From NCBI RefSeq assembly GCF_947039875.1, contig NZ_CAMRAN010000003.1:1-64000 (forward strand): a DNA stretch of 64,000 nucleotides. Direction: 5' to 3'. The notes under the pieces are model-generated. The model had not been told where the DNA came from and did no database searches. It saw nothing but the letters and a program-made list of their open reading frames with translations. This document shows positions 1 to 64,000 of this stretch, in pieces (position 1 is the stretch's first letter; each line of letters starts with the position of its first letter). Source of the DNA: an uncultured Photobacterium sp. Its GTDB lineage: Bacteria > Pseudomonadota > Gammaproteobacteria > Enterobacterales > Vibrionaceae. A program made the translations under genes and the position numbers.

Positions 1-56
1 TTTCCTGCTTTCCTGCTTTCCTGCTTTCCTGCTTTCCTGCTTTCCTGCTTTCCTGT
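1..56. repeat. Octanucleotide tandem repeat (TTTCCTGC), at least 7 units
   Basis: Six perfect TTTCCTGC units are followed by a seventh ending in T. The array touches the left edge of the window, so its true length is unknown. The eight-base unit has no stop codon in any forward frame, and a change in unit number would shift any frame reading through it. On the minus strand each unit reads GCAGGAAA, which resembles a repeated ribosome-binding core. Whether it lies in a gene or between genes cannot be decided here. Confidence 0.95.
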
Positions 57-164
57 GATAAATTTTATTCTCGTCATTAAACAATAATCTAATTGTCTGT
101 TGTTATTGATGATGGCAATGTTATCTTAACCAGCATCAGTAAATGCGCATAGGAGCACCTGAGC

Positions 165-659
165 ATGCGGTTAACGCGACGTGGGTGGAATAACGTTATC
201 ATCATTGGTGTTTTAGTTTTTATCGCTGTCATACAGCTGCCAGAGCTTATTCGCACTCCTCTAATAACGCCTATCGCGCCAGTGCCATCATCAACGGTGA
301 TCCCATTATTTGCACAAGATCGTCTTATTCAACAATTATTGTTACCTGCGATCATTTTTCAACAGACTGATACGGGATGGAAAAGTCAGCCTGTGGTGTC
401 ATTTGATATCGCTACTTTTATCACGCGCTGGCAAACGTTAGAGGGGACACTTGTTAGCGCACAGCAATTAGCGTCATTAAAAAGTCAGCTAATAGCGCCA
501 CGCACGATTGAGGTGTGGCTGGTTGGTTATTCACAGCCGCAACGGATCACGGCCTATCAATTTCCTTCTTTTTGGTTATTTAATAATGGTAGCGGACAGT
601 GGTTAGCGGTGACGGTTGATGCTAATTTTCTCTTTCCACCATTATCGTCAAAAATATAA
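165..659 (+). CDS. Hypothetical single-pass inner-membrane protein upstream of mutM
   Basis: This 164-residue protein has a short basic N-terminus (MRLTRRGW), one hydrophobic segment at about residues 11-27, and a polar, probably periplasmic, remainder. That suggests an N-in signal anchor. No enzymatic motif is visible and I do not recognise a family. The ATG follows GGAGC about ten bases upstream. It ends 22 bases before mutM in the same direction, so the two genes are probably cotranscribed. The function is unknown, and the context gives no reason to link it to DNA repair beyond shared transcription. Confidence 0.75.
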
Positions 660-681
660 TGATTATTGGAGCAAGATAACG

Positions 682-1491
682 ATGCCTGAATTACCTGAAG
701 TGGAAGTGACCCGCATGGGGATCACTCCCCACGTTGTTGGACAAACGGTGACAAAAATAATTATTCGTAATGCTCGTTTGCGCTGGCCAATTCCTGATGC
801 AATTAAAAGCATTGAGGGCCAAGTGATTCGAAAAATCACACGGCGAGCAAAATATTTATTATTAGAAACCGATATTGGGTATGCGATTGTCCATCTTGGT
901 ATGTCGGGTAGTTTACGTATTTTACCTGCGGGTTCTGCCGTAGAGAAGCATGATCATGTCGATGTCGTTTTAGGCAGTGGTGAGATTCTACGTTATAACG
1001 ATCCTCGTCGCTTTGGCGCATGGTTATGGCAACAGGTAGGGGAAAGCCATACTGTGCTAGAGAAAATGGGCCCAGAGCCATTGAGTGACGATTTTAATGT
1101 GGATTACTTAGTGGCTAAAGCAAAAGGAAAGCGTAAAGCGATTAAATTACTGATCATGGATAATCATATCGTGGTGGGTGTGGGTAATATTTATGCCAAT
1201 GAGTCATTGTTTGCCGCGGGGATAAATCCGCAATCGCCAGCAGGAAAAGTCTCAATCGTACAATTGCAATTATTGGTCTCTGAAATAAAAACTGTATTAC
1301 AAAAAGCGATTGCTCAGGGCGGTACGACCTTAAAAGATTTTAAAAATGCTGATGGTAAGCCTGGGTATTTTGCCCAAGAGTTGCAAGTCTATGGCAAAGG
1401 GGGGCAACTTTGCCCACGTTGTGGTGAACTTTTAACTGAAATAAAGCTGGGGAAGCGGGCCACTGTTTTTTGTGTTAGCTGTCAGCGTTAA
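682..1491 (+). CDS. mutM: Formamidopyrimidine-DNA glycosylase (MutM/Fpg)
   Basis: MutM is a bifunctional glycosylase and AP lyase that removes 8-oxoguanine and formamidopyrimidines in base excision repair. The protein begins MPELPEVE, which supplies the catalytic proline and glutamate after Met removal. It ends in a zinc finger with Cys244, Cys247, Cys264 and Cys267. Length is 269 residues, the same as the E. coli enzyme. The reading frame opens further upstream at 616, but the start at 682 is fixed because Pro must be residue 2. An imperfect hairpin with a T-rich tail at about 1498-1534 may end the transcript. Confidence 0.97.
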
Positions 1492-1625
1492 CTCAATTGT
1501 CTAGTTAGTTTTCGTTAACGATAGACTCATTTTTATTGAGCAGAGATAAGCGTAGATATTGTTATTATTATCATATAATTTATAAAAATAGATAATATGT
1601 TTTCCAAGATATTAAGGACTAAAAA

Positions 1626-2630
1626 ATGAAATATTTAGTGACCGGCGTTGCTGGTTTTATTGGTAGTGCGGTTACTGAACGTTTATGTCAGCAAGGGCAT
1701 CAAGTGGTTGGTATCGATAATCTTAATGATTATTATGAAGTGACACTTAAACACGCCCGCTTAGCCCGCATTGAGCACTCAAATTTCACCTTTATTGAAA
1801 TGGATCTTGCCGATCGTGAAGGGATGATGGGCTTATTTGCTGAGCATCAATTTAATCGAGTTATCCATTTAGCAGGTCAAGCTGGCGTTCGTTATTCAAT
1901 AGATAATCCAATGGCTTATGGTGATAGTAATTTAATTGGCTATTTGACTATCCTTGAAGGTTGTCGTCATAACAAAGTTGAGCATTTAGTTTATGCCTCA
2001 TCAAGTTCGGTGTATGGCTTAAACCAAAAAATGCCGTTTGATACCGCAGACAGTGTTGATCATCCAGTGTCATTGTATGCCGCGACAAAGAAAGCCAATG
2101 AATTGATGGCGCACAGCTATTCTCATCTTTATGGTATTCCAACCACTGGCTTGCGTTTCTTTACGGTGTATGGCCCGTGGGGACGTCCTGATATGGCATT
2201 GTTTAAATTTACTAATGCGATCATGGAAGGCAAAGAAATTGATATTTATAACAATGGCGATATGAGCCGTGATTTTACGTATATTGATGATATTGTTGAA
2301 GGTGTGCTGCGTATTCAGGATGTGATTCCACAGTCTAATTCTGAGTGGACGGTTGAGGAAAATTCATCGGCAACCAGCTCTGCGCCATACCGTATTTATA
2401 ACATTGGTCATGGCAGTCCGGTTAAATTGATGGACTATGTTGAAGCTCTGGAAGCGTCATTAGGTATTGAAGCGAAGAAAAACTTTATGCCCATGCAGCC
2501 GGGTGATGTCTACATGACGTATGCTGACACGGATGATTTATTTGCGGTAACGGGGCATAAGCCTGCAGTTGAAGTTAAACAAGGCGTACAGGCTTTTGTT
2601 GATTGGTACCGTGAGTATTATAATAAGTAA
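1626..2630 (+). CDS. NAD-dependent UDP-sugar epimerase, UDP-glucuronate 4-epimerase type
   Basis: This 334-residue short-chain dehydrogenase/reductase of the extended type interconverts nucleotide sugars for surface polysaccharide. It has the Rossmann motif GVAGFIGS at the N-terminus, the SSS-x-VYG segment, and the catalytic YAATKK (Tyr-x3-Lys). The NLNDYYEVTLKHARL stretch after the second strand is typical of the UDP-glucuronate epimerase branch (CapI/LspL type), which yields UDP-galacturonate. Substrate choice is inferred from overall resemblance. It is monocistronic, preceded by an AT-rich 134-bp gap, and ends at a strong bidirectional terminator shared with coaD. Confidence 0.9.
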   Translation: MKYLVTGVAGFIGSAVTERLCQQGHQVVGIDNLNDYYEVTLKHARLARIEHSNFTFIEMDLADREGMMGLFAEHQFNRVIHLAGQAGVRYSIDNPMAYGDSNLIGYLTILEGCRHNKVEHLVYASSSSVYGLNQKMPFDTADSVDHPVSLYAATKKANELMAHSYSHLYGIPTTGLRFFTVYGPWGRPDMALFKFTNAIMEGKEIDIYNNGDMSRDFTYIDDIVEGVLRIQDVIPQSNSEWTVEENSSATSSAPYRIYNIGHGSPVKLMDYVEALEASLGIEAKKNFMPMQPGDVYMTYADTDDLFAVTGHKPAVEVKQGVQAFVDWYREYYNK

Positions 2631-2648
2631 GCTGTGAAGATTGAGAAG

Positions 2649-2679
2649 AAAGGGGGAGCCAATGTGCTCCCTTTTTTTA
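2649..2679. terminator. Bidirectional Rho-independent terminator (epimerase / coaD)
   Basis: The stem GGGAGC/GCTCCC, lengthened by A-T and G-T pairs, has a six-base loop and is followed by seven T on the plus strand. The matching A-run on the other side lets it also serve the convergent coaD transcript. Confidence 0.9.
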
Positions 2680-2682
2680 TTA

Positions 2683-3171
<489 letters not shown>

Positions 3172-3175
3172 TTAC

Positions 3176-4249
3176 TTATTTTGTCTGTGAATGTAAAGTT
3201 TCAGCGCTAGAGAGTGATGCAATAATAGCATCCAGTTTCTCTGTTACCATCGCAACACTAATTTGCGGCATGATATCGTTACCTTTGACGCGAGATCCCC
3301 ATGGTAATTCGCCTAATGGTTTGCCGTAATGTTGTTCAGCGACTTGCTGGTAAACACTGACCGTATATGGCAATGATAAATACGGTCCAGTACGAGCTGG
3401 ATTACTATGACCATAGAGTCCAATGACGGGTGTGTTTTGGGTGGTTGCTAAATGGGCTGGACCTGAATCTGGCGCTAGCACAACAGTTGCTGCACGTAAT
3501 AATGCCGTCAGCTGTAATAGGGTTGTTTTGCCGATTAAATTAGTGATAGGTACTTGGCTATGACTGATAATGTGTTGGCCTAATTGTTGCTCACGTTCAC
3601 TGGGTGAGCCGCAAAGTATAATGGCTAAGCCTTTGGTTGCCGCATAATCGGCAATAGTTGCATAACGTTCTGGAAGCCAATTACGTTCATCTTTACTGGC
3701 GGCGGGAGATATCACTAATGTTGGTTGTTGAATATATTGTTCAGCAACACTGTTATCTTCAGTGGTAAGTGGAATATTCCATTCTGGTGTAGTAAAGGGA
3801 ACCCCAATGTAACGTGCAAAGTCCGCCATGTTATCAAGTACATGGATACTGTTTGTATTGGGTAGGTGTTTATTGGTAACCAACCATTGGCCTTCTTTGG
3901 TGCGGTTTTTACTAAACCCAACGCGATACTTAGCTTTAATCCCTAAAGATAGTACACTGGCACGCAAGGCGACTTGCATATCCAATAGCGCATCAAAACG
4001 TTGTGATTTGAGTTGTTGCCAAACCTGTTTAATGCCATGCCAGCCCGCTTTTTTATCAAAACTGATCACCGTAATATTGGGTAAGGCATTGACTAATTGT
4101 GCTTCAACTTTACCGACAACCCATGTGATTTCAGTGGTTGGCCATTGGCGTTGGATAGCTTGGACGACAGCAATCGCATGGCATACGTCACCAATAGCAG
4201 ACAAGCGTAAGATACAAATTGAACGTGGTGGCGTTGAGAACAGAGCCAT
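3176..4249 (-). CDS. LPS core glycosyltransferase family 9 (heptosyltransferase-like)
   Basis: The 357-residue protein matches the ADP-heptose:LPS heptosyltransferase fold (GT9). It starts with ICILRLSAIGDVCHAIAVVQAI, the family's N-terminal LxxIGD motif, and its C-terminal donor-binding half contains APDSGPAHLATTQNTPVIGLYG, which carries the conserved D-S-G-x-x-H. It probably adds heptose or a related sugar to the inner core at the cytosolic membrane face. Which heptosyltransferase it is cannot be told without comparison. The ATG has AAGG about eight bases upstream. Divergent from kdkA with only 32 bp between, so promoters must overlap. Confidence 0.9.
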   Translation of the reverse strand: MALFSTPPRSICILRLSAIGDVCHAIAVVQAIQRQWPTTEITWVVGKVEAQLVNALPNITVISFDKKAGWHGIKQVWQQLKSQRFDALLDMQVALRASVLSLGIKAKYRVGFSKNRTKEGQWLVTNKHLPNTNSIHVLDNMADFARYIGVPFTTPEWNIPLTTEDNSVAEQYIQQPTLVISPAASKDERNWLPERYATIADYAATKGLAIILCGSPSEREQQLGQHIISHSQVPITNLIGKTTLLQLTALLRAATVVLAPDSGPAHLATTQNTPVIGLYGHSNPARTGPYLSLPYTVSVYQQVAEQHYGKPLGELPWGSRVKGNDIMPQISVAMVTEKLDAIIASLSSAETLHSQTK

Positions 4250-4281
4250 GGAGTTACCTTATTAAAAGTGGTTGGTGAATT

Positions 4282-5067
4282 ATGCCGCTAGCCATTGAAA
4301 TTGTAAAATATTCAACAATAAATGCGAGAGAGGCTGTAGTGCAGGAAATTATCAGTAACAACCAGGCCATTTGGTTTGATAGCGATTATCTAAGTGCAGA
4401 TCCGCATGGTTGCTTTGATATTGAGTATTGGCGTCAGCGTGATGCAGTTGTTGGATCGGCCAAAGGGCGTGGTACAACGTGGTTTGTTGCCGATGAAAAA
4501 TTAGAGATGGCATTGCGTCATTATCATCGTGGCGGGCTGTTTGCTAAAGTGAATAACGACAGTTATTGGTTTACAGGTTGGCATAAAACCCGCAGTGGGG
4601 CTGAATTAGCTTTACTAAAATTATTACGTGATGGTGGTGTTAATGTGCCGCGGCCGATTGCCGCTCAAGCAATAAAAAGAGGCATGACTTATAAAGCGGA
4701 TATTCTGGTTGAAAAAATTGCTAATAGTAATGATTTGGTGGCATTGCTACAAACTCAGACATTAGCCGCAACAGTATGGCGTGATATTGGTGAAATGATC
4801 GGTAAAATGCATGATTTGCAAGTGTGTCACACTGATTTAAATGCCCACAATATTTTATTAGATGATAGTCAGTGTCCATGGCTGATTGACTTTGATAAGT
4901 GTGATTGCCGCGAGGGTGATGATTGGAAGATTGATAATTTGGCACGTTTAAAGCGCTCTTTTGTTAAAGAAGTCAATAAACGTGCGATTAAATGGCATGA
5001 AGATGATTGGACTGCTTTGTGTGACGGTTATACAAATAAAAGCCAGCTTCGTATTACTATTGGTTAG
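4282..5067 (+). CDS. kdkA: 3-deoxy-D-manno-octulosonate (Kdo) kinase
   Basis: KdkA phosphorylates the Kdo residue of LPS at O-4 using ATP, as in Haemophilus and Vibrio, whose core carries a single phosphorylated Kdo. The 261-residue protein has a small protein-kinase-like fold: GRGTTWFV near residue 62, the catalytic loop HTDLNAHN at 183-190, and the metal-binding DFDK at 203-206. It sits beside waaA, which makes its acceptor. It is convergent with waaA with only two bases between stop codons and no terminator, so 3' ends of the two transcripts probably overlap. Confidence 0.92.
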   Translation: MPLAIEIVKYSTINAREAVVQEIISNNQAIWFDSDYLSADPHGCFDIEYWRQRDAVVGSAKGRGTTWFVADEKLEMALRHYHRGGLFAKVNNDSYWFTGWHKTRSGAELALLKLLRDGGVNVPRPIAAQAIKRGMTYKADILVEKIANSNDLVALLQTQTLAATVWRDIGEMIGKMHDLQVCHTDLNAHNILLDDSQCPWLIDFDKCDCREGDDWKIDNLARLKRSFVKEVNKRAIKWHEDDWTALCDGYTNKSQLRITIG

Positions 5068-5069
5068 CG

Positions 5070-6350
5070 CTAATGGCTCGCTAAGTAAGGCTCAATATTA
5101 GCGGTAGTTTTATTTACGGCACCTTGGTTTTCAAATACGATTTTTTGACCCTGTGCGCCCATATATTGTTGGCGATTAGGGGTATTAAATAACGCGATTA
5201 ATTGTTGTGCGAGCTGGTGGCTATCTTGACAAATTTCAATGGCGTCTGCGGCTAATAATTGTTGAGTAATATCTTCAAAGTTATAAAAGCTGGGACCGGT
5301 AATTGCCGGTTTTGCAACCGCGGCTGGCTCTAATAAATTGTGACCACCTACTTTTTCACCGACTAAACTTCCCCCCATAAACGTCACATCTGCCGCCGCT
5401 AGCATGACTAACATTTCCCCCATGGTATCTGCTAGATATAACTGAGTGTTCGCTTTAATTGGGGTGGTGTCTGTACGGCGATGAACATTTAAACCACGTT
5501 CAATCGCAAGCTTTGCAACGCTATCAAACCGTTGTGGATGGCGAGGCACAATAATTACTAACGCATCTGTAAATTGTTGCTGTACCAGTTGATAAGCATC
5601 AAGTACTTGTTCATCTTCCCCTTGATGGGTACTCGCTGCCACGAAAATTGGCCGCTGCTTACCGAGTTGTTGGCGTAGACTCTGCGCTTGCTCAAAAACA
5701 GTATTTGCAATGGTAATGTCATATTTGATTGAGCCGGTAACCGCGATTTGATGTTGTTGTGCACCAATGGCGATAAAGCGTTGAGCATCATCATTATGTA
5801 AACACAATATTTTATTTATTTTATTGAGTAATTGATGAGTGAAGAAACTAAATGATTGGTAGCGTTTAGCTGAGCGCTCGGATAAACGCGCATTAACAAT
5901 AATTGTTGGAATTTTTTGGTTATCAACACAGCTTAAGGTATTGAGCCATAATTCTTTTTCAACGATAAGAAATAGTTTGGGTTTGATAGTTTTTAAAAAC
6001 CCTCTTACACACCAAGCAAAATCAATTGGCATATAACGATGTTCAACTAATTCACCTAATTTAGCCACTTGTTCAGCACCTGTGCTAGTGGTTGTGGTTA
6101 CAACAATAGCTTGTTCAGGATAGGCTTGTTTGAGTGCTTTGATGACAGGTACAATCGCGATAGCTTCACCAACAGAAGCGGCATGAATCCAAATTGGCGC
6201 AGTTGTGGTGGCGAGACGAGGAGTAAAACCAAAGTGCTCTTTCCAACGAGTACCAAAATGGGGCTTTCCTGGTTTGGTTCGATAAAGTCCCCATAATAAT
6301 AGAGGAGCAGCTAAAGCTAATAGTAGGGTATAAAAAACGCGAACTAGCAT
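5070..6350 (-). CDS. waaA: Kdo transferase (3-deoxy-D-manno-octulosonic acid transferase)
   Basis: WaaA (KdtA) transfers Kdo from CMP-Kdo to lipid IVA at the inner membrane. The 426-residue protein opens with one hydrophobic anchor (residues 1-20) followed by PLLLWGLYRTKPGKPHFGTRWKEHFG, typical of the family. ASVGEAIAIVPVI contains the catalytic glutamate region, and the GT-B C-terminal half includes ASTHQGEDE and GGHNLLEPAA. In Vibrionaceae WaaA is usually monofunctional, which fits the adjacent Kdo kinase. The gene appears to have its own promoter in the 122-bp gap before the divergent gene at 6473. Confidence 0.96.
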   Translation of the reverse strand: MLVRVFYTLLLALAAPLLLWGLYRTKPGKPHFGTRWKEHFGFTPRLATTTAPIWIHAASVGEAIAIVPVIKALKQAYPEQAIVVTTTTSTGAEQVAKLGELVEHRYMPIDFAWCVRGFLKTIKPKLFLIVEKELWLNTLSCVDNQKIPTIIVNARLSERSAKRYQSFSFFTHQLLNKINKILCLHNDDAQRFIAIGAQQHQIAVTGSIKYDITIANTVFEQAQSLRQQLGKQRPIFVAASTHQGEDEQVLDAYQLVQQQFTDALVIIVPRHPQRFDSVAKLAIERGLNVHRRTDTTPIKANTQLYLADTMGEMLVMLAAADVTFMGGSLVGEKVGGHNLLEPAAVAKPAITGPSFYNFEDITQQLLAADAIEICQDSHQLAQQLIALFNTPNRQQYMGAQGQKIVFENQGAVNKTTANIEPYLASH

Positions 6351-6472
6351 GGTGGCTCTACCTGTAACAATAAAATCCTATTATAACCAGCAATCAAAAA
6401 TCTTACAGCTTGGTGATTCAGTAGTTAATTAAGGTAGAATGTTTTTATCTTTTATGGACAAAGAGCACAATT

Positions 6473-7537
6473 ATGACTCATTCACCTCGACGGTACTTAA
6501 TGTATATCGCTCAAAATTATTCATTTGCTATTTTACGACCGTTACAGCAAGCGATCTTGAAGCAAGGTGGGCAGGTGTGTTGGTTTTTTGAGGGGAATGA
6601 TGTTGAAGGTGATTTCTTACATGCTGATGAGCAACGATTAACCTCTGTTGCGGATGTTAAAGCTTGGCATCCCGATGCTGTTTTTGTGCCTGGTAATGTT
6701 GTTCCACGTTGTATTCCAGGAGTAAAAGTTGGTGTTTTTCACGGCTTTAATGCTGGAAAATTAAACCGTCGCGGTCGAGAAGACCATTTTGAAATTCGCG
6801 GTTGTTTTGACTTATATTGTACGCAAGGGCCAGATACAACAGCACGGTTTACACAATTAGCTCAGCAATATGGTTTTTTTAAAGTAAAGCAAACTGGCTG
6901 GCCGATGCTTGACCCATTATTTACTAAGCCTGAATTTAATCCATATTGTGCGGCTGATGATCCACGTCCAACTGTATTAATGTGCTCAACATTTTCCCGT
7001 AATTTAACCTGCGCACCCCATTTATATGAGACAGTTAAAGCATTGGTTGCGACTGGGAAGTGGCGTTGGTTAGTGCAGTTTCACCCCAAAATGGCGGCTG
7101 AGACGGTAGTACAATATAAAGCATTACAAGGGCCTAATTTGACGTTTGTGGAAACAGATAATGTGATTCCTGTTTTGCAGGCGGCAGATGTAATGTTATG
7201 TGATACTTCATCGATTTTGTTAATGTTTTTATTACAAGGTAAGCCTGTCGTTACCTTTAATAATCAACATCCGCTACCCCATTTATTGAATGTTACTACT
7301 ACTGACGAAGTAGAACCTGCACTGAGTGATGCATTGACCTATCCGGTGGATTTAATGGCGAATATCAAACATTATTGTCAGCAAATTCATCCTTATCAAG
7401 ATGGGTGTTCAAGCGAGCGGGTTTTAGCTGCAACGAATGCACTGCTTGATAATGGCCTACTCGAACTTAAATCAAAACCACTTAATATCGTACGCGAGTT
7501 TAAAATGCGTAAGAAGCTTGGTTATTGGGGGCTGTAA
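6473..7537 (+). CDS. CDP-glycerol glycerophosphotransferase-like protein of the LPS locus
   Basis: This 354-residue protein resembles the TagF/TagB-type family that transfers glycerol phosphate from CDP-glycerol to a polymer or glycan. The support is VGVFHGFNAGKLNRRG around residues 85-100, TGWPMLD near residue 145, the FHPK stretch near residue 203 and ADVMLCDTSSILLMFLLQGKPVV near residue 240, all typical positions for the family. It has no N-terminal membrane segment. It starts a three-gene plus-strand unit, one base before the next CDS. No CDP-glycerol synthase is visible in the window, so donor identity is open. Confidence 0.8.
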   Translation: MTHSPRRYLMYIAQNYSFAILRPLQQAILKQGGQVCWFFEGNDVEGDFLHADEQRLTSVADVKAWHPDAVFVPGNVVPRCIPGVKVGVFHGFNAGKLNRRGREDHFEIRGCFDLYCTQGPDTTARFTQLAQQYGFFKVKQTGWPMLDPLFTKPEFNPYCAADDPRPTVLMCSTFSRNLTCAPHLYETVKALVATGKWRWLVQFHPKMAAETVVQYKALQGPNLTFVETDNVIPVLQAADVMLCDTSSILLMFLLQGKPVVTFNNQHPLPHLLNVTTTDEVEPALSDALTYPVDLMANIKHYCQQIHPYQDGCSSERVLAATNALLDNGLLELKSKPLNIVREFKMRKKLGYWGL

Positions 7538-7538
7538 A

Positions 7539-8501
7539 ATGGCATCATGGCATCGCGAATTAAAAGAAAATTTACGTATTATAAAATGTCGTTTTAAGCG
7601 TCGAAAAGTATTAACACCTGCAGAAACCAACGCTGCTGTATCTGCTTTGACGTTGTTATCGAGATCAGAAACGGCTGGTGGAGAGAATAAGGTTATATGG
7701 ATGTTTTGGGATTCAGGCTTAGAGTCAGCACCTGATGTTGTCAAGATGAGTCACGCATCTTGGGTGACCCAAAACCCGGATTATCAGGTTATCTTACTTG
7801 ATAATAAGACGATTCAAACTCAACTCGGGTTTGATTTTTTTGCGGTATTTAAAGCGATGACGGTTGATCTTGGTGCCGCAGGTCAGAGTGATTTATTACG
7901 GTTGTATTTATTAAATCGTTTTGGTGGCGTATGGGCTGATGCCACTACTTTTTGCAAGCAGCCATTAACGACATGGTTAGATATATCGACCACGGGATTT
8001 TTCTGTTTTCGAGAGAAGCAATCTGATGATCGACAGTTAGTGTCTTGGTTTTTAGCTGCTCATAAAGGTAATGCGATCATTCAAGACTTATTATGTGCAA
8101 GTTTGAGTTATTTAACTAAGCCTCGTCAGGTCGTACTTGATATTAGAGGGTTAACCTCAACCCGAGTATTAGCTAAAAATACCAATTTAATTAGTGCAAC
8201 AGGTAGTGGTAATCTACTGCTTTCATTGCTTGAAAATAAATATTGTGCGCCTTATTTTTGGATGTTTTATCTGTTTAATGAAACTGTAAAACAGCCGCAA
8301 CACCAATCGGTTTGGCAACAAATCATGTTACAAAATAATCAATATGCCGAACTAGATGATGATTTTGGTGTTTTTTGTGAAAGTGTCGTTGCTAAGCAAA
8401 CTTACCGAGAAAAATATACAACCCAGGCGTTATACCAACAGCGTTATCAATATATGTTGAATTTGAATACAGAAAATAAGGAGTTAGTTGATGGCAAATA
8501 A
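7539..8501 (+). CDS. Capsular polysaccharide synthesis-type glycosyltransferase (GT32-like)
   Basis: The 320-residue protein has KVIWMFWDSG (residues 51-60) and SDLLRLYLLNRFGGVWADAT (117-136). These are hallmarks of the Caps_synth/GT32 sugar transferases, in which the final W-x-D supplies the metal-binding aspartate. It likely adds a hexose to the LPS core. The frame is open from 7437, but I chose ATG 7539, one base after the previous stop, because the upstream part is read in the preceding gene. It overlaps the next gene by 11 bp, so the three plus-strand genes form one operon. Confidence 0.85.
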   Translation: MASWHRELKENLRIIKCRFKRRKVLTPAETNAAVSALTLLSRSETAGGENKVIWMFWDSGLESAPDVVKMSHASWVTQNPDYQVILLDNKTIQTQLGFDFFAVFKAMTVDLGAAGQSDLLRLYLLNRFGGVWADATTFCKQPLTTWLDISTTGFFCFREKQSDDRQLVSWFLAAHKGNAIIQDLLCASLSYLTKPRQVVLDIRGLTSTRVLAKNTNLISATGSGNLLLSLLENKYCAPYFWMFYLFNETVKQPQHQSVWQQIMLQNNQYAELDDDFGVFCESVVAKQTYREKYTTQALYQQRYQYMLNLNTENKELVDGK

Positions 8502-9261
8502 GCATTCTTTATCCGTTATATTAATCACAAAGAATGAAGCGGATCGGGTTGAATTATGTTTGCAATCTATCGTCGATATAGCCGATGAAATTATTGTATT
8601 AGACAGTGGTTCAACAGATGAAACCGTTGCGATTTGTCAGCGCTATACCGATAACATTACTGTGACTGATTGGCCTGGGTTTGGTAAACAAAAACAACGA
8701 GCATTAGATAAAGCCAGCGGTGATTGGGTATTGTCCATTGATGCTGATGAGGCATTAGATGAACAAATGCAACAAGCCTTAGTTTCATTGCTCGCTCAAG
8801 ATTCGATCACGGCCACAGCATATCGCTTACCGTGGGGAGTCACGCTATATGGTAAGACGTTAAAATATGGACGTAGTGCTCGTTCAGTCTTACGTTTATT
8901 TAAGCGAGATGGTGCTCATTATACATTAGATGAAGTACATGAAACGGTGATACCAAGTGCAGGTACGACGGAAGTTCTGAGTGGATTGTTATTACATTAT
9001 ACTCACCGCGATTACGGGCATGGCTTAGATAAAGCAGCACAGTATGCGTGGTTAGGTTCAAAGAAATATCATCGTAAAGGTAAAAAATCGCATGGCTTAG
9101 GTTTAGCGTTATTACGTGCAATATGGACCTTTGTTTTGATTTATATTATTCGTCGTGGTTTTCTTGATGGTAGTGTCGGTTTCATTGTTGCGATGACCTA
9201 TGCACAGGTGAGCTTTAATAAATATGTTGGTTTATGGTTACTTGAACATGATCGCAGCTAA
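8491..9261 (+). CDS. WaaE-like LPS core glycosyltransferase family 2
   Basis: This 256-residue GT2 enzyme matches the WaaE/KdtX family, which adds glucose to heptose I of the inner core. Visible motifs are SVILITKNEADR at the N-terminus, IIVLDSGSTDET, and the metal-binding DAD at residues 84-86. The conserved GWPGFGKQKQRALD-like segment (here WPGFGKQKQRALD, 61-73) is characteristic. A hydrophobic region at about 200-220 probably docks it to the membrane. The start at ATG 8491 has AAGGAG about nine bases upstream; the TTG at 8488 is unnecessary. A strong terminator follows 18 bp after the stop. Confidence 0.88.
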   Translation: MANKHSLSVILITKNEADRVELCLQSIVDIADEIIVLDSGSTDETVAICQRYTDNITVTDWPGFGKQKQRALDKASGDWVLSIDADEALDEQMQQALVSLLAQDSITATAYRLPWGVTLYGKTLKYGRSARSVLRLFKRDGAHYTLDEVHETVIPSAGTTEVLSGLLLHYTHRDYGHGLDKAAQYAWLGSKKYHRKGKKSHGLGLALLRAIWTFVLIYIIRRGFLDGSVGFIVAMTYAQVSFNKYVGLWLLEHDRS

Positions 9262-9279
9262 GTGGTATTGAGTTAAATG

Positions 9280-9313
9280 AAATAAGGAAAGTATAAGCTT
9301 TCCTTATTTTTCT
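9280..9313. terminator. Bidirectional terminator (waaE-like / wavE)
   Basis: A perfect 12-bp stem AAATAAGGAAAG / CTTTCCTTATTT with a six-base loop and flanking T and A runs lies between convergent genes. Confidence 0.88.
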
Positions 9314-9316
9314 GTT

Positions 9317-10282
9317 TTACAGTGGAGTGCGGTGTTTTAGTTTAAAGACCAATTTACTCAAAGGTAATTTAAATAAACGTCTCAACTCAAGTTGGCGTTG
9401 AGCTTTATCGATGCTAATTGTCACTGTATTATCACAATGTTTTTTATATAGTTTGAGCCAATCGATATGGCTGTATTCATTCGCTCGTTTTAGTTTTCGT
9501 TTCGAAATTTTTCTTAATCCTAATCCCATTGTTTGTGGGTCTGCAATAATAATATTACTGGCTAAAAAGCGTTCCCAAACAACAACATCATTACAATTAA
9601 CATCAAATCGATGTTTCATCAGTGGGGTCGTATCGAATGCGATGTTCTTTAACCATATCTGACAGTAAGTTTGCTCTGCTTCAAGTGCAAACGGTGTTTC
9701 CGCTACTTTTTGGGCTTGCTGAATAAGCTGTTGTGCAAAATCATGCTGATTAAATTCAGGTTGTTGCCAAATTAATTTCAGATCAGTTGTACGACCATAA
9801 TAGAAGAAATCACTTGGGCTCATAATGACGCGATGACCATGAGAGCTGCGACGGAATAGATTTGAATTAACGACGACTTTCTCACTAAAAATTTGTTGGC
9901 CTAACTCTGTTTTGGCAAACTGTTGTTGGATTGCGACAAACTGATTCCCGTCTAAAAAATTGTCACTGCGTAATTTAACAGCATAAGGAGTAGTGACCGC
10001 CGCTAAACCAGCTTGAGTCGATACAATTTGACGTTGATAGTTGAGTGGGCAAAACCCATCGTGGTTTTGACCTGGGTCTTGGCTGATGATCAGCTGATCA
10101 TAATCAAGATTATTCAGATCTTGATCTGGCCATGTTGATAAAATAATTTTAGCGCCCGGTAAATGAGTACGGATACTATCGAGGCAGCGCTGAGTTATCC
10201 CTTCTTCATGATGAGTTCGGCCTTGGTAATTCTGTACCGGACCTTGAACCACAACCGTAATTTGTTGAAAATTATTATTCAT
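9317..10282 (-). CDS. wavE: WavE family LPS core synthesis protein
   Basis: The 321-residue protein matches the WavE family of Vibrio cholerae LPS core genes. It has ITVVVQGPVQNY at the N-terminus, a GxxT-like repeat CLDSIRTHLPGAKIILSTW, and CPLNYQRQIVSTQAGL with TPYAVKLRSDNFL, where the RSDN resembles a DxD-type metal site. It is probably a GT-A glycosyltransferase; its exact substrate in V. cholerae is not settled as far as I know. The frame extends to 10324, but ATG 10282 is preferred: it overlaps the upstream gene by eight bases, like the other junctions. Last gene of the eight-gene operon. Confidence 0.85.
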   Translation of the reverse strand: MNNNFQQITVVVQGPVQNYQGRTHHEEGITQRCLDSIRTHLPGAKIILSTWPDQDLNNLDYDQLIISQDPGQNHDGFCPLNYQRQIVSTQAGLAAVTTPYAVKLRSDNFLDGNQFVAIQQQFAKTELGQQIFSEKVVVNSNLFRRSSHGHRVIMSPSDFFYYGRTTDLKLIWQQPEFNQHDFAQQLIQQAQKVAETPFALEAEQTYCQIWLKNIAFDTTPLMKHRFDVNCNDVVVWERFLASNIIIADPQTMGLGLRKISKRKLKRANEYSHIDWLKLYKKHCDNTVTISIDKAQRQLELRRLFKLPLSKLVFKLKHRTPL

Positions 10283-11006
10283 GGGGCATCTCCAAGAACG
10301 CTTCGTACTCTTCTGGAACACCACAAAATATCACTTCATTATTATCAATTAAATGATAGTGAATCGCATGGTTGGCCGTAATGAGATCATTATAAAGTGG
10401 CGCAATATACAGTTCGCCTTTCGCCCATTCCATTTGTGGTTTGGCTAAGTATTGTTGATAGGCTTGGTTAAATAACTGGCAATCTGCAAAATAATACAGG
10501 CCAGTACTGCATAAATCAGAAATAGGCTCTTTTTCGGTTGTTTTTATAACTCGAGAAGATGTGTCATTTTCAGCCAGAGCAAAGGACCAGTTATCACCGT
10601 GACCTTTAAATACTTCTAAATAACCATCCCACGCGGCAATATTTTGTGGGTAACGAAATTGTGGGCGGAAAGTATCAATATTAAATATCGTGATTGAACC
10701 TTGATAATCTGGCAAAGATTGTAAGCCAAGATAAACAGTTTCAGCTTGACCGCGCGTCGGTTTATCAAGAACAAAAATATGTGCGTCTTTAATATTTAAA
10801 CGTGCAATTTCTTGTTCGATAAATGCAACGGTATTATGGACATCTCGCACAATAAACAAAAATGATTCCGTCGCAAAATAATGCGAAAAGCTATTGATTG
10901 CATGTGCAAAAAGCGTCTCGCCATGTGCATTTAACATGTATTTTGGTTGCGTAAATCCCGCATTAAAAAAGCGTGAACTAAGCCCCGCCATTGGAATAAC
11001 AATCAT
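10275..11006 (-). CDS. Sugar- or phosphocholine-type nucleotidyltransferase
   Basis: This 243-residue enzyme has the nucleotidyltransferase signature MIVIPMAGLSSRFFNAGFTQPKYML (only part quoted by position: residues 1-25), with the G-x-x-S-R loop and the P-K pair, plus NIDTF near residue 109 for metal binding. It should couple NTP with a phosphorylated small molecule or sugar to give an activated donor. Relatives occur in capsule loci, including the Campylobacter phosphoramidate pathway, and LicC uses the same fold. The ATG overlaps the upstream kinase fusion stop (ATGA), so the two are translationally coupled. Substrate unknown. Confidence 0.8.
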   Translation of the reverse strand: MIVIPMAGLSSRFFNAGFTQPKYMLNAHGETLFAHAINSFSHYFATESFLFIVRDVHNTVAFIEQEIARLNIKDAHIFVLDKPTRGQAETVYLGLQSLPDYQGSITIFNIDTFRPQFRYPQNIAAWDGYLEVFKGHGDNWSFALAENDTSSRVIKTTEKEPISDLCSTGLYYFADCQLFNQAYQQYLAKPQMEWAKGELYIAPLYNDLITANHAIHYHLIDNNEVIFCGVPEEYEAFLEMPHE

Positions 11007-12592
11007 GATTTTGAATCCAGAATTAATTGATATAAGCGAAATGCATTCGCCATTAATGCTTGTTGACGCAGAGGATCATCAGCATGTAACGGTAACATTG
11101 AAAGAAATAATTGAATTTGCATGGCATATAACGAATTTTCATCTAGCTGGTAATGCTCTTTTATCGATGCAATAAATAATTGTTGAATCGGCAAAATATG
11201 CGGTGGAGTATCGATGGTAAATGAAATGTGTTGCTGTGTTATCTTCACGTCATAGTAACCGGCAATAATCCAATCATATAAGCCTAGAATTGAATGGCTT
11301 AGTTTTGCTAAGTCATAGCGAGTATCACCGTAGATCGTGAGTTCATTATTTAAATCTATACCACGAGGATCGATTGTCTTAATTCTTCCCATTCTGAAGT
11401 CATATAAAATATTACTAAAACAAAAATCCCCATGTAATACCGTTGCAGGCGTGATTGTTGTTGGTAAATATTGTTGACTCAAAGTGAGTAATTGCTCAAA
11501 TGACGCCGAAAATTGATCGTTATAGTGCCACTGTTGTTGAAAATTAAGGTTATGACTTAAACAATATTCAGTTAAGCGTTGAGTGGTTTTCTCTTCAAAT
11601 AGTGCGGTCAAACTTGAACCTTGAGTCGTATTCTCAGGTGCAGGATGTTGCTGGCAACTATTAATAAAATCAAAACAACTATCGAGGATCTGTTGCCATA
11701 CTAATTGTGGTAATTTAGAAAAAACAAATAACTCATTCAGTGCAGTATAGTGTAAGTATTCTAGCTGATAGGATACGTGATCTGCTTGCTGCTGAAAGCC
11801 TAAAAATTGAGGTAAAAAAATGCGTAATGGTGCTGGAATGTGATTAAACCACAGTGCTTCAGCCAGTATTTTTTGTTTTTTAGTGCTAGATTTTGTGATC
11901 CATTTTTCATTTATTTCTAATTGGTTAAATGCACGTTGAGTGGTGAATTTAGCTTTTGAGCGGTAATAGGTATTTAAATGGCCAAAATCAAGCCAATCAG
12001 TAACGGGCATAGCCGTTAGGCCACACTTTTGATGATAGAAATTTAAGCTTTCAATGAAATCCCAATGTGCCATCGTCAATGACTTAAGCAGTTGCTGAGG
12101 GTGACTAAAGTGAAAATAACCACAAACTGCATGCGTTTGATTGAGTTGTTCTCTGTTGGTGACGGTATTAAGCCATTGTGAGTTATCATTAGAAATTACC
12201 GCCCAATCATAACTATTTTCGACAGGAGCAATCGTAATGATATTTTTGTCTGTAGGTAAATCTGGCAGTAATGTGTCACCAAATAAAATACTTAGTGATT
12301 GTTCAGGTGTGTAATCTGCCAGTGTGAGTGCTGAGACTAATGATGCGCCCAAGGATAAACCCTCAGGAATATATAATAATGTCACGTGATGATCTGCTAA
12401 CCATTGCAGATCATGAGGCTCAGGAATGAAACTCTCTGGTACACTTAAATAAATATGTTTATCAGCGGGCGCACTTTTCACTTGATGCTGAAAAAGACGT
12501 CGATTACCTAGCGGTAAAAACGACGGAGGAAGCGCACCAAACTCAGACTCTAGTTCTTGACTAATATAAGCCGCTGACATGATTAAAAACAT
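11003..12592 (-). CDS. Fusion protein: nucleotidyltransferase-like domain plus choline/aminoglycoside kinase-like domain
   Basis: The 529-residue protein has two parts. Residues 1 to about 215 look like a derived nucleotidyltransferase: FLPLGNRRLFQHQ resembles the substrate loop and SILFGDTLL the metal site, but the usual N-terminal G-x-G-x-R is missing. Residues about 230-529 are a phosphotransferase fold with the catalytic HGDFCFSN (387-394) and IDPRG (407-411) where choline and aminoglycoside kinases have HxDxxxxN and the DxD-like metal site. It overlaps the HAD gene by 10 bp. ATG 12592 is preferred over 12580 because AAGGA lies seven bases upstream. Role inferred: making a phosphorylated precursor. 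Confidence 0.78.
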   Translation of the reverse strand: MFLIMSAAYISQELESEFGALPPSFLPLGNRRLFQHQVKSAPADKHIYLSVPESFIPEPHDLQWLADHHVTLLYIPEGLSLGASLVSALTLADYTPEQSLSILFGDTLLPDLPTDKNIITIAPVENSYDWAVISNDNSQWLNTVTNREQLNQTHAVCGYFHFSHPQQLLKSLTMAHWDFIESLNFYHQKCGLTAMPVTDWLDFGHLNTYYRSKAKFTTQRAFNQLEINEKWITKSSTKKQKILAEALWFNHIPAPLRIFLPQFLGFQQQADHVSYQLEYLHYTALNELFVFSKLPQLVWQQILDSCFDFINSCQQHPAPENTTQGSSLTALFEEKTTQRLTEYCLSHNLNFQQQWHYNDQFSASFEQLLTLSQQYLPTTITPATVLHGDFCFSNILYDFRMGRIKTIDPRGIDLNNELTIYGDTRYDLAKLSHSILGLYDWIIAGYYDVKITQQHISFTIDTPPHILPIQQLFIASIKEHYQLDENSLYAMQIQLFLSMLPLHADDPLRQQALMANAFRLYQLILDSKS

Positions 12593-12963
12593 ATTTTTTC
12601 CTTGTCAAGCAGGGCATTAATTTCATCAAGTGATAATGAAGTAAATTCAGATGGGCGAATGGCTTTATCATCAATGTAAAACCCTTCATGTCCGCACCAA
12701 GGTTTACCGACTAAAATTTCATCATAAGGAACCTGATGTTTATTCAACCAAGCGGTAATAATGGGTAGGGTGTGAATATTAATTTGGCCAACATTACCAT
12801 TGTAAGTCCGCATATTACGGGCGGTACTAATGGTAATTGTAAAACCTTGACGATGATAATGTTGTAATTGCGCAATAACTTCTAGATTAGGCGCGACATT
12901 TTCATAATCGTTGGTATTGGCTAATGTGATGGTGCCATCGAGATCAACAATCAGTTTTTTCAT
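12583..12963 (-). CDS. Small HAD-superfamily phosphatase of the LPS operon
   Basis: This 126-residue protein carries HAD motif I at residues 7-13 (DLDGTIT), with the nucleophile Asp7 and acid/base Asp9. Motif II lies in TISTARNMR (the T/S position), a lysine in GKPW, and motif IV in YIDDKAIRP. It has no cap domain, as in capsule-locus phosphatases. Placed directly before the kinase-nucleotidyltransferase fusion, it may remove phosphate from an intermediate of the same pathway. It begins 17 bp after the GT4 gene. Confidence 0.82.
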   Translation of the reverse strand: MKKLIVDLDGTITLANTNDYENVAPNLEVIAQLQHYHRQGFTITISTARNMRTYNGNVGQINIHTLPIITAWLNKHQVPYDEILVGKPWCGHEGFYIDDKAIRPSEFTSLSLDEINALLDKEKICF

Positions 12964-12980
12964 TATAATTGCAGCCTTTA

Positions 12981-14066
12981 TTATTTTTGTTGTTGAAGGA
13001 TATGGTTAAAATATGCGATATGGTTGCGTACTGTTTCTGTGGCATTAAATTCATGGTCTAATTTTTCTTTTGCTGCGAGACTAAACTGTTGAATTTTATT
13101 TTTATCATTGATCAGTTTATTCATCGCTGCTGCAAATGCGGCCGCATTACCAACAGGAACCACATATCCAGTCTTGCCATCATCAACTAATTCAGGTGAG
13201 CCACCCGTTGTCGTGACGACAGACGTGGTACCATTTGCCATCGCTTCTATAATTGTGCGTGGCAGACCTTCGCCACTGATTGATGGCTGCACTTGAAAAT
13301 CAGCCATCGCCATAATAGAGGGAACATCCTGACGATGACCAATAATATGGATTCGTTCAGCCATTGGGCTTTGTTTTATTTCATCAAAATGTGGTTCAAA
13401 ACCACTACCGATAAGTAATAGATGAAAATTAGGGTTCTTTATATGATGGGTCGCTTCAATTAGTACCGATATGCCTTTACTTGGTCTTACATGTGCGGCA
13501 CACACGGCGATAATGTCATCATCGGTAAGATTAAAACTAGCACGTGTGGTTGGAGCAACGTTATACCATGCTAATTGATGGCCTTTATAAATCGTCACGA
13601 CATTATCTGGATTACAAAGAACATGTTGGCGCACATCATCACGGACAGCATTTGAGACACAAATAACGCCTTGAACTTTAGGATGAAGATGAGTGAGGTA
13701 GGCGGTAGGATCATGGCGATATAATCCTCCCGTTGTTCCACGATAAGTGATCATCTTTGCTTTGGTGCCAATACAAGCAAAAGCCGCATTAGGAATTGTT
13801 TTTGAATTAAAACCATAGCAAATATCGTATTTACCAGTTTTAAGTTCATGGTGCAATGTACGTATGGTTTTAGGGCAGATTTTTTTGGTTGGATAACAAT
13901 CAATGACCGTTATGCCATGATCTCGAAAGCGAGCGACGTAGTCAGCATCACCTTGAGTGGCTACTGTTACTTGATGTCCTTGCTTCACCATTTGGATAAA
14001 CATTTCCGCCTCAGGACGAACGCTGTTCCATGCATGGTTATATGAGCTAGCAACTAGAATTTTCAT
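12981..14066 (-). CDS. Glycosyltransferase family 4
   Basis: This 361-residue retaining GT-B glycosyltransferase begins MKILVASSYNHAW. The C-terminal donor-binding domain shows HVRPSKGISVLIEA, then SGEGLPRTIIEAMANGTTSVVTTTGGSPELV, containing the E-x7-E motif of GT4 enzymes. It should add a sugar to the LPS core or outer core at the cytosolic membrane face. The acceptor and sugar cannot be read from sequence. It starts two bases after the GT25 stop. Confidence 0.88.
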   Translation of the reverse strand: MKILVASSYNHAWNSVRPEAEMFIQMVKQGHQVTVATQGDADYVARFRDHGITVIDCYPTKKICPKTIRTLHHELKTGKYDICYGFNSKTIPNAAFACIGTKAKMITYRGTTGGLYRHDPTAYLTHLHPKVQGVICVSNAVRDDVRQHVLCNPDNVVTIYKGHQLAWYNVAPTTRASFNLTDDDIIAVCAAHVRPSKGISVLIEATHHIKNPNFHLLLIGSGFEPHFDEIKQSPMAERIHIIGHRQDVPSIMAMADFQVQPSISGEGLPRTIIEAMANGTTSVVTTTGGSPELVDDGKTGYVVPVGNAAAFAAAMNKLINDKNKIQQFSLAAKEKLDHEFNATETVRNHIAYFNHILQQQK

Positions 14067-14068
14067 TG

Positions 14069-14818
14069 TTATCTCTTGAATGTCATTTTAAGGATGAACT
14101 TAATGTTGGAAAACTCACGGCGCATTAATTCTTTAAGATTAAAGATTTCACGTTTTATTTTACAACGTAAATTGCGCGGTGCTTTTTTGCCATAACCAAT
14201 ATCAGAATCAAAAACAGGGTCATTAGTTAAGCAAGCAGGTACTGTGCCATAGCATTCTAATTGATTGATCCAAAATCGATCCATGTAAATGTCGACGGCC
14301 ATATACCATTTATTTGAATATTCTAGGAGTTTTTTTGCACCTGAAGGGGTGAGTAAATACCCGGTTGCACTCATATGACCTTTACTGAATTTATAAATGC
14401 TAGTGTGAGATAAAATCATTTGTTTAAGCTTGAAAAAGCTAGGTCTTTTATTATCGAAAAGGCGAATACATTCATATTTTTTTGTTAGTAATGCCATATT
14501 ATTCACAATATCCATAAACGGATCAGGGTAAATAAGAGCATCATCTTCTAAAATAATAATTGGATGATTTAATTCAACACATTTTTGCCATAATAAATAA
14601 TGACTAGCATAACAACCCAATTGTCCTTTACTCAGGGATTTTCCTCGATAGGCTTGGCTTAATTGATCATCATACATAGCAAATAGCGGATGATTATCTT
14701 TATGACCATTAACCGCATCAAAAAAGGTATAATTCAGGCCTAATTGATCTAATTGTTGACTGATATTTTCCTTTCGATGTACTGATGATGGAATATTAAT
14801 AATAAAAATATTAGTCAT
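14069..14818 (-). CDS. Glycosyltransferase family 25 (LPS biosynthesis, LgtB/WaaX type)
   Basis: The 249-residue protein has the GT25 features IFIINIPSSVHRKENI at the N-terminus, LGCYASHYLLWQK around residue 67, and PIIILEDDALI near residue 90, whose acidic pair binds metal. Members add galactose or a related sugar to lipooligosaccharide. The C-terminus is strongly basic (KIKREIFNLKELMRREF), suggesting contact with the membrane. It overlaps the O-antigen ligase gene by eight bases. This gene and the next look distinctly more AT-rich than the neighbours. Confidence 0.87.
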   Translation of the reverse strand: MTNIFIINIPSSVHRKENISQQLDQLGLNYTFFDAVNGHKDNHPLFAMYDDQLSQAYRGKSLSKGQLGCYASHYLLWQKCVELNHPIIILEDDALIYPDPFMDIVNNMALLTKKYECIRLFDNKRPSFFKLKQMILSHTSIYKFSKGHMSATGYLLTPSGAKKLLEYSNKWYMAVDIYMDRFWINQLECYGTVPACLTNDPVFDSDIGYGKKAPRNLRCKIKREIFNLKELMRREFSNIKFILKMTFKR

Positions 14819-16001
14819 GGTTTACATGCTCATTGTTTGAGGTTGTTATAAAACACCCAAGCCAAAAAATATACATAAAAATAGTTTGTCCGTGATTAAA
14901 CGGAACATCAGTTAAAGACGCGACAGCAAATAAAGACACTAAACTTATGGTTATATAGTGTTGTAATGTCGACGCATTTTTTAATAAGCGTAATGGTAAT
15001 ATTAAAAGACAAAGCAGCAGTATTAAGCCAATAATTCCTTTTTTAACAATATAATCTACATATTGATTATGAAAATGAGGCGGTTGTGCTTTGTATAATG
15101 ATTGAGATATACGGCCTTGATGATACAGGTTATCTAATGAGGTTAAATATTGATTACCTTGACCCAATAGTTCGTGATGCTCAATTAGCATTGGTGCGGA
15201 AAGCCACATTTGTAATCGCAATCCAATTGAAGTATTTAAATCTCCCGATTGAATATCATTATATTCTTGGTGTGTTTGTGATAACCGTTGAGAAATTAAA
15301 GGTTTACTTATAATTGAAATACCACTAATTAAAATAAGAGCAATTACAACACTACGCCAAGTGATTACGATCTTTTTAGTCGTAATGAAAAAAACAAATA
15401 TACTAGCGAGAGAAAAAATAAAACCAAGCCATACACCTCTACTTTCTGACATTATTAAGCCATAGCCGCTTAGAATAAAGGCCAAGAATGTCACTACTTT
15501 TTCTTTATTATTTATTGATGTTAAACACAGACTTAGTGCGATGAGACTTATAGCAGCCAGCATTGTACCGTAAGGTATAGGATTTAACGGCCAAGATCGT
15601 CCTAATCCGAGGTAAAATGTGAAATAAAAAGCATAACAAAAACTAACACCAGCACTGATTATAGTGAAAATAATAACAATCTTTCTTGTTAATAGTGATG
15701 AAGGGAAAGCTGCTAGAAATAGTGAAGCTGCAATAAAGGTTCTTATTTCTCGCGAGCTTAAACCGTGATAATAGTATGAAAATAGAAAGTAGCTGCATAT
15801 TATAAGCTGTAACCATAGCATTTTATTGGTTGATAGGTTACGTTTTAGCGTTGTTAAGCCATAAACAACGATTGTAGTTATTAAGGATATAATAATCATG
15901 GCTACCATGGTTTTATCACCATTACGTAATATTAGCATCCCGGTAGATAGCCAAATAAAAGGTAATAATATTAATCCATTAACTAAATGCTTTTTAAACA
16001 T
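14811..16001 (-). CDS. waaL: O-antigen ligase-type membrane protein (WaaL family)
   Basis: WaaL joins undecaprenol-linked O-antigen to the completed lipid A-core on the periplasmic face of the inner membrane. The product (396 residues from ATG 16001) has about 10-12 hydrophobic segments and a large polar loop at roughly residues 235-325, which includes SIGLRLQMWLSAPMLIEHHELLGQG. The R-x3-W and H residues there match the Wzy_C/ligase signature. The frame allows ATG 16031, but that start overlaps lpxM by 23 bases and lacks a binding site, while 16001 has GAGA upstream. Family identity is good; ligase versus polymerase is inferred from location. Confidence 0.8.
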   Translation of the reverse strand: MFKKHLVNGLILLPFIWLSTGMLILRNGDKTMVAMIIISLITTIVVYGLTTLKRNLSTNKMLWLQLIICSYFLFSYYYHGLSSREIRTFIAASLFLAAFPSSLLTRKIVIIFTIISAGVSFCYAFYFTFYLGLGRSWPLNPIPYGTMLAAISLIALSLCLTSINNKEKVVTFLAFILSGYGLIMSESRGVWLGFIFSLASIFVFFITTKKIVITWRSVVIALILISGISIISKPLISQRLSQTHQEYNDIQSGDLNTSIGLRLQMWLSAPMLIEHHELLGQGNQYLTSLDNLYHQGRISQSLYKAQPPHFHNQYVDYIVKKGIIGLILLLCLLILPLRLLKNASTLQHYITISLVSLFAVASLTDVPFNHGQTIFMYIFWLGCFITTSNNEHVNHD

Positions 16002-16008
16002 GTCATTC

Positions 16009-16956
16009 TCAATTATAAGGCTGTTCATCATTATTTGGACGTGTTTTCAACAAGCGTAGAATCCACATATATTGCTCTGGACGTTGGTTAACATATTGTT
16101 CAATACATTGGTTCATCATGCGCGCATCTTGTTCTTCTGTCTCTGCTGGGAAGGGCAGCGCAGGATAAAAGTCCAATTCATACATGCCAGTTTCACTGTT
16201 GTACATTGCAAATAACGGTACAATTTTAGCGCGGCTTAATTTTGATAAGCGACCAAGACCTGCCATTGTCGCTTTGGTGGTACCAAAGAAATCAACGAAT
16301 ACACTGTGCTCTGGACCTAAGTCTTCATCTGGTAAGTAGTAACCTAAATAGCCTTCTCGAATAGACTTAATAAACGGCTTAATACCGCCACTGCGTTCAT
16401 AAACACGGCCACCGTATTGCACTCGTTGGCGATGCATAAGCCAATCTGAAACTGGATTCTTTTGTTTTTTTGCCATTGCTGAAACTGGCAAGCCTCGCGA
16501 TGCCAGCAGTACTGCTGGAATATCAATTGCCCAAGTATGAGGCACCAATAAAATGACACTTTGCTGCTGCTCAGTAAGGCTGGTGAGGTTTTCCATACCG
16601 CGAATAACCGTATGTTGCTCAAGCCACGCTTTATTACGCACTGATAGTGATGCGAATCCAGACAGAAAACTGCCAGCAGTGATCAGATTTTGTAATAAAA
16701 TATGTTCGCGTTCGGCGTCTGATTTCTCAGGAAAACACATCTTTAGGTTGACGCGCGCGCGATGATTGGCACCACTTTTTAGTTTGATAGCTTGTTTTGC
16801 AAAAACAGTCGCTAATGAACGTCGTGCACCATGAGGCAGTAAGCTCAATAGTGAGGCAATCATCACTGCGAGCCATGTTCCCCAATAACGCGGGTGAACA
16901 AAAGACCACTCAAACTGAGGGTTATATGCTTGCTTGTCGTAATGGTTTTTAGTCAT
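16009..16956 (-). CDS. lpxM: Lipid A secondary acyltransferase (LpxL/LpxM family)
   Basis: This 315-residue LPLAT-family enzyme transfers a secondary acyl chain from acyl-ACP to the Kdo-lipid A precursor. It has an N-terminal membrane anchor (about 25-45) and the catalytic H-x4-D at His140 and Asp145 (HTWAID). Further blocks are YYLPDEDLGPEHSVFVDFFG and MWILRLLKTRP near the end. The length and the R-V-N-L-K-M-C-F-P-E block suit LpxM/LpxN better than LpxL, but the position acylated is uncertain. First gene of the eight-gene minus-strand LPS operon; its promoter must lie in 16957-17265. Confidence 0.88.
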   Translation of the reverse strand: MTKNHYDKQAYNPQFEWSFVHPRYWGTWLAVMIASLLSLLPHGARRSLATVFAKQAIKLKSGANHRARVNLKMCFPEKSDAEREHILLQNLITAGSFLSGFASLSVRNKAWLEQHTVIRGMENLTSLTEQQQSVILLVPHTWAIDIPAVLLASRGLPVSAMAKKQKNPVSDWLMHRQRVQYGGRVYERSGGIKPFIKSIREGYLGYYLPDEDLGPEHSVFVDFFGTTKATMAGLGRLSKLSRAKIVPLFAMYNSETGMYELDFYPALPFPAETEEQDARMMNQCIEQYVNQRPEQYMWILRLLKTRPNNDEQPYN

Positions 16957-17265
16957 ATGAATTACATCTATCTCACAAAGTTATAGTGTTGGCGAATATC
17001 TGCCACCATGTATTTGAGTACTTATGATTTAGTTATTATTACGGTCGTCTTGTTTATATTCTACCTTTAATTAAGCAGTAGAGAAAATGACAACGTAGTT
17101 AACGATTAAGCTTGTGTATCCGTAGTAATAAATCATTCACTTAATGAAGACGGTTACTATTTTATCGAATGAAATAATGGCATGGTTTTTAATGCCTTAC
17201 TAAGCTGATAAACACCAAATTATGATAACATTATATTCACTGCAAGGGCGAAGGATGACAATAAA
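16957..17265. other. Intergenic region between lpxM and the TetR regulator
   Basis: This divergent, AT-rich 309-bp region must contain the promoters for the long LPS operon and the TetR-family gene. I looked for a JUMPstart/ops element upstream of lpxM and found no acceptable match. A TATATT-like -10 occurs about 35 bases before the TetR start. No ORF or RNA gene is evident. Confidence 0.6.
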
Positions 17266-17946
17266 ATGAAAACCCGTGATCGAATTATTCATGCAGCATT
17301 AGCGTTGTTTAATGAAGATGGTGAACCCAATGTTACCACTAACCATATTGCTGCTGATTTAGGAATTAGCCCTGGTAATTTGTATTATCACTTTCGTAAT
17401 AAAGATCAAATTATTCATTGTATTTTTGATCAGTATGCTATTGATTTAAAAGTTAGTTTTGAACCTGTTGATGTGGTAGAAACCATTGAGGCGAGCTTGT
17501 TGCGTTATCTCGATGCGGTATTTTTATTGATGTGGCGTTACCGTTTCTTCTATGCCAATTTACCTGATATTTTACGTCGAGATACTGTGCTTCAAGATAA
17601 ATATTTGGCGGTGCAGACTCAACTTCAGGTTAATATTAGTCAAATAATGATTAATTTTCGTGATGCAGGTTTACTTGCATTGGCCGATGTTGATCTTAAA
17701 GTGTTGGCGGATACACTAAAATTAGTCGCGTCATCTTGGATAAGCTATCAAACCACTCAAGTGGCTGGGGCTAAAATTACTCAAACGGTGATTTACCACG
17801 GTGTCCAACAAATGTTGAATATTGTGCGACCATTAGCAACAGAGTTAGGTCAGCAACGGGTAGCAACATTGCAATACTATTATTTAGAACAAGAACAGCA
17901 GTATTTAAAACAAGAGCAAAAGATCACCACTAACGAATTATCATAA
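17266..17946 (+). CDS. TetR/AcrR-family transcriptional regulator
   Basis: The 226-residue protein has an N-terminal TetR DNA-binding domain. The segment TRDRIIHAALALFNEDGEPNV leads into the helix-turn-helix IAADLGISPGNLYYHFRNKDQII at about residues 28-50, followed by an all-helical ligand-binding domain and a glutamine-rich tail. It resembles Vibrio TetR proteins of unassigned ligand and is not SlmA. Divergent from the LPS operon, so it may act on that shared region, but nothing in the sequence proves it. Ends at a strong bidirectional terminator. Confidence 0.9.
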   Translation: MKTRDRIIHAALALFNEDGEPNVTTNHIAADLGISPGNLYYHFRNKDQIIHCIFDQYAIDLKVSFEPVDVVETIEASLLRYLDAVFLLMWRYRFFYANLPDILRRDTVLQDKYLAVQTQLQVNISQIMINFRDAGLLALADVDLKVLADTLKLVASSWISYQTTQVAGAKITQTVIYHGVQQMLNIVRPLATELGQQRVATLQYYYLEQEQQYLKQEQKITTNELS

Positions 17947-17975
17947 AAAAGGTTGGCTATGAGCCAACCTTTTTC
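17945..17975. terminator. Bidirectional terminator (TetR / envC)
   Basis: An eight-pair stem GGTTGGCT / AGCCAACC with a three-base loop is flanked by an A-run and a T-run, lying between convergent genes. Confidence 0.92.
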
Positions 17976-17990
17976 GTTTAAGCGCTTAAT

Positions 17991-19283
17991 TTAGCGTGTT
18001 AGCCATGGTCTAGGATTGACTGGCGTACCTTTACGACGGATTTGGAAATATAATCCGGGTTGTTCTTGGCCACCACTGTCACCGACTAAGGCTATTGGTT
18101 CACCAGCTTGTACCGAATCACCGATCTTTCTGAGTAGTGTTTGGTTATAGCCATAGAAACTCATATCACCTTTACCGTGATCAATTGCGATCATTAAACC
18201 GTAGCCACGTAGCCAATCGGCAAAGACCACTTTACCTGAGTATATTGCCTTTACTTGGCTACCAACTGGTTGACTAATCACCATCCCTTTCCAGTGCAGC
18301 TCACGTTGTAATGGCGCGCCATAATTATGAATGATCGGTCCGCGAAGAGGCCATTGCAGTTTGCCTTTATAGCGAGCGAGGCCATTCATTGGTACTTCCA
18401 TTTTAGCGTAGCGTGCTTTGAGTTGTTTTGCTTGTGCTTCTGCAATCGCTCTGGCTTTCGCTTCTTTCGCTGCAGCAATACGGGCTTGAGCTTGAGCTTC
18501 AGCTTTTGCGCGTGCAGCTGCTTCAGCTTTTGCTCGTGCAATGGCTTCAGCTTTCGCTTTTGCTATCGCCTTGAGCATGTTTTTCTCATCCGCTCGCAAA
18601 TCAGCGAGTGCTTCGGTGCTGGTATGGATTTGTGATTTTATTTTATTTAGTGTTTGTTGACGTGATTGTTGTTGACTATCAAGTTGTTGTTTTTGCTTCT
18701 TAAGTTTAGCTAATGCTTGTTGGCGTTCAGCTTTTTGTTCTGCAAGGGTATGGATTTTAAGCTGTAATTCTGTCTTGGTCGCATCCAGTGAATCAATAGC
18801 GGAGGCGCGTGCTTTACTGACATACTCGGCATAGGTTGTCATACGGTCTAATTTTGCCGTATTTTCGCCACTGAGTAGATTAGCTAGATCACTATTATTT
18901 CCTTGGCGGTATTGCGCATTGATTAGCGTTTTTAATACCCCTATTTGTTGTAGTTGCTGTTTTTGTAGTTGCTGTTGTTGCTGTTCTAACTTGGATATTG
19001 ACTGAGTTATTGTTGTCAATTGGTTATTAGTTTGGTGGATTTTATTGGCAGTTTGAGCGATATCCAGTTCGTGTTGTTTAAGTTGTTTTTGTAAGACAGC
19101 ATAGTTTTGCTGTTTACTATTCAGTTGATTTTTTTGGCGTGATATTTCCTGTTTTACGCCATCAAGCTGTTTTTGACTGGATGCTGCACATGGGGCTGCA
19201 AATACCACGCATAGAAAAGCGCCAGTGCATAAAGCACTGGCGCGGATTTTTAGGTTGAGGTGTCTATTAATAATATCCCGCAT
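17991..19283 (-). CDS. envC: Murein hydrolase activator EnvC
   Basis: EnvC activates the amidases AmiA/AmiB at the septum for daughter-cell separation. The 430-residue protein has a signal segment (about 14-34), a long coiled coil rich in Gln and Lys (35-235), an unusual Ala/Lys/Glu-rich stretch of KAEA-type repeats (about 236-295), and a C-terminal LytM domain (about 305-428). The LytM zinc ligands are not intact: the first motif reads ELHWKG without the Asp and the HxH site reads FYGYN. That fits a non-catalytic activator. It starts seven bp after gpmI, the arrangement seen in many gammaproteobacteria, and is probably cotranscribed. Confidence 0.93.
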   Translation of the reverse strand: MRDIINRHLNLKIRASALCTGAFLCVVFAAPCAASSQKQLDGVKQEISRQKNQLNSKQQNYAVLQKQLKQHELDIAQTANKIHQTNNQLTTITQSISKLEQQQQQLQKQQLQQIGVLKTLINAQYRQGNNSDLANLLSGENTAKLDRMTTYAEYVSKARASAIDSLDATKTELQLKIHTLAEQKAERQQALAKLKKQKQQLDSQQQSRQQTLNKIKSQIHTSTEALADLRADEKNMLKAIAKAKAEAIARAKAEAAARAKAEAQAQARIAAAKEAKARAIAEAQAKQLKARYAKMEVPMNGLARYKGKLQWPLRGPIIHNYGAPLQRELHWKGMVISQPVGSQVKAIYSGKVVFADWLRGYGLMIAIDHGKGDMSFYGYNQTLLRKIGDSVQAGEPIALVGDSGGQEQPGLYFQIRRKGTPVNPRPWLTR

Positions 19284-19290
19284 GGGATAA

Positions 19291-20832
19291 TTATTTCAGA
19301 TTGTATAGCACCTGACCAGACATCTCTGCAGGGATTTCAATATCTGTTAGTGATAGCATAGTTGGTGCTAGGTCAGATAGCTTACCGTTAGGCTTAAGAT
19401 CGAGGTTTTTATTACCCACGTAAATTAATGGTACGGGTAAGTTAGTGTGTGCAGTATGAATGCCACCTGTTTCAGGATTAACCATCATTTCTGCGTTACC
19501 GTGATCGGCCGTAATTAATAACTGGCCATCCATTTCTTTAATCGCTGCTACAACTTGACCAATACAGCTGTCTAGTGCTTCACACGCTTTAACAGCAGCA
19601 TCGTAAACGCCAGTGTGACCAACCATGTCACCGTTAGGGTAGTTACAGATAATAACGTCAAATTCGCCGCTCTTAATTGCAGCAACTAATTTTTCAGTCA
19701 GTTCAGGTGAGCTCATTTCAGGTTGAAGATCGTAAGTTGCTACTTTTGGTGATGCGACAAGTGAACGAGACTCCCCGTCAAATTCGTCTTCTTTACCACC
19801 GTTAAAGAAGAAAGTCACGTGTGCGTATTTTTCTGTTTCAGAAATACGTAGCTGTTTTTTACCTTTCTTCGATAGCCACTCACCTAATGTGTTTTCTAGG
19901 CTTGCTGGTGCGAAAGCAGTGGTTAGCTCAATGTCTGCAGCATATTGCGTTAGCATTACGAAATCAGCTAATTGAGGAAACTGAGCACGAGCAAAGCTAG
20001 TGAAGTTAGGCTCAAATGTACGAGTGATTTCACGTGCACGGTCAGCGCGGTAGTTCATAAAGATAACGCTATCGCCATCAGCCATGATTGCTGCTTCTTG
20101 GCCTTCAGCACGTAGTTCCGTTGCTTTAACGAACTCATCGTTTTCGCTGCGCTCGTAAGCGGCGGTTAGACCATCTGTTGCATTAGTAAAAGTAAATTCA
20201 CCTTTAGCTGCAGTTAGTAAGTTGTAAGCAACTTCAACGCGATCCCAGTTGTTATCACGATCCATTGCGTAGTAACGACCTACAAGAGAAGCTGTACGAC
20301 CTTTACCTAGTTTTGCAAATAGGGCATCGAAACGCTCTAGTGAGTGCTGTGCGCTACGTGGCGGTGTATCACGACCATCAAGGAATGCATGTAGATAAAT
20401 TTTCTCTGCACCACGGTTAGCAGCCATTTCAATTGCTGCTGCAATGTGGTCTTCGTGGCTGTGTACGCCACCTGGAGAAACAAGACCTAGAATATGAACC
20501 GCTTTACCTGTATTTACTGCTTTATCAATAGCATTAACAAGCGCTTCATTTTCAAAGAATTCACCATCGCCAATGGCTTTAGTGATACGAGTAAGATCTT
20601 GGTATACCACACGGCCAGCACCAATATTGGTATGGCCCACTTCAGAGTTACCCATTTGACCTTCAGGTAGACCCACTTCTAGGCCTGACGCTGCGATAAG
20701 CGTATTGGGATTGTTCACCATTAACGCATCCATTACGGGTGTATTAGCGTTTGCAATCGCATTATTTGAGTTATCTTCGCGGTAGCCCCAACCATCTAAA
20801 ATAACAAGTGCAAGTGGTTTCTTCGCAGACAT
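19291..20832 (-). CDS. gpmI: 2,3-bisphosphoglycerate-independent phosphoglycerate mutase
   Basis: GpmI is the Mn-dependent glycolytic enzyme that interconverts 3- and 2-phosphoglycerate. The 513-residue protein has VILDGWG (metal-binding Asp13), the phosphorylated Ser63 in [27 protein letters not shown], and the second metal site TADHGNAE. Length matches the family (about 510-515). The ATG at 20832 follows GAGGGA at good spacing. A perfect 14-bp inverted repeat lies 32 bases upstream of the start (20864-20914) and could control it. Confidence 0.98.
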
Positions 20833-20863
20833 ATTCTGTCCCTCTTCGAATTAAATAAAATAC

Positions 20864-20914
20864 ATCAATTACCTTAATAGGCTCAGTGTCCTAAACACCT
20901 TTAAGGTAATTGAT
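20864..20914. repeat. Perfect 14-bp inverted repeat in the gpmI leader
   Basis: The arms ATCAATTACCTTAA (20864-20877) and TTAAGGTAATTGAT (20901-20914) are exact reverse complements separated by 23 bases. The loop itself contains GTGT / ACAC, which could extend the structure. It is AT-rich with no clean T-run in the gpmI direction, so it is not a standard terminator. It could be a protein-binding palindrome or an mRNA 5' structure. Confidence 0.9.
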
Positions 20915-21162
20915 ATAATAATTATCACGATTTTACTACAAAAGCACATTAAAGCAGTAGCAGTAGATGCAACTAAATCATTGCTTACTTGTTTGTACTC
21001 CCCGTCGAATATAGGCATTTATTCATTAAAGTGTAAGCTCTGGATCACAGTTTTTTTCTATTTCATTGATAGGTCATCAGTCAATAAGCTTTTATACTCA
21101 AGGTCGCTGTTACAAGATCAGCAACCTAGGTATACTCACAGTCATTTTTTTAAACCGTAATA

Positions 21163-21188
21163 TCATGGTTTGCGATAGCGAACCATGA
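21163..21188 (+). promoter_or_regulatory. Strong hairpin in the 5' leader of the rhodanese gene
   Basis: TCATGGTT (21163-21170) pairs perfectly with AACCATGA (21181-21188), and TGC/GCG inside extends it to 11 pairs with a GATA loop. It ends 16 bases before the rhodanese ATG and has no following T-run. The hairpin may affect ribosome access or mRNA stability, or the DNA palindrome may be an operator. Confidence 0.75.
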
Positions 21189-21204
21189 CAACAGAGTAAA
21201 GTAA

Positions 21205-21642
21205 ATGCATCAATATATTGAATTTTTAACCAGTAATCCTGTTTTATCATTGGCTTGGATTGGTATTGTTATCGCACTAATTAGCATGATGGTAAAAGAG
21301 AAAAATGCTAAATATAAAACAATTGGCATTAATGAAGCGACGGCATTAGTAAACAACGAAGAGGGCGTGTTCCTTGATATTCGTAGCCGAGATGAGTTCC
21401 GTAAAGGTCATATTGTAGGTTCAGTTCACATTTTGCCAAGTCAAATTCAACGTCAAAACACACCAGAGCTTGAAAAACACAAAGCTGCCCCAATTATTGT
21501 TATATGTAAGACGGGTCAAGTAGCACAAGAGACTGCAAATCAACTAAGTAAAGATGGTTTTACTAACGTTAATGTTTTAAAAGACGGTCTTATTGCTTGG
21601 AATGAAGCTAACTTACCGCTTGTTGCAAGCAAGAAAAAATAA
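21205..21642 (+). CDS. yibN: Membrane-anchored rhodanese-like sulfurtransferase (YibN family)
   Basis: The 145-residue protein has an N-terminal transmembrane helix (about 13-30) and a single cytosolic rhodanese domain with the motif FLDIRSRDEFRKGHIVGSVHI. The active-site loop is CKTGQ, with catalytic Cys101. Members move sulfane sulfur or serve other roles; the physiological substrate is unknown. Its place directly before secB, as in E. coli, supports the name. Confidence 0.92.
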   Translation: MHQYIEFLTSNPVLSLAWIGIVIALISMMVKEKNAKYKTIGINEATALVNNEEGVFLDIRSRDEFRKGHIVGSVHILPSQIQRQNTPELEKHKAAPIIVICKTGQVAQETANQLSKDGFTNVNVLKDGLIAWNEANLPLVASKKK

Positions 21643-21771
21643 TTTTATTCGATGTGATTTTGCAGTGTTATGAATGTGGAATGACGATGTAAATTGATGC
21701 AGCCTGTGGAATGCACAGTTGCAGTATAATTAATAACTCGTGGTAGCGAGTATTTATAAAGGACTCCAAAA

Positions 21772-22242
21772 ATGGCTGAAGCAGCAAATACCGAAGCACA
21801 ACAAAACTTCCAAATTCAACGCGTATTCCTAAAAGATGTGTCTTTTGAAGCGCCAAATTCACCAGACGTTTTCCAAAAAGAATGGAATCCTGATGTGAAA
21901 TTGGATCTTGATACTCAAAGCCGTGAATTAGCTGAAGGTGTATATGAAGTGGTACTTCGTCTAACTGTAACGGTTAAGAACGAAGAAGAAAATGCATTCC
22001 TATGTGAAGTTCAGCAAGGTGGTATTTTCACTATTGCTGGTATGGAAGCACCACAATTAGCACATTGCCTAGGTGCATTCTGCCCGAATATCCTATTCCC
22101 GTATGCACGTGAAACAATTTCTAGCTTAGTGGTTAAAGGTACGTTCCCACAATTGAATCTAGCACCAGTAAACTTTGATGCTTTATTCATGAACTACCTA
22201 GAAAACCAAGCTGAAGCAAATACTGCTAATTCAGAAGCTTAA
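21772..22242 (+). CDS. secB: Protein-export chaperone SecB
   Basis: SecB is a tetrameric cytosolic chaperone that keeps precursors unfolded and delivers them to SecA. The 156-residue protein contains [19 protein letters not shown] at the N-terminus and [28 protein letters not shown]. The C-terminal part [17 protein letters not shown] is highly conserved. Its ATG follows AAAGGA. It precedes gpsA by nine or more bases, as in other gammaproteobacteria. Confidence 0.98.
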
Positions 22243-22260
22243 TTTGTAAAAGTGACCAAT

Positions 22261-23274
22261 ATGATGAACGTTAATAATACGATTTCGATGGCAGTGTTAG
22301 GCGCTGGATCTTACGGGACAGCATTAGCAATTGCATTAGCCAGAAATGGTGCCAATGTCATTTTGTGGGGTCATGAGCCACACCATATGGCGCAATTGGA
22401 AATCGATCGTGCCAATGAAGCGTTTCTTCCTGGAGTAAGCTTCCCTGAGTCGTTGATTTTAACGTCAGACTTGCAAGCAGCCATTCAAGGTAGTCGTGAT
22501 GTGTTAGTCGTTGTACCAAGCCATGTTTTTGGTGGCGTATTAGCACAAATTAAACCTTTCTTGCGTCCAGATTCTCGTATCTGTTGGGCAACAAAGGGGT
22601 TAGAACCTGATACAGGGCGTCTACTTAAAGATGTTGCGGTTGAGGTGTTGGGTGATCAAATACCACTTGCAGTATTGTCTGGGCCAACTTTTGCAAAAGA
22701 GTTAGCTGCAGGTATGCCTACTGCGATTGCTGTTTCTTCACCTGATACTGATTTTGTGGCTGATTTACAACAAAAAATTCATTGTGATAAGACATTCCGT
22801 GTCTATAGCAACAGTGATTTTATTGGAATGCAGCTGGGCGGCGCAGTTAAAAATGTGATCGCGATTGGTGCAGGAATGTCTGATGGTATTGGCTTTGGTG
22901 CCAATGCTCGTACTGCGTTAATTACCCGTGGTTTAGCTGAAATGTGCCGTTTGGGAGCCGCACTTGGCGCGCAACCAGAAACCTTTATGGGAATGGCAGG
23001 TTTGGGTGATTTAGTTTTGACATGTACTGATAATCAGTCCCGTAATCGCCGCTTTGGTTTAGCGCTCGGTCATGGTTGCAGTGTTGAACAAGCTCAGCAA
23101 GATATTGGTCAAGTAGTTGAAGGTTATCGTAATACCAAAGAAGTGTGGTTATTAGCACAACGCCATCAGGTTGAAATGCCAATTACCGAACAAATTTATC
23201 AAGTACTTTATCTTGGTAAAGACGCTCGAGAAGCAGCAAAAGATTTACTCGCACGTGAGAAAAAGTACGAATAA
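22261..23274 (+). CDS. gpsA: Glycerol-3-phosphate dehydrogenase [NAD(P)+]
   Basis: GpsA reduces dihydroxyacetone phosphate to sn-glycerol-3-phosphate for phospholipid synthesis. The product of about 337 residues has the dinucleotide motif [12 protein letters not shown], the WGHEP block, [12 protein letters not shown], and the catalytic-lysine region [13 protein letters not shown]. Start choice is weak: a GTG at 22252 and ATGs at 22261 and 22264 are all in frame without a clear binding site. I use 22261. Downstream is a perfect terminator. Confidence 0.95.
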
Positions 23275-23307
23275 AGTTGCTTGTTGAGGGTGATAACTGA
23301 TATCTAT

Positions 23308-23342
23308 AAAATAACGCGAGCTTAGGCTCGCGTTATTTTTTA
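23308..23342 (+). terminator. Rho-independent terminator after gpsA
   Basis: A stem of at least 11 pairs around CGCGAGC / GCTCGCG with a TTAG loop is followed by a run of six T. Confidence 0.95.
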
Positions 23343-23472
23343 TAACTGTACTAAAATACAATAACGTTCAGTATTTTGATTGTGTAACGTATACCCTATT
23401 AAAGCGCCGATTAATTGATGATTAATGATGGCATTGGTTTGATTAATATAAAGAAGTGGGGCCAAGGGACTC

Positions 23473-24288
23473 GTGAAGGAATGTCAGCAATATCAATTAT
23501 GGCTAGCGATTGAGCAAGAAGCACGACAGCAAGCAGAACAAGAACCTATGCTTGCTAGCTTTTATCATGCCACTATTATCAAGCATGAAAATTTAGCGTC
23601 AGCATTGAGTTATATCTTAGCCAATAAACTGGCAACACCCTCGATGCCTGCAATGGCAGTACGTGAGGTAATAGAAGAAGCATTCGTTAGCGATAGTAAT
23701 ATTGTTGAAGCTGCCGCTTGTGATATTCGTGCGGTTGTTGAGCGCGATCCCGCCATTAATGCTTACTCTATTCCATTACTTTACCTTAAAGGTTGTCATG
23801 CTTTGCAGGGGTATCGCGTAGCTAATTGGCTATGGAAGCAAAACCGTAAAGCACTCGCGGTATATTTACAAAATCAAATATCCGTGGCTTGTCAGGTCGA
23901 TGTTCATCCTGCAGCACAGATCGGTTGCGGTATCATGTTTGACCACGCAACAGGGATCGTCATTGGTGAAACGACAGTAATCGAAGATGAAGTATCGATT
24001 TTGCAAGATGTGACGTTAGGCGGTACAGGTAAAGAAAGTGGTGATCGTCACCCTAAAATTCGTCAAGGGGTAATGATCGGTGCCGGAGCTAAAGTACTGG
24101 GCAATATTGAAGTTGGTGCTGGGGCTAAAATTGGCGCATGCTCGGTGGTATTAGAACCAGTACCACCGCATACAACGGTTGCTGGTGTACCCGCAATTAT
24201 TGTTGGACGACCTAAAACGGCAAAGCCGGCAACTGAGATGGATCAACAATTTAATGGTAGTGATGACGTGTTTAATCATATTGACTAA
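23473..24288 (+). CDS. cysE: Serine O-acetyltransferase
   Basis: CysE acetylates L-serine with acetyl-CoA, the first step of cysteine synthesis, and is feedback-inhibited by cysteine. The 271-residue protein has the N-terminal helical domain (EPMLASFYHATIIKHENLASALSYILANKL) and a left-handed beta-helix of hexapeptide repeats with DHATGIVIGE and GGTGKESGDRHPKI. The start is GTG with AAGGGA four bases upstream, which gives the family-like N-terminus. Monocistronic, with a terminator on each side. Confidence 0.96.
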   Translation: MKECQQYQLWLAIEQEARQQAEQEPMLASFYHATIIKHENLASALSYILANKLATPSMPAMAVREVIEEAFVSDSNIVEAAACDIRAVVERDPAINAYSIPLLYLKGCHALQGYRVANWLWKQNRKALAVYLQNQISVACQVDVHPAAQIGCGIMFDHATGIVIGETTVIEDEVSILQDVTLGGTGKESGDRHPKIRQGVMIGAGAKVLGNIEVGAGAKIGACSVVLEPVPPHTTVAGVPAIIVGRPKTAKPATEMDQQFNGSDDVFNHID

Positions 24289-24340
24289 GTGACAGTGATT
24301 GATTAATTATTAACTTATAAGTCATTAATTTCATGTATAA

Positions 24341-24366
24341 AAAAGCGATCGAATGATCGCCTTTTT
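24341..24366. terminator. Bidirectional terminator (cysE / trmL)
   Basis: The stem GCGATC / GATCGC with a GAAT loop has T-runs on both strands and lies between convergent genes. Confidence 0.88.
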
Positions 24367-24387
24367 GGTGTTTATTGATTAAAAATG

Positions 24388-24852
24388 CTAAATAGAGCCA
24401 TTGAAATCTAATTGACGCCATGCTTCAAAGGCAATAATCGCGACAGCATTTGAAAGATTTAAGCTGCGGCTATCGGGTTGCATTGGAATACGAAGTCGTT
24501 GTTCCAATGGTAGGCTGGCAATAAATTCAGCGGGTAAACCACGGGTTTCAGGACCAAAAAGTAACACATCACCTTCGCCAAATTTCGCATTAACATGGTA
24601 GTTAGTGGTTTTAGTCGTACAAGCAAAAATACGACGTCCCGCCATCGCTTCCATAAATGCATCAAAGTTTTTATGGCGGTAAACATGGGTTAGATCGTGA
24701 TAGTCTAAACCCGCCCGACGTAATTTCTTCTCTTCTAAATCAAATCCAAGTGGCTCAATTAAATGTAAGTTGGCACCACAATTAGCACTAAGGCGAATAA
24801 TATTGCCAGTGTTGGGGGCGATTTCAGGTTCATATAACGCAATATCAAACAT
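24388..24852 (-). CDS. trmL: tRNA (cytidine/uridine-34-2'-O)-methyltransferase TrmL
   Basis: TrmL methylates the ribose of the wobble base in tRNA-Leu isoacceptors using S-adenosylmethionine. The 154-residue protein is a minimal SPOUT methyltransferase: [21 protein letters not shown] at the N-terminus (with the conserved Asn), [10 protein letters not shown] for the knot, and [20 protein letters not shown] at the C-terminus. Length is typical. Confidence 0.95.
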
Positions 24853-24949
24853 AGTTATTCAGCTTCATTTTGGTGCAAAAAGAGGTCATATTGTGACAAG
24901 CGTAACGGCAACAAGCAATCATCTTTATGAGTAAGGTTAACCTTGTGCT

Positions 24950-26323
24950 TTAACGGGCTAAAGGGAGTGTCATACTGATCCGTAAACCACCTAATGGACT
25001 TGATGTTGCTTTGATATTACCACTATGCTGCCGTAGTGCACTTTCTGTTATTGCGAGTCCTAAGCCCGTACCACCACTACTACGATCGCGTGCAGTTGAA
25101 ACGCGATAAAAGGGCCTAAAAATATCATCAAGTTCATTATTAGGCACACCTTCACCATTATCATCAATGGTGATCAGTAATTGCTGTTGCTGAGGCGTAA
25201 AGGTAACTTCAATAACGTTATTGCCATATTTAATTGCATTACGAATAACGTTTTCTAAGGCACTGATTAATAAATTTGGGTTACCTTTTAATGGCCAAGC
25301 TTGAAGTTGATTATAGGTTAATGTTTTATGGTGTTGTTCTGCTTCAAAGCGGGCATCTTCCAACATTTCATACCATAAGCTGTGACTGTCGATGATTTGT
25401 TGTTGTTGATGACTATTGACCTGCATACGAGATAACTCTAATAGCTCACTGATCATTTTTTCTAATCGTTCTGCTTCAGTATCAATGCGGGATAGTTCGT
25501 TACTTTGACCTTGTTTGCGTTGTGCTAAAGCTGTCGCCATACGTAATCGCGTTAAGGGGGAGCGTAATTCATGTGAAATATCAGATAACAACCGTTGTTG
25601 ACCGCTAATAATATTGTTAAGTGCATCGACCATTTGATTAAAACTGGCTCCCGCTTGTTTAAACTCTTGAGGTCCTTGTTCTAAGGTCGGATCCGCTTCA
25701 AATTCTCCGCGAGCTACCCGTTCAGCTGCTTGTTGTAAGCGTCGTGCTGGGCGGGTGACAGCCCACGCCAGCCATAATAAAAAAGGCGTACTGACTAACA
25801 TCGTAACTAATAATAATTTAAAGGGTTTATCCATTATTTGAACGAAGAAGGGCGGAGAGCCGCGCCATACCTGACCACGATACATATACAATGATTGTTG
25901 TTCAGTGGTAATCTCAAATGGACCCGCAATGAGCCAGCGTCCATAAAGTCGTTGTTGAGGTTTACTTGGATTATCGGCAATCGTAATAAAATTACGCAGT
26001 GCTTTAGTGTGTTTTTGTGGCGCAATAATATCGCCATCAATGGTTGTAAAATAAAGTTGGCTACGATGGTTATCTCGACGATGTGTCAGGTTTTTTATTC
26101 GTGCAATAAGGCTAGTATGACTTGATGGCGAGGGTGTATTTAAACGTTGATTGATTTGCTCTGCTTGAGATTGAAAACGCACTAATTGATGATCTGGTAT
26201 CGTTTGTACTGAGCGTGGATCATATTGAAACATCAAGACGAGAGTGATGACGACCACTAATAATGTGGTCCAGAAAATAGCGAAAATACGCCCATAAAGG
26301 TGAGTAAACCCGGGGATTTTCAT
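24950..26323 (-). CDS. cpxA: Envelope-stress sensor histidine kinase CpxA
   Basis: CpxA senses misfolded periplasmic or inner-membrane proteins and phosphorylates CpxR. The 457-residue protein has transmembrane helices at about 13-31 and 168-190 around a periplasmic domain, then a HAMP region, the phosphoacceptor His251 in SDISHELRSPLTRLR, and a HATPase domain with DNGEGVP and GGTGLGLAIT. Its start overlaps the cpxR stop region (both at 26323), so the two are translationally coupled. It forms the cpxRA operon, transcribed away from cpxP. Confidence 0.94.
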   Translation of the reverse strand: MKIPGFTHLYGRIFAIFWTTLLVVVITLVLMFQYDPRSVQTIPDHQLVRFQSQAEQINQRLNTPSPSSHTSLIARIKNLTHRRDNHRSQLYFTTIDGDIIAPQKHTKALRNFITIADNPSKPQQRLYGRWLIAGPFEITTEQQSLYMYRGQVWRGSPPFFVQIMDKPFKLLLVTMLVSTPFLLWLAWAVTRPARRLQQAAERVARGEFEADPTLEQGPQEFKQAGASFNQMVDALNNIISGQQRLLSDISHELRSPLTRLRMATALAQRKQGQSNELSRIDTEAERLEKMISELLELSRMQVNSHQQQQIIDSHSLWYEMLEDARFEAEQHHKTLTYNQLQAWPLKGNPNLLISALENVIRNAIKYGNNVIEVTFTPQQQQLLITIDDNGEGVPNNELDDIFRPFYRVSTARDRSSGGTGLGLAITESALRQHSGNIKATSSPLGGLRISMTLPLAR

Positions 26324-27015
26324 TATATAGCCTCAATTAATAAATAACCTTTACCACGCAAGGTTTTTATTAGCGGTTTACCATCGCTACGCATAGGTAA
26401 TTTTTTACGTAAATTTGAAACGTGCATATCTATTGCGCGATCAAATTGAGCAAAGCGTTTGCCGAGCACTTCAAGACTTAACTCTTCTTTTGCAATAATC
26501 TTACCTGGGTGTTGTACAAAATAGCTTAAAAGAGCGAATTCAGTACCCGTCATTTCAATCGGTTGTTGATTGTATAGTACTTCTTGTCGACCAGGATAAA
26601 TGGTGAGATCTTGATAAATAAGGCATTCACTGTGATTGGCTTTTGTTTCGGTATTTGGCTGAGTGCGTCTTAGCACCGCTCGCATACGCGCCAGTAATTC
26701 ACGATCACTAAAGGGCTTAGGTAAATAATCATCAGCGCCGAGTTCAAGTCCGAGTACGCGATCAATTTCATCACCTTTGGCAGTTAACATCATCACCGGA
26801 GTGGTGTGTTTTTCTCGTAAACGGCGCAACATTTCAGTGCCATTCATTTTTGGCATCATCACATCAAGTAAGATTAAATCAATACTGTTGTCGATTTTTG
26901 CTAGCCCTTCAAGACCATTATTCGCTTCTTCTACCTCAAACCCTTCTAGTTCAAGAATATCTTTAAGGAGTGCGGTCAGTTCTATATCGTCATCAACTAA
27001 GAGAATTTTTGCCAT
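26323..27015 (-). CDS. cpxR: Response regulator CpxR
   Basis: This is an OmpR-family regulator of the envelope stress response. The 230-residue protein has a receiver domain with acidic pocket DDD (8-10), phosphorylation site Asp51 and the GADDYLPKPF block, then a winged-helix DNA-binding domain including GTEFALLSYFVQHPGKI and FDRAIDMHVSNLRKKL. A CpxR-box sequence lies in the divergent region before cpxP, so autoregulation is likely. Confidence 0.95.
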   Translation of the reverse strand: MAKILLVDDDIELTALLKDILELEGFEVEEANNGLEGLAKIDNSIDLILLDVMMPKMNGTEMLRRLREKHTTPVMMLTAKGDEIDRVLGLELGADDYLPKPFSDRELLARMRAVLRRTQPNTETKANHSECLIYQDLTIYPGRQEVLYNQQPIEMTGTEFALLSYFVQHPGKIIAKEELSLEVLGKRFAQFDRAIDMHVSNLRKKLPMRSDGKPLIKTLRGKGYLLIEAI

Positions 27016-27106
27016 AATGGTGTCCTGAGATGCAAAGGTGGTTATTCAATCAAGTTGGCTTAGTATCGCTAATCTTTGCTGGTACGCCAAGTTAAGCTGC
27101 ATTAGC

Positions 27107-27121
27107 TTTACGCTAGTTTAC
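27107..27121 (-). promoter_or_regulatory. CpxR box between cpxR and cpxP
   Basis: On the minus strand the sequence reads GTAAA-CTAGC-GTAAA, an exact match to the CpxR consensus GTAAA-N5-GTAAA. It lies between the divergent cpxRA and cpxP genes, about 90 bases from each start, and likely controls both. Confidence 0.88.
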
Positions 27122-27216
27122 GTTTGCTAGACAGCATTTTACTTTCCAGCCGTTATGATAACTACCAAGCCATATACGATGGCAATTTATTCAATGATAG
27201 TGCTGGAGAAACAACG

Positions 27217-27699
27217 ATGAAAATATTTAATAAAACACTTGTTATCGCAATGGCATTGCCATTAGCAATGGGTTCTATGTCTGCATTTGCAGGCCAAGAT
27301 CATCAAGATCACCAAGGTCGTATGATGAAAGATCATCATGGTGGAAAAATTTTTAGTCAGTTAGATCTTACTGCTGCCCAACAACAAGAAATGAAAACGT
27401 TACGCCAAGCGAATCGTAGCGCACATCAAGCACTGCGAGTAGAGAATCATAAAACGATGTTGGCTGAGCGTCAGCAATTAGATAAATTGGTATTAGCGAG
27501 TAATTTTGATGAATCAGCAGTACGTGCCATTGCTGAAAAGATGTCACAGCAACAAGTTGAACGCCGTGTGGCAATGCTAGAGCAGCGTCATAAGATGCTT
27601 AATATTTTAACGCCAGAGCAGAAGCAGAAATATGCTGAACTACAGCAACAGCGAGCTGAAAAGCATGTAATGCGATTAGAGGCTAAAAATAGCCACTAA
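27217..27699 (+). CDS. cpxP: CpxP/Spy-family periplasmic chaperone-inhibitor
   Basis: CpxP is a periplasmic protein of the Cpx regulon that dampens CpxA signalling and assists misfolded proteins. The 160-residue product from ATG 27217 has a signal peptide ending in SMSAFA, a His/Asp-rich segment just after it, and two LTxxQ motifs (LTAAQ and LTPEQ) in a helical domain. The start is set by GGAGA eight bases upstream and by the signal peptide; the frame is open to 27124 but the added residues make no sense. Divergent from cpxR. Confidence 0.9.
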   Translation: MKIFNKTLVIAMALPLAMGSMSAFAGQDHQDHQGRMMKDHHGGKIFSQLDLTAAQQQEMKTLRQANRSAHQALRVENHKTMLAERQQLDKLVLASNFDESAVRAIAEKMSQQQVERRVAMLEQRHKMLNILTPEQKQKYAELQQQRAEKHVMRLEAKNSH

Positions 27700-28205
27700 A
27701 CATCAATAGATAAGCGTTCGACGCCATCCATTAGCCATAGTCTTTACTATGGCTTTTTTTGTTTTGGATATTAAGTTTATTATTCGGCGATTTTTTAAGA
27801 TCTTTACTCTGAAATAGCCTCAGAATAAAGCAGTGATTGTATTTTTATGGTAGGTTTTGTTATTAATTTTTATCATAAAACAGCTATACTGCGTGATATT
27901 AGCTATTGTCTACATTTCTGCAACCATTAACGGTACCCGCGATTGTTAGTTATGATTGGTTTATTCAAAAAATTATTACAATAATCATGATGACGGATGA
28001 TAAGTATCGATGACGGGAAAGTGATGTGCTAGCGTGATATGAATCAACAAAATATTCCATTTAAATTGTAATACTTCTACATAAGTAGGAAAATTTCAGT
28101 TTTCACGAACACAGTCTGATAAGTATTGATTGTGATATCGAGAAGGGGAACCTCGGTATGTCGTGTTGGATTTGATTTTTCAATTCCCAAAGTCAGAGGG
28201 TAACC
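27700..28205. other. Intergenic region cpxP / pfkA
   Basis: This 506-bp AT-rich region starts with the cpxP terminator and ends with the pfkA leader. A TATACT hexamer at 27885-27890 could be a -10 box, with only a weak -35. Near pfkA there is a short imperfect hairpin (CGAG / CTCG, about 28138-28155). Mini-ORFs exist (for example a five-codon one at 28158-28175 behind AAGGGG) but have no support. No Cra/FruR site was convincing. Confidence 0.6.
27733..27760 (+). terminator. Rho-independent terminator after cpxP
   Basis: The stem AGCCATAG / CTATGGCT has a six-base loop and is followed by a run of T. Confidence 0.92.
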
Positions 28206-29168
28206 ATGATTAAGAAGATTGGTGTTTTGACCAGTGGTGGTGACGCACCTGGTATGAATGCAGCGGTTCGCGGCGTAGTTCGTGCAGCGTTGACAGAAGA
28301 TCTAGAAGTTTACGGTATTTTTGATGGCTACCATGGCCTATATAATAACTGTATTAAAAAACTTGATCGTCAAAGTGTATCTGATGTAATTAACAAAGGC
28401 GGTACATTTTTAGGTTCAGCTCGTTTTCCTGAATTCCGTGAAGTGGAAATTCGTGAAAAAGCGATTGAGAATCTGAAATTGCACGGTATTGATGCATTGG
28501 TTGTTATCGGTGGCGACGGCTCATACATGGGTGCGAAGAAGCTAACTGAAATGGGTTACCCTTGTATTGGTATTCCAGGTACGATTGATAATGATGTTGC
28601 GGGTACTGATTACACTATCGGTTACATGACAGCAATGAACACTGTTATCGACGCTATTGACCGTTTACGTGATACGTCATCTTCTCATCAACGTATTTCA
28701 ATTGTTGAAGTAATGGGTCGCCATTGTGGTGATCTAACACTAATGTCTGCAATTGCTGGTGGTTGTGAGTACATCATTACTCCTGAAACTGGTCTTGATA
28801 AAGATCAACTGATTGCGCATATCAAGCGAGGTATCGCGAAAGGTAAGAAACACGCGATTATCGCTATCACTGAATTAATGACAGATGTTAACGCACTGGC
28901 TAAATTCATTGAAGCTGAAACCGGTCGAGAGACTCGCGCAACAGTATTAGGCCATATTCAACGTGGTGGTCAGCCTGATGCATTTGACCGTGTATTAGCA
29001 TCTCGTATGGGTGCATATGCGGTTGAGTTACTACAGCAAGGTGAAGGCGGTCGTTGCGTTGGTATTCAATGTGAAAAACTGGTTCACCATGACATTATCG
29101 ATGCGATTGAAAATATGCGTCGTCCAGTACGTAACGATTTATATGAGTTGGCTGAAAAGCTGTTCTAA
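28206..29168 (+). CDS. pfkA: ATP-dependent 6-phosphofructokinase I
   Basis: PfkA phosphorylates fructose 6-phosphate, the committed step of glycolysis. The 320-residue protein has [18 protein letters not shown] for ATP binding, [15 protein letters not shown] with the catalytic aspartates, and the effector and substrate regions MGRHCGDL and LGHIQRGG. Length equals the E. coli enzyme. The ATG has AGAGG upstream. Monocistronic, with a good terminator. Confidence 0.98.
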
Positions 29169-29198
29169 AATTACGTTATAAAAGATACTGAAATCATT

Positions 29199-29227
29199 AA
29201 GGTCGATATTTATATCGGCCTTTTTTT
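29199..29227 (+). terminator. Rho-independent terminator after pfkA
   Basis: GGTCGATA / TATCGGCC with a TTTA loop (one wobble pair) is followed by seven T. Confidence 0.92.
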
Positions 29228-29267
29228 ATTGGGTGATTTTTTTGATGCTGTACTTTATTTGTGATAA

Positions 29268-29293
29268 TAAAAAGGCCACCCGTAGGTGACCTT
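29268..29293 (-). terminator. Rho-independent terminator after tpiA
   Basis: In the minus-strand RNA, GGUCACC pairs with GGUGGCC around a UACG loop and is followed by a U-rich tract. It is separate from the pfkA terminator. Confidence 0.88.
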
Positions 29294-29317
29294 GATTTCA
29301 TCAATCATTAAGAAAGA

Positions 29318-30088
29318 TTATTTTTTTGCTTCAGCTGCTGCTTTAGCGATAGCTGCAAAGCTTTTCGCGTCAAGTGCTGCGCCGCCAACTAGAGCACCAT
29401 CGATGTCTGGTTGTGCGAAGTAAGCTGCAGCATTTTCAGGCTTAACAGAACCACCGTATTGGATAACAACGTTCTTAGCTACTGCTTCAGATTTCTCTGC
29501 AATGTGAGCACGGATTGCTGCGTGAATGCGTTGTGCATCTTCAGCTGTAGCTGCTTTACCAGTACCGATAGCCCAGATTGGTTCGTAAGCGATGATAGCA
29601 CCTTCAAGAGCTTCAACGCCTTGAGTGTTGATTACAGCGTCAATTTGACGTGCACAAACAGCCATTGTTTCGCCAGCTTCGTTTTGTGCATCAGTTTCGC
29701 CGATACAAAGAACAGGTGTTAAACCATTTTCTTTTAGGAATGCGAATTTCTTAGCAACAAATTCGTCTGACTCGTGGTGGTATTCACGACGCTCAGAGTG
29801 ACCGATGATGATATGAGTAGCACCAAATTCTTTAAGCATAGCTGGAGACATGTCGCCAGTGAATGCACCGCTGTTGTGTAGGTCAGAGTTTTGAGCACCT
29901 AGGATGATTGCGCTGCCAGCGTCAGTAAGCGTACGCTCAGTAAGATCAATGAAAAGTGCTGGTGGAGCAACTGCAACGTCTACGCCTGTAACACCTTCAA
30001 GTTCAGCGTTAAGACCGTTTAGTAGAGCAACAACCATTTCTTTGCTACCGTTTAGTTTCCAGTTACCCATAACTACAGGATGGCGCAT
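29318..30088 (-). CDS. tpiA: Triosephosphate isomerase
   Basis: TpiA interconverts dihydroxyacetone phosphate and glyceraldehyde 3-phosphate. The 256-residue TIM barrel has [10 protein letters not shown] (catalytic Lys), [13 protein letters not shown] (catalytic His), [14 protein letters not shown] (catalytic Glu) and the phosphate-binding YGGSVKPEN. The high proportion of optimal codons fits an abundant enzyme. Monocistronic. Confidence 0.98.
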
Positions 30089-30310
30089 AGTTTTTCTCCA
30101 AATTTAAATGACGTAATTAACTTAACTACGTAAAAATATACCAGTCGGAACTGAATTTTTACTGTTCAAAATCATTAATGTGCTTGGTTGTACCCTTTTC
30201 GAGATAAAAAGTGAACTACAAATAGAAAAATATTTCAATATATGCAGTTTTTTGTCGTTTTTTTGTAACGTATTGGCGGAATATGCTGCCGAGGGTAGCC
30301 AATGATTTTA

Positions 30311-30607
30311 TCATTTTAATGGCAGTATTTTTGCTTGCTGTGGTGGCGATTGTGATTGGAGTGCTTGATTGAAACGTTGTAATTGGTGCTGTAATTGTTG
30401 CTGCAATAAAATGTTGCGATGGAGTGGGTTTTTAGCGTGGCTAATGAGGCGATCGATATGGCTTTGTTGTGCCTGTAATCGAGGTTGCATACTTGGGCTG
30501 GCTTGGGCAATAGTTTGTTCAATTAACCGTTGGCGTAATAATGCAAACTGGTGGGGATCGGTGGTAGCCAGTTGTACTAGTTGGTCGAAGTCAGGCAATG
30601 AGTGCAT
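30311..30607 (-). CDS. DUF3135-type small protein
   Basis: This 98-residue protein begins MHSLPDFDQLVQLATTDPHQFALLRQRLI and is helical and glutamine-rich, with no membrane segment or signal. I associate it with the DUF3135 family, found near tpiA/fpr in Vibrionaceae; the function is unknown. The coding strand is supported by the L-P-x-F-D-x-L start and by the lack of a better frame. It stands alone between tpiA and fpr. Confidence 0.75.
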   Translation of the reverse strand: MHSLPDFDQLVQLATTDPHQFALLRQRLIEQTIAQASPSMQPRLQAQQSHIDRLISHAKNPLHRNILLQQQLQHQLQRFNQALQSQSPPQQAKILPLK

Positions 30608-30680
30608 CCGCTATTCCTTGATTTAGGATCTATCATAATGATAGTTGCTAGCAGCGATGGTGTTCTCATTATGGTTGAGA

Positions 30681-30705
30681 TTGAGCCCGAGGCTGTCAGG
30701 CTCAA
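30681..30705. repeat. Inverted repeat downstream of fpr
   Basis: TTGAGCC and GGCTCAA flank an 11-base loop in the gap after the fpr stop. There is no T-run on either side, so it is not a classical terminator. It may stabilise the fpr mRNA 3' end. Confidence 0.6.
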
Positions 30706-30733
30706 TGAGGTGCAATATAGGGTAGAATAAGGA

Positions 30734-31477
30734 TTACCAGTAGTGTTCCATGGTAATCTGTCCTGGCTTACGACGCAGATTTTTAGTTAATCCTTTCGCT
30801 TCAAGTACCGCTTTAGTGTCACGTACCATTTGTGGATTACCACATAGCATAACTTGGCTATTTTCAGGGGTCAGGTATAAACCCACGTGACGTTCTAATA
30901 ATCCATCAGCAATCGCTTGTGGTATGCGCCCTGTCAAACATAATGGGGCCGGTTCGCGGCTAACAAATGGTTGCACAATAAGCTGATCACCATATTGTTG
31001 TTTGAGAGCACTGATTTCAGCTTGGTAACTAAGATCGGCAGCAAAACGTACCGCGTGGATAACAATAATTTTACGGTATTTATGCCAGACTTCTTTTTGG
31101 CCTAAAATTGATAAATAAGGCCCAATTGCTGTTCCCGTTGCGAACAGCCATAAATGTTGACCTATCGGTACTTCATCAAGGGTAAAGAAGCCACTGGCTC
31201 GTGCTGATATTTGGACGGTATCGCCTGCTTGCAATGCATGTAATCGAGGTGATAACAAACCATCAGCGACACGTGTCGCGTAAATTTCAATGTCAGAATC
31301 TTGAGGTGGGTTTACAAACGAGTAGGCGCGTTGGATCAAGTTATCACCGTTCATTATGCCAAGCTTAGTAAATTGTCCCGCTTTAAACGGTTCAATGTTC
31401 GCCCGTAGCGATAAACTGAATAAGTCTTGGTTCCAGTGACGGTTTGCAATAACTTGTGCAGGGATCCAATCAGCCAT
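30734..31477 (-). CDS. fpr: Ferredoxin/flavodoxin-NADP+ reductase
   Basis: Fpr is an FAD enzyme passing electrons between NADPH and flavodoxin or ferredoxin, which matters for Fe-S assembly and oxidative stress. The 247-residue protein has the FAD-binding block RAYSFVNPP, GDTVQISARASGFFTL, the nucleotide block LFATGTAIGPYLSIL, and the C-terminal end EHYW. It lies 13 bp after the Fe-S-type regulator gene on the same strand, so the two are almost certainly cotranscribed. Confidence 0.95.
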   Translation of the reverse strand: MADWIPAQVIANRHWNQDLFSLSLRANIEPFKAGQFTKLGIMNGDNLIQRAYSFVNPPQDSDIEIYATRVADGLLSPRLHALQAGDTVQISARASGFFTLDEVPIGQHLWLFATGTAIGPYLSILGQKEVWHKYRKIIVIHAVRFAADLSYQAEISALKQQYGDQLIVQPFVSREPAPLCLTGRIPQAIADGLLERHVGLYLTPENSQVMLCGNPQMVRDTKAVLEAKGLTKNLRRKPGQITMEHYW

Positions 31478-31490
31478 AGTGGCCTCCTCG

Positions 31491-32108
31491 TTATTTGGAT
31501 GTTATTCGATAAGCACAGCGCCTTTGGCCTGTAATAATATGTTCTTGACGTTGAATATGTGTTTGCTCGCCTAATAGTTGTTGGAAAATAGCCAGCTCAG
31601 AGTGGCAAAGTGATGGGCAGCGAGTTGCAGCAAGACAAATTGGGCAATGATTTTCAACTAATAAAAAGCCGTTATCATCGCTGATTAGCTCTGCCATATA
31701 GCCATCATGTTGACGTAACTCTGTAAGTGCGACGAGTTTACTTTTTAAATCAGAGTAATCAGCAATGGCTGCCTGATAATGACTTAATGTTTGTTGTTCT
31801 CGTTTTTCAATGATGGCTTGTAGGCCTTGCTGACCAAATAAATCACTGACGGCTTCTAGGGTTTGTACGGCAAGTTCGCCATGATGATTACTAAATTGCT
31901 GGTGGCCTTGAGACGTGAGTTGCCAATGGCGCGTTGGACGGCCGACTTTAACTTTTACATCATAAGCATCCACTAAGCCTTGTTCTTCCATCGATTGTAG
32001 ATGTTGACGAATACCCATGGTGGTTAACTGAAATTTATCAGCTAATACTTTGGCTGTAACGGGACCATCATATTTGATGTGATAGAGGATTTTTTCAATA
32101 GTTTTCAT
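31491..32108 (-). CDS. Predicted Fe-S-sensing helix-turn-helix regulator (SufR-like)
   Basis: The 205-residue protein has an N-terminal winged helix-turn-helix (about 1-65, KVLADKFQLTTMGIRQHLQSMEEQGLV). The C-terminal domain has cysteines at 155, 158, 164, 168 and 198 in the pattern C-x2-C-x5-C-x3-C plus RRCAYRI. This layout resembles SufR-type regulators, where cysteines hold an Fe-S cluster that sets DNA binding. Location directly upstream of fpr suggests it controls Fe-S or redox genes including its own operon. Fe-S binding is inferred, not proven. Confidence 0.8.
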   Translation of the reverse strand: MKTIEKILYHIKYDGPVTAKVLADKFQLTTMGIRQHLQSMEEQGLVDAYDVKVKVGRPTRHWQLTSQGHQQFSNHHGELAVQTLEAVSDLFGQQGLQAIIEKREQQTLSHYQAAIADYSDLKSKLVALTELRQHDGYMAELISDDNGFLLVENHCPICLAATRCPSLCHSELAIFQQLLGEQTHIQRQEHIITGQRRCAYRITSK

Positions 32109-32273
32109 AATCAGTCATCATTGTTGCTCTTGTTATATTATGGGATCAGCTTATTAAATAAAGCAATATCTTTACAATATAATAGTGCGTTAAAAATAGG
32201 ACTTCTTAGGTTTAAGAACGACGAACTTATGATCAGAGATAGGTGGGGATGGACAGAAGGGCAGACAGAGAGA

Positions 32274-32301
32274 TAAAAAATGCACCGAAGTGCATTTTTT
32301 A
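32274..32301 (-). terminator. Rho-independent terminator after glpX
   Basis: TGCAC / GTGCA closes on a tetraloop that reads UUCG in the glpX-sense RNA, flanked by A and T runs; it can act in both directions. Confidence 0.92.
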
Positions 32302-32310
32302 TTGATAACG

Positions 32311-33318
32311 TTAAAGCGTATGTTGCTTAACTGCGTCATCTTGACGGTTTAAGTCATAGCTTGATTGTATACGGCGCATGGTGCCGCACTTGCCGCTAAT
32401 CAATAGTGTTTCAGTGGTCGCGATATCACCTTGGCGCTGAATACCTTCAACTAAATCACCTTTAGTAATCCCTGTGCCGGCAAAGATCACATCATTACTA
32501 CGCGCCATGTCTTCAAGGCGCAGTAGTGTGTTTGGTTCAATGCCCATTTCTTCACAACGACGAATTTCCATTTCACCTAAACGGCGATTTTCCTCAGTGT
32601 CGCCTTTTACTTGATGGCGAGGCAGTAAACGGCCTTGCATATCACCGCCTAATGCACGAATCGCAGCGGCAGAAACTACACCTTCAGGTGCGCCACCAAT
32701 GCAGTACATTACATCGACATCACTTTCTGGCATACACGTAAGAATCGAAGCTGCAACATCACCATCAGGGAAAGCGAAGACACGCACACCCATGGCATGC
32801 ATTTCAGTGATAAGTTGATCGTGACGAGGTTTAGCCAGAACAGTAACAACCAGTTCACTTAGTGGTTTATTCAGTGCTGTAGCAATAGCGGCAAAGTTGT
32901 CAGCTAAGGGTTTATCAAGATCGATAACGCCTTTAGCTTGTGGACCAACGACCAATTTTTCCATGTACATATCTGGTGCTTTTAGCAGGCTACCTTTCTC
33001 ACCAGCGGCAAGTACTGCAAGGGCATTATTTTGTCCCATTGCTGTCATACGCGTGCCTTCGATAGGATCAACGGCAATATCAACCGCACAACCACCACAA
33101 CCTACGTGCTCACCAATATAGAGCATTGGCGCTTCGTCGATTTCACCTTCACCAATCACAATCTCACCGTTGATATTAGTGTGGTTAAGCAGGGTGCGCA
33201 TTACTTCAACTGCGGCATTGTCTGCTGCAATTTTATCGCCACGGCCTAACCATTTATGGCCGGCAAGGGCTGCGCCTTCGGTAACACGAGCAAATGCTAT
33301 CGCTAAATCGCCTTTCAT
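32311..33318 (-). CDS. glpX: Class II fructose-1,6-bisphosphatase
   Basis: GlpX hydrolyses fructose 1,6-bisphosphate in gluconeogenesis. The 335-residue product has ARVTEGAALAGHKWLGRGDK, GEGEIDEAPMLYIGE and VDIAVDPIEGTRMTAMG, the class II metal and substrate sites. The frame extends to 33351, but the start MKGDLAIAF at 33318 aligns with E. coli MRRELAIEF and has GGAG five bases upstream. It precedes the glpKF unit on the same strand but is separated from it by a terminator and its own promoter. Confidence 0.96.
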   Translation of the reverse strand: MKGDLAIAFARVTEGAALAGHKWLGRGDKIAADNAAVEVMRTLLNHTNINGEIVIGEGEIDEAPMLYIGEHVGCGGCAVDIAVDPIEGTRMTAMGQNNALAVLAAGEKGSLLKAPDMYMEKLVVGPQAKGVIDLDKPLADNFAAIATALNKPLSELVVTVLAKPRHDQLITEMHAMGVRVFAFPDGDVAASILTCMPESDVDVMYCIGGAPEGVVSAAAIRALGGDMQGRLLPRHQVKGDTEENRRLGEMEIRRCEEMGIEPNTLLRLEDMARSNDVIFAGTGITKGDLVEGIQRQGDIATTETLLISGKCGTMRRIQSSYDLNRQDDAVKQHTL

Positions 33319-33477
33319 GATAACTCCAGATATAGAAATCGGTAGGTTCAAGGGTATAAAAATTCAGCGCAAATTCTAGCATAATTGGCCTATCAACACG
33401 GTGAGAAATTAGATTGTCTAGGCCGTGGATTAATGATCTAACGCAACGGAATTAGGATTATGTAGTTGTAATAGAAA

Positions 33478-33506
33478 TAAAAAAGGCCCGCTACTATGAG
33501 CAGGCC
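33478..33506 (-). terminator. Rho-independent terminator after glpK
   Basis: An eight-pair stem GGCCTGCT / AGCGGGCC (with one wobble) has a six-base loop and a six-U tail on the minus strand. Confidence 0.9.
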
Positions 33507-33531
33507 TGATCTTCGATGGTATTAACGTGGT

Positions 33532-35055
33532 TTATTCGTCGTCATCTTCTTCGTCAAATGCCCAACCTTTGGCACACTCAACCGCACGTTGCCAACCACG
33601 GTAGCGACGATTGCGTTTTTTATCGTCGTCACATGGGGTAAAGCTACGATCTAATTGTGATTTGTGTTGTAGTTCATCAATGCTATCCCAGAAACCAATT
33701 GCTAGACCCGCCAAGTACGCAGCCCCTAGTGCGGTGACTTCAGTAACTTTAGGGCGATGTACTGCCGTTGCTAAAATATCTGCTTGGAATTGCATTAAGA
33801 AGTTATTGGCAACAGCGCCACCATCAACCCGTAAAATATCAAGTTTAATGCCTGAATCCGCTTGCATCGCATCAAGTACATCACGGGTTTGATAAGCAAC
33901 ACTTTCAAGAGTGGCGCGAATAATATGATTAGAATTAACGCCGCGAGTCAATCCAACAATAGCCCCACGTGCATACGGGTCCCAATAAGGCGCACCTAAA
34001 CCTGTAAAGGCCGGTACGACATAAACGCCGTTGGCACTACCGACTTTTTCTGCAAAATACTCTGAATCGTTAGCATCACTGAGTAATTTAACTTCATCTC
34101 GTAGCCATTGAACTGAAGCTCCTCCCATAAAAACGGCACCTTCAAGGGCATAGGCAACGTCACCTTTAGGACCACAGGCAAGGGTTGTTAGCAGACCATT
34201 ATGGGAGGTGACTTTTTCTTTACCAGTATTCATTAATAAGAAACAACCGGTGCCATAGGTATTTTTAGCTTGGCCTGCTGATACACACATTTGGCCAAAT
34301 AATGCTGCTTGTTGATCACCCGCAATACCTGCGATAGGAATACGAGTACCGCCTTTACCACCAATATTAGTTTGACCGTAGACTTCAGACGAGGCTTTAA
34401 CTTCTGGCATCATTGATAATGGAATATTCAATGCCGAAAGTAATTTTTCATCCCATTGTAAGGTGTTGATATTAAATAGCATGGTACGAGAGGCGTTGGT
34501 ATAATCAGTAACAAATACACGTCCTTGGGTCATTTTCCAGATCAACCAAGTGTCGACAGTACCAAATAATAATTCGCCGGCTTCAGCTTGTTCGCGCGCG
34601 CCTTCAACGTTATCTAGAATCCATTTTACCTTAGTGCCAGAGAAGTACGGATCAACCACTAAGCCTGTGGCTTCACGAATATAATCCGTTAAGCCTTGTT
34701 GTTTTAACTCTTCACACATATCGGCTGTACGGCGACATTGCCATACGATAGCGTTATAGACGGGTTTACCTGTTTTTTTATTCCATACAATGGTGGTTTC
34801 ACGTTGGTTAGTAATACCGATTGCAGCGACTTGATCGCTACGAATACCCGCTTTAGCTAATGCCTCCACCATGGTTGAACTTTGAGTAGCATAAATTTCG
34901 AGAGGATCATGTTCAACCCAACCTGCTTTAGGATAAATTTGAGTGAATTCGCGTTGTGACGAACAAACGATATTGGCATTGTGGTCGAGCACAACGGCTC
35001 GAGAACTGGTTGTTCCTTGATCTAACGCCACAATATATTTTCGTTCAGTAGTCAT
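33532..35055 (-). CDS. glpK: Glycerol kinase
   Basis: GlpK traps imported glycerol as glycerol-3-phosphate. The 507-residue FGGY-family protein shows [14 protein letters not shown] (phosphate 1 motif), [29 protein letters not shown], and the FGGY signature region [13 protein letters not shown]. It lies 90 bp downstream of glpF in one transcript direction. A weak stem (GAGGC / GCCTC, about 35101-35120) sits between the two genes and might modulate the ratio. Confidence 0.97.
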
Positions 35056-35145
35056 GATGAGTTCCTCGTTATCTTTTATTATATAGAGTCAGTTTTAATT
35101 GAGAGGCGAGGTAATGCCTCTTTTATGGTGTTGATGGATTAAATT

Positions 35146-35997
35146 TTATGCTTCAACTGCAGGTGTATCAGTATTGCCTTCACATTTATTTGGAAGCGTA
35201 CATCTGTTGCCCGGTAGATAAATACCAATCAGTTTAGGGTAGGCCCAGCCACCAAAAAGTGCACCACAAATTGGCGCCAGAATAGGGACGATAAGGTAAG
35301 GAATATCTTTAGCACCAGTGAGCGCCACTGTGTCCCAACCGGCAAAGAAGGTCAGTAGTTTCGGGCCAAAATCACGGGCAGGGTTCATTGCAAAACCGGT
35401 AAGTGGACCTAAAGAACCGCCAATAACAGCAATTAATAAGCCAATAAGCAGTGGCCCCATAGCACCACGTGGTGCTCCATTTTTATCATCACCGATAGCT
35501 AAAATGGCAAACATCAATACTGCGGTAATAGTAAATTCAACGGCGAAAGCACCACCAAAACTTAATGATGGATGAGGGAATGTTGAAAAAATAGAGGCGG
35601 TATCAAGGCTGGCAACCGTACCACGAACAATATTATGGCTGGCTTCATAGTCCGTAAATAAGTTGCTGTATAGCCCATAAACTAAGGCGGCAGCGGCAAA
35701 AGCCCCTAATACCTGCGCCATAATATAAGGAAAAACTTTACGTTTATTGAAGCCATGGAAACTGGCTAACGCAATAGTAACCGCTGGATTTAAATGGGCA
35801 CCAGAAACGCCAGCAGTGACATAAATAGCAATGGCAACGCCAAGACCCCACATAATACTGACTTCCCATTGACCAAAGTTAGCGCCAGTTAATTTCAGGG
35901 CAGCGACACAGCCAACGCCAAAAAATATCAGTAGTCCAGTACCGATAAATTCCGCAAAACATTCTCCGACGAGCGCATTAGGTTTGGAACTTGTCAT
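35146..35997 (-). CDS. glpF: Glycerol facilitator (aquaglyceroporin)
   Basis: GlpF is a six-helix membrane channel of the MIP family for glycerol and small polyols. The 283-residue protein has both half-helix motifs, HLNPAVT (Asn70) and the second NPARD at Asn205. The Asp after the second NPA (NPARDFGP) is typical of glycerol-type channels rather than water-only aquaporins. It starts the glpFK operon; no well-conserved GlpR operator was found upstream, only an imperfect palindrome. Confidence 0.95.
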   Translation of the reverse strand: MTSSKPNALVGECFAEFIGTGLLIFFGVGCVAALKLTGANFGQWEVSIMWGLGVAIAIYVTAGVSGAHLNPAVTIALASFHGFNKRKVFPYIMAQVLGAFAAAALVYGLYSNLFTDYEASHNIVRGTVASLDTASIFSTFPHPSLSFGGAFAVEFTITAVLMFAILAIGDDKNGAPRGAMGPLLIGLLIAVIGGSLGPLTGFAMNPARDFGPKLLTFFAGWDTVALTGAKDIPYLIVPILAPICGALFGGWAYPKLIGIYLPGNRCTLPNKCEGNTDTPAVEA

Positions 35998-36593
35998 ATT
36001 GTCAGTCCTTTTGATGGGTAATGTAGGGTATTGCGTTATCCTTCATGCGCTGTAATTTACAATAGTTACTTTTTTTTTAAATAATAACGGCTCAAAAATG
36101 TGCGTTCGAGCGTAAATTGTTTTCTAAAGTGAGCGTTTGGTGGCTTTTTATTGTCGTGTTGGCAGCGTGAGATCATCGATAGTGATATTAGGCAGACGTA
36201 GTAATCATCGTTATTCGCGATATATGGCGGTATATAAAATCGCAGGGGTAAATTATCATGGTAATGTGGAACAGAATTTGAGAAAGTTCATAGAGACCAC
36301 ATCATCGATAGCGAAATATGAAGCGAGGCATTTAAAGTATAAGTCGGTGTGAAACATGCTGAAGTCGTTGAAGTTAGCTGTTTTTAGCGTCTAAAGAAGA
36401 CTGATATTTGCTAACTTTGCAATAATTACCTCAGACTTGTATGATTTTCATTCATTTGCACGAATGTGATGGAAATGTAGATGTCAGCAAGCCAATGCCT
36501 CGTTAGAATAGCTATAAAATATATATAACCCTGTCCGTAGAGATTACTTTGAATTGTTAAGGTAAATATATGGGCATAGATCAGGTGAACAAT
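35998..36593. other. Divergent intergenic region glpF / zapB
   Basis: This 596-bp region carries promoters for glpF and zapB. An imperfect palindrome around CGTTCGAGCG (about 36096-36118) near glpF slightly resembles a GlpR operator. An open frame at 36137-36352 begins with TTG, has no binding site and no recognisable protein character, so I do not call it. A second possible zapB start (ATG 36570) is discussed with zapB. Nothing else is clear. Confidence 0.55.
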
Positions 36594-36836
36594 ATGTCTC
36601 TAGAAATGTTGGAAAAATTGGAAGCCAAAGTTCAAATGGCTGTGGATTCAATTTCTTTACTACAAATGGAAATTGATGAACTAAAAGAAAAAAATGATAG
36701 CCTAGCTATGGAAGCACAAGAACTACGTTCTGGTCGTGAGAGTCTTGTTCAAGATAACGAAAAGCTACGTGGCGAGCATAACGTATGGCAAGATCGCGTA
36801 CGTACGCTGTTAGGTAAAATGGATAGCGTGGAATAA
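36594..36836 (+). CDS. zapB: Cell-division coiled-coil protein ZapB
   Basis: ZapB stabilises the Z-ring through ZapA and links it to the chromosome terminus. The 80-residue product [20 protein letters not shown] is a continuous coiled coil ending in [12 protein letters not shown], both ends matching E. coli ZapB. The frame is open from ATG 36570, but ATG 36594 has AGGTGA six bases upstream and gives the family N-terminus. It is followed by a long-stem terminator. Confidence 0.95.
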
Positions 36837-36858
36837 TCGCGTCTTTATTTTAATACGA

Positions 36859-36910
36859 TTATCGGTTCGGTATAACTCCCCTAATGGGCAATATACCGAG
36901 CCGATTTTTT
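36859..36910 (+). terminator. Rho-independent terminator after zapB
   Basis: A 13-pair stem around ATCGGTTCGGTAT / TATACCGAGCCGAT (one mismatch) with a long loop is followed by six T. Confidence 0.85.
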
Positions 36911-36940
36911 ATGTCTGATGACTACCTTATGAGTGATAGA

Positions 36941-37426
36941 TTAATCTATATCTAATGCTTCTGGCGATAAAATAACCCCAGTATTATCCGCATAAATATG
37001 ATCTTCAGGTAAGAAGGTTACTCCACCAAAATTCACTGCAACATCAACCTCACCAATGGCTTGCTGATCAGCACCCACAGGAATAGCGGCGAGTGCCTGA
37101 ATCCCCAGATCGAGTCTATCTAGTTCATCAACATGGCGCACGCTACCATAAATAATTAACCCTTCCCATTGATTTTCAAACGCTAATTGGGCTAAGTCGA
37201 TATCAATTAAAGCGCGGCGCAATGAACCACCACCATCGACTAACAATACTCGTCTAGAACCTGGTTGGGATAGGACGTCATGAATAATGCCATTATCTTC
37301 AAAGCATTTAATGGTTGTGATTTGACCGCTAAATGAACAGCGACCACCGTATGAGCTGAACATCGGTTCAACCACATCAACTTGATCGAGATAGATATCA
37401 CAAAGTTCAGATGTATTATAGTCCAT
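36941..37426 (-). CDS. rraA: Ribonuclease E activity regulator RraA
   Basis: RraA is a trimeric protein that binds the C-terminal region of RNase E and lowers mRNA decay. The 161-residue protein begins [21 protein letters not shown] and contains [26 protein letters not shown] and [23 protein letters not shown], matching E. coli RraA through its length. It lies 87 bp downstream of menA on the same strand, an order shared with E. coli. Confidence 0.97.
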
Positions 37427-37513
37427 GGTCAGTCTTCTTATTGGTAGCTGAAAATAAAAATGGTTTGTTCAAATTATAACCAGTTGATATCGCATTGCAA
37501 TTTGTATCAGTGA

Positions 37514-38422
37514 TTATGCCAATACCATACCGATAGCAAATAATAGATTGGTGATTAAGGCACACTTAACCATGGTTGCCATCATTGGGCGAAGGGCTGC
37601 ACCATTGGTTGAACGATATACTTGTCGGCCATGATTAATCAGTAATGGCAGGCTTAAAATAAATAGCCAGCCAAAGAGTGATTTCACTTCTAAGAGAGCG
37701 AATAAACTAAAAAATATTATGCTAGTAGAAAGCAAAACAAGGTGGTATTTACGTCCCCATAGTGGACCCATGCGTACAACTAAGGTTTGCTTGCCACATG
37801 CTTTGTCATTATCAATGTCACGTAGGTTATTGATATTGAGTACACCAACCGCCAATAAGCCACATGCCGTTGCGGGCAACATGATCAATGAATCAATTTG
37901 CCCAGTTTGAAGGTAATACGTTCCGGCAACACCTAGCCAGCCAAAAAATATCAGCACAGATAGATCGCCAAGGCCTCGGTAACCATAAGGCTTATTACCG
38001 ACGGTATAGGCAATCGACGCAGCTATCGCCAGCAAACCAAGGATTAAAAAACCGGCAATGTCATGCGGGTTCTTACACGCCATTAAAATTAAGGTTAAGC
38101 CACTGATTGCAGTAAGTATGATGTTTATAATCATTGCCTTACGCATTGTTGCTGCAGTAACTAAACCTGATTGTATTGCCCGTTGTGGACCTAAACGGTC
38201 ATCATTATCTGTGCCTTTAACAGCGTCGCCATAATCATTGGCAAGATTAGATAGAATTTGTAATAGCAAGGCAGTTAATAGCGCAAGAGCTGCAATACTC
38301 GCAGAAAAATTGTCGTGCCATTTTGCCACTGCGCTACCACAGACAATAGAGGCGATGGCAAGAGGTAAGGTTTTTGGTCTTGCGGCATCTAACCAAATTG
38401 TCAGTGAAGAGGGTGAGTTCAT
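37514..38422 (-). CDS. menA: 1,4-dihydroxy-2-naphthoate polyprenyltransferase
   Basis: MenA attaches the prenyl tail in menaquinone synthesis in the inner membrane. The 302-residue UbiA-family protein has about eight hydrophobic segments and the two Asp-rich sites LANDYGDAVKGTDNDDR (about 61-77) and NNLRDIDNDKACGKQTL (about 195-211), which bind the prenyl diphosphate with Mg. Downstream is rraA. The upstream gap carries the hslU terminator. Confidence 0.96.
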   Translation of the reverse strand: MNSPSSLTIWLDAARPKTLPLAIASIVCGSAVAKWHDNFSASIAALALLTALLLQILSNLANDYGDAVKGTDNDDRLGPQRAIQSGLVTAATMRKAMIINIILTAISGLTLILMACKNPHDIAGFLILGLLAIAASIAYTVGNKPYGYRGLGDLSVLIFFGWLGVAGTYYLQTGQIDSLIMLPATACGLLAVGVLNINNLRDIDNDKACGKQTLVVRMGPLWGRKYHLVLLSTSIIFFSLFALLEVKSLFGWLFILSLPLLINHGRQVYRSTNGAALRPMMATMVKCALITNLLFAIGMVLA

Positions 38423-38511
38423 AAATTAGATACTTAAAGTGAATACTGAAAAGGTATTATGGCGTAAATTTGGTCAGGCGCAAATTTATCCCAACAATGT
38501 TTGTTAAAGAA

Positions 38512-38544
38512 CAAAAAAAACGGTGCGATAAAACGCACCGTTTA
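38512..38544 (-). terminator. Rho-independent terminator after hslU
   Basis: The stem CGGTGCG / CGCACCG has a six-base loop and an eight-U tail on the minus strand. Confidence 0.95.
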
Positions 38545-38571
38545 TAATGTTAATAGTCAGTCTAAATTCGA

Positions 38572-39903
38572 TTACAAAATGAAGCGACTTAAATCTTCAT
38601 CAGCGACAAATTCACCTAAACGTGCTTGTACATAAGCATCATCGATCAGGAATTTCTCACCTGATTTTTCACTCGCATCATAAGAAATTTCTTCCATTAA
38701 GCGTTCCATAACAGTGTATAAACGACGGGCACCAATGTTTTCCGTACGCTCATTTACTTGCCATGCAGCTTCAGCCAAGCTATTAACACCATCTGCAGTA
38801 AATTCGATATTTACTGATTCCGTTGCCATTAACGCAACATATTGTTGAGTTAATGATGCTTTTGGCTCAGTAAGAATACGTTTAAAGTCATGGCTCGTCA
38901 GTGCTTCTAGTCCAACACGAATCGGTAAACGACCTTGTAGTTCTGGAATGAGATCTGACGGTTTAGCGACTTGGAATGCGCCAGATGCGATAAACAAAAT
39001 ATGATCTGTTTTAACCATACCATGCTTCGTTGATACTGTACTGCCTTCGACTAATGGTAATAAATCACGTTGTACGCCTTCACGAGAAACGTCAGGACCT
39101 GATGATTCACCACGCTTACAAATCTTATCTATTTCATCAATAAAGACGATACCGTTATTTTCTGCAGCGAAAATAGCTTGTTCTTTTAATTCTTCTTGAT
39201 TAACCAGTTTGGCAGCTTCTTCTTCAGTTGCAGCTTTTAACGCATCTTTGATTTTCATCTTACGTTTTTTGCTAGTGTTACCAGCAAGATTTTGGAACAT
39301 ACCTTGTAACTGGTTGGTCATCTCTTCCATACCAGGAGGCGCCATGATTTCAACGCCCATTTGTGGCGCTGCAACATCAATCTCAATTTCTTTATCATCA
39401 AGTTTACCTTCACGTAATTTCTTACGGAAAGATTGACGCGTTGTTGATTCTGTTGGGGCTTCTTCGTTTTGTCCCCAAGCATCACGTGCGGGTGGTAATA
39501 ACACATCAAGAATACGTTCTTCTGCTAATTCTTCTGCATGTACGCGTACTTTTTCTGTGGCTTGTTGATGAACCATTTTCACTGCAACATCGGTCAGATC
39601 ACGAATAATGGTCTCAACTTCTTTACCGACATAACCGACTTCAGTAAATTTAGTTGCTTCAACTTTAATAAATGGTGCATTAGCTAGTTTTGCTAATCGA
39701 CGTGCGATTTCTGTTTTACCAACCCCTGTTGGACCAATCATTAAAATATTTTTAGGGGTTACTTCTACGCGCAGCTCTTCAGGAAGCTGCATACGACGCC
39801 AGCGGTTACGCAGTGCAATCGCAACCGCTCGCTTGGCTTTGTCTTGACCGATAATATGGCGATCAAGCTCATGAACGATTTGGCGAGGAGTCATTTCAGA
39901 CAT
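38572..39903 (-). CDS. hslU: ATP-dependent protease ATPase subunit HslU
   Basis: HslU is the AAA+ unfoldase of the HslUV protease. The 443-residue protein has Walker [10 protein letters not shown], Walker B FIDEIDK, an intermediate domain (about 110-245), the GYVGKEVE pore loop, sensor [11 protein letters not shown], and the C-terminal tail LSRFIL that docks into HslV. Length matches E. coli (443). It starts 10 bp after hslV and is cotranscribed from a heat-shock promoter. Confidence 0.98.
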
Positions 39904-39913
39904 TGCAACTTCC

Positions 39914-40441
39914 TTACTTAGTTTCTAATTCTTCAATAGTGTGATTGTGGTTAGTAAACACACAAATATCACCTGCAATATTTAACGCTTTTTCCGCAAT
40001 TTCACGCGCGCTAAGATCGGTATTTTCTAGTAATGCAATGGCAGCTGCTTGAGCGAAATTACCACCAGAGCCAATTGCAACTAAATCATGTTCAGGTTGT
40101 ACTACATCACCATTACCTGTAATGATTAATGAGCCAGTTTCATCAGCAACGACCAATAAAGCTTCGAGTTTACGTAGGGCACGATCAGTTCGCCAATCTT
40201 TGGCTAACTCAACAGCTGATTTCAATAGATGGCCTTGGTGCATTTCTAATTTACGTTCGAAACGCTCAAATAAAGTAAAGGCATCAGCAGTGCCGCCAGC
40301 AAAACCTGCAAGTACTTTATCGTTATAGAGACGACGAACTTTGCGAGCGTTGCCTTTCATTACTGTATTGCCAAGTGAGACTTGGCCATCACCAGCAATT
40401 ACGACTTTGTCGTTACGACGAACAGATACAATAGTTGTCAC
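39914..40441 (-). CDS. hslV: ATP-dependent protease subunit HslV
   Basis: HslV is the dodecameric proteolytic core of HslUV. The 175-residue protein begins [24 protein letters not shown]; after Met removal the N-terminal Thr2 is the catalytic nucleophile, and the GDGQVSLGN and [24 protein letters not shown] segments are proteasome-like. A sigma-32-type promoter lies 56-84 bases upstream. Confidence 0.98.
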
Positions 40442-40496
40442 GTTAAACCCTCTTTGATTCAGCTCCGACGTTAGCCGGGATCATTAATGCTATTAG

Positions 40497-40525
40497 ATCT
40501 GGGGATAGTAATACTGGTTTTCAAG
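40497..40525 (-). promoter_or_regulatory. Sigma-32 (heat-shock) promoter of hslVU
   Basis: Read on the minus strand, CTTGAAA is followed after 14 bases by CCCCAGAT. The sigma-32 consensus is CTTGAAA with 13-15 bases then CCCCATnT, so the -35 is perfect and the -10 differs only at one consensus base. It is placed correctly upstream of hslV. Confidence 0.92.
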
Positions 40526-40571
40526 GTGTAGGTGACAATTGCTCATTGTGGTGATGCTAACCATCAGGCGA

Positions 40572-40597
40572 TAAAAAAGGATGCCATGATGGCATCC
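40572..40597 (-). terminator. Rho-independent terminator after ftsN
   Basis: GGATGCC / GGCATCC with a five-base loop has a six-U tail on the minus strand. It lies upstream of hslV but in the ftsN reading direction it would come after hslVU's promoter; by position it ends the transcript of ftsN at 40624. Confidence 0.88.
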
Positions 40598-40623
40598 CTT
40601 TTTATTATTCATAGTAATAATGA

Positions 40624-41226
40624 TTATTCCCAGAACCAAATTGCACAAGGGCTAATGCCATGTTGTTGTAATTTGTTCTGATCATTCATTGCTAAGCGTT
40701 TATCTTTGTAAGGGCCAAGCACAACACGATACCAAGTACCTTTATTGTTAGTTGATACTTTTATTTGGCTATTTAAGCCCTGAAACGCAATTATCGCTTT
40801 ACGTTCATCGGCTTGAGTTTGACTGTGATAAGCACCGCATTGTAATAAATAAGGCTTAGCTGGCTTCTTTTTTGCAATGACTTGTTTAGGGGGGGATTTT
40901 GAAACGATGACTTTTTTATTTTCCAGTTCTTGAATATAACGCCATTTTTCTTCTGGTTTAGGCGGCAAAGCGGTTGTGTTAACTTTTGCTGGCGGCTGTG
41001 GCTTGATAATAACAGCCGCAGGGATCGCTGGCTCTTTTTCAGGAACGTCAGTGCCAGAAAGGAAAAATAAACTCGTAATCAGCCCACACACTAAAATAAC
41101 AGCGAAAGCTGCCCACTTGGTTGGAAAACCAGTCGTTGGCACTTTTTTGCCTTTAGGGTTAGCTTTTGTTTTTGGTGACGCTGGTTTTGCTGAGCGTCCA
41201 CGTTTTACATAATCTTTAGTAGCCAC
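40624..41226 (-). CDS. ftsN: Cell division protein FtsN
   Basis: FtsN triggers septal peptidoglycan synthesis and binds denuded glycan through its SPOR domain. The 200-residue protein has a basic cytosolic tail (DYVKRGRSAKPASPKTKANP), one transmembrane helix at about 37-56, a Pro/Lys-rich periplasmic linker, and a SPOR domain from about residue 125 (YLLQCGAYHSQTQADERKA to CAIWFWE) with the paired cysteines expected in FtsN. It is shorter than E. coli FtsN (319), as in other Vibrionaceae. cytR lies upstream on the same strand, as in E. coli. Confidence 0.93.
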   Translation of the reverse strand: MATKDYVKRGRSAKPASPKTKANPKGKKVPTTGFPTKWAAFAVILVCGLITSLFFLSGTDVPEKEPAIPAAVIIKPQPPAKVNTTALPPKPEEKWRYIQELENKKVIVSKSPPKQVIAKKKPAKPYLLQCGAYHSQTQADERKAIIAFQGLNSQIKVSTNNKGTWYRVVLGPYKDKRLAMNDQNKLQQHGISPCAIWFWE

Positions 41227-41395
41227 GATATCGACAAATTAGTTTGGGTAGATAGATAGGACACTATGTTACAAAGTTGGATTGATCCTGACCAGTTATT
41301 ATCGCTGTTTTGTTGATAATTAACCCCATACTTTCACAAAATGCCAGATTTTATGATCTTCGTGCTGTAACGTGTCAAATATGGGGATAGATTAA

Positions 41396-42400
41396 TTAGC
41401 GACTTGGGGGGGCAGCACTTTCACGAATAACCAGTTTGGCGTCCAATAATCGCGACCCGGCCTGAACATCTTTACCTTTGAGTAATTCCAGTAACATCAG
41501 CATTGCTTGACGGCCGATCTCATAACGAGGCTGTGAGACGGTCGTTAATGGTGGATCACAATATTCTGCAAATTGAATATCATCAAAACCCACAATAGAA
41601 ATATCATGTGGTACACGTAAACCTAAACGTTTAGCCTGTTGCATTGCGCCAATTGCCATCACGTCGGAATGGCAAAATAATGCCGTTGGCGGTTCAGGCA
41701 AAGCAAGTAATGCTGTAATCGCGCGTGCGCCGGCAGCAAAGCTAAAATCACCTTTAATGGTGTAAGCCGGATTTAGAGTAATACCTGCACGACGCAGTGC
41801 TTGTTGATAACCTTGCTGGCGAAATTGTGATAATGCTGCTTTATCTGGACCCGTGATTTGAGCAATACGTTTATGGCCCATTTGAGTGAGATAATTTACC
41901 GCATCAAAGGCTGCAGTTAAGTTATCAATATGCACCGTCGGTAATTCAAGCTCTGGCGCATATTCACATGCCATGACGAGTGGTGGCAGATTTTTTTGTT
42001 CAGGTTTACTGACGTCAAACGGTAAATTATTACCTAATAACAGCATGCCATCAGCTTGTTTAGTAAATACTAAATTTGCAAATGAGTTTTCTCGACGTTG
42101 TTGTTGGCCGCTGTCACCGAGTAACACTAGATAACCATTTTCCATCGCTGCTTCTTCAATGCCGCGAATAATTTCAGTGAAATAAGGATCACAGATATCC
42201 GGAACAATAGTTACGATAGTTTTTGATTCATTGCGGCGTAGGTTACGCGCTAGTGAATTGGGTGAATATCCAGCTTCCATTACGGCTTGCTCAACTTTTT
42301 TCCTTGTTGATGCCGATACTTTTTCCGGGTTCATGAGCGCGCGTGAAACTGTCGCGGTTGATACCCCGGCTAGCTGGGCAACGTCCTTCATTGTCGCCAT
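41396..42400 (-). CDS. cytR: LacI-family transcriptional repressor CytR
   Basis: CytR represses nucleoside uptake and catabolism genes together with CRP; in V. cholerae it also affects biofilm and competence. The 334-residue protein has an N-terminal LacI helix-turn-helix (MATMKDVAQLAGVSTATVSRALMNPEKVS) followed by a periplasmic-binding-type effector domain ending IRESAAPPSR. The order priA, cytR, ftsN, hslVU equals the E. coli order, which supports the name. Confidence 0.94.
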   Translation of the reverse strand: MATMKDVAQLAGVSTATVSRALMNPEKVSASTRKKVEQAVMEAGYSPNSLARNLRRNESKTIVTIVPDICDPYFTEIIRGIEEAAMENGYLVLLGDSGQQQRRENSFANLVFTKQADGMLLLGNNLPFDVSKPEQKNLPPLVMACEYAPELELPTVHIDNLTAAFDAVNYLTQMGHKRIAQITGPDKAALSQFRQQGYQQALRRAGITLNPAYTIKGDFSFAAGARAITALLALPEPPTALFCHSDVMAIGAMQQAKRLGLRVPHDISIVGFDDIQFAEYCDPPLTTVSQPRYEIGRQAMLMLLELLKGKDVQAGSRLLDAKLVIRESAAPPSR

Positions 42401-42603
42401 AGTGCTTTCCTCTTGTGCTATATCTTACTAATTTACAGTTGGCTATCTGATTTGAAAATGTATTCAGATATGTTCACCAACTAATTGTAACTGACTGAAA
42501 AACGTCAATTCATATACATATTGTAGAATGGATGCATCAGCTGAAACATGCTTCCAATAGCATAAATTACATTCGCTATGTGAGATGCATCGCATTGTGT
42601 AGT

Positions 42604-44805
42604 TTAAGTTAAATCTTGCGGTTCAACATCAATCGACCACCTAATTTTTTTCGCTAGCGGTAAGAGCTGAATTGCAGGCTTAGCAATATTGAGTATTTGT
42701 TGAAGTTTATTCCTATTAGGTATTTGTAAAATTAATTGCCATCGAAATCGCCCCGCACGACGAGCAAGTGGGGCAGGGTTTGGCCCTAAGACACAACAAT
42801 CTTGGTCATATACCGGACTGGCTTCAAAAATTCCCCGTACCTGCTGTAAAAACTGACACACAAGGTCGCTATCATTAGCTTCTGCGCGTAATAACACTAA
42901 GTGAGTAAACGGCGGCAACAATGCTTGGCGACGTTCAGTTAAGGCTGCTTGAGAAAAAACGCCATAACCTTTATGCAATAATGATTGTAGTAGTTGGTGC
43001 TCTGGATGGTGTGTTTGTAATAATACTGATCCTGGCTTACTGGCACGTCCTGCTCGACCTGCCACTTGAATAAATAGCTGTGCTAATCGCTCAGATGCGC
43101 GAAAGTCATTACTGAATAATGCACTATCGACATCAATTAATGCCACTAAGGTTACATTGGGAAAGTGATGACCTTTGGCGAGCATTTGGGTGCCGATTAA
43201 AATTTGATATTCATTATTTTTAATGGCTTCTAAATAGTTTTCTAATGCCCCTTTACGACGGGTACTGTCTCTATCAATACGTACGGTTTTAAACTCAGGG
43301 AATAGTTCGGCTAATTGTGCTTCAAGCTGTTCTGTTCCTACTCCGACAGGCAATAGTTGGGTTGAGCCACATTGTTGGCATTGGTGCATGATTGGCCGCT
43401 GAGTTGCACAGTGATGACAGCGTAATTCCCCTGATTGTTGATGGAGGGTGTAATACGCATCACAGCGATCACATTCAGCGATCCAGCCACACTCATGGCA
43501 CATCATCGCGGGCGAAAATCCACGACGATTAAGAAACAGCATCACTTGGTTGCCCGCATTGAGGTGCTTACGCATTTCAGCAATCAATGGTGCTGATAGT
43601 CCGGCATTTAAATACAAGCCTTTGACATCAATCACACCATGACGTGCGGCACTCGCATTACCTGCGCGTTTAGAGAGTGCCAGATAATGGTATTTCCCCG
43701 TTTGTGCGTTATGCAGTGTTTCAAGTGCAGGCGTTGCAGAGCCTAAAACAATGGGAATATTTTCTTTATTGGCACGCATTACGGCCAGATCACGAGCGTG
43801 GTAACGTAAACTATCTTGTTGTTTGTATGAAGCATCATGTTCTTCATCGACAATGATAATGCCAAGATTAGCAAAGGGCGTAAATAGTGCTGAGCGGGTG
43901 CCAATAATGATCCCTGCCTGATTATCTCGTCCGGCTAACCATGCCGCCATGCGCTCGCTATCGTTTAAACCTGAATGTACGGTTTCTAATGGCACCTTAA
44001 AACGGCGTTTAAAGCGATTGATTGTTTGGGGAGTTAGGCCAATTTCTGGTACTAAAATTAACGCTTGTTTACCTGCAGCTAAAATGGGTTCTAGTAAATT
44101 AAGGTAGACCTCTGTTTTACCCGAGCCAGTAACGCCATCAAGTAGATAACAGCCAAAACCGGGATTGCTGTTAACCGTTGCAATTGCTAGCGCTTGCTCT
44201 TCGTTTAAACGCGGTTTTTGTTCTGTGATCTCAAATTGTGGTTGCCACTGGCGTTGTTGTGGCTGATGTTGTTGTTCGCTAATCCAACCTTTTTGTTCAA
44301 TAGTTTTTAGGGTGGTGCTATTGACGTCATGAGTGAGTAAGGTTTCATGACTGAGTGGCCCATTACGTAATAGATTTAGGACTTGTGCTTGTTTAGGCGC
44401 ACGTTTTAAGCCATTCAATGGTTGCTCTCGACCGGTTTCAGTAAGGTGCCAGTATTTTAATGGCGCAGTTGACGCCTCTCGACCTTTGCGCAGTAATGCT
44501 GGCATCGCATTCGCTAGAGCATCACCTAATGGGTATTGATAATAGCTACTGGCCCATTTTAATAAGCTAAATAAAGTGGGTTGCCATAAAGGTTGCTCAT
44601 CCAATACTTGCTGAATAGGTTTTAACTGTTGAATAGGAAAATCAGAATCATGTCCAATAGCAACCACAATCCCGACTAATCGTTGTCGACCAAAAGGCAC
44701 CAGCACACGCCCGCCGATAACTGGGGTAGTGTTGGGCTTGATGAGATAGTCAAAAGTTTTATCTAGTGGGATGGGTAAAGCAACGCGTGCTATTGGGTGG
44801 TTCAT
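42604..44805 (-). CDS. priA: Primosomal helicase PriA
   Basis: PriA is a 3'-5' helicase that recognises stalled forks and reloads the replisome. The 733-residue protein has an N-terminal DNA-binding domain, Walker A GVTGSGKTEVYL (about 227), the DEEH box IIIVDEEHDASYKQQD, a zinc-binding insertion with eight cysteines (from CHECGWIAECDRC to HQCQQCGS), and QVAGRAGRA. Length matches E. coli (732). Divergent from rpmE. Confidence 0.97.
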   Translation of the reverse strand: MNHPIARVALPIPLDKTFDYLIKPNTTPVIGGRVLVPFGRQRLVGIVVAIGHDSDFPIQQLKPIQQVLDEQPLWQPTLFSLLKWASSYYQYPLGDALANAMPALLRKGREASTAPLKYWHLTETGREQPLNGLKRAPKQAQVLNLLRNGPLSHETLLTHDVNSTTLKTIEQKGWISEQQHQPQQRQWQPQFEITEQKPRLNEEQALAIATVNSNPGFGCYLLDGVTGSGKTEVYLNLLEPILAAGKQALILVPEIGLTPQTINRFKRRFKVPLETVHSGLNDSERMAAWLAGRDNQAGIIIGTRSALFTPFANLGIIIVDEEHDASYKQQDSLRYHARDLAVMRANKENIPIVLGSATPALETLHNAQTGKYHYLALSKRAGNASAARHGVIDVKGLYLNAGLSAPLIAEMRKHLNAGNQVMLFLNRRGFSPAMMCHECGWIAECDRCDAYYTLHQQSGELRCHHCATQRPIMHQCQQCGSTQLLPVGVGTEQLEAQLAELFPEFKTVRIDRDSTRRKGALENYLEAIKNNEYQILIGTQMLAKGHHFPNVTLVALIDVDSALFSNDFRASERLAQLFIQVAGRAGRASKPGSVLLQTHHPEHQLLQSLLHKGYGVFSQAALTERRQALLPPFTHLVLLRAEANDSDLVCQFLQQVRGIFEASPVYDQDCCVLGPNPAPLARRAGRFRWQLILQIPNRNKLQQILNIAKPAIQLLPLAKKIRWSIDVEPQDLT

Positions 44806-45013
44806 ATTTTATCGCTTTAATTGAACGTGTGCTAAATAGTAACAGATCGCGTGATATGGGATAAGTACCGCTATGGTCGCATTATTATTGATTGTTTTAG
44901 TGATCAATAAAAGAGCGATAAAAAACAGTGTCTGAGTTGATCTCTGAGTAATGATTGATTACTATACGCCGCCTGATTTGTCGTAATTTTACGGCAGACT
45001 ATTTTATTAACTA

Positions 45014-45050
45014 CGTGTGGTGCCCGGCTTTGGATCGGGAGAGCGACACG
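45014..45050 (+). promoter_or_regulatory. Structured leader upstream of rpmE (L31 autoregulation candidate)
   Basis: The leader forms a two-tier stem: CGTGT (45014-45018) pairs with ACACG (45046-45050), and CCCG (45023-45026) with CGGG (45036-45039). The structure ends 21 bases before the rpmE ATG. Gammaproteobacterial rpmE mRNAs are known to be autoregulated by L31 through a leader structure; this fits that role but the consensus was not compared. Confidence 0.6.
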
Positions 45051-45071
45051 GCCTTAACTTGAGGTTTCCCC

Positions 45072-45284
45072 ATGAAACAAGGTATCCACCCAGAATACAA
45101 AGCAGTAAACGCACGTTGTTCTTGCGGTAACACTTTCGAATTTAACTCTACTATGAGTAAAGACATCAACCTTGATGTATGCGATAAGTGTCACCCATTC
45201 TACACTGGTAAGCAACGTCAAGTTAGCTCTGGCGGTCGTGTGGACAAATTCAACAAGCGTTTTGGTGCGCTTGCTAGCAAGTAA
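45072..45284 (+). CDS. rpmE: 50S ribosomal protein L31, zinc-binding type
   Basis: L31 bridges the ribosomal subunits. The 70-residue protein has four cysteines (16, 18, 37, 40) in the CxC...CxxC arrangement, so this is the zinc-containing C+ form rather than the zinc-independent paralog made under zinc starvation. Codon use is strongly biased, as for a ribosomal protein. The ATG has GAGG upstream. A strong terminator follows. Confidence 0.98.
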
Positions 45285-45303
45285 TTATTTGCCAGCTGAA
45301 TTT

Positions 45304-45336
45304 AAAAAAAAGGAATGCGTAAGCATTCCTTTTTTT
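45304..45336 (+). terminator. Rho-independent terminator after rpmE
   Basis: GGAATGC / GCATTCC with a GTAA loop is extended by A-T pairs and followed by T. Confidence 0.95.
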
Positions 45337-45358
45337 ATAACTTAAATTTGTCAGATGT

Positions 45359-45387
45359 AAAAAAACCAGCATAAATGCTGGTTTTTT
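45359..45387 (-). terminator. Rho-independent terminator after metJ
   Basis: ACCAGCAT / ATGCTGGT with A-T extensions and a U-tract on the minus strand follows metJ by 18 bases. Confidence 0.9.
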
Positions 45388-45404
45388 GCTATCTCATGTA
45401 CATG

Positions 45405-45722
45405 TTATTCATTAATGTCTTCGTAACTGATACCCATCGCGTCCATTAATAGCTTTGCTTCTGCAGGAAGATCGTCAGGGTGATCTTTACGGATATCATC
45501 ATCTGTGGGTAACGGTTGGCCTGTATAGGCATGTAGGAAAGCTTCACAGAGTAGTTCACTGTTGGTAGCGTGGCGCAGGTTATTGACCTGACGACGAGTA
45601 CGTTCATCAGTAAGAATTTTGAGGACCTTTAATGGAATAGACACTGTAATTTTTTTTACTTGTTCATTTTTTTTACCGTGTTCTGCATAAGGGCTAATAT
45701 ATTCGCCATTCCACTTTGCCAT
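45405..45722 (-). CDS. metJ: Methionine repressor MetJ
   Basis: MetJ is a ribbon-helix-helix dimer that represses methionine genes when bound to S-adenosylmethionine. The 105-residue protein begins [37 protein letters not shown], where the KKITVSIP strand enters the DNA major groove. [22 protein letters not shown] follows, conserved across the family. It is divergent from metB, with tandem Met boxes between, so it probably controls both units. Confidence 0.98.
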
Positions 45723-46028
45723 GTTTTACCTTCTCAGCGATGTTTAATTAATGATGATAACAATGTCGCGATGACGGTTGTTAGTACATAGTCATGATAG
45801 GCGGCGATATTACGTGAACATCACTAGTTTGTCCTCTACAGTGGTAGACAACAGTTGCTAGATCACGACTATTTTTTCAATTATTGAATTTTAGCGGGAT
45901 TTACCGCTATAAGCAAAGACATATGGACGTCTAGAGGTGTTGACGTCTTGTTTTGATGTGGTTAAGGTTGTTAACAACCATCATTATTTATTTACAGGGT
46001 TCATCCCCTTATAACAAGGAACGTTATT
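45723..46028. other. Divergent intergenic region metJ / metB
   Basis: This 306-bp regulatory region holds the Met boxes (45917-45948) and, 18 bases after them, a perfect 14-bp palindrome GGTTGTTAACAACC at 45966-45979. No ORF was credible; a 26-codon frame starting inside the boxes has no binding site. Confidence 0.75.
45917..45948. promoter_or_regulatory. Tandem MetJ operator (four Met boxes)
   Basis: Four contiguous eight-base units read AGACATAT, GGACGTCT, AGAGGTGT and TGACGTCT. Against the Met box consensus AGACGTCT they match 6, 7, 6 and 7 of 8 positions. MetJ dimers bind such arrays cooperatively. The location suits repression of metB and metJ. Confidence 0.92.
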
Positions 46029-47195
46029 ATGAGTGATAAGCAGCTTGCGACCATTGCCGTTCGTACCGGTATTGACGTTGATTCACAATATAATGCTGTT
46101 GTGCCGCCAATTTACTTAACGTCCACCTACAGTTTTCCTGCGCTAGGTGAGTTACCGCAATATGATTATTCCCGTTCAGGCAATCCAACTCGTAACACAT
46201 TAGCTGATGCTCTGAGTGATATGGAAGGCGGCGCGGGGGGCGTCGTCACCAGTTGTGGTACAGCTGCGATGAATTTATTGGTGTCTGCAGTTTTAGGTCC
46301 TAATGATTTATTGATTGCGCCCCATGATTGTTATGGCGGCAGTTATCGTTTATTCAATACTCGCGCTCAAAAGGGCGACTTTAAAGTGCTGTTTATTGAT
46401 CAATCAGATTCTGAGGCCTTAGCGGCAGCATTGGCACAAAAGCCGACCTTGTTATGGCTTGAGACCCCCTCGAATCCTTTAGTGCGGGTGATTGATATTA
46501 CGGCGATTTGCCAACAAGCACAGGCGGTTGGTTGCCAAGTTGCCGTTGATAACACTTTCCTATCGCCATTATTACAGCAACCTTTATCGCTTGGGGCTGA
46601 TTTTGTAGTGCATTCAACCACTAAATATATAAATGGCCACTCTGATGTTGTTGGTGGTGTTTTAATTGCCAAACAGCAATCTGCAGCTGAAAATCTAAGT
46701 TGGTGGGCAAATTGTATCGGTGCCACAGGGGCTCCCTTTGATGCGTATTTAACCTTACGTGGATTACGTACATTAGCACCTCGAATGAGAATGCATGAAG
46801 AGAATGGAGCCGCAGTGTTAGCTTATTTACAGCAACAACCATTGGTTGGCACCATTTATCATCCAAGTTTACCTACTCATCCAGGGCATGAAATTGCTAA
46901 ATGCCAACAGCGTGGTTTTGGATCAATGATGAGTTTTGAATTTGCAGGAAGCTATCAGCAATTGGAATTGTTTGTTAAAAAATTGCAATTATTTTCATTA
47001 GCAGAGTCATTAGGGGGAACGGAGAGTTTAATTGCTCATCCAGCTTCAATGACTCATCGTGCTATGACCGATGAAGCACAACGAGCGGCAGGGATCTCTA
47101 CCTCTTTGTTACGGTTATCGGTAGGTTTAGAAGACCCACAAGATTTGATTGCTGATCTTAAACAGGCGTTCGCTATTGCAAAGGAGGGCTGCTGA
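46029..47195 (+). CDS. metB: Cystathionine gamma-synthase
   Basis: MetB is a PLP enzyme that condenses cysteine with an O-acylhomoserine to make cystathionine for methionine. The 388-residue protein shows the Cys/Met-metabolism signature with the PLP lysine in HSTTKYINGHSDVVGG, YDYSRSGNPTRNTLADAL, and SLGGTESLIAHPASMTHR near the C-terminus. The ATG follows AAGGAA. Its stop overlaps the metL start by one base (TGATG), so they are translationally coupled. Confidence 0.96.
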   Translation: MSDKQLATIAVRTGIDVDSQYNAVVPPIYLTSTYSFPALGELPQYDYSRSGNPTRNTLADALSDMEGGAGGVVTSCGTAAMNLLVSAVLGPNDLLIAPHDCYGGSYRLFNTRAQKGDFKVLFIDQSDSEALAAALAQKPTLLWLETPSNPLVRVIDITAICQQAQAVGCQVAVDNTFLSPLLQQPLSLGADFVVHSTTKYINGHSDVVGGVLIAKQQSAAENLSWWANCIGATGAPFDAYLTLRGLRTLAPRMRMHEENGAAVLAYLQQQPLVGTIYHPSLPTHPGHEIAKCQQRGFGSMMSFEFAGSYQQLELFVKKLQLFSLAESLGGTESLIAHPASMTHRAMTDEAQRAAGISTSLLRLSVGLEDPQDLIADLKQAFAIAKEGC

Positions 47196-49609
47196 TGAAA
47201 AAAGATCTGCGCCAATTACATAAATTTGGTGGAAGTAGCCTTGCTGATGCTGATTGTTATCGCCGTGTCGTTGATATTTTACAATCGTACTCTAATAGCA
47301 CGGATTTAGTGGTGGTATCGGCGGCAGGAAAAACCACCAATCAATTGTTGTTATGGTTAGAACAATTAGTCACTGATGGCCGCTTAGCTCATGAAACTTT
47401 ACTCTCTATTCGAGTATTTCAGCAGCAATTGATCTGTGAGTTACTTGAGCCTCAAGACGCAGAGCCGCTACAACAGCAGTTATATGCGGAGCTGGCGTTA
47501 ATTGCTCAGTGGGGACAATCAACTATGACAGCTGAGGTGAAAAATGCGGTTTTAGGTCATGGTGAATTATGGTCTGCACGGTTATTAAGTGCCTTATTAA
47601 ACCAATGCCAATTAGCGGCGATAGATATTGATTCACGTTTATTTTTACGGGCCGATCATGCGGTGCAGCCTGAAGTGGATAAAGTTTTATCTGAACCATT
47701 ATTGGATCAATTATTAGCACAATATCAACAACAGCGATTAGTGATCACCGGTTTTATGGCCGCGAATCAGCACCAGCAAACGGTGTTACTTGGTCGTAAT
47801 GGGTCTGATTATTCTGCGACGATTATTGGTGCTTTAGCCAAGGTTGACCGAGTAACAATTTGGAGTGATGTCGCAGGTGTTTATAGTGCCGATCCTCGTA
47901 AAGTCACCAATGCTTGTCTATTGCCCTTATTACGATTAGATGAAGCCAATGAATTAGCTCGTCTTGCTGCGCCAGTTTTACATAGTCGAACACTCCAACC
48001 CGTCGCCCAAAGTAGTCTTGATTTAACCTTACGTTGTAGTCATCATCCTGAATCTGGATCAACGCGGGTTGAGCGGGTATTAGCATCAGGTCGTGGTGCT
48101 AAAATTATTTCATCACTCAATGATGTGTGTTTAATTGAGCTTGATGTGCCACAGGGAATGACAGTGGCACATATTCAACATGACGTGCAGTTATTATTAG
48201 ATCGAGCGCAATTACAGCCACTTGCTCAAACCATGGATAAAGGGAAGCGGCGCATTGTTTTGGCCTATACCCAAGAAATGGTAAATAGTGTGCTGAGGTT
48301 ATTGCAAGACAGCGGTGTTGCAGTTGAACTTCGATTGCGGGAAGGCTTTTCAATGGTTGCCGCCGTGGGTGCTGGAGTGTTGAATAATCCTAATCATTGC
48401 CATGGCTTCTATCAGCAACTTAAAGGATTACCCGTTGAATTTATGATGGAGGCGGAGTCTGGCTTAAGTTTAGTTGCAGTGCTCCGTGATATTGATACGG
48501 ATACGTTAGTCAGCGATATCCATCAAGCGTTATTTCAAGCACAAAAAAGTGTGGGTATTGTGTTGTGCGGTAAAGGCAATATTGGTAAACATTGGTTAGG
48601 GTTGTTTAGTCGTGAAAAATCAGCATTAGAGCTACGCCATGGGATGCGATTTAATTTAATTGGTATTGTTGGCCAACATCAATGTTGGATTAATAGTGCT
48701 GGAATTACGCCGCAAACAGCATTAGAACAGTTTCAAGATCAGGCAACAGGTTACCAATTACCACAATTATTATCTCAACTGGCAGCGGTTGATTACGATG
48801 ATGTGGTAATGGTGGATGTGACAGCAAGTCATCAGCTGGCAGCGTTATATCCCCGTATTGCAGCGAGTGGATTACACCTTATTTCTGCTAATAAAATTGC
48901 GGGTTCTGCGGCGACCATAGAGTATCAGGCGGTGATTGATGCTTTCGCTAAAAGTAGTCGTTATTGGTTGTACAATGCGACTGTTGGTGCAGGTTTACCC
49001 ATCAATCATACCGTGCGTGATCTTCGAGAAAGTGGTGATCGTATTTTAGCTATATCGGGTATTTTCTCAGGTACATTATCATGGTTGTTCCAACAGTTTG
49101 ATGGTAGTCTGCCGTTTTCTGAATTGCTTGAACAGGCATGGCAGCAGGGATTAACTGAACCGGACCCTCGCCACGATCTAGATGGCAGTGATGTGATGCG
49201 AAAATTGGTTATTTTAGCTCGTGAATCTGGGTTTGAGATTGAACCGCAGCAAGTGCAAGTAGAGTCATTAGTTCCACCGACTTTGCAGAATTTAAGCGTC
49301 GATAATTTTTTTGAACATGTCGCTGAGCTTGATTTATTATTAGCGGAAAAGCTAGCTCGTGCGGTTAGTGAAGAAAAAGTATTACGCTATGTGGCACGGT
49401 TAGATCGCCATGGTAAAGCGTATGTCGGACTAGAAGCGTTGCCTAATGAACATGCATTAGCAAATTTATTACCGTGTGATAATATTTTTGCGATTGAAAG
49501 TCAGTGGTATCGTGAGAATCCATTAGTGATTCGTGGCCCAGGGGCTGGACGTGATGTGACGGCAGGGGCGCTAATTTCTGATATCAATCGATTAGCGATG
49601 ATGTTGTAA
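47195..49609 (+). CDS. metL: Bifunctional aspartokinase II / homoserine dehydrogenase II
   Basis: MetL catalyses the first and third steps of the aspartate pathway to homoserine. The 804-residue protein has an N-terminal aspartokinase (KFGGSSLAD; LLGRNGSDYSATIIGALAKVD), a regulatory middle (about 290-450), and a C-terminal homoserine dehydrogenase (VGIVLCGKGNIGKHW; SANKIAGSA; GLTEPDPRHDLDGSDVMRKLVILAR). Second gene of a metBL operon, as in E. coli, controlled by the shared Met boxes. Ends at a large bidirectional terminator. Confidence 0.97.
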   Translation: MKKDLRQLHKFGGSSLADADCYRRVVDILQSYSNSTDLVVVSAAGKTTNQLLLWLEQLVTDGRLAHETLLSIRVFQQQLICELLEPQDAEPLQQQLYAELALIAQWGQSTMTAEVKNAVLGHGELWSARLLSALLNQCQLAAIDIDSRLFLRADHAVQPEVDKVLSEPLLDQLLAQYQQQRLVITGFMAANQHQQTVLLGRNGSDYSATIIGALAKVDRVTIWSDVAGVYSADPRKVTNACLLPLLRLDEANELARLAAPVLHSRTLQPVAQSSLDLTLRCSHHPESGSTRVERVLASGRGAKIISSLNDVCLIELDVPQGMTVAHIQHDVQLLLDRAQLQPLAQTMDKGKRRIVLAYTQEMVNSVLRLLQDSGVAVELRLREGFSMVAAVGAGVLNNPNHCHGFYQQLKGLPVEFMMEAESGLSLVAVLRDIDTDTLVSDIHQALFQAQKSVGIVLCGKGNIGKHWLGLFSREKSALELRHGMRFNLIGIVGQHQCWINSAGITPQTALEQFQDQATGYQLPQLLSQLAAVDYDDVVMVDVTASHQLAALYPRIAASGLHLISANKIAGSAATIEYQAVIDAFAKSSRYWLYNATVGAGLPINHTVRDLRESGDRILAISGIFSGTLSWLFQQFDGSLPFSELLEQAWQQGLTEPDPRHDLDGSDVMRKLVILARESGFEIEPQQVQVESLVPPTLQNLSVDNFFEHVAELDLLLAEKLARAVSEEKVLRYVARLDRHGKAYVGLEALPNEHALANLLPCDNIFAIESQWYRENPLVIRGPGAGRDVTAGALISDINRLAMML

Positions 49610-49630
49610 CATTACACGGTTAGTTGTAAT

Positions 49631-49665
49631 AAAAAGCCGCAGTTTAAACTGCGGCTTTATTTTTT
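49631..49665. terminator. Bidirectional terminator (metL / aphA)
   Basis: AAAGCCGCAGTTT and AAACTGCGGCTTT form a perfect 26-base palindrome between convergent genes, with T and A runs on the flanks. Confidence 0.93.
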
Positions 49666-49674
49666 GATATTGAT

Positions 49675-50241
49675 TTAGTTGATAGCAACTGCGCTATTTT
49701 CACTGTCTATATCTTTCAGTTCAGCTAATACTTCTTCAGCCCATAATATCCAAGCTTGGCGGTTATGAAGCCCGCGGCGTAAGGTTAAACGGTCGAGACG
49801 TTGTTGACGATCCATGTTTTTGTAATCGCTAAAATGAATTTGTTCTAGCTCTTGATAATGACCCATTAAAATGTGTGATTCATCAATTAAAGCTTCAAGT
49901 TGCTGCTGCATTGGTAATGAATTGTGAACACCGCAAATCAATAGTTTTGCAGAAAATTCATCGCGCGTGGTTGGATTACGTGCTGGCTCTTGGAACCACT
50001 CAAATAATGCCTGTCGGCCAAGATCGGTAATTGAATACACTTTACGATCAGGTTTGCCATCTTGAGGTTCAAGACGACAGGTTACTTGATCGTTCGTTGC
50101 CATTTTATTGAGTTCACGATACACCTGTTGGTGACTCGCTTTCCAAAAATAACCGATACTGTGTGAAAATTCTTTGGTTATATCGTAGCCAGTTGCTTCA
50201 CGAGTGCTGAGCACTGTTAAAATTACATGTGGTAGTGACAT
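49675..50241 (-). CDS. aphA: PadR-family quorum-sensing regulator AphA
   Basis: AphA is the low-cell-density master regulator of Vibrionaceae and activates tcpPH in V. cholerae. The 188-residue protein begins MSLPHVILTVLSTREATGYDITKEF, continues with IGYFWKASHQQVYRELNKM and EPQDGKPDRKVYSIT, and has a C-terminal helical domain ending QAWILWAEEVLAELK; all follow V. cholerae AphA closely. It is convergent with metL and divergent neither from ppc nor in its operon; ppc lies 400 bp upstream on the same strand. Confidence 0.95.
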   Translation of the reverse strand: MSLPHVILTVLSTREATGYDITKEFSHSIGYFWKASHQQVYRELNKMATNDQVTCRLEPQDGKPDRKVYSITDLGRQALFEWFQEPARNPTTRDEFSAKLLICGVHNSLPMQQQLEALIDESHILMGHYQELEQIHFSDYKNMDRQQRLDRLTLRRGLHNRQAWILWAEEVLAELKDIDSENSAVAIN

Positions 50242-50652
50242 CTCTTCTATCCGTTAAATATATAAAATAAAAAAACACAATAGGGCTTAGATTATGTAAC
50301 GCTTCAAATGACGTTTTTAATTTATAATCGTGCTATTGCACTGCCTAATTGCGGTCGCATAGAATATCATTAATTGGCTCAGTATCGATACTTCTAGTTC
50401 AATTATCTGTTACTGAGGCGTTTCAATTTATTATTTTGTGAATTATCGCTAAGTTAATTTAGCGCTAAAAAGGTAATAATTTGATTGAAATATATTCATC
50501 TTTTCTCATATTGATACTTTTCTATCTTAGTCTTTATAAGCAATATAATGCTGTGTCAAAATTGAGACTTAGCCATAATTTTTAACAATATTATAAATAA
50601 CAGTTAAAAAAAAAGGCTATCCAAAGATAGCCTTGTTAGTGTTATTAGTCGA
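50242..50652. other. aphA upstream region, downstream of ppc
   Basis: This roughly 400-bp region lies between the ppc terminator and aphA and must contain the aphA promoter, usually a target of LuxR/HapR-type and small-RNA control. I found a perfect 12-bp palindrome AGTATCGATACT (50381-50392) nested with CTCAGTA / TACTGAG (50378-50384 and 50411-50417). A standard HapR/LuxR consensus was not recognised. No ORF. Confidence 0.6.
50606..50634 (-). terminator. Rho-independent terminator after ppc
   Basis: AAGGCTATC / GATAGCCTT with a four-base loop is followed by nine U on the minus strand. Confidence 0.95.
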
Positions 50653-53283
50653 TCAACCTGTATTACGCATACCAGTTGCAATACCTGCAATGGTGACCAT
50701 TAATGCTTCTTCAAGCTCTGTTGGTAACTCTTCCTGCTGACGAGTACGGTAAAGTAATTCAGCTTGCAGCATATTAAGTGGTTTGACATAAATATTACGC
50801 AGGCGAATAGATTCTGCACCCCATGGGTCTTGCTGCATCAAATGGTCATTATTTTCAACGGTTAAGACTGTTTTAATGTCTTGCTGTAATTGTGAGCGTA
50901 ATTGTTTACCTAGTGGCCATAATGCTTTATCGGTTAAGCGTTGATCATAGTATTCAGCAATACCAAGGTTAGTTTTACTGTATACCATTTCTAGCATACC
51001 TAACCGGGTTGAGAAAAACGGCCATTCGCGACACATTTCTTCTAGTTGTGCGGTATCACCATTATCAATTGAATGTTGAATCGCTTCACCCGCGCCTAAC
51101 CATGCTGGTAATAAGAGGCGGTTCTGACTCCAAGCAAAAATCCATGGAATAGCACGTAAACTCTCAACGCCACCATTAGGATTACGTTTTGCAGGGCGAG
51201 AGCCCAGCGGTAACTTACCCAGTTCAGATTCTGGCGTTGCAGCGCGGAAATAAGGAATAAACTCCGGCGTGTTACGGACTATATTACGGTACGCGTCACA
51301 TGAAACATGAGAAAGTTGGTCCATGATCTGACGCCATTCTTGTTTCGGTGCTGGTGGCGGCAGTAAGTTAGCTTCTAACGTTGCGCTCGCGTAAAGGCTG
51401 AGGCTGTTAATTGCCACTTCAGGTAAACCGAGCTTAAAGCGAATCATCTCACCTTGTTCGGTGACGCGTAAACCACCTTTTAGGCTGCGTGGTGGTTGAG
51501 ATAATAATGCCGCATGTGCTGGTGCGCCGCCACGACCAATACTACCGCCACGGCCGTGGAATAAGGTGATTTCAACTTCTGCTTTTTCACAGACATCAAC
51601 CAGTTTTTCCATCGCACTGTATTGTGCCCAACCCGCAGACATGACCCCAGCATCTTTGGCTGAATCAGAATAGCCAATCATTACCATTTGATGGTTTTGA
51701 ATAAAGCCACGGTACCAGTCAATGTTAAGCAGTTGCTCAATAACATCAGCACCATTATTTAAGTCTTCAAGTGTTTCAAATAATGGACACACATCCATGC
51801 GGAACGGGCAACCTGCTTCTTGCAGTAATAAGTGGACGGCTAATACATCAGAGGCAGTACGTGCCATTGAGATCACATAAGCACCTAATGCTTCACGTGG
51901 TTGTTCTGCAATTGCTTTACAGGTTTCGAGTACTTCTTGAACGTCAGCTGATGGTTCCCACTTTCGTGGTAGTAATGGTCGTTTAGACGATAATTCACGG
52001 ACTAAGAATGCGATCTTATCTTGTTCACACCATTGACTGTAATCACCTAAACCAAGATGACGCGTTAGCTCTGAAATAACATTTTCGTGGCGAGTACTTT
52101 CTTGACGAATATCCAGTTTAACCAGATGCACACCAAAACATTTGATACGACGTAATGAATCAAGCAGTAAGCCGTCAGCAATGATCGCCATACCACATTG
52201 ATGTAATGACTGGTAACACGCAAACAGTGGATCCCATAGCTCAGCAACATCATTAATAATGTGCTTAGAAAGGGGAGCGATACCGTTGATTTGAGCTTCT
52301 AAACTATCACGTGTAATAATTAATTTAGTACGTAATTGTTTTAAAATTGCGCGGTAAGGTTCATGTGCTTCACCTGCGAGCTCTCGCACCTCAGCATTAC
52401 ATTGAATCATTGATAATTCATTGATCAATTCTTGCACGTCACCAAGATAAAGTTCAGCGGCTTTCCAACGAGAAAGACGTAAAACTTCATGGGTAACATT
52501 AGAGGTCACAAATGGGTTGCCATCGCGATCTCCGCCCATCCATGATGAGAAGGTAACCGGTGCAGCATCTAGCGGTAACTTCTGATCTAAATGTTGTTGT
52601 AGTTTTTCATCAAATAGACGTAAAAATTCTGGCACTGCTTGCCACAATGAATTTTCAACCACGGCATAGCCCCATTTAGCTTCGTCAATTGGGGTTGGGC
52701 GTTGCTGGCGAATAACATCTGAGTACCACGCTTGGGCAATCAGTTGCTCTAATCGTTGTTCAACACGAGCACGTTCAGCGGTTGATAATTCGCTTAATTC
52801 TAATTGCGATAAACATTTATTAATCTGTACCAATTTATGGATCATGGTACGACGTGCAATTTCTGTTGGGTGCGCTGTGAGCACTAAATTAATATTTAAT
52901 TCATTTATTGCAGTTAAAGAATCAGCAGGATTAACCTCATTCTCAACTAATTTAGTAAATAACTCATCAAGTGCATCTGGGCTGCATAATGTTGTTTCAC
53001 ATTGACGTGAAATTGTATGGTATTGCTCTGCAATATTGGTGAGATTAAGGAATTGACTAAAAGCTCGAGCTACAGGAAGTAATTGATCATCGGGTAGATT
53101 TTGTAATTCAGCAATCAGTTTCTCGCTATCATCTTGATTACCTGTACCTGCTGATTTAGAAAGTTTGCGGATAGTTTCTACTTTTTCTAATAGTTCATCA
53201 CCGCAGGCTGTTTTGATCGTATTACCCAGTAAATGGCCAAGCATACTGACATTACTTGTTAACGCGCTGTATTTCTCGTTCAT
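50653..53283 (-). CDS. ppc: Phosphoenolpyruvate carboxylase
   Basis: Ppc carboxylates phosphoenolpyruvate to oxaloacetate, refilling the TCA cycle. The product of about 876 residues contains [13 protein letters not shown] (catalytic His), [35 protein letters not shown], the glycine loop [15 protein letters not shown], and ends in MRNTG, the conserved C-terminus. The frame opens at 53334, but [16 protein letters not shown] at 53283 matches E. coli MNEQYSALRSNVSMLG. Divergent from the arg operon; in E. coli and V. cholerae argE sits between them, here it does not. Confidence 0.97.
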
Positions 53284-53591
53284 ATCGTATCCATTCCGTA
53301 ATTTTGTTACATCCAATTTAACCCTATACCCCACAATCTAGCCGTGAAGTTAGTGACAGGTCAACAGAGATTGTATTTATCGCTAATAAAAACGAGTGAT
53401 ATTGATTTTGGTCATAATTTTGATTGAATATTGTAATTTTGTTTCATTCCTGCCTACGTTCGTCCACATTTTTGTTCCTTATTAAGGAGGTAGGGCAAAA
53501 AAGTGCCATTAAATAAATTATTTCTGTTATGGTTTGATGTCGTAAAAGTTAATTAAAAGATAATAAAATATATTTTTCTATTGTTATGCTA

Positions 53592-53641
53592 TTGACAGTG
53601 TGCAACTTAACCAGTAAACATATTAATTCAAATTTATGAAT
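53592..53641 (+). promoter_or_regulatory. Candidate arg operon promoter with ARG-box-like half-sites
   Basis: A consensus -35 TTGACA (53592-53597) is followed after 17 bases by TAAACA as a weak -10. The palindrome ATTCA-AATTTA-TGAAT (53626-53641) overlaps the expected start site. Its half-sites and six-base spacing fit the inner halves of two adjacent ArgR boxes, but the outer halves are poor. Confidence 0.5.
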
Positions 53642-53665
53642 AAATGGCGTTGGCTGTTTATTTAT

Positions 53666-53700
53666 CCTTGAGCAAAGGAACGCTCAGGGTTTATTGTTCT
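53666..53700 (+). terminator. Terminator-like hairpin in the argC leader
   Basis: CCTTGAGC (53666-53673) pairs with GCTCAGGG (53682-53689) through one wobble pair, with an eight-base loop and the tail TTTATTGTT. It lies between the candidate promoter and the leader ORF, so it could attenuate the arg transcript. The tail is imperfect. Confidence 0.55.
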
Positions 53701-53718
53701 ATGCAGGAAGTTACTATC

Positions 53719-53766
53719 ATGAATCAAATCTATACATCTGCCTTCATCCCCCTTCGACGACGCTAA
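53719..53766 (+). CDS. Putative arginine leader peptide MNQIYTSAFIPLRRR
   Basis: This 15-codon ORF is too short for routine gene calling. AGGAAG lies eight bases before the ATG, a better binding site than that of argC. The last three codons are CGA CGA CGC, all arginine, followed directly by TAA; CGA is a slowly read codon. It lies 147 bases upstream of argC in the same direction. Tandem codons for the end product before the first biosynthetic gene are the hallmark of leader peptides in attenuation (known for his, trp, leu, ilv, phe). For arginine I know of no such bacterial leader, so the function is inferred. A later frame at ATG 53701 reads into the same ORF and is less likely. Confidence 0.55.
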   Translation: MNQIYTSAFIPLRRR

Positions 53767-53913
53767 GTCTTTTGCCTTAGGTGCTTTTACGTGCCTTTTC
53801 TGTGCTGTTTACAGCGCTCCTCCGTTAGCCGTTATGACAATCATCACTACTTATGCCATAGCTCCAATTATTTGATTACGGCTCGATAACACTACAATGA
53901 TATGGAATTCGCA

Positions 53914-54927
53914 ATGTTAAACACGGTTATTATTGGCGCCAGTGGCTATACCGGCGCAGAACTGGCAAAAATAGTGAGTCGTCATCCGCAGTTAATGCTT
54001 TGCAGTTTGTATGTTTCAGCCACCAGTGTTGATGCAGGAAAGCCATTGAGCGCGCTGCATGGCCAATTACACGGTATGGTTGATCTACCGTTGCAACCGC
54101 TAACAGATATTAAAGCAGCGGCAACAAACATTGATATTGTGTTATTAGCAACAGCCCATGAAGTAAGCCATGATATTGCGGCTGAATGTCTAAATATGGG
54201 GTGTCAGGTGTTTGACTTGTCAGGTGCTTTTAGAGTGAAAGCGGATGGTTTTTATGAACAATATTATGGTTTTGAGCACCAATATGAGGCATTGCTAGAC
54301 AGTGCTGTTTATGGGTTAGCAGAATGGAATCACGATCAAATTCGCCAAGCGCAGTTGATTGCTGTTCCTGGGTGCTATCCTACCGCATCTCAATTAGCGT
54401 TAAAACCATTGCTCGTTGCAGGTCTGCTTGATTGCGATCAATGGCCGGTGATTAATGCCGTCAGTGGTGTTTCAGGTGCGGGTCGTAAAGCAAGCATGAC
54501 CAATAGTTTTTGTGAGGTGAGTTTACAAGCATATGGTTTGTTTACTCATCGTCATCAACCTGAAATTGCCCATCATCTTAATTGCGATATTATTTTTACG
54601 CCTCATCTCGGGAATTTTAAACGCGGAATTTTAGCCACTATTACCGCGAAGCTAGCGCCTGGCGTAACTGCTGAAGACGTGACTGTAGCAATGGAGTCTG
54701 CTTATCTAAATACGACGGATCAACATGCGGTACGGCTACTTAACAATAATACCGCTAAGCTGGATGATGTTGTTGGTAGCTGTTTTTGTGATATCGGCTG
54801 GCAGGTTCAAGGTGAACATATTATTTTAACCGCCGCGATTGATAATTTATTGAAAGGGGCTTCATCACAAGCAGTTCAATGCATAAATATTCGTAATGGT
54901 TTTCCTCAATTAACCGCATTGGTGTAG
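53914..54927 (+). CDS. argC: N-acetyl-gamma-glutamyl-phosphate reductase
   Basis: ArgC reduces N-acetylglutamyl phosphate to the semialdehyde, the third step of arginine synthesis. The 337-residue product begins [21 protein letters not shown], has the catalytic cysteine in [13 protein letters not shown], and the HRHQPEI and GNFKRGI motifs. ATG 53914 is chosen over 53902 because it matches E. coli MLNTLIVGASGYAGAEL and has GGA at good spacing. First gene of argCBGH. Confidence 0.96.
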
Positions 54928-54937
54928 GAGTAACACA

Positions 54938-55732
54938 ATGAATCAAGTTCCTTTAGTGATTAAACTCGGTGGTGCTGCATTGGAATGTAATGTCACCTTA
55001 GAACGATTATTTTCAACCATAAATACTTATCAATCACGTTCACAACGCCCGATTTTATTTGTTCATGGCGGTGGCTATCTTGTTGATGACCTGATGAAAA
55101 AATTGCAATTGCCGACAGTTAAAAAGCAAGGGTTACGGGTTACTCCTAGTGATCAAATTGGCTTGATTACCGGTGCGTTAGCTGGCACGGCCAATAAAAT
55201 GCTGCAAGGGCAAGCAGTTAAAGCTGGCGTGGCAGCTGTAGGATTAAGTTTAGCTGATGGCGGTTTATGTACTGTTAGTCAATTAGATCCAGATCTTGGT
55301 GCTGTCGGTCATGCTGAACCCAATAATAGCGCTTTAGTGGGTCAAATTATGCAGCTAGGTTTTGTACCAATCATTAGCTCTATTGGACTTAATGGTCAGG
55401 GTGAAATGATGAATGTTAATGCTGATCAAGCTGCGGTTGCCGTTGCTGCGGCTGTTGGTGGAGAGTTGGTATTACTGTCTGATGTGACGGGCGTACTTGA
55501 TGGTAAAGGTAATTTAATTAAACAGTTAACTGAATTTGAGGCGGAAGCGTTAATTGCTCAAGCGGTGATTACCGACGGTATGATTGTGAAAGTGCGTGCG
55601 GCATTTACAGCGGCTAAAGCCTTAGGGCGCTCGATTGAAGTGGCCAGTTGGCGTTATCCCGATAAGCTTAATGCTTTATTAGCAGGTGAGAGTATCGGGA
55701 CTCGATTTACGTTGCCATCAATGGGTGATTAG
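54938..55732 (+). CDS. argB: Acetylglutamate kinase
   Basis: ArgB phosphorylates N-acetylglutamate. The 264-residue amino-acid kinase family protein has [24 protein letters not shown], the [29 protein letters not shown] block and a C-terminal KVRAAF. It lacks the N-terminal helix of arginine-sensitive hexameric forms, so it is likely the E. coli-type dimer, not feedback-regulated. Starts 10 bp after argC with GGAG upstream. Confidence 0.96.
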
Positions 55733-55835
55733 CCTGTATTGATGACAGTTCATTGATGTATTACGACGAATTAATATTTTTGAAAATAGTGCCTGAACGG
55801 GATGACCGCGACAAGGCTGAAAAGGAGAGCAGCAG

Positions 55836-57041
55836 ATGAGCAAGATTAACAAAGTGGTATTGGCCTATTCAGGTGGTTTAGATACTTCAGCCATTATTCC
55901 ATGGCTAAAAGAGAACTATGACTGTGAAGTGGTCGCGTTTGTGGCAGATGTCGGTCAAGGTGAAGAAGAGTTGGTTGGCATTGAAGCCAAAGCACTCGCC
56001 TCTGGTGCATCTGCATGTTACATCGCTGATTTAAAAGAAGAGATGGTCAAAGATTATATTTACCCATCCCTTAAAACGGGAGCAACTTACGAAGGTAAAT
56101 ATTTACTGGGCACTTCAATGGCGCGTCCCATTATTGCTAAAGCGCAAGTGGAGTGTGCATTAGAAGTTGGTGCTGATGCGTTATGTCATGGTTGTACAGG
56201 TAAAGGAAATGATCAGGTGCGTTTTGAAGGGGCATTTGCGGCTCTTGCGCCACAATTGACAGTGATTGCACCATGGCGTGAATGGAATTTACGTAGCCGT
56301 GAAGCACTGCTTGATTATTTGGCTGAGCGTAATATTCCTTGTACTGCATCGTTAGAAAAAATTTATTCACGTGATGCTAATGCATGGCACGTTTCAACTG
56401 AAGGCGGTGTACTTGAAAATACGTGGAATGCACCTAATGAGTTATGTTGGGTGTGGACTAAAGATCCACAACAGGCGCCTGATATCGCTGAAACGGTGTC
56501 TGTTTTAGTTGAAAAAGGTGAAGTGGTTGCGGTTGATGGTGAGCCGATGACGCCTTATAACGCGCTTAATTATCTCAATAGCAAAGGTGCCAAGCACGGA
56601 ATTGGACGGATTGATATTGTTGAGAACCGTCTTGTAGGAATCAAATCTCGTGGTTGCTATGAAACCCCAGGTGGCACCATCATGATGGAAGCATTGCGTG
56701 CTGTTGAGCAATTAGTGCTAGATAAAGAGTCGTTTGAGTTCCGTCAAACCATTGGTCTTAAAGCATCGCACCTTATTTATGATGGCCGCTGGTTTACGCC
56801 ATTGTGCCAATCGTTGTTAGCCGCGGCTGATACGTTGGCACAAGATGTAACGGGTGAAGTCGTGATTCAACTATATAAAGGCCAAGCCACCGTTATTCAA
56901 AAGCGTTCAGGCAATAGTTTGTACTCGGAAGAGTTTGCTACGTTTGGTGAAGATGATGTTTATGATCATAGTCATGCTGGCGGTTTTATTCGTTTGTATT
57001 CTTTGGCAAGCCGTATTCGTGCGCTTAATAGTCAAAAATAA
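55836..57041 (+). CDS. argG: Argininosuccinate synthase
   Basis: ArgG joins citrulline and aspartate using ATP. The 401-residue protein has the ATP-binding P-loop [31 protein letters not shown] and [12 protein letters not shown], the standard type I enzyme. A 103-bp gap after argB contains GGAGAGC before the ATG; transcription probably continues from argC. Place in the operon (argCBGH) is as in Vibrio; argF is not in the cluster. Confidence 0.97.
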
Positions 57042-57144
57042 ATAATCCAATCAATATTGTTGCTTGCGCTGTAATGATGACGCTATTCATTGCAACGTAA
57101 GCTTCTCAATATGACTTCGCTTAGACAGTAACAGGAGATTTAGC

Positions 57145-59022
57145 ATGGCATTATGGGGTGGGCGGTTTAGTCAGGCAGCTGACATCAGATTTAAACAATT
57201 TAATGATTCGTTGCGTTTTGACTATCGACTCGCAGAGCAAGATATTGTCGGTTCAATAGCTTGGTCAAAAGCCCTGCGCCAAGTGAACGTACTTACTGAA
57301 ACAGAGCAACAACAGCTTGAATTGGCACTAAATGAACTTAAATTAGCGGTAATGGAAGATCCTGAACAAATTCTCGCTTCCGATGCTGAAGATATTCACA
57401 GTTGGGTTGAACAGCAGTTGATTGCTAAAGTGGGGGATTTGGGTAAAAAACTACACACGGGTCGTTCACGTAATGATCAGGTGGCGACGGATCTTAAACT
57501 GTGGTGCCGTCAGCAAGGTCAGCAATTATTGTTGATGTTAGATAAATTACAGCAACAGTTAGTTACCGTCGCCCGCCAACATCAAGCAACGGTATTACCC
57601 GGATATACCCATTTGCAACGAGCGCAGCCCGTCACTTTTGCCCATTGGTGTTTAGCGTATGTTGAAATGCTAGAGCGTGATCATTCACGCTTAGATGATG
57701 CTATGACGCGACTTGATACCTGCCCGTTAGGCTCTGGCGCACTGGCAGGAACGGCGTATCCGATAGATCGTGAAGTGTTAGCCCATAACCTTGGTTTTCA
57801 GCGCGCAACCCGTAATAGTCTTGATTCGGTGTCTGATCGTGATCACGTGATGGAACTATTATCTACCGCATCAATTTCAATGTTGCATTTATCACGAATG
57901 GCGGAAGATTTAATTTTCTATAATTCTGGCGAATCTAATTTCATTGAACTTGATGATGCGGTGACCTCAGGTTCATCATTGATGCCGCAAAAGAAAAACC
58001 CTGATGCTCTGGAGCTTATTCGTGGCAAGTGTGGCCGAGTGTACGGTGCTATGACAGCGATGATGATGACGGTTAAAGCATTACCGCTAGCTTACAATAA
58101 GGACATGCAAGAAGACAAAGAAGGGTTATTTGATGCGTTAGATAGCTGGCATGATTGTATGGAAATGGCGGCATTATGTTTTGAAGGGATCAAGATTAAT
58201 CAAGATCGTACTTTAGAAGCGGCGATGCAAGGCTATTCAAATGCGACCGAATTAGCCGATTATTTAGTGGCGAAAGGGATCCCTTTTCGAGAAGCTCATC
58301 ATATTGTTGGAGTGGCGGTGGTGGCTGCGATTGCCAAAGGCTGTGCGTTAGAAGAACTCTCTCTTGAGGAGATGAAACAATTTTCGACGGTGATTGAAAG
58401 TGATGTCTATCCGATGTTGACCATTGAATCATGTTTAGATAAACGTTGCGCTCTTGGTGGCGTAGCGCCAAACCAAGTTGATTATGCTATTGGTCAAGCA
58501 GAGAAGCGGCTTGATAAGCGTTATTCGCCTAATGTTAAAGTACGAGGTGCACGACTCACCGATCTTGATGCTATTGAAGGCATGGTGGTGTATTGGGCGG
58601 GGCTAGGTGAGAATTTACCGCGTAATCGTAATGAGTTAGTGCGCGATATTGGCTCGTTTGCAGTGGCTGAAAACCATGGTGTAGTAACCGGGTGTGCATC
58701 ATTGTATGTCTATGATTCTGGACTGGCTGAGATACGATCTTTAGGGGTTGAAGCGGGCTGGCAACAACAAGGTCAAGGAAAAGCGATTGTTGAACATTTG
58801 CTTGATAAAGCCACTCAAATGGCGATAAAAAAAGTGTTTGTGTTAACTCGAGTGCCAGAGTTCTTTATGAAACGTGGTTTTACGCCAACCTCAAAAGCCT
58901 TATTACCAGAGAAAGTAATGAAAGACTGTGATCGTTGTCCACGCCAACATGCGTGTGATGAGGTCGCTCTAGAGGTCTGGCTTGATCAAGCTCAGCATAT
59001 TCCAACGGTGAATGTTGCTTAG
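57145..59022 (+). CDS. argH: Argininosuccinate lyase fused to an N-acetyltransferase (ArgH-ArgA fusion)
   Basis: The 625-residue protein is a bifunctional enzyme. Residues 1 to about 460 are argininosuccinate lyase, with the signature [12 protein letters not shown] at 276-287 (catalytic Ser near 277) and TGRSRNDQ at 105-112. Residues 466-625 are a GNAT acetyltransferase with the acetyl-CoA loop QQQGQGKA at 540-547 and three cysteines in [11 protein letters not shown] near the end. Such ArgH(A) fusions, described in Moritella and vibrios, supply N-acetylglutamate synthase as well as the last step of arginine synthesis. Last gene of the operon. Confidence 0.95.
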
Positions 59023-59048
59023 TCCAATATTAGCGATGGATTGATATC

Positions 59049-59088
59049 AAAAAGCCCTCACTTTATTGTAAAGTAAGGGCTTTCTTTG
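59049..59088. terminator. Bidirectional terminator (argH / prx-grx)
   Basis: A 14-pair stem around AAAGCCCT and AGGGCTTT with one mismatch and a three-base loop lies between convergent genes. Confidence 0.88.
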
Positions 59089-59105
59089 TAGCTAATGATT
59101 ATTGC

Positions 59106-59834
59106 TTAGCCTAAGAAAATTTCTAGTTCTTCGCTACCACCAATGTGTTTACCACCGATGAAGACTTGAGGCACAGTGCTACGGCCAGTAATTGCACGTA
59201 GAGAAACCGTGGTTGCGTCTTTGCCTAGAATGATTTCTTCATACTGTAGGCCTTTGTCGATTAAATTCTGTTTTGCTTTAACACAGAAAGGACAACCAGG
59301 CTTTGAGAATACAGTGATTGATTCTTGTAGTTTTTGCTCAGGTGCAATGTAGTTCAACATTGTATCAGCGTCAGAGACTTTGAACGGGTCGCCTGGTTCT
59401 TCGTTTTCAACGAACATTTTCTCAACCACGCCGTTTTTAACCAGCATGCTGTAACGCCATGAACGCGCACCAAAACCTAGGTCGTCTTTTTCAACTAACA
59501 TACCCATGCCGTTAGTGAACTCACCATTACCATCTGGAATGAAAGTGATATTTTCTGCTTCTTGATCTGCTTTCCATGCATTCATTACGAACGTATCGTT
59601 AACCGATACACATAGAATGTCGTCAACGCCATTGTCAGCAAATACTGATGCTAGCTCGTTATAACGAGGTAGATGGCTAGAAGAACATGTTGGTGTAAAT
59701 GCGCCTGGTAGGCTAAATACAACCACTGTTTTATTAGCAAATAACTCATTAGTTGTTACGTCTACCCATTGATCACCCTTACGAGTGTGGAAAGTAACTT
59801 GAGGTACTGGCTGACCTTCTTTAGATGCGAACAT
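59106..59834 (-). CDS. Peroxiredoxin-glutaredoxin hybrid
   Basis: This 242-residue fusion reduces peroxides using glutathione directly. The N-terminal Prx5-type domain has the peroxidatic Cys50 in [15 protein letters not shown]; the C-terminal glutaredoxin has the active site CPFC at 181-184, TVPQVFIGG and GG-S-E. The hybrid is known from Haemophilus and Vibrionaceae. It is divergent from oxyR across an OxyR site, so it is very likely H2O2-inducible. Confidence 0.95.
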
Positions 59835-59941
59835 AATGTGATTCCTTAAAAAATATAAATAAATTTAATGCAATCGGAGCTTCGTAAATATGTTCTCCAT
59901 ATTGATGAAGTAATTATGCGATTTTACTCTTGATAGTTCTA

Positions 59942-59978
59942 ATCGTTTACTGCTATGGTTTTGATAGTTGATTCCTAT
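59942..59978. promoter_or_regulatory. OxyR binding site between prx-grx and oxyR
   Basis: The pattern ATCG-N7-CTAT-N7-ATAG-N7-CTAT matches the OxyR consensus ATAG-N7-CTAT-N7-ATAG-N7-CTAT at 15 of 16 fixed positions. It ends 15 bases before the oxyR start and about 108 bases from the prx-grx start, fitting oxyR autorepression and activation of the divergent peroxidase. Confidence 0.92.
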
Positions 59979-59993
59979 TGGTAACCTTAGCTA

Positions 59994-60905
59994 ATGAATA
60001 TTCGAGATCTTGAGTACCTTGTCGCCCTATCTGAACATAAGCATTTTCGTAAAGCCGCTGAAGCATGTTACGTCAGTCAGCCAACCCTAAGTGGTCAAAT
60101 TCGTAAATTAGAAGATGAACTAGGGGTGTCGTTGTTAGAACGAACCAGTCGTCGCGTACTTTTTACCGATGCGGGATTGAGTTTAGTCGCCCAAGCTCAA
60201 AAAGTGTTGCTTGAGGTCAAAATATTGACCGAACTTGCTAGTTTACAAGGAGAAAGCATGGCCGGCCCGTTACATATTGGCTTTATTCCAACGGTTGGTC
60301 CATATTTATTACCACAAATTATTCCAACACTTAAAGAAGCTTTTCCTGAATTAGAGTTGTTTTTACATGAAGCGCAAACTCATCAGTTAATTCAACAACT
60401 TGAAGAGGGAAAACTTGATTGCATTATTTTAGCGGCAGTCAAAGAGAGCGAACCGTTTATTGAGCTGTCATTGTATGATGAGCCAATGATGCTTGCTGTG
60501 CCTGAAACTCACCAATGGGCACAAGAGAAAGAAATTGATATGTCATGTTTACACGGTGAAACTTTATTGATGTTGGAAGATGGCCACTGTTTGCGTAATC
60601 AAGCATTAGGTTTTTGTTTTGCGGCGGGTGCACGTGATGATGGTCGTTTTAAAGCGACTAGCCTTGAAACTCTACGTAATATGGTCGCTGCGGGCAGTGG
60701 TATAACTTTATTGCCTCAGTTAGCAACCCCTAAAGAACATTGCCGTGATGGGGTTTGTTATATTGCAGCAGAACATCCGCAACCAACCCGTTTAATAACC
60801 CTAGCCTACCGTCCGGGATCACCGTTAAAATCACGTTATGAGAAATTAGCGGCGGTGATAAAGGCTAAGATGCCGACTATTTTTGAAAAGCATGTCCAAC
60901 AATAA
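59994..60905 (+). CDS. oxyR: Hydrogen peroxide-sensing regulator OxyR
   Basis: OxyR is a LysR-family activator turned on by an intramolecular disulfide. The 303-residue protein has the N-terminal helix-turn-helix RKAAEACYVSQPTLSGQIRKLEDELG and the redox cysteines Cys199 and Cys208 in GHCLRNQALGFC, at the same positions as in E. coli OxyR. Its ATG lacks a strong binding site, consistent with low expression. Followed by a terminator shared with mrcA. Confidence 0.97.
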   Translation: MNIRDLEYLVALSEHKHFRKAAEACYVSQPTLSGQIRKLEDELGVSLLERTSRRVLFTDAGLSLVAQAQKVLLEVKILTELASLQGESMAGPLHIGFIPTVGPYLLPQIIPTLKEAFPELELFLHEAQTHQLIQQLEEGKLDCIILAAVKESEPFIELSLYDEPMMLAVPETHQWAQEKEIDMSCLHGETLLMLEDGHCLRNQALGFCFAAGARDDGRFKATSLETLRNMVAAGSGITLLPQLATPKEHCRDGVCYIAAEHPQPTRLITLAYRPGSPLKSRYEKLAAVIKAKMPTIFEKHVQQ

Positions 60906-60939
60906 TTGCTAATACCGACGATCAGTCATGATATTTGAG

Positions 60940-60971
60940 CAAAAAAAGAGCGCCAATCGGCGCTCTTTTTG
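60940..60971. terminator. Bidirectional terminator (oxyR / mrcA)
   Basis: GAGCGCC / GGCGCTC with a four-base loop is flanked by a seven-A run and a five-T run. Confidence 0.95.
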
Positions 60972-60991
60972 ATTGCGATTAGAAATCGTAA

Positions 60992-63580
60992 TTAGAATAA
61001 CTCTTCTGCTGTTTCAGTCTCAAACTTCTGTTCATAAATGACTTGGCGAACAGATTGTTTTGGTTCAGTACCTTTGATGAAGTACTCATACATTGAGCTT
61101 GAACCACTACGATCTGAAAGTTTACCTGTTGTACGATCAATACGTACTTTAACAATGTCGGCAGGAATTTGTAGTGGTTGTTCTGGCGTATTTTCCAATG
61201 CTGCACGCATGAAATTAATCCATGCTGGTTGAGCGGCATTACCACCGTATTCACCACCTATAACTTGGTTTTTTCCGAGGTTGCTATTATATCGAGTGCG
61301 TCCGAGTGTATGGCGGTGATCATCAAAACCAACCCATGTTGTCGCAACAATGTTAGGACCAAAACCGGTATACCAAGCATCTTTCGAATCGTTAGTAGTA
61401 CCTGTTTTTCCACCAATATCATGTCGATCTAATACGCGAGCTCTAAAGCCTGTACCATATGAATGATTGGGCTCACCCCAAATATTACTGGTCAACATTT
61501 GACGAACAAGAAATGCATTTTGCTCACTTATCACTTCAGGAGCATAACGTACATCAGGCGGTGTGATCACTTGCTCTAGCTGTGCTAATGTTGGTTTTTC
61601 AGCAGTCGATGATGGCGCTTTTTGAATTGGTGTATTTTGAGCTGCTGTTGCGAGTGCTACTTGCATTTTTGCTTGTGGATTTTGACTTTGGCAAACATCG
61701 TCACAAACAATTTTAGGATTAGCACTGTAGATCAACCCACCATTACTATTATCAACTTTATTGATAAGGAATGGTTTAACGGCATAACCACCGTTAGCAA
61801 ACACAGAATAACCTTGAGCTAACTCTAGTGGCGTTAAACTACCGGCACCTAACGCTAACGGTTCTGCACGAGGAAGATCAGAGCGTTTAAATCCAAATCG
61901 AGTGAGGTAGTTAATCGTAAAATCTAAACCAGCTAGACGTAATACACGAATCGCCATCACGTTGATAGAACGTGCTAGACCAATGCGAGCACGGGTCGGA
62001 CCCCCGTAACGACCATCAGCATTTTTTGGTCGCCATGCGGTACCTTGCCATTTATCCCATTTAGTTATCGGTGCATCATTAATTAGCGTGGCTAGCGTCA
62101 TTCCTTTTTCAATTGCAGCCGAGTAAATAAAGGGCTTAATGCCTGAACCTACCTGTCGAATCGATTGAGTCGCGCGGTTAAATTTACTTTGAGTGTAGTT
62201 AAAACCACCGATCATTGCCAATACCGCACCGTTGTTTGGTGACATTGCCACAAATGACGTATTTGCTCCTGGTACTTGGCTTAATACCCAATGATCAGTT
62301 GTTACTGCGGCAGTATCTGCTGTTGCTGCAACCGTCGTAGCTTTATTTTGAACCCAGATTTGTTGACCTGCAGTTAAAATTTGGGTCGCTGTTGTTGGTG
62401 CAGGGCCTTGGGTGGTATTGCTCTGGAACTTACGTGCCCATTTCATACCATTCCAATTTAAGGTTATCGTTTGACCTTGTTTGGTCACCACTGTCGCGGT
62501 TTGTTGCTTAACCTGAGTAACGACCGCTGGAATTAATTCACCGTAAGTTGGCTGGTTGCTTAGCTTCTCAACGATCTGATTTGCGTTTAGAGGCGTTTGA
62601 CCTGGCTTCCATATTACTGCTGTTGCACCACGATAACCATGTCGTTCATCGTAACTGAGTAAGTTATCAACAGCCGCTTGCTGAGCGGCATGCTGTAACT
62701 TCGCATTGATGGTGGTGTAAACGTTCATGCCTTTAGTGTAAGCATCTTCACCATAGCGGTTAACCATCCATGCACGTGCTCGTTCTGCAACGTAAGGCGC
62801 ATAAAGTTGAATTTCTGCGCGATGGTAATGGGAAATAATTGGCTCTGAACGCGCTTTATCCATTTGTGCTTGGGTGATGTAACCTTCTTTAAACATACGA
62901 TCAAGTACCACATTACGACGAGTTGTCGCACGATCGATAGAGTAAATTGGGTTCATGGTTGATGGCGCTTTAGGCAAGCCAGCAATAACAGCCATTTCAC
63001 TTAATGTTAGCTCATTAACACTTTTACCGAAGTAAACCTGTGCCGCCGCTCCAACACCATAAGCACGATAGCCGAGGTAAATTTTATTTAGATAAAGTTC
63101 AAGAATTTGATCTTTCGTTAAAATTTGCTCGATATGAATCGCAATAAATGCTTCTCGAATTTTACGAGAGAAAGTCTTTTTATTGGATAAGAAAAAGTTA
63201 CGTGCAAGCTGTTGTGTGATTGTACTGGCACCTTGACGCGCATGACCAGAGGTTAACATCACAAACACGGCACGAGCAATACCAATAGGATCGACACCGT
63301 GATGCTCATAAAAACGACTGTCTTCGGTCGCAATAAAACCATCGACTAGCAGTGGTGGCATTTGTTTAAGTGTTAGTGGTATACGACGTTTCTCACCAAA
63401 CTGTGAGATCAGTTCACCATCAGCACTGTACACCCTTAATGGTGTTTGCAGTTCTATATTTTTTAATTTAGCAACATCTGGTAGGTCTGGTTTTAGGTAT
63501 AAATAAAAACCAAAAATTGTACCCACTCCAAGAGTGATGCAAATTATTGCAAGTATTAGTAATCGCTTTATGAACTTCAC
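60992..63580 (-). CDS. mrcA: Penicillin-binding protein 1A
   Basis: PBP1A polymerises and cross-links peptidoglycan in the periplasm. The 862-residue protein has an N-terminal membrane anchor (about 7-28), a glycosyltransferase-51 domain (FIATEDSRFYEHHGVDPIGIARA; RQGASTITQQLARN), an OB-like insertion, and a transpeptidase with the serine motif GSGIKPF, the SxN region ARSINVM and KTGTT. The tail EQKFETETAEELF is acidic. Divergent from pilM, an arrangement general in gammaproteobacteria. Confidence 0.97.
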   Translation of the reverse strand: MKFIKRLLILAIICITLGVGTIFGFYLYLKPDLPDVAKLKNIELQTPLRVYSADGELISQFGEKRRIPLTLKQMPPLLVDGFIATEDSRFYEHHGVDPIGIARAVFVMLTSGHARQGASTITQQLARNFFLSNKKTFSRKIREAFIAIHIEQILTKDQILELYLNKIYLGYRAYGVGAAAQVYFGKSVNELTLSEMAVIAGLPKAPSTMNPIYSIDRATTRRNVVLDRMFKEGYITQAQMDKARSEPIISHYHRAEIQLYAPYVAERARAWMVNRYGEDAYTKGMNVYTTINAKLQHAAQQAAVDNLLSYDERHGYRGATAVIWKPGQTPLNANQIVEKLSNQPTYGELIPAVVTQVKQQTATVVTKQGQTITLNWNGMKWARKFQSNTTQGPAPTTATQILTAGQQIWVQNKATTVAATADTAAVTTDHWVLSQVPGANTSFVAMSPNNGAVLAMIGGFNYTQSKFNRATQSIRQVGSGIKPFIYSAAIEKGMTLATLINDAPITKWDKWQGTAWRPKNADGRYGGPTRARIGLARSINVMAIRVLRLAGLDFTINYLTRFGFKRSDLPRAEPLALGAGSLTPLELAQGYSVFANGGYAVKPFLINKVDNSNGGLIYSANPKIVCDDVCQSQNPQAKMQVALATAAQNTPIQKAPSSTAEKPTLAQLEQVITPPDVRYAPEVISEQNAFLVRQMLTSNIWGEPNHSYGTGFRARVLDRHDIGGKTGTTNDSKDAWYTGFGPNIVATTWVGFDDHRHTLGRTRYNSNLGKNQVIGGEYGGNAAQPAWINFMRAALENTPEQPLQIPADIVKVRIDRTTGKLSDRSGSSSMYEYFIKGTEPKQSVRQVIYEQKFETETAEELF

Positions 63581-63728
63581 TTGAGATTTCCCGTTACGCC
63601 ATCGTTCTGGCGGTCATTATCTATTATCTTTTACCTTCAAGTATAAAGATAACAAAAAATTAATTAATGCCGTTGATGGTGTTTATTCGAAATAGTTTGT
63701 TTTTTCGCCACATAGGAGCATAACACGG

Positions 63729-64000
63729 ATGTTTCGGAACCCATTAAGTGTTGGGGTAGATATTGGTAATCACAGTATAAAAGCTGTGGCACTACAACAA
63801 AAAAAAGAGCAGTTTGAGTTAGCTGCGTTTATTGAAATTGAATTGACTAAAACAGTCATAAATGATCAGCATAGCGTGAATAATGCTGAGCTGTTGTCAG
63901 CAATGCGTCAAATTAAAAAGCAATTACCATGGCAAGCCAAAGCCGTTACCTTAGCCTTACCTGATAGTGCAGTGATCAGCAAAGTTGTTCAATTAGATAC
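63729..64000 (+). CDS. pilM: Type IV pilus assembly protein PilM (5' part, cut by window end)
   Basis: Ninety codons are visible: the start MFRNPLSVGVDIGNHSIKAV has the actin-like phosphate-1 motif VGVDIGNHSIK, and LPDSAVISKVVQL follows as in PilM. PilM is a cytosolic actin-like protein linking the pilus machine (PilN, PilO) to the inner membrane. The gene runs off the right edge without a stop. ATG 63729 has AGGAG 11 bases upstream. Divergence from mrcA is the standard place of the pilMNOPQ operon. Confidence 0.93.
   Translation, partial: MFRNPLSVGVDIGNHSIKAVALQQKKEQFELAAFIEIELTKTVINDQHSVNNAELLSAMRQIKKQLPWQAKAVTLALPDSAVISKVVQLD

Follow-up and report, generated by a model that had tools for sequence, protein, structure and literature searches.

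Arginine operons are textbook targets of the ArgR repressor, and among amino-acid regulons arginine is, to our knowledge, the one usually cited for repression, by ArgR, without attenuation. Translated leaders can act through their product, as in SpeFL and TnaC, which stall ribosomes at the stop codon by nascent-peptide arrest. The fungal arginine attenuator peptide is, like the leader described here, an arginine-responsive upstream ORF that precedes an arginine-pathway gene, but it belongs to eukaryotes and works by a peptide-sequence-dependent arrest at high arginine. The amino-acid attenuators of trp, his, leu, phe, thr and ilv likewise place a short ORF with end-product codons before a biosynthetic operon and read ribosome position through alternative RNA folds, with strong bias in the control codons (excerpts of PMC1183508). 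The leader that we describe before argC in Photobacterium differs from these in that its end product is arginine and its control codons come at or close to the end of the ORF.

According to excerpts of PMC6386406, a pair of adjacent arginine codons in Salmonella orf34-speF is read out through ribosome position. Orf34/SpeFL of Salmonella and E. coli thus resembles the argC leader both in its consecutive upstream ORF arginine codons and in the selection of folds by a ribosome on those codons or on the stop. In the same excerpts speF is a polyamine gene, the ORF has 34 codons with a conserved HIRRT core and the outputs are Rho and RNase G; the argC leader peptide, in contrast, is unconserved and the downstream gene makes arginine. 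The DUF2618 core (HIRRT.., as given there) was not found by eye in the argC leader peptides, and the gene that follows them is argC, not an ornithine decarboxylase. In PMC13009471, rbfL, which precedes rbf in Staphylococcus aureus, also senses Arg-tRNA supply with leader-peptide arginine codons; it differs in its AGA/AGG codons, in occluding the next ribosome-binding site, in serving a biofilm regulator and in turning the gene off when arginine is low. The carA leader peptide of Pseudomonas aeruginosa (PMC4997734, in part) precedes a gene common to arginine and pyrimidine synthesis, but attenuation there is tied to pyrimidines. By analogy, the argC leader may work like the classical amino-acid attenuators, with sensing like that of orf34-speF and rbfL. 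Among the matches listed in our literature search, which lay mostly outside subscription journals, no title or abstract opening describes an arginine leader before argC, and an older report is possible. The main text of a premature-terminator survey (PMC2965389) does not contain the word arginine, and that of an RNA-seq paper on P. profundum (PMC3505737) has 0 mentions of argC, arginine or attenuat.

The window, a stretch of 64,000 nucleotides from an uncultured Photobacterium sp., carries argC-argB-argG-argH on the forward strand. The first gene, argC (53914..54927, +), was the query of our homologue searches and has P. piscicola as its closest named relative (94% identity); argB, argG and argH were assigned by reading translations. 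A longer argC frame starts at 53902, and the conserved ATG at 53914, which begins MLNTVII, is preferred because the extension has a stop after two codons in loci L003 and L007. The argH frame (57145-59022, 625 codons) exceeds the usual argininosuccinate lyase and presumably resembles the argH-acetyltransferase fusion of other marine Gammaproteobacteria. At Rfam gathering thresholds no family is found at the argC leader, the single match in the window being an L31 ribosomal-protein leader (RF03157, 45014-45065, +). Upstream of the leader stands a promoter-like TTGACA and TAAACA pair separated by 17 nt (53592..53620, +), and the transcript is predicted to start shortly downstream of it. TTGAC occurs at most 220 nt before the leader ATG in 60/61 leader loci and is followed after 16-20 nt by TAAA in 58/61; in the genus the count is 50/51, the sole locus without TTGAC-TAAA being L066, whose contig ends too early. 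A consensus scan listed no forward sigma-70-type site at 53350-53960, and the TTGACA/TAAACA pair is missing from it because the second hexamer is without its final T. The repressor is also present: Arg_repressor_C scores above cut-off in 52/52 genus genomes, so that two layers of control are likely, and trp is likewise under two layers. A half-site-like TTCA..TGAAT near 53627-53643 was read by eye against the ARG box consensus.

The leader ORF (53719..53766, +) extends from an ATG at 53719 to a TAA at 53764-53766 and encodes the 15-codon product MNQIYTSAFIPLRRR, in which codons 13-15 are CGA CGA CGC (53755..53763, +). A Shine-Dalgarno AGGAAG (53705..53710, +) is separated by eight bases from the ATG, and 147 nt separate the leader stop from the argC ATG at 53914 on the same strand. 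All of these features had been named in the original prediction, and all were found again on re-reading the sequence. Given the inferred transcript start, the ORF lies on the operon strand between promoter and biosynthetic operon, as in known attenuators. The pattern CGACGACGNTRA has 6 occurrences in the 3.96-Mb genome, against 25 for the same pattern read backwards as a control, and the leader copy is the only one of the 6 outside open frames of at least 100 codons.

Within Photobacterium, 52 genomes were searched and 51 contain argC, the exception being G048 (74% complete), which gave no argC match. In 51/51 of these argC is preceded by an ATG-started ORF ending in RRR-stop, a counterpart of the window leader that dinucleotide shuffles of the same upstream regions produce at a rate of 0.0018-0.0025 (about 0.2%). 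Leader lengths differ by whole codons (15 codons in 43, 14 in 7 and 16 in 1), and the endings before the stop are CGA CGA CGC in 50 genomes and CGA CGA CGT in 1 (CGACGACGC in 50/51, CGACGACGT in 1/51). By eye, an AGG(A)-like Shine-Dalgarno occupies the equivalent place in most genus sequences, and none is seen in the group L021/L024/L026/L028/L030/L054/L056. The distance from leader stop to argC ranges from tens of nucleotides to about 150 nt. The leader is also found on 16/16 named Photobacterium contigs, which overlap the genus genomes, and is absent from the sole other named contig, Siccibacter. Conservation of the frame, the ribosome-binding site and the Arg triplet in relatives, on which the original prediction had staked itself, is therefore strongly borne out by the 51/51 genus genomes and by further genera and families. 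The remainder of the peptide behaves differently. Among the 43 leaders of 15 codons, positions 13-15 are RRR in 43/43, and codons 5-10 each show 6-10 different amino acids. As in amino-acid attenuators, the run of end-product codons is kept while the rest of the peptide varies, both in the genus and in the other genera and families.

Outside Photobacterium, genera, families and loci are given by our own g, f and L labels. Seven further genera of the Vibrionaceae have an Arg-ending leader before argC: g4 (MNQTNLLLQDTLRRRQV, 1/1 genome), g5 (MHHQAIITIHSLRRC, 1/1, only two Arg), g8 (MNQAKHIALYSLRRRRI, 1/1), g11 (MNQLKCISHLSLRR, 1/1, only two Arg), g7 (2/2), g9 (2/2) and g3 (2/3). No such leader precedes argC in g12 (0/8 under the ATG rule), g10 (0/3) or g2 (0/1); two g12 loci, L111 and L114, have an RR-ending ORF if TTG starts are allowed and were not accepted. 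The listed g12 and g10 genomes have a similar promoter motif but no leader ORF, which implies that the device is dispensable. Genera g6 and g13 (weak or fragmentary argC) and many g3, g9, g10 and g12 genomes were left out. The divergent neighbour of argC in the window is a ppc-like gene (50653-53334), and in g12 an argE-like start is seen by eye in its place; leader presence does not strictly track the divergent gene, as g4 and g8 seem argE-like yet are leader-bearing.

Leaders of this kind also occur in other families. In f17 the ending is RRR-stop in 8/9 genomes and RQR-stop in the ninth. In f6 a leader is found in 27/30 examined, with RRR in 11 and RR or RRR placed at the stop or one codon before it; L206, L214 and L218, without an Arg leader under the rule used, are possible secondary losses. 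Leaders are present in f13 (4/4) and in genus g47 of f25 (3/3), with two to four extra codons after the Arg run. A rule restricted to the last five codons recovers 3/4 and 2/3 of these, because further codons follow the Arg run, and a last-seven rule recovers all. Genus g37 of f25 has no Arg leader (0/3). In further families the two-Arg rule matches 2 of 43 loci, near the 3% shuffle rate, and these ORFs were excluded as members, as was a two-Arg ORF in f11 (L131, 1/2; near a 10% shuffle rate); in other orders the rule matches 0/29 loci examined. Genomes in which argC was read number 30/73 for f6, 69/100 for the others at order level and 29/86 for the others at class level. Duplicate loci (L184/L203, L185/L219, L122/L111, L125/L112 and repeated f17 loci) were counted once.

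The codon as well as the residue is conserved. Of the 147 Arg codons within the final seven leader positions outside the genus 133 are CGA, compared with 30/187 Arg codons in eight window genes. A model in excerpts of PMC3783181 has CGA read very slowly by anticodon ACG in E. coli, and excerpts of PMC1183508 describe selective charging of Arg isoacceptors together with codon bias in leaders. This preference bears on whether the leader could act through its peptide, with an RRR-ending product that stalls at the stop after binding a ligand, free arginine or other, inside the ribosome tunnel. The stop-adjacent RRR is indeed the most conserved part of the peptide and MNQA is frequent at the leader start in the genus, but residues 5-10 vary freely, and MNQA is explained by the long-range helix P1 described below, with synonymous changes accompanying changes in the post-stop strand. 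The Arg run is moreover followed by 0 to 4 codons depending on the family (RRR, RRRQV, RRRSHL, RRRISA and RRCSHL before the stop), and it is the codon CGA, not the residue alone, that is kept, although in f17 a hairpin may force CGA. We consider peptide arrest improbable. Sensing by Arg codons is favoured over it since residues 5-10 are unconserved, the distance from Arg run to stop varies and the Arg codons of f17 form a terminator arm; on the same three grounds the nascent-peptide alternative offered by the original prediction loses ground, and its codon-based reading gains support from the sequence conservation of frame, ribosome-binding site and Arg triplet.

Beyond the leader stop the RNA is predicted to form short hairpins. 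P2 in the window is AGGTGC-TTTTAC-GTGCCT followed by TTTCT (53779..53796, +; arms 53779-53784 and 53791-53796) and is terminator-like. This pairing had been put forward in the original prediction and is conserved: by rule, a 5-bp P2 stem is present in 51/51 genus genomes in seven arm combinations, compared with 12.4% of letter shuffles. Across the genus P2 takes the form GGTGC with GCACC and variants, and overlaps the 3' strand of P1. The other pairing proposed there, CTAAG with CTTAG, is not conserved, being kept, in aligned rows read by eye, in 4/10 genomes of the window clade, or 5 with G-U. P3 (GTGCTG-TTTA-CAGCGC, 53802..53817, +) has a perfect stem of at least 5 pairs in 39/51 genus genomes, with letter shuffles at 8.6%. 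Upstream of the leader ORF lies another terminator-like hairpin with a T-rich tail (CCTTGAGC..GCTCAGGG TTTATTGTT, 53666..53689, +), whose pairs are kept in most of the 10 window-clade genomes with one two-sided change; judged from the sequence, it could be a second control point ahead of leader translation.

In Photobacterium outside the window clade, P1 pairs ACCA(A/G)GCGA in codons 2-5 with TCGC(T/C)TGGT a few nucleotides past the stop. The control codons thus lie between the strands of P1 and not within strand 1, unlike those of the classical attenuators. An alignment of 41 sequences (A1; 38 from the genus and one each from g4, g8 and g11, leaving out the identical L014, L017 and L025, the ten window-clade sequences and g3, g5, g7 and g9) has 98.1% of P1 cells paired and two-sided changes in 4/9 pairs. 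On four of five measures P1 exceeds every one of the 500 shuffles; on the number of further pair types it does not, 484/500 being as high. On the argC tree one A-U/G-C pair undergoes three switches, and its two sides change together in 40/40 genomes counted, with a G-U at this position in L099. On one strand the changing base sits at the synonymous third position of a Gln codon, so that selection is on RNA pairing rather than on the peptide. On well-supported branches the covariation comes to 2 independent pairs only, with few events and a sign test p of 0.5. A Watson-Crick helix of at least 8 pairs is found in 39/41 genomes in the rest of the genus and in 0.85% of letter shuffles. No P1-like helix was found in the leaders of g3, g7 and g9, where the longest reaches 4-5 bp. 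A covariance model of the P1 structure (R1) run on 394 order genomes recovered its own genome and L120 (E 4.6e-4) only, and the latter was rejected since it is not before argC and its surroundings read as a lon-type protease gene; as R1 was built on one variant, the other families were scanned anchored on argC. The pattern CGACGACGCTRA..GGTG, searched in 329 family genomes, proved too narrow, no match outside the genus coinciding with argC positions.

Folding with an assumed ribosome footprint, which reaches 18 nt upstream and 12 nt downstream of the first A-site base, gave probabilities averaged over 41 genomes. P1 and P2 stand at 0.93 and 0.21 without a ribosome, 0.95 and 0.21 with a ribosome on the first Arg codon, 0.12 and 0.76 with one on the stop codon, and 0 and 0.69 with one on the start codon. 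L101, L105 and L106 were not scored, and g7, g3 and most of the window clade are without P1. In this model, the Photobacterium leader thus has a geometry in which ribosomes on the Arg codons and on the stop codon can be distinguished. Two points speak against a P1 switch: P1 folds even when no ribosome is present, and a following ribosome held at the AUG would mask its 5' strand.

P1 is missing in 10/10 window-clade genomes, a single change on a fully supported branch, and this loss is why it is invisible from the window sequence alone. The clade retains the ORF, the Arg codons and P2 despite the loss, and a P1 switch cannot run as stated in the window genome, where the proposed mechanism is at its weakest. 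RNAalifold on the 10 window-clade sequences gave no clear long-range replacement for P1, yielding P2, P3, the upstream hairpin and two long-range helices without two-sided changes. One long-range helix of this clade, at about 53826-53886, pairs AGCCGTTAT-type with ATTACGGCT-type sequence (alignment columns 190-198 with 239-247), is kept in 8-10/10 genomes with no two-sided change and ends ~30 nt before argC. That the leader is kept here without P1 argues for a read-out based on Rho or on P2.

The form that termination might take differs between clades. Two terminator-like sites were found, compared with 0.3 in shuffles, and P2 in the window is weakly terminator-like; the doubt already voiced in the original prediction, that the window holds no clean terminator/antiterminator pair, still stands. 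An intrinsic terminator with dG -6 or better and a U-tract is present in 4/10 window-clade genomes versus 27% of shuffles, and in 6/41 in the rest of the genus versus 7%. An intrinsic terminator common to all Photobacterium was therefore rejected, the scores being not clearly over shuffles. No strong terminator is seen in the genus, unlike in the classical attenuators. The post-stop region is 28% C and 18% G, compared with 16% C and 21% G in the 90 nt before the leader, and such a C-rich, G-poor composition is as one would like for Rho loading. In f17, in further difference from the classical systems, the control codons are themselves a terminator arm. In 8/9 genomes a hairpin that precedes a T-run such as CTTTTCT or GCTTTTTT has the Arg codons and stop as its 5' arm, which begins 12-14 nt ahead of where the stop codon ends; dG is -6.8 to -20.7, and 4% of shuffles reach dG -6; an alignment of four f17 loci (A3) was kept out of the counts. 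L192 of this family, with CGA CAA CGA (RQR-stop) and a weaker stem (-6.8) than its relatives, amounts to a natural control-codon mutant. In L207-L211 of f6 a GGGC..GCCC hairpin with a T-rich run lies between leader and argC and looks, from its sequence, like a second terminator type in that family; f6 overall is modestly above shuffles, with 5/27 at -6 or better versus 6%.

The scarcity of clear terminators in Photobacterium raises the possibility that mRNA decay or argC translation is controlled instead of transcription, ribosome position setting the leader fold and hence mRNA stability in the manner proposed for Salmonella orf34-speF. That precedent combines arginine codons with a hairpin past the stop, and the conserved window-clade helix, which has no two-sided changes, ends close enough to argC to be compatible with it. 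Against this stand the strong intrinsic terminators that f17 builds on the same codons and the distance, from tens of nucleotides up to about 150 nt, that separates leader stop and argC in the genus, and we regard control at these later steps as unlikely, if somewhat less so than peptide arrest. A structured non-coding or protein-binding RNA element in which the ORF is incidental would accord with the conservation of P1, P2 and P3 as RNA. Such an element is very hard to reconcile with length differences confined to whole codons, a retained ATG and Arg codons that are kept even where the RNA structure of a family looks different, and it is the least probable of these alternatives.

Our results instead favour, with good confidence, ribosome-mediated attenuation of arginine biosynthesis through a translated leader that senses charged Arg-tRNA, acting atop ArgR repression. 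The conserved ORF, its Arg codons and P2, the covariation of P1 and the f17 terminators are all present in the genomes themselves, and on this comparative evidence sensing by Arg codons is well supported. We infer the steps that connect them, namely translation and stalling, P1 as the ON state, P2 as the OFF state and the termination step. The leader peptide would be translated, its product hardly mattering in itself, and the terminal CGA CGA CGC codons would be the sensor for charged Arg-tRNA. When arginine is plentiful, the leading ribosome would reach the stop and be released, P2 (and P3) would fold and transcription would tend to stop within the leader; under a shortage of Arg-tRNA, the ribosome would stall on the CGA codons and transcription would proceed into argC. 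In most Photobacterium, a ribosome on the Arg codons would leave codons 2-5 and the post-stop strand free to form P1 around it, to the exclusion of P2, and a ribosome on the stop codon, covering the post-stop strand over its 5' half, would favour P2. The assignment of P1 to expression and P2 to termination follows from the expectation that starvation switches an arginine operon on. Termination in Photobacterium may be Rho-dependent or may use a weak terminator at P2, and in the window clade, without P1, control would have to operate via P2, Rho or ribosome position alone. In f17, a ribosome on the Arg codons would cover the terminator 5' arm and should prevent the terminator from forming.

More tentatively, and with rather less than even confidence, attenuation of argC may be an old device of this gammaproteobacterial order in which the sensor, tandem CGA at or near the leader end, has been kept while the output structure was rebuilt repeatedly, as a terminator arm made of the Arg codons in f17 and as a helix clamping the stalled ribosome between codons 2-5 and post-stop RNA in Photobacterium and its nearest genera. 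If argC is preceded by a codon-sensing leader in many species of several families, arginine would join the pathways under attenuation. The argC leaders represent natural replicates for the question of why attenuators choose particular codons, here CGA, and a case in which the sensor is conserved while the RNA read-out differs between clades. In Photobacterium and several related groups, the leader probably lets the cell gauge its arginine through ribosome stalling.
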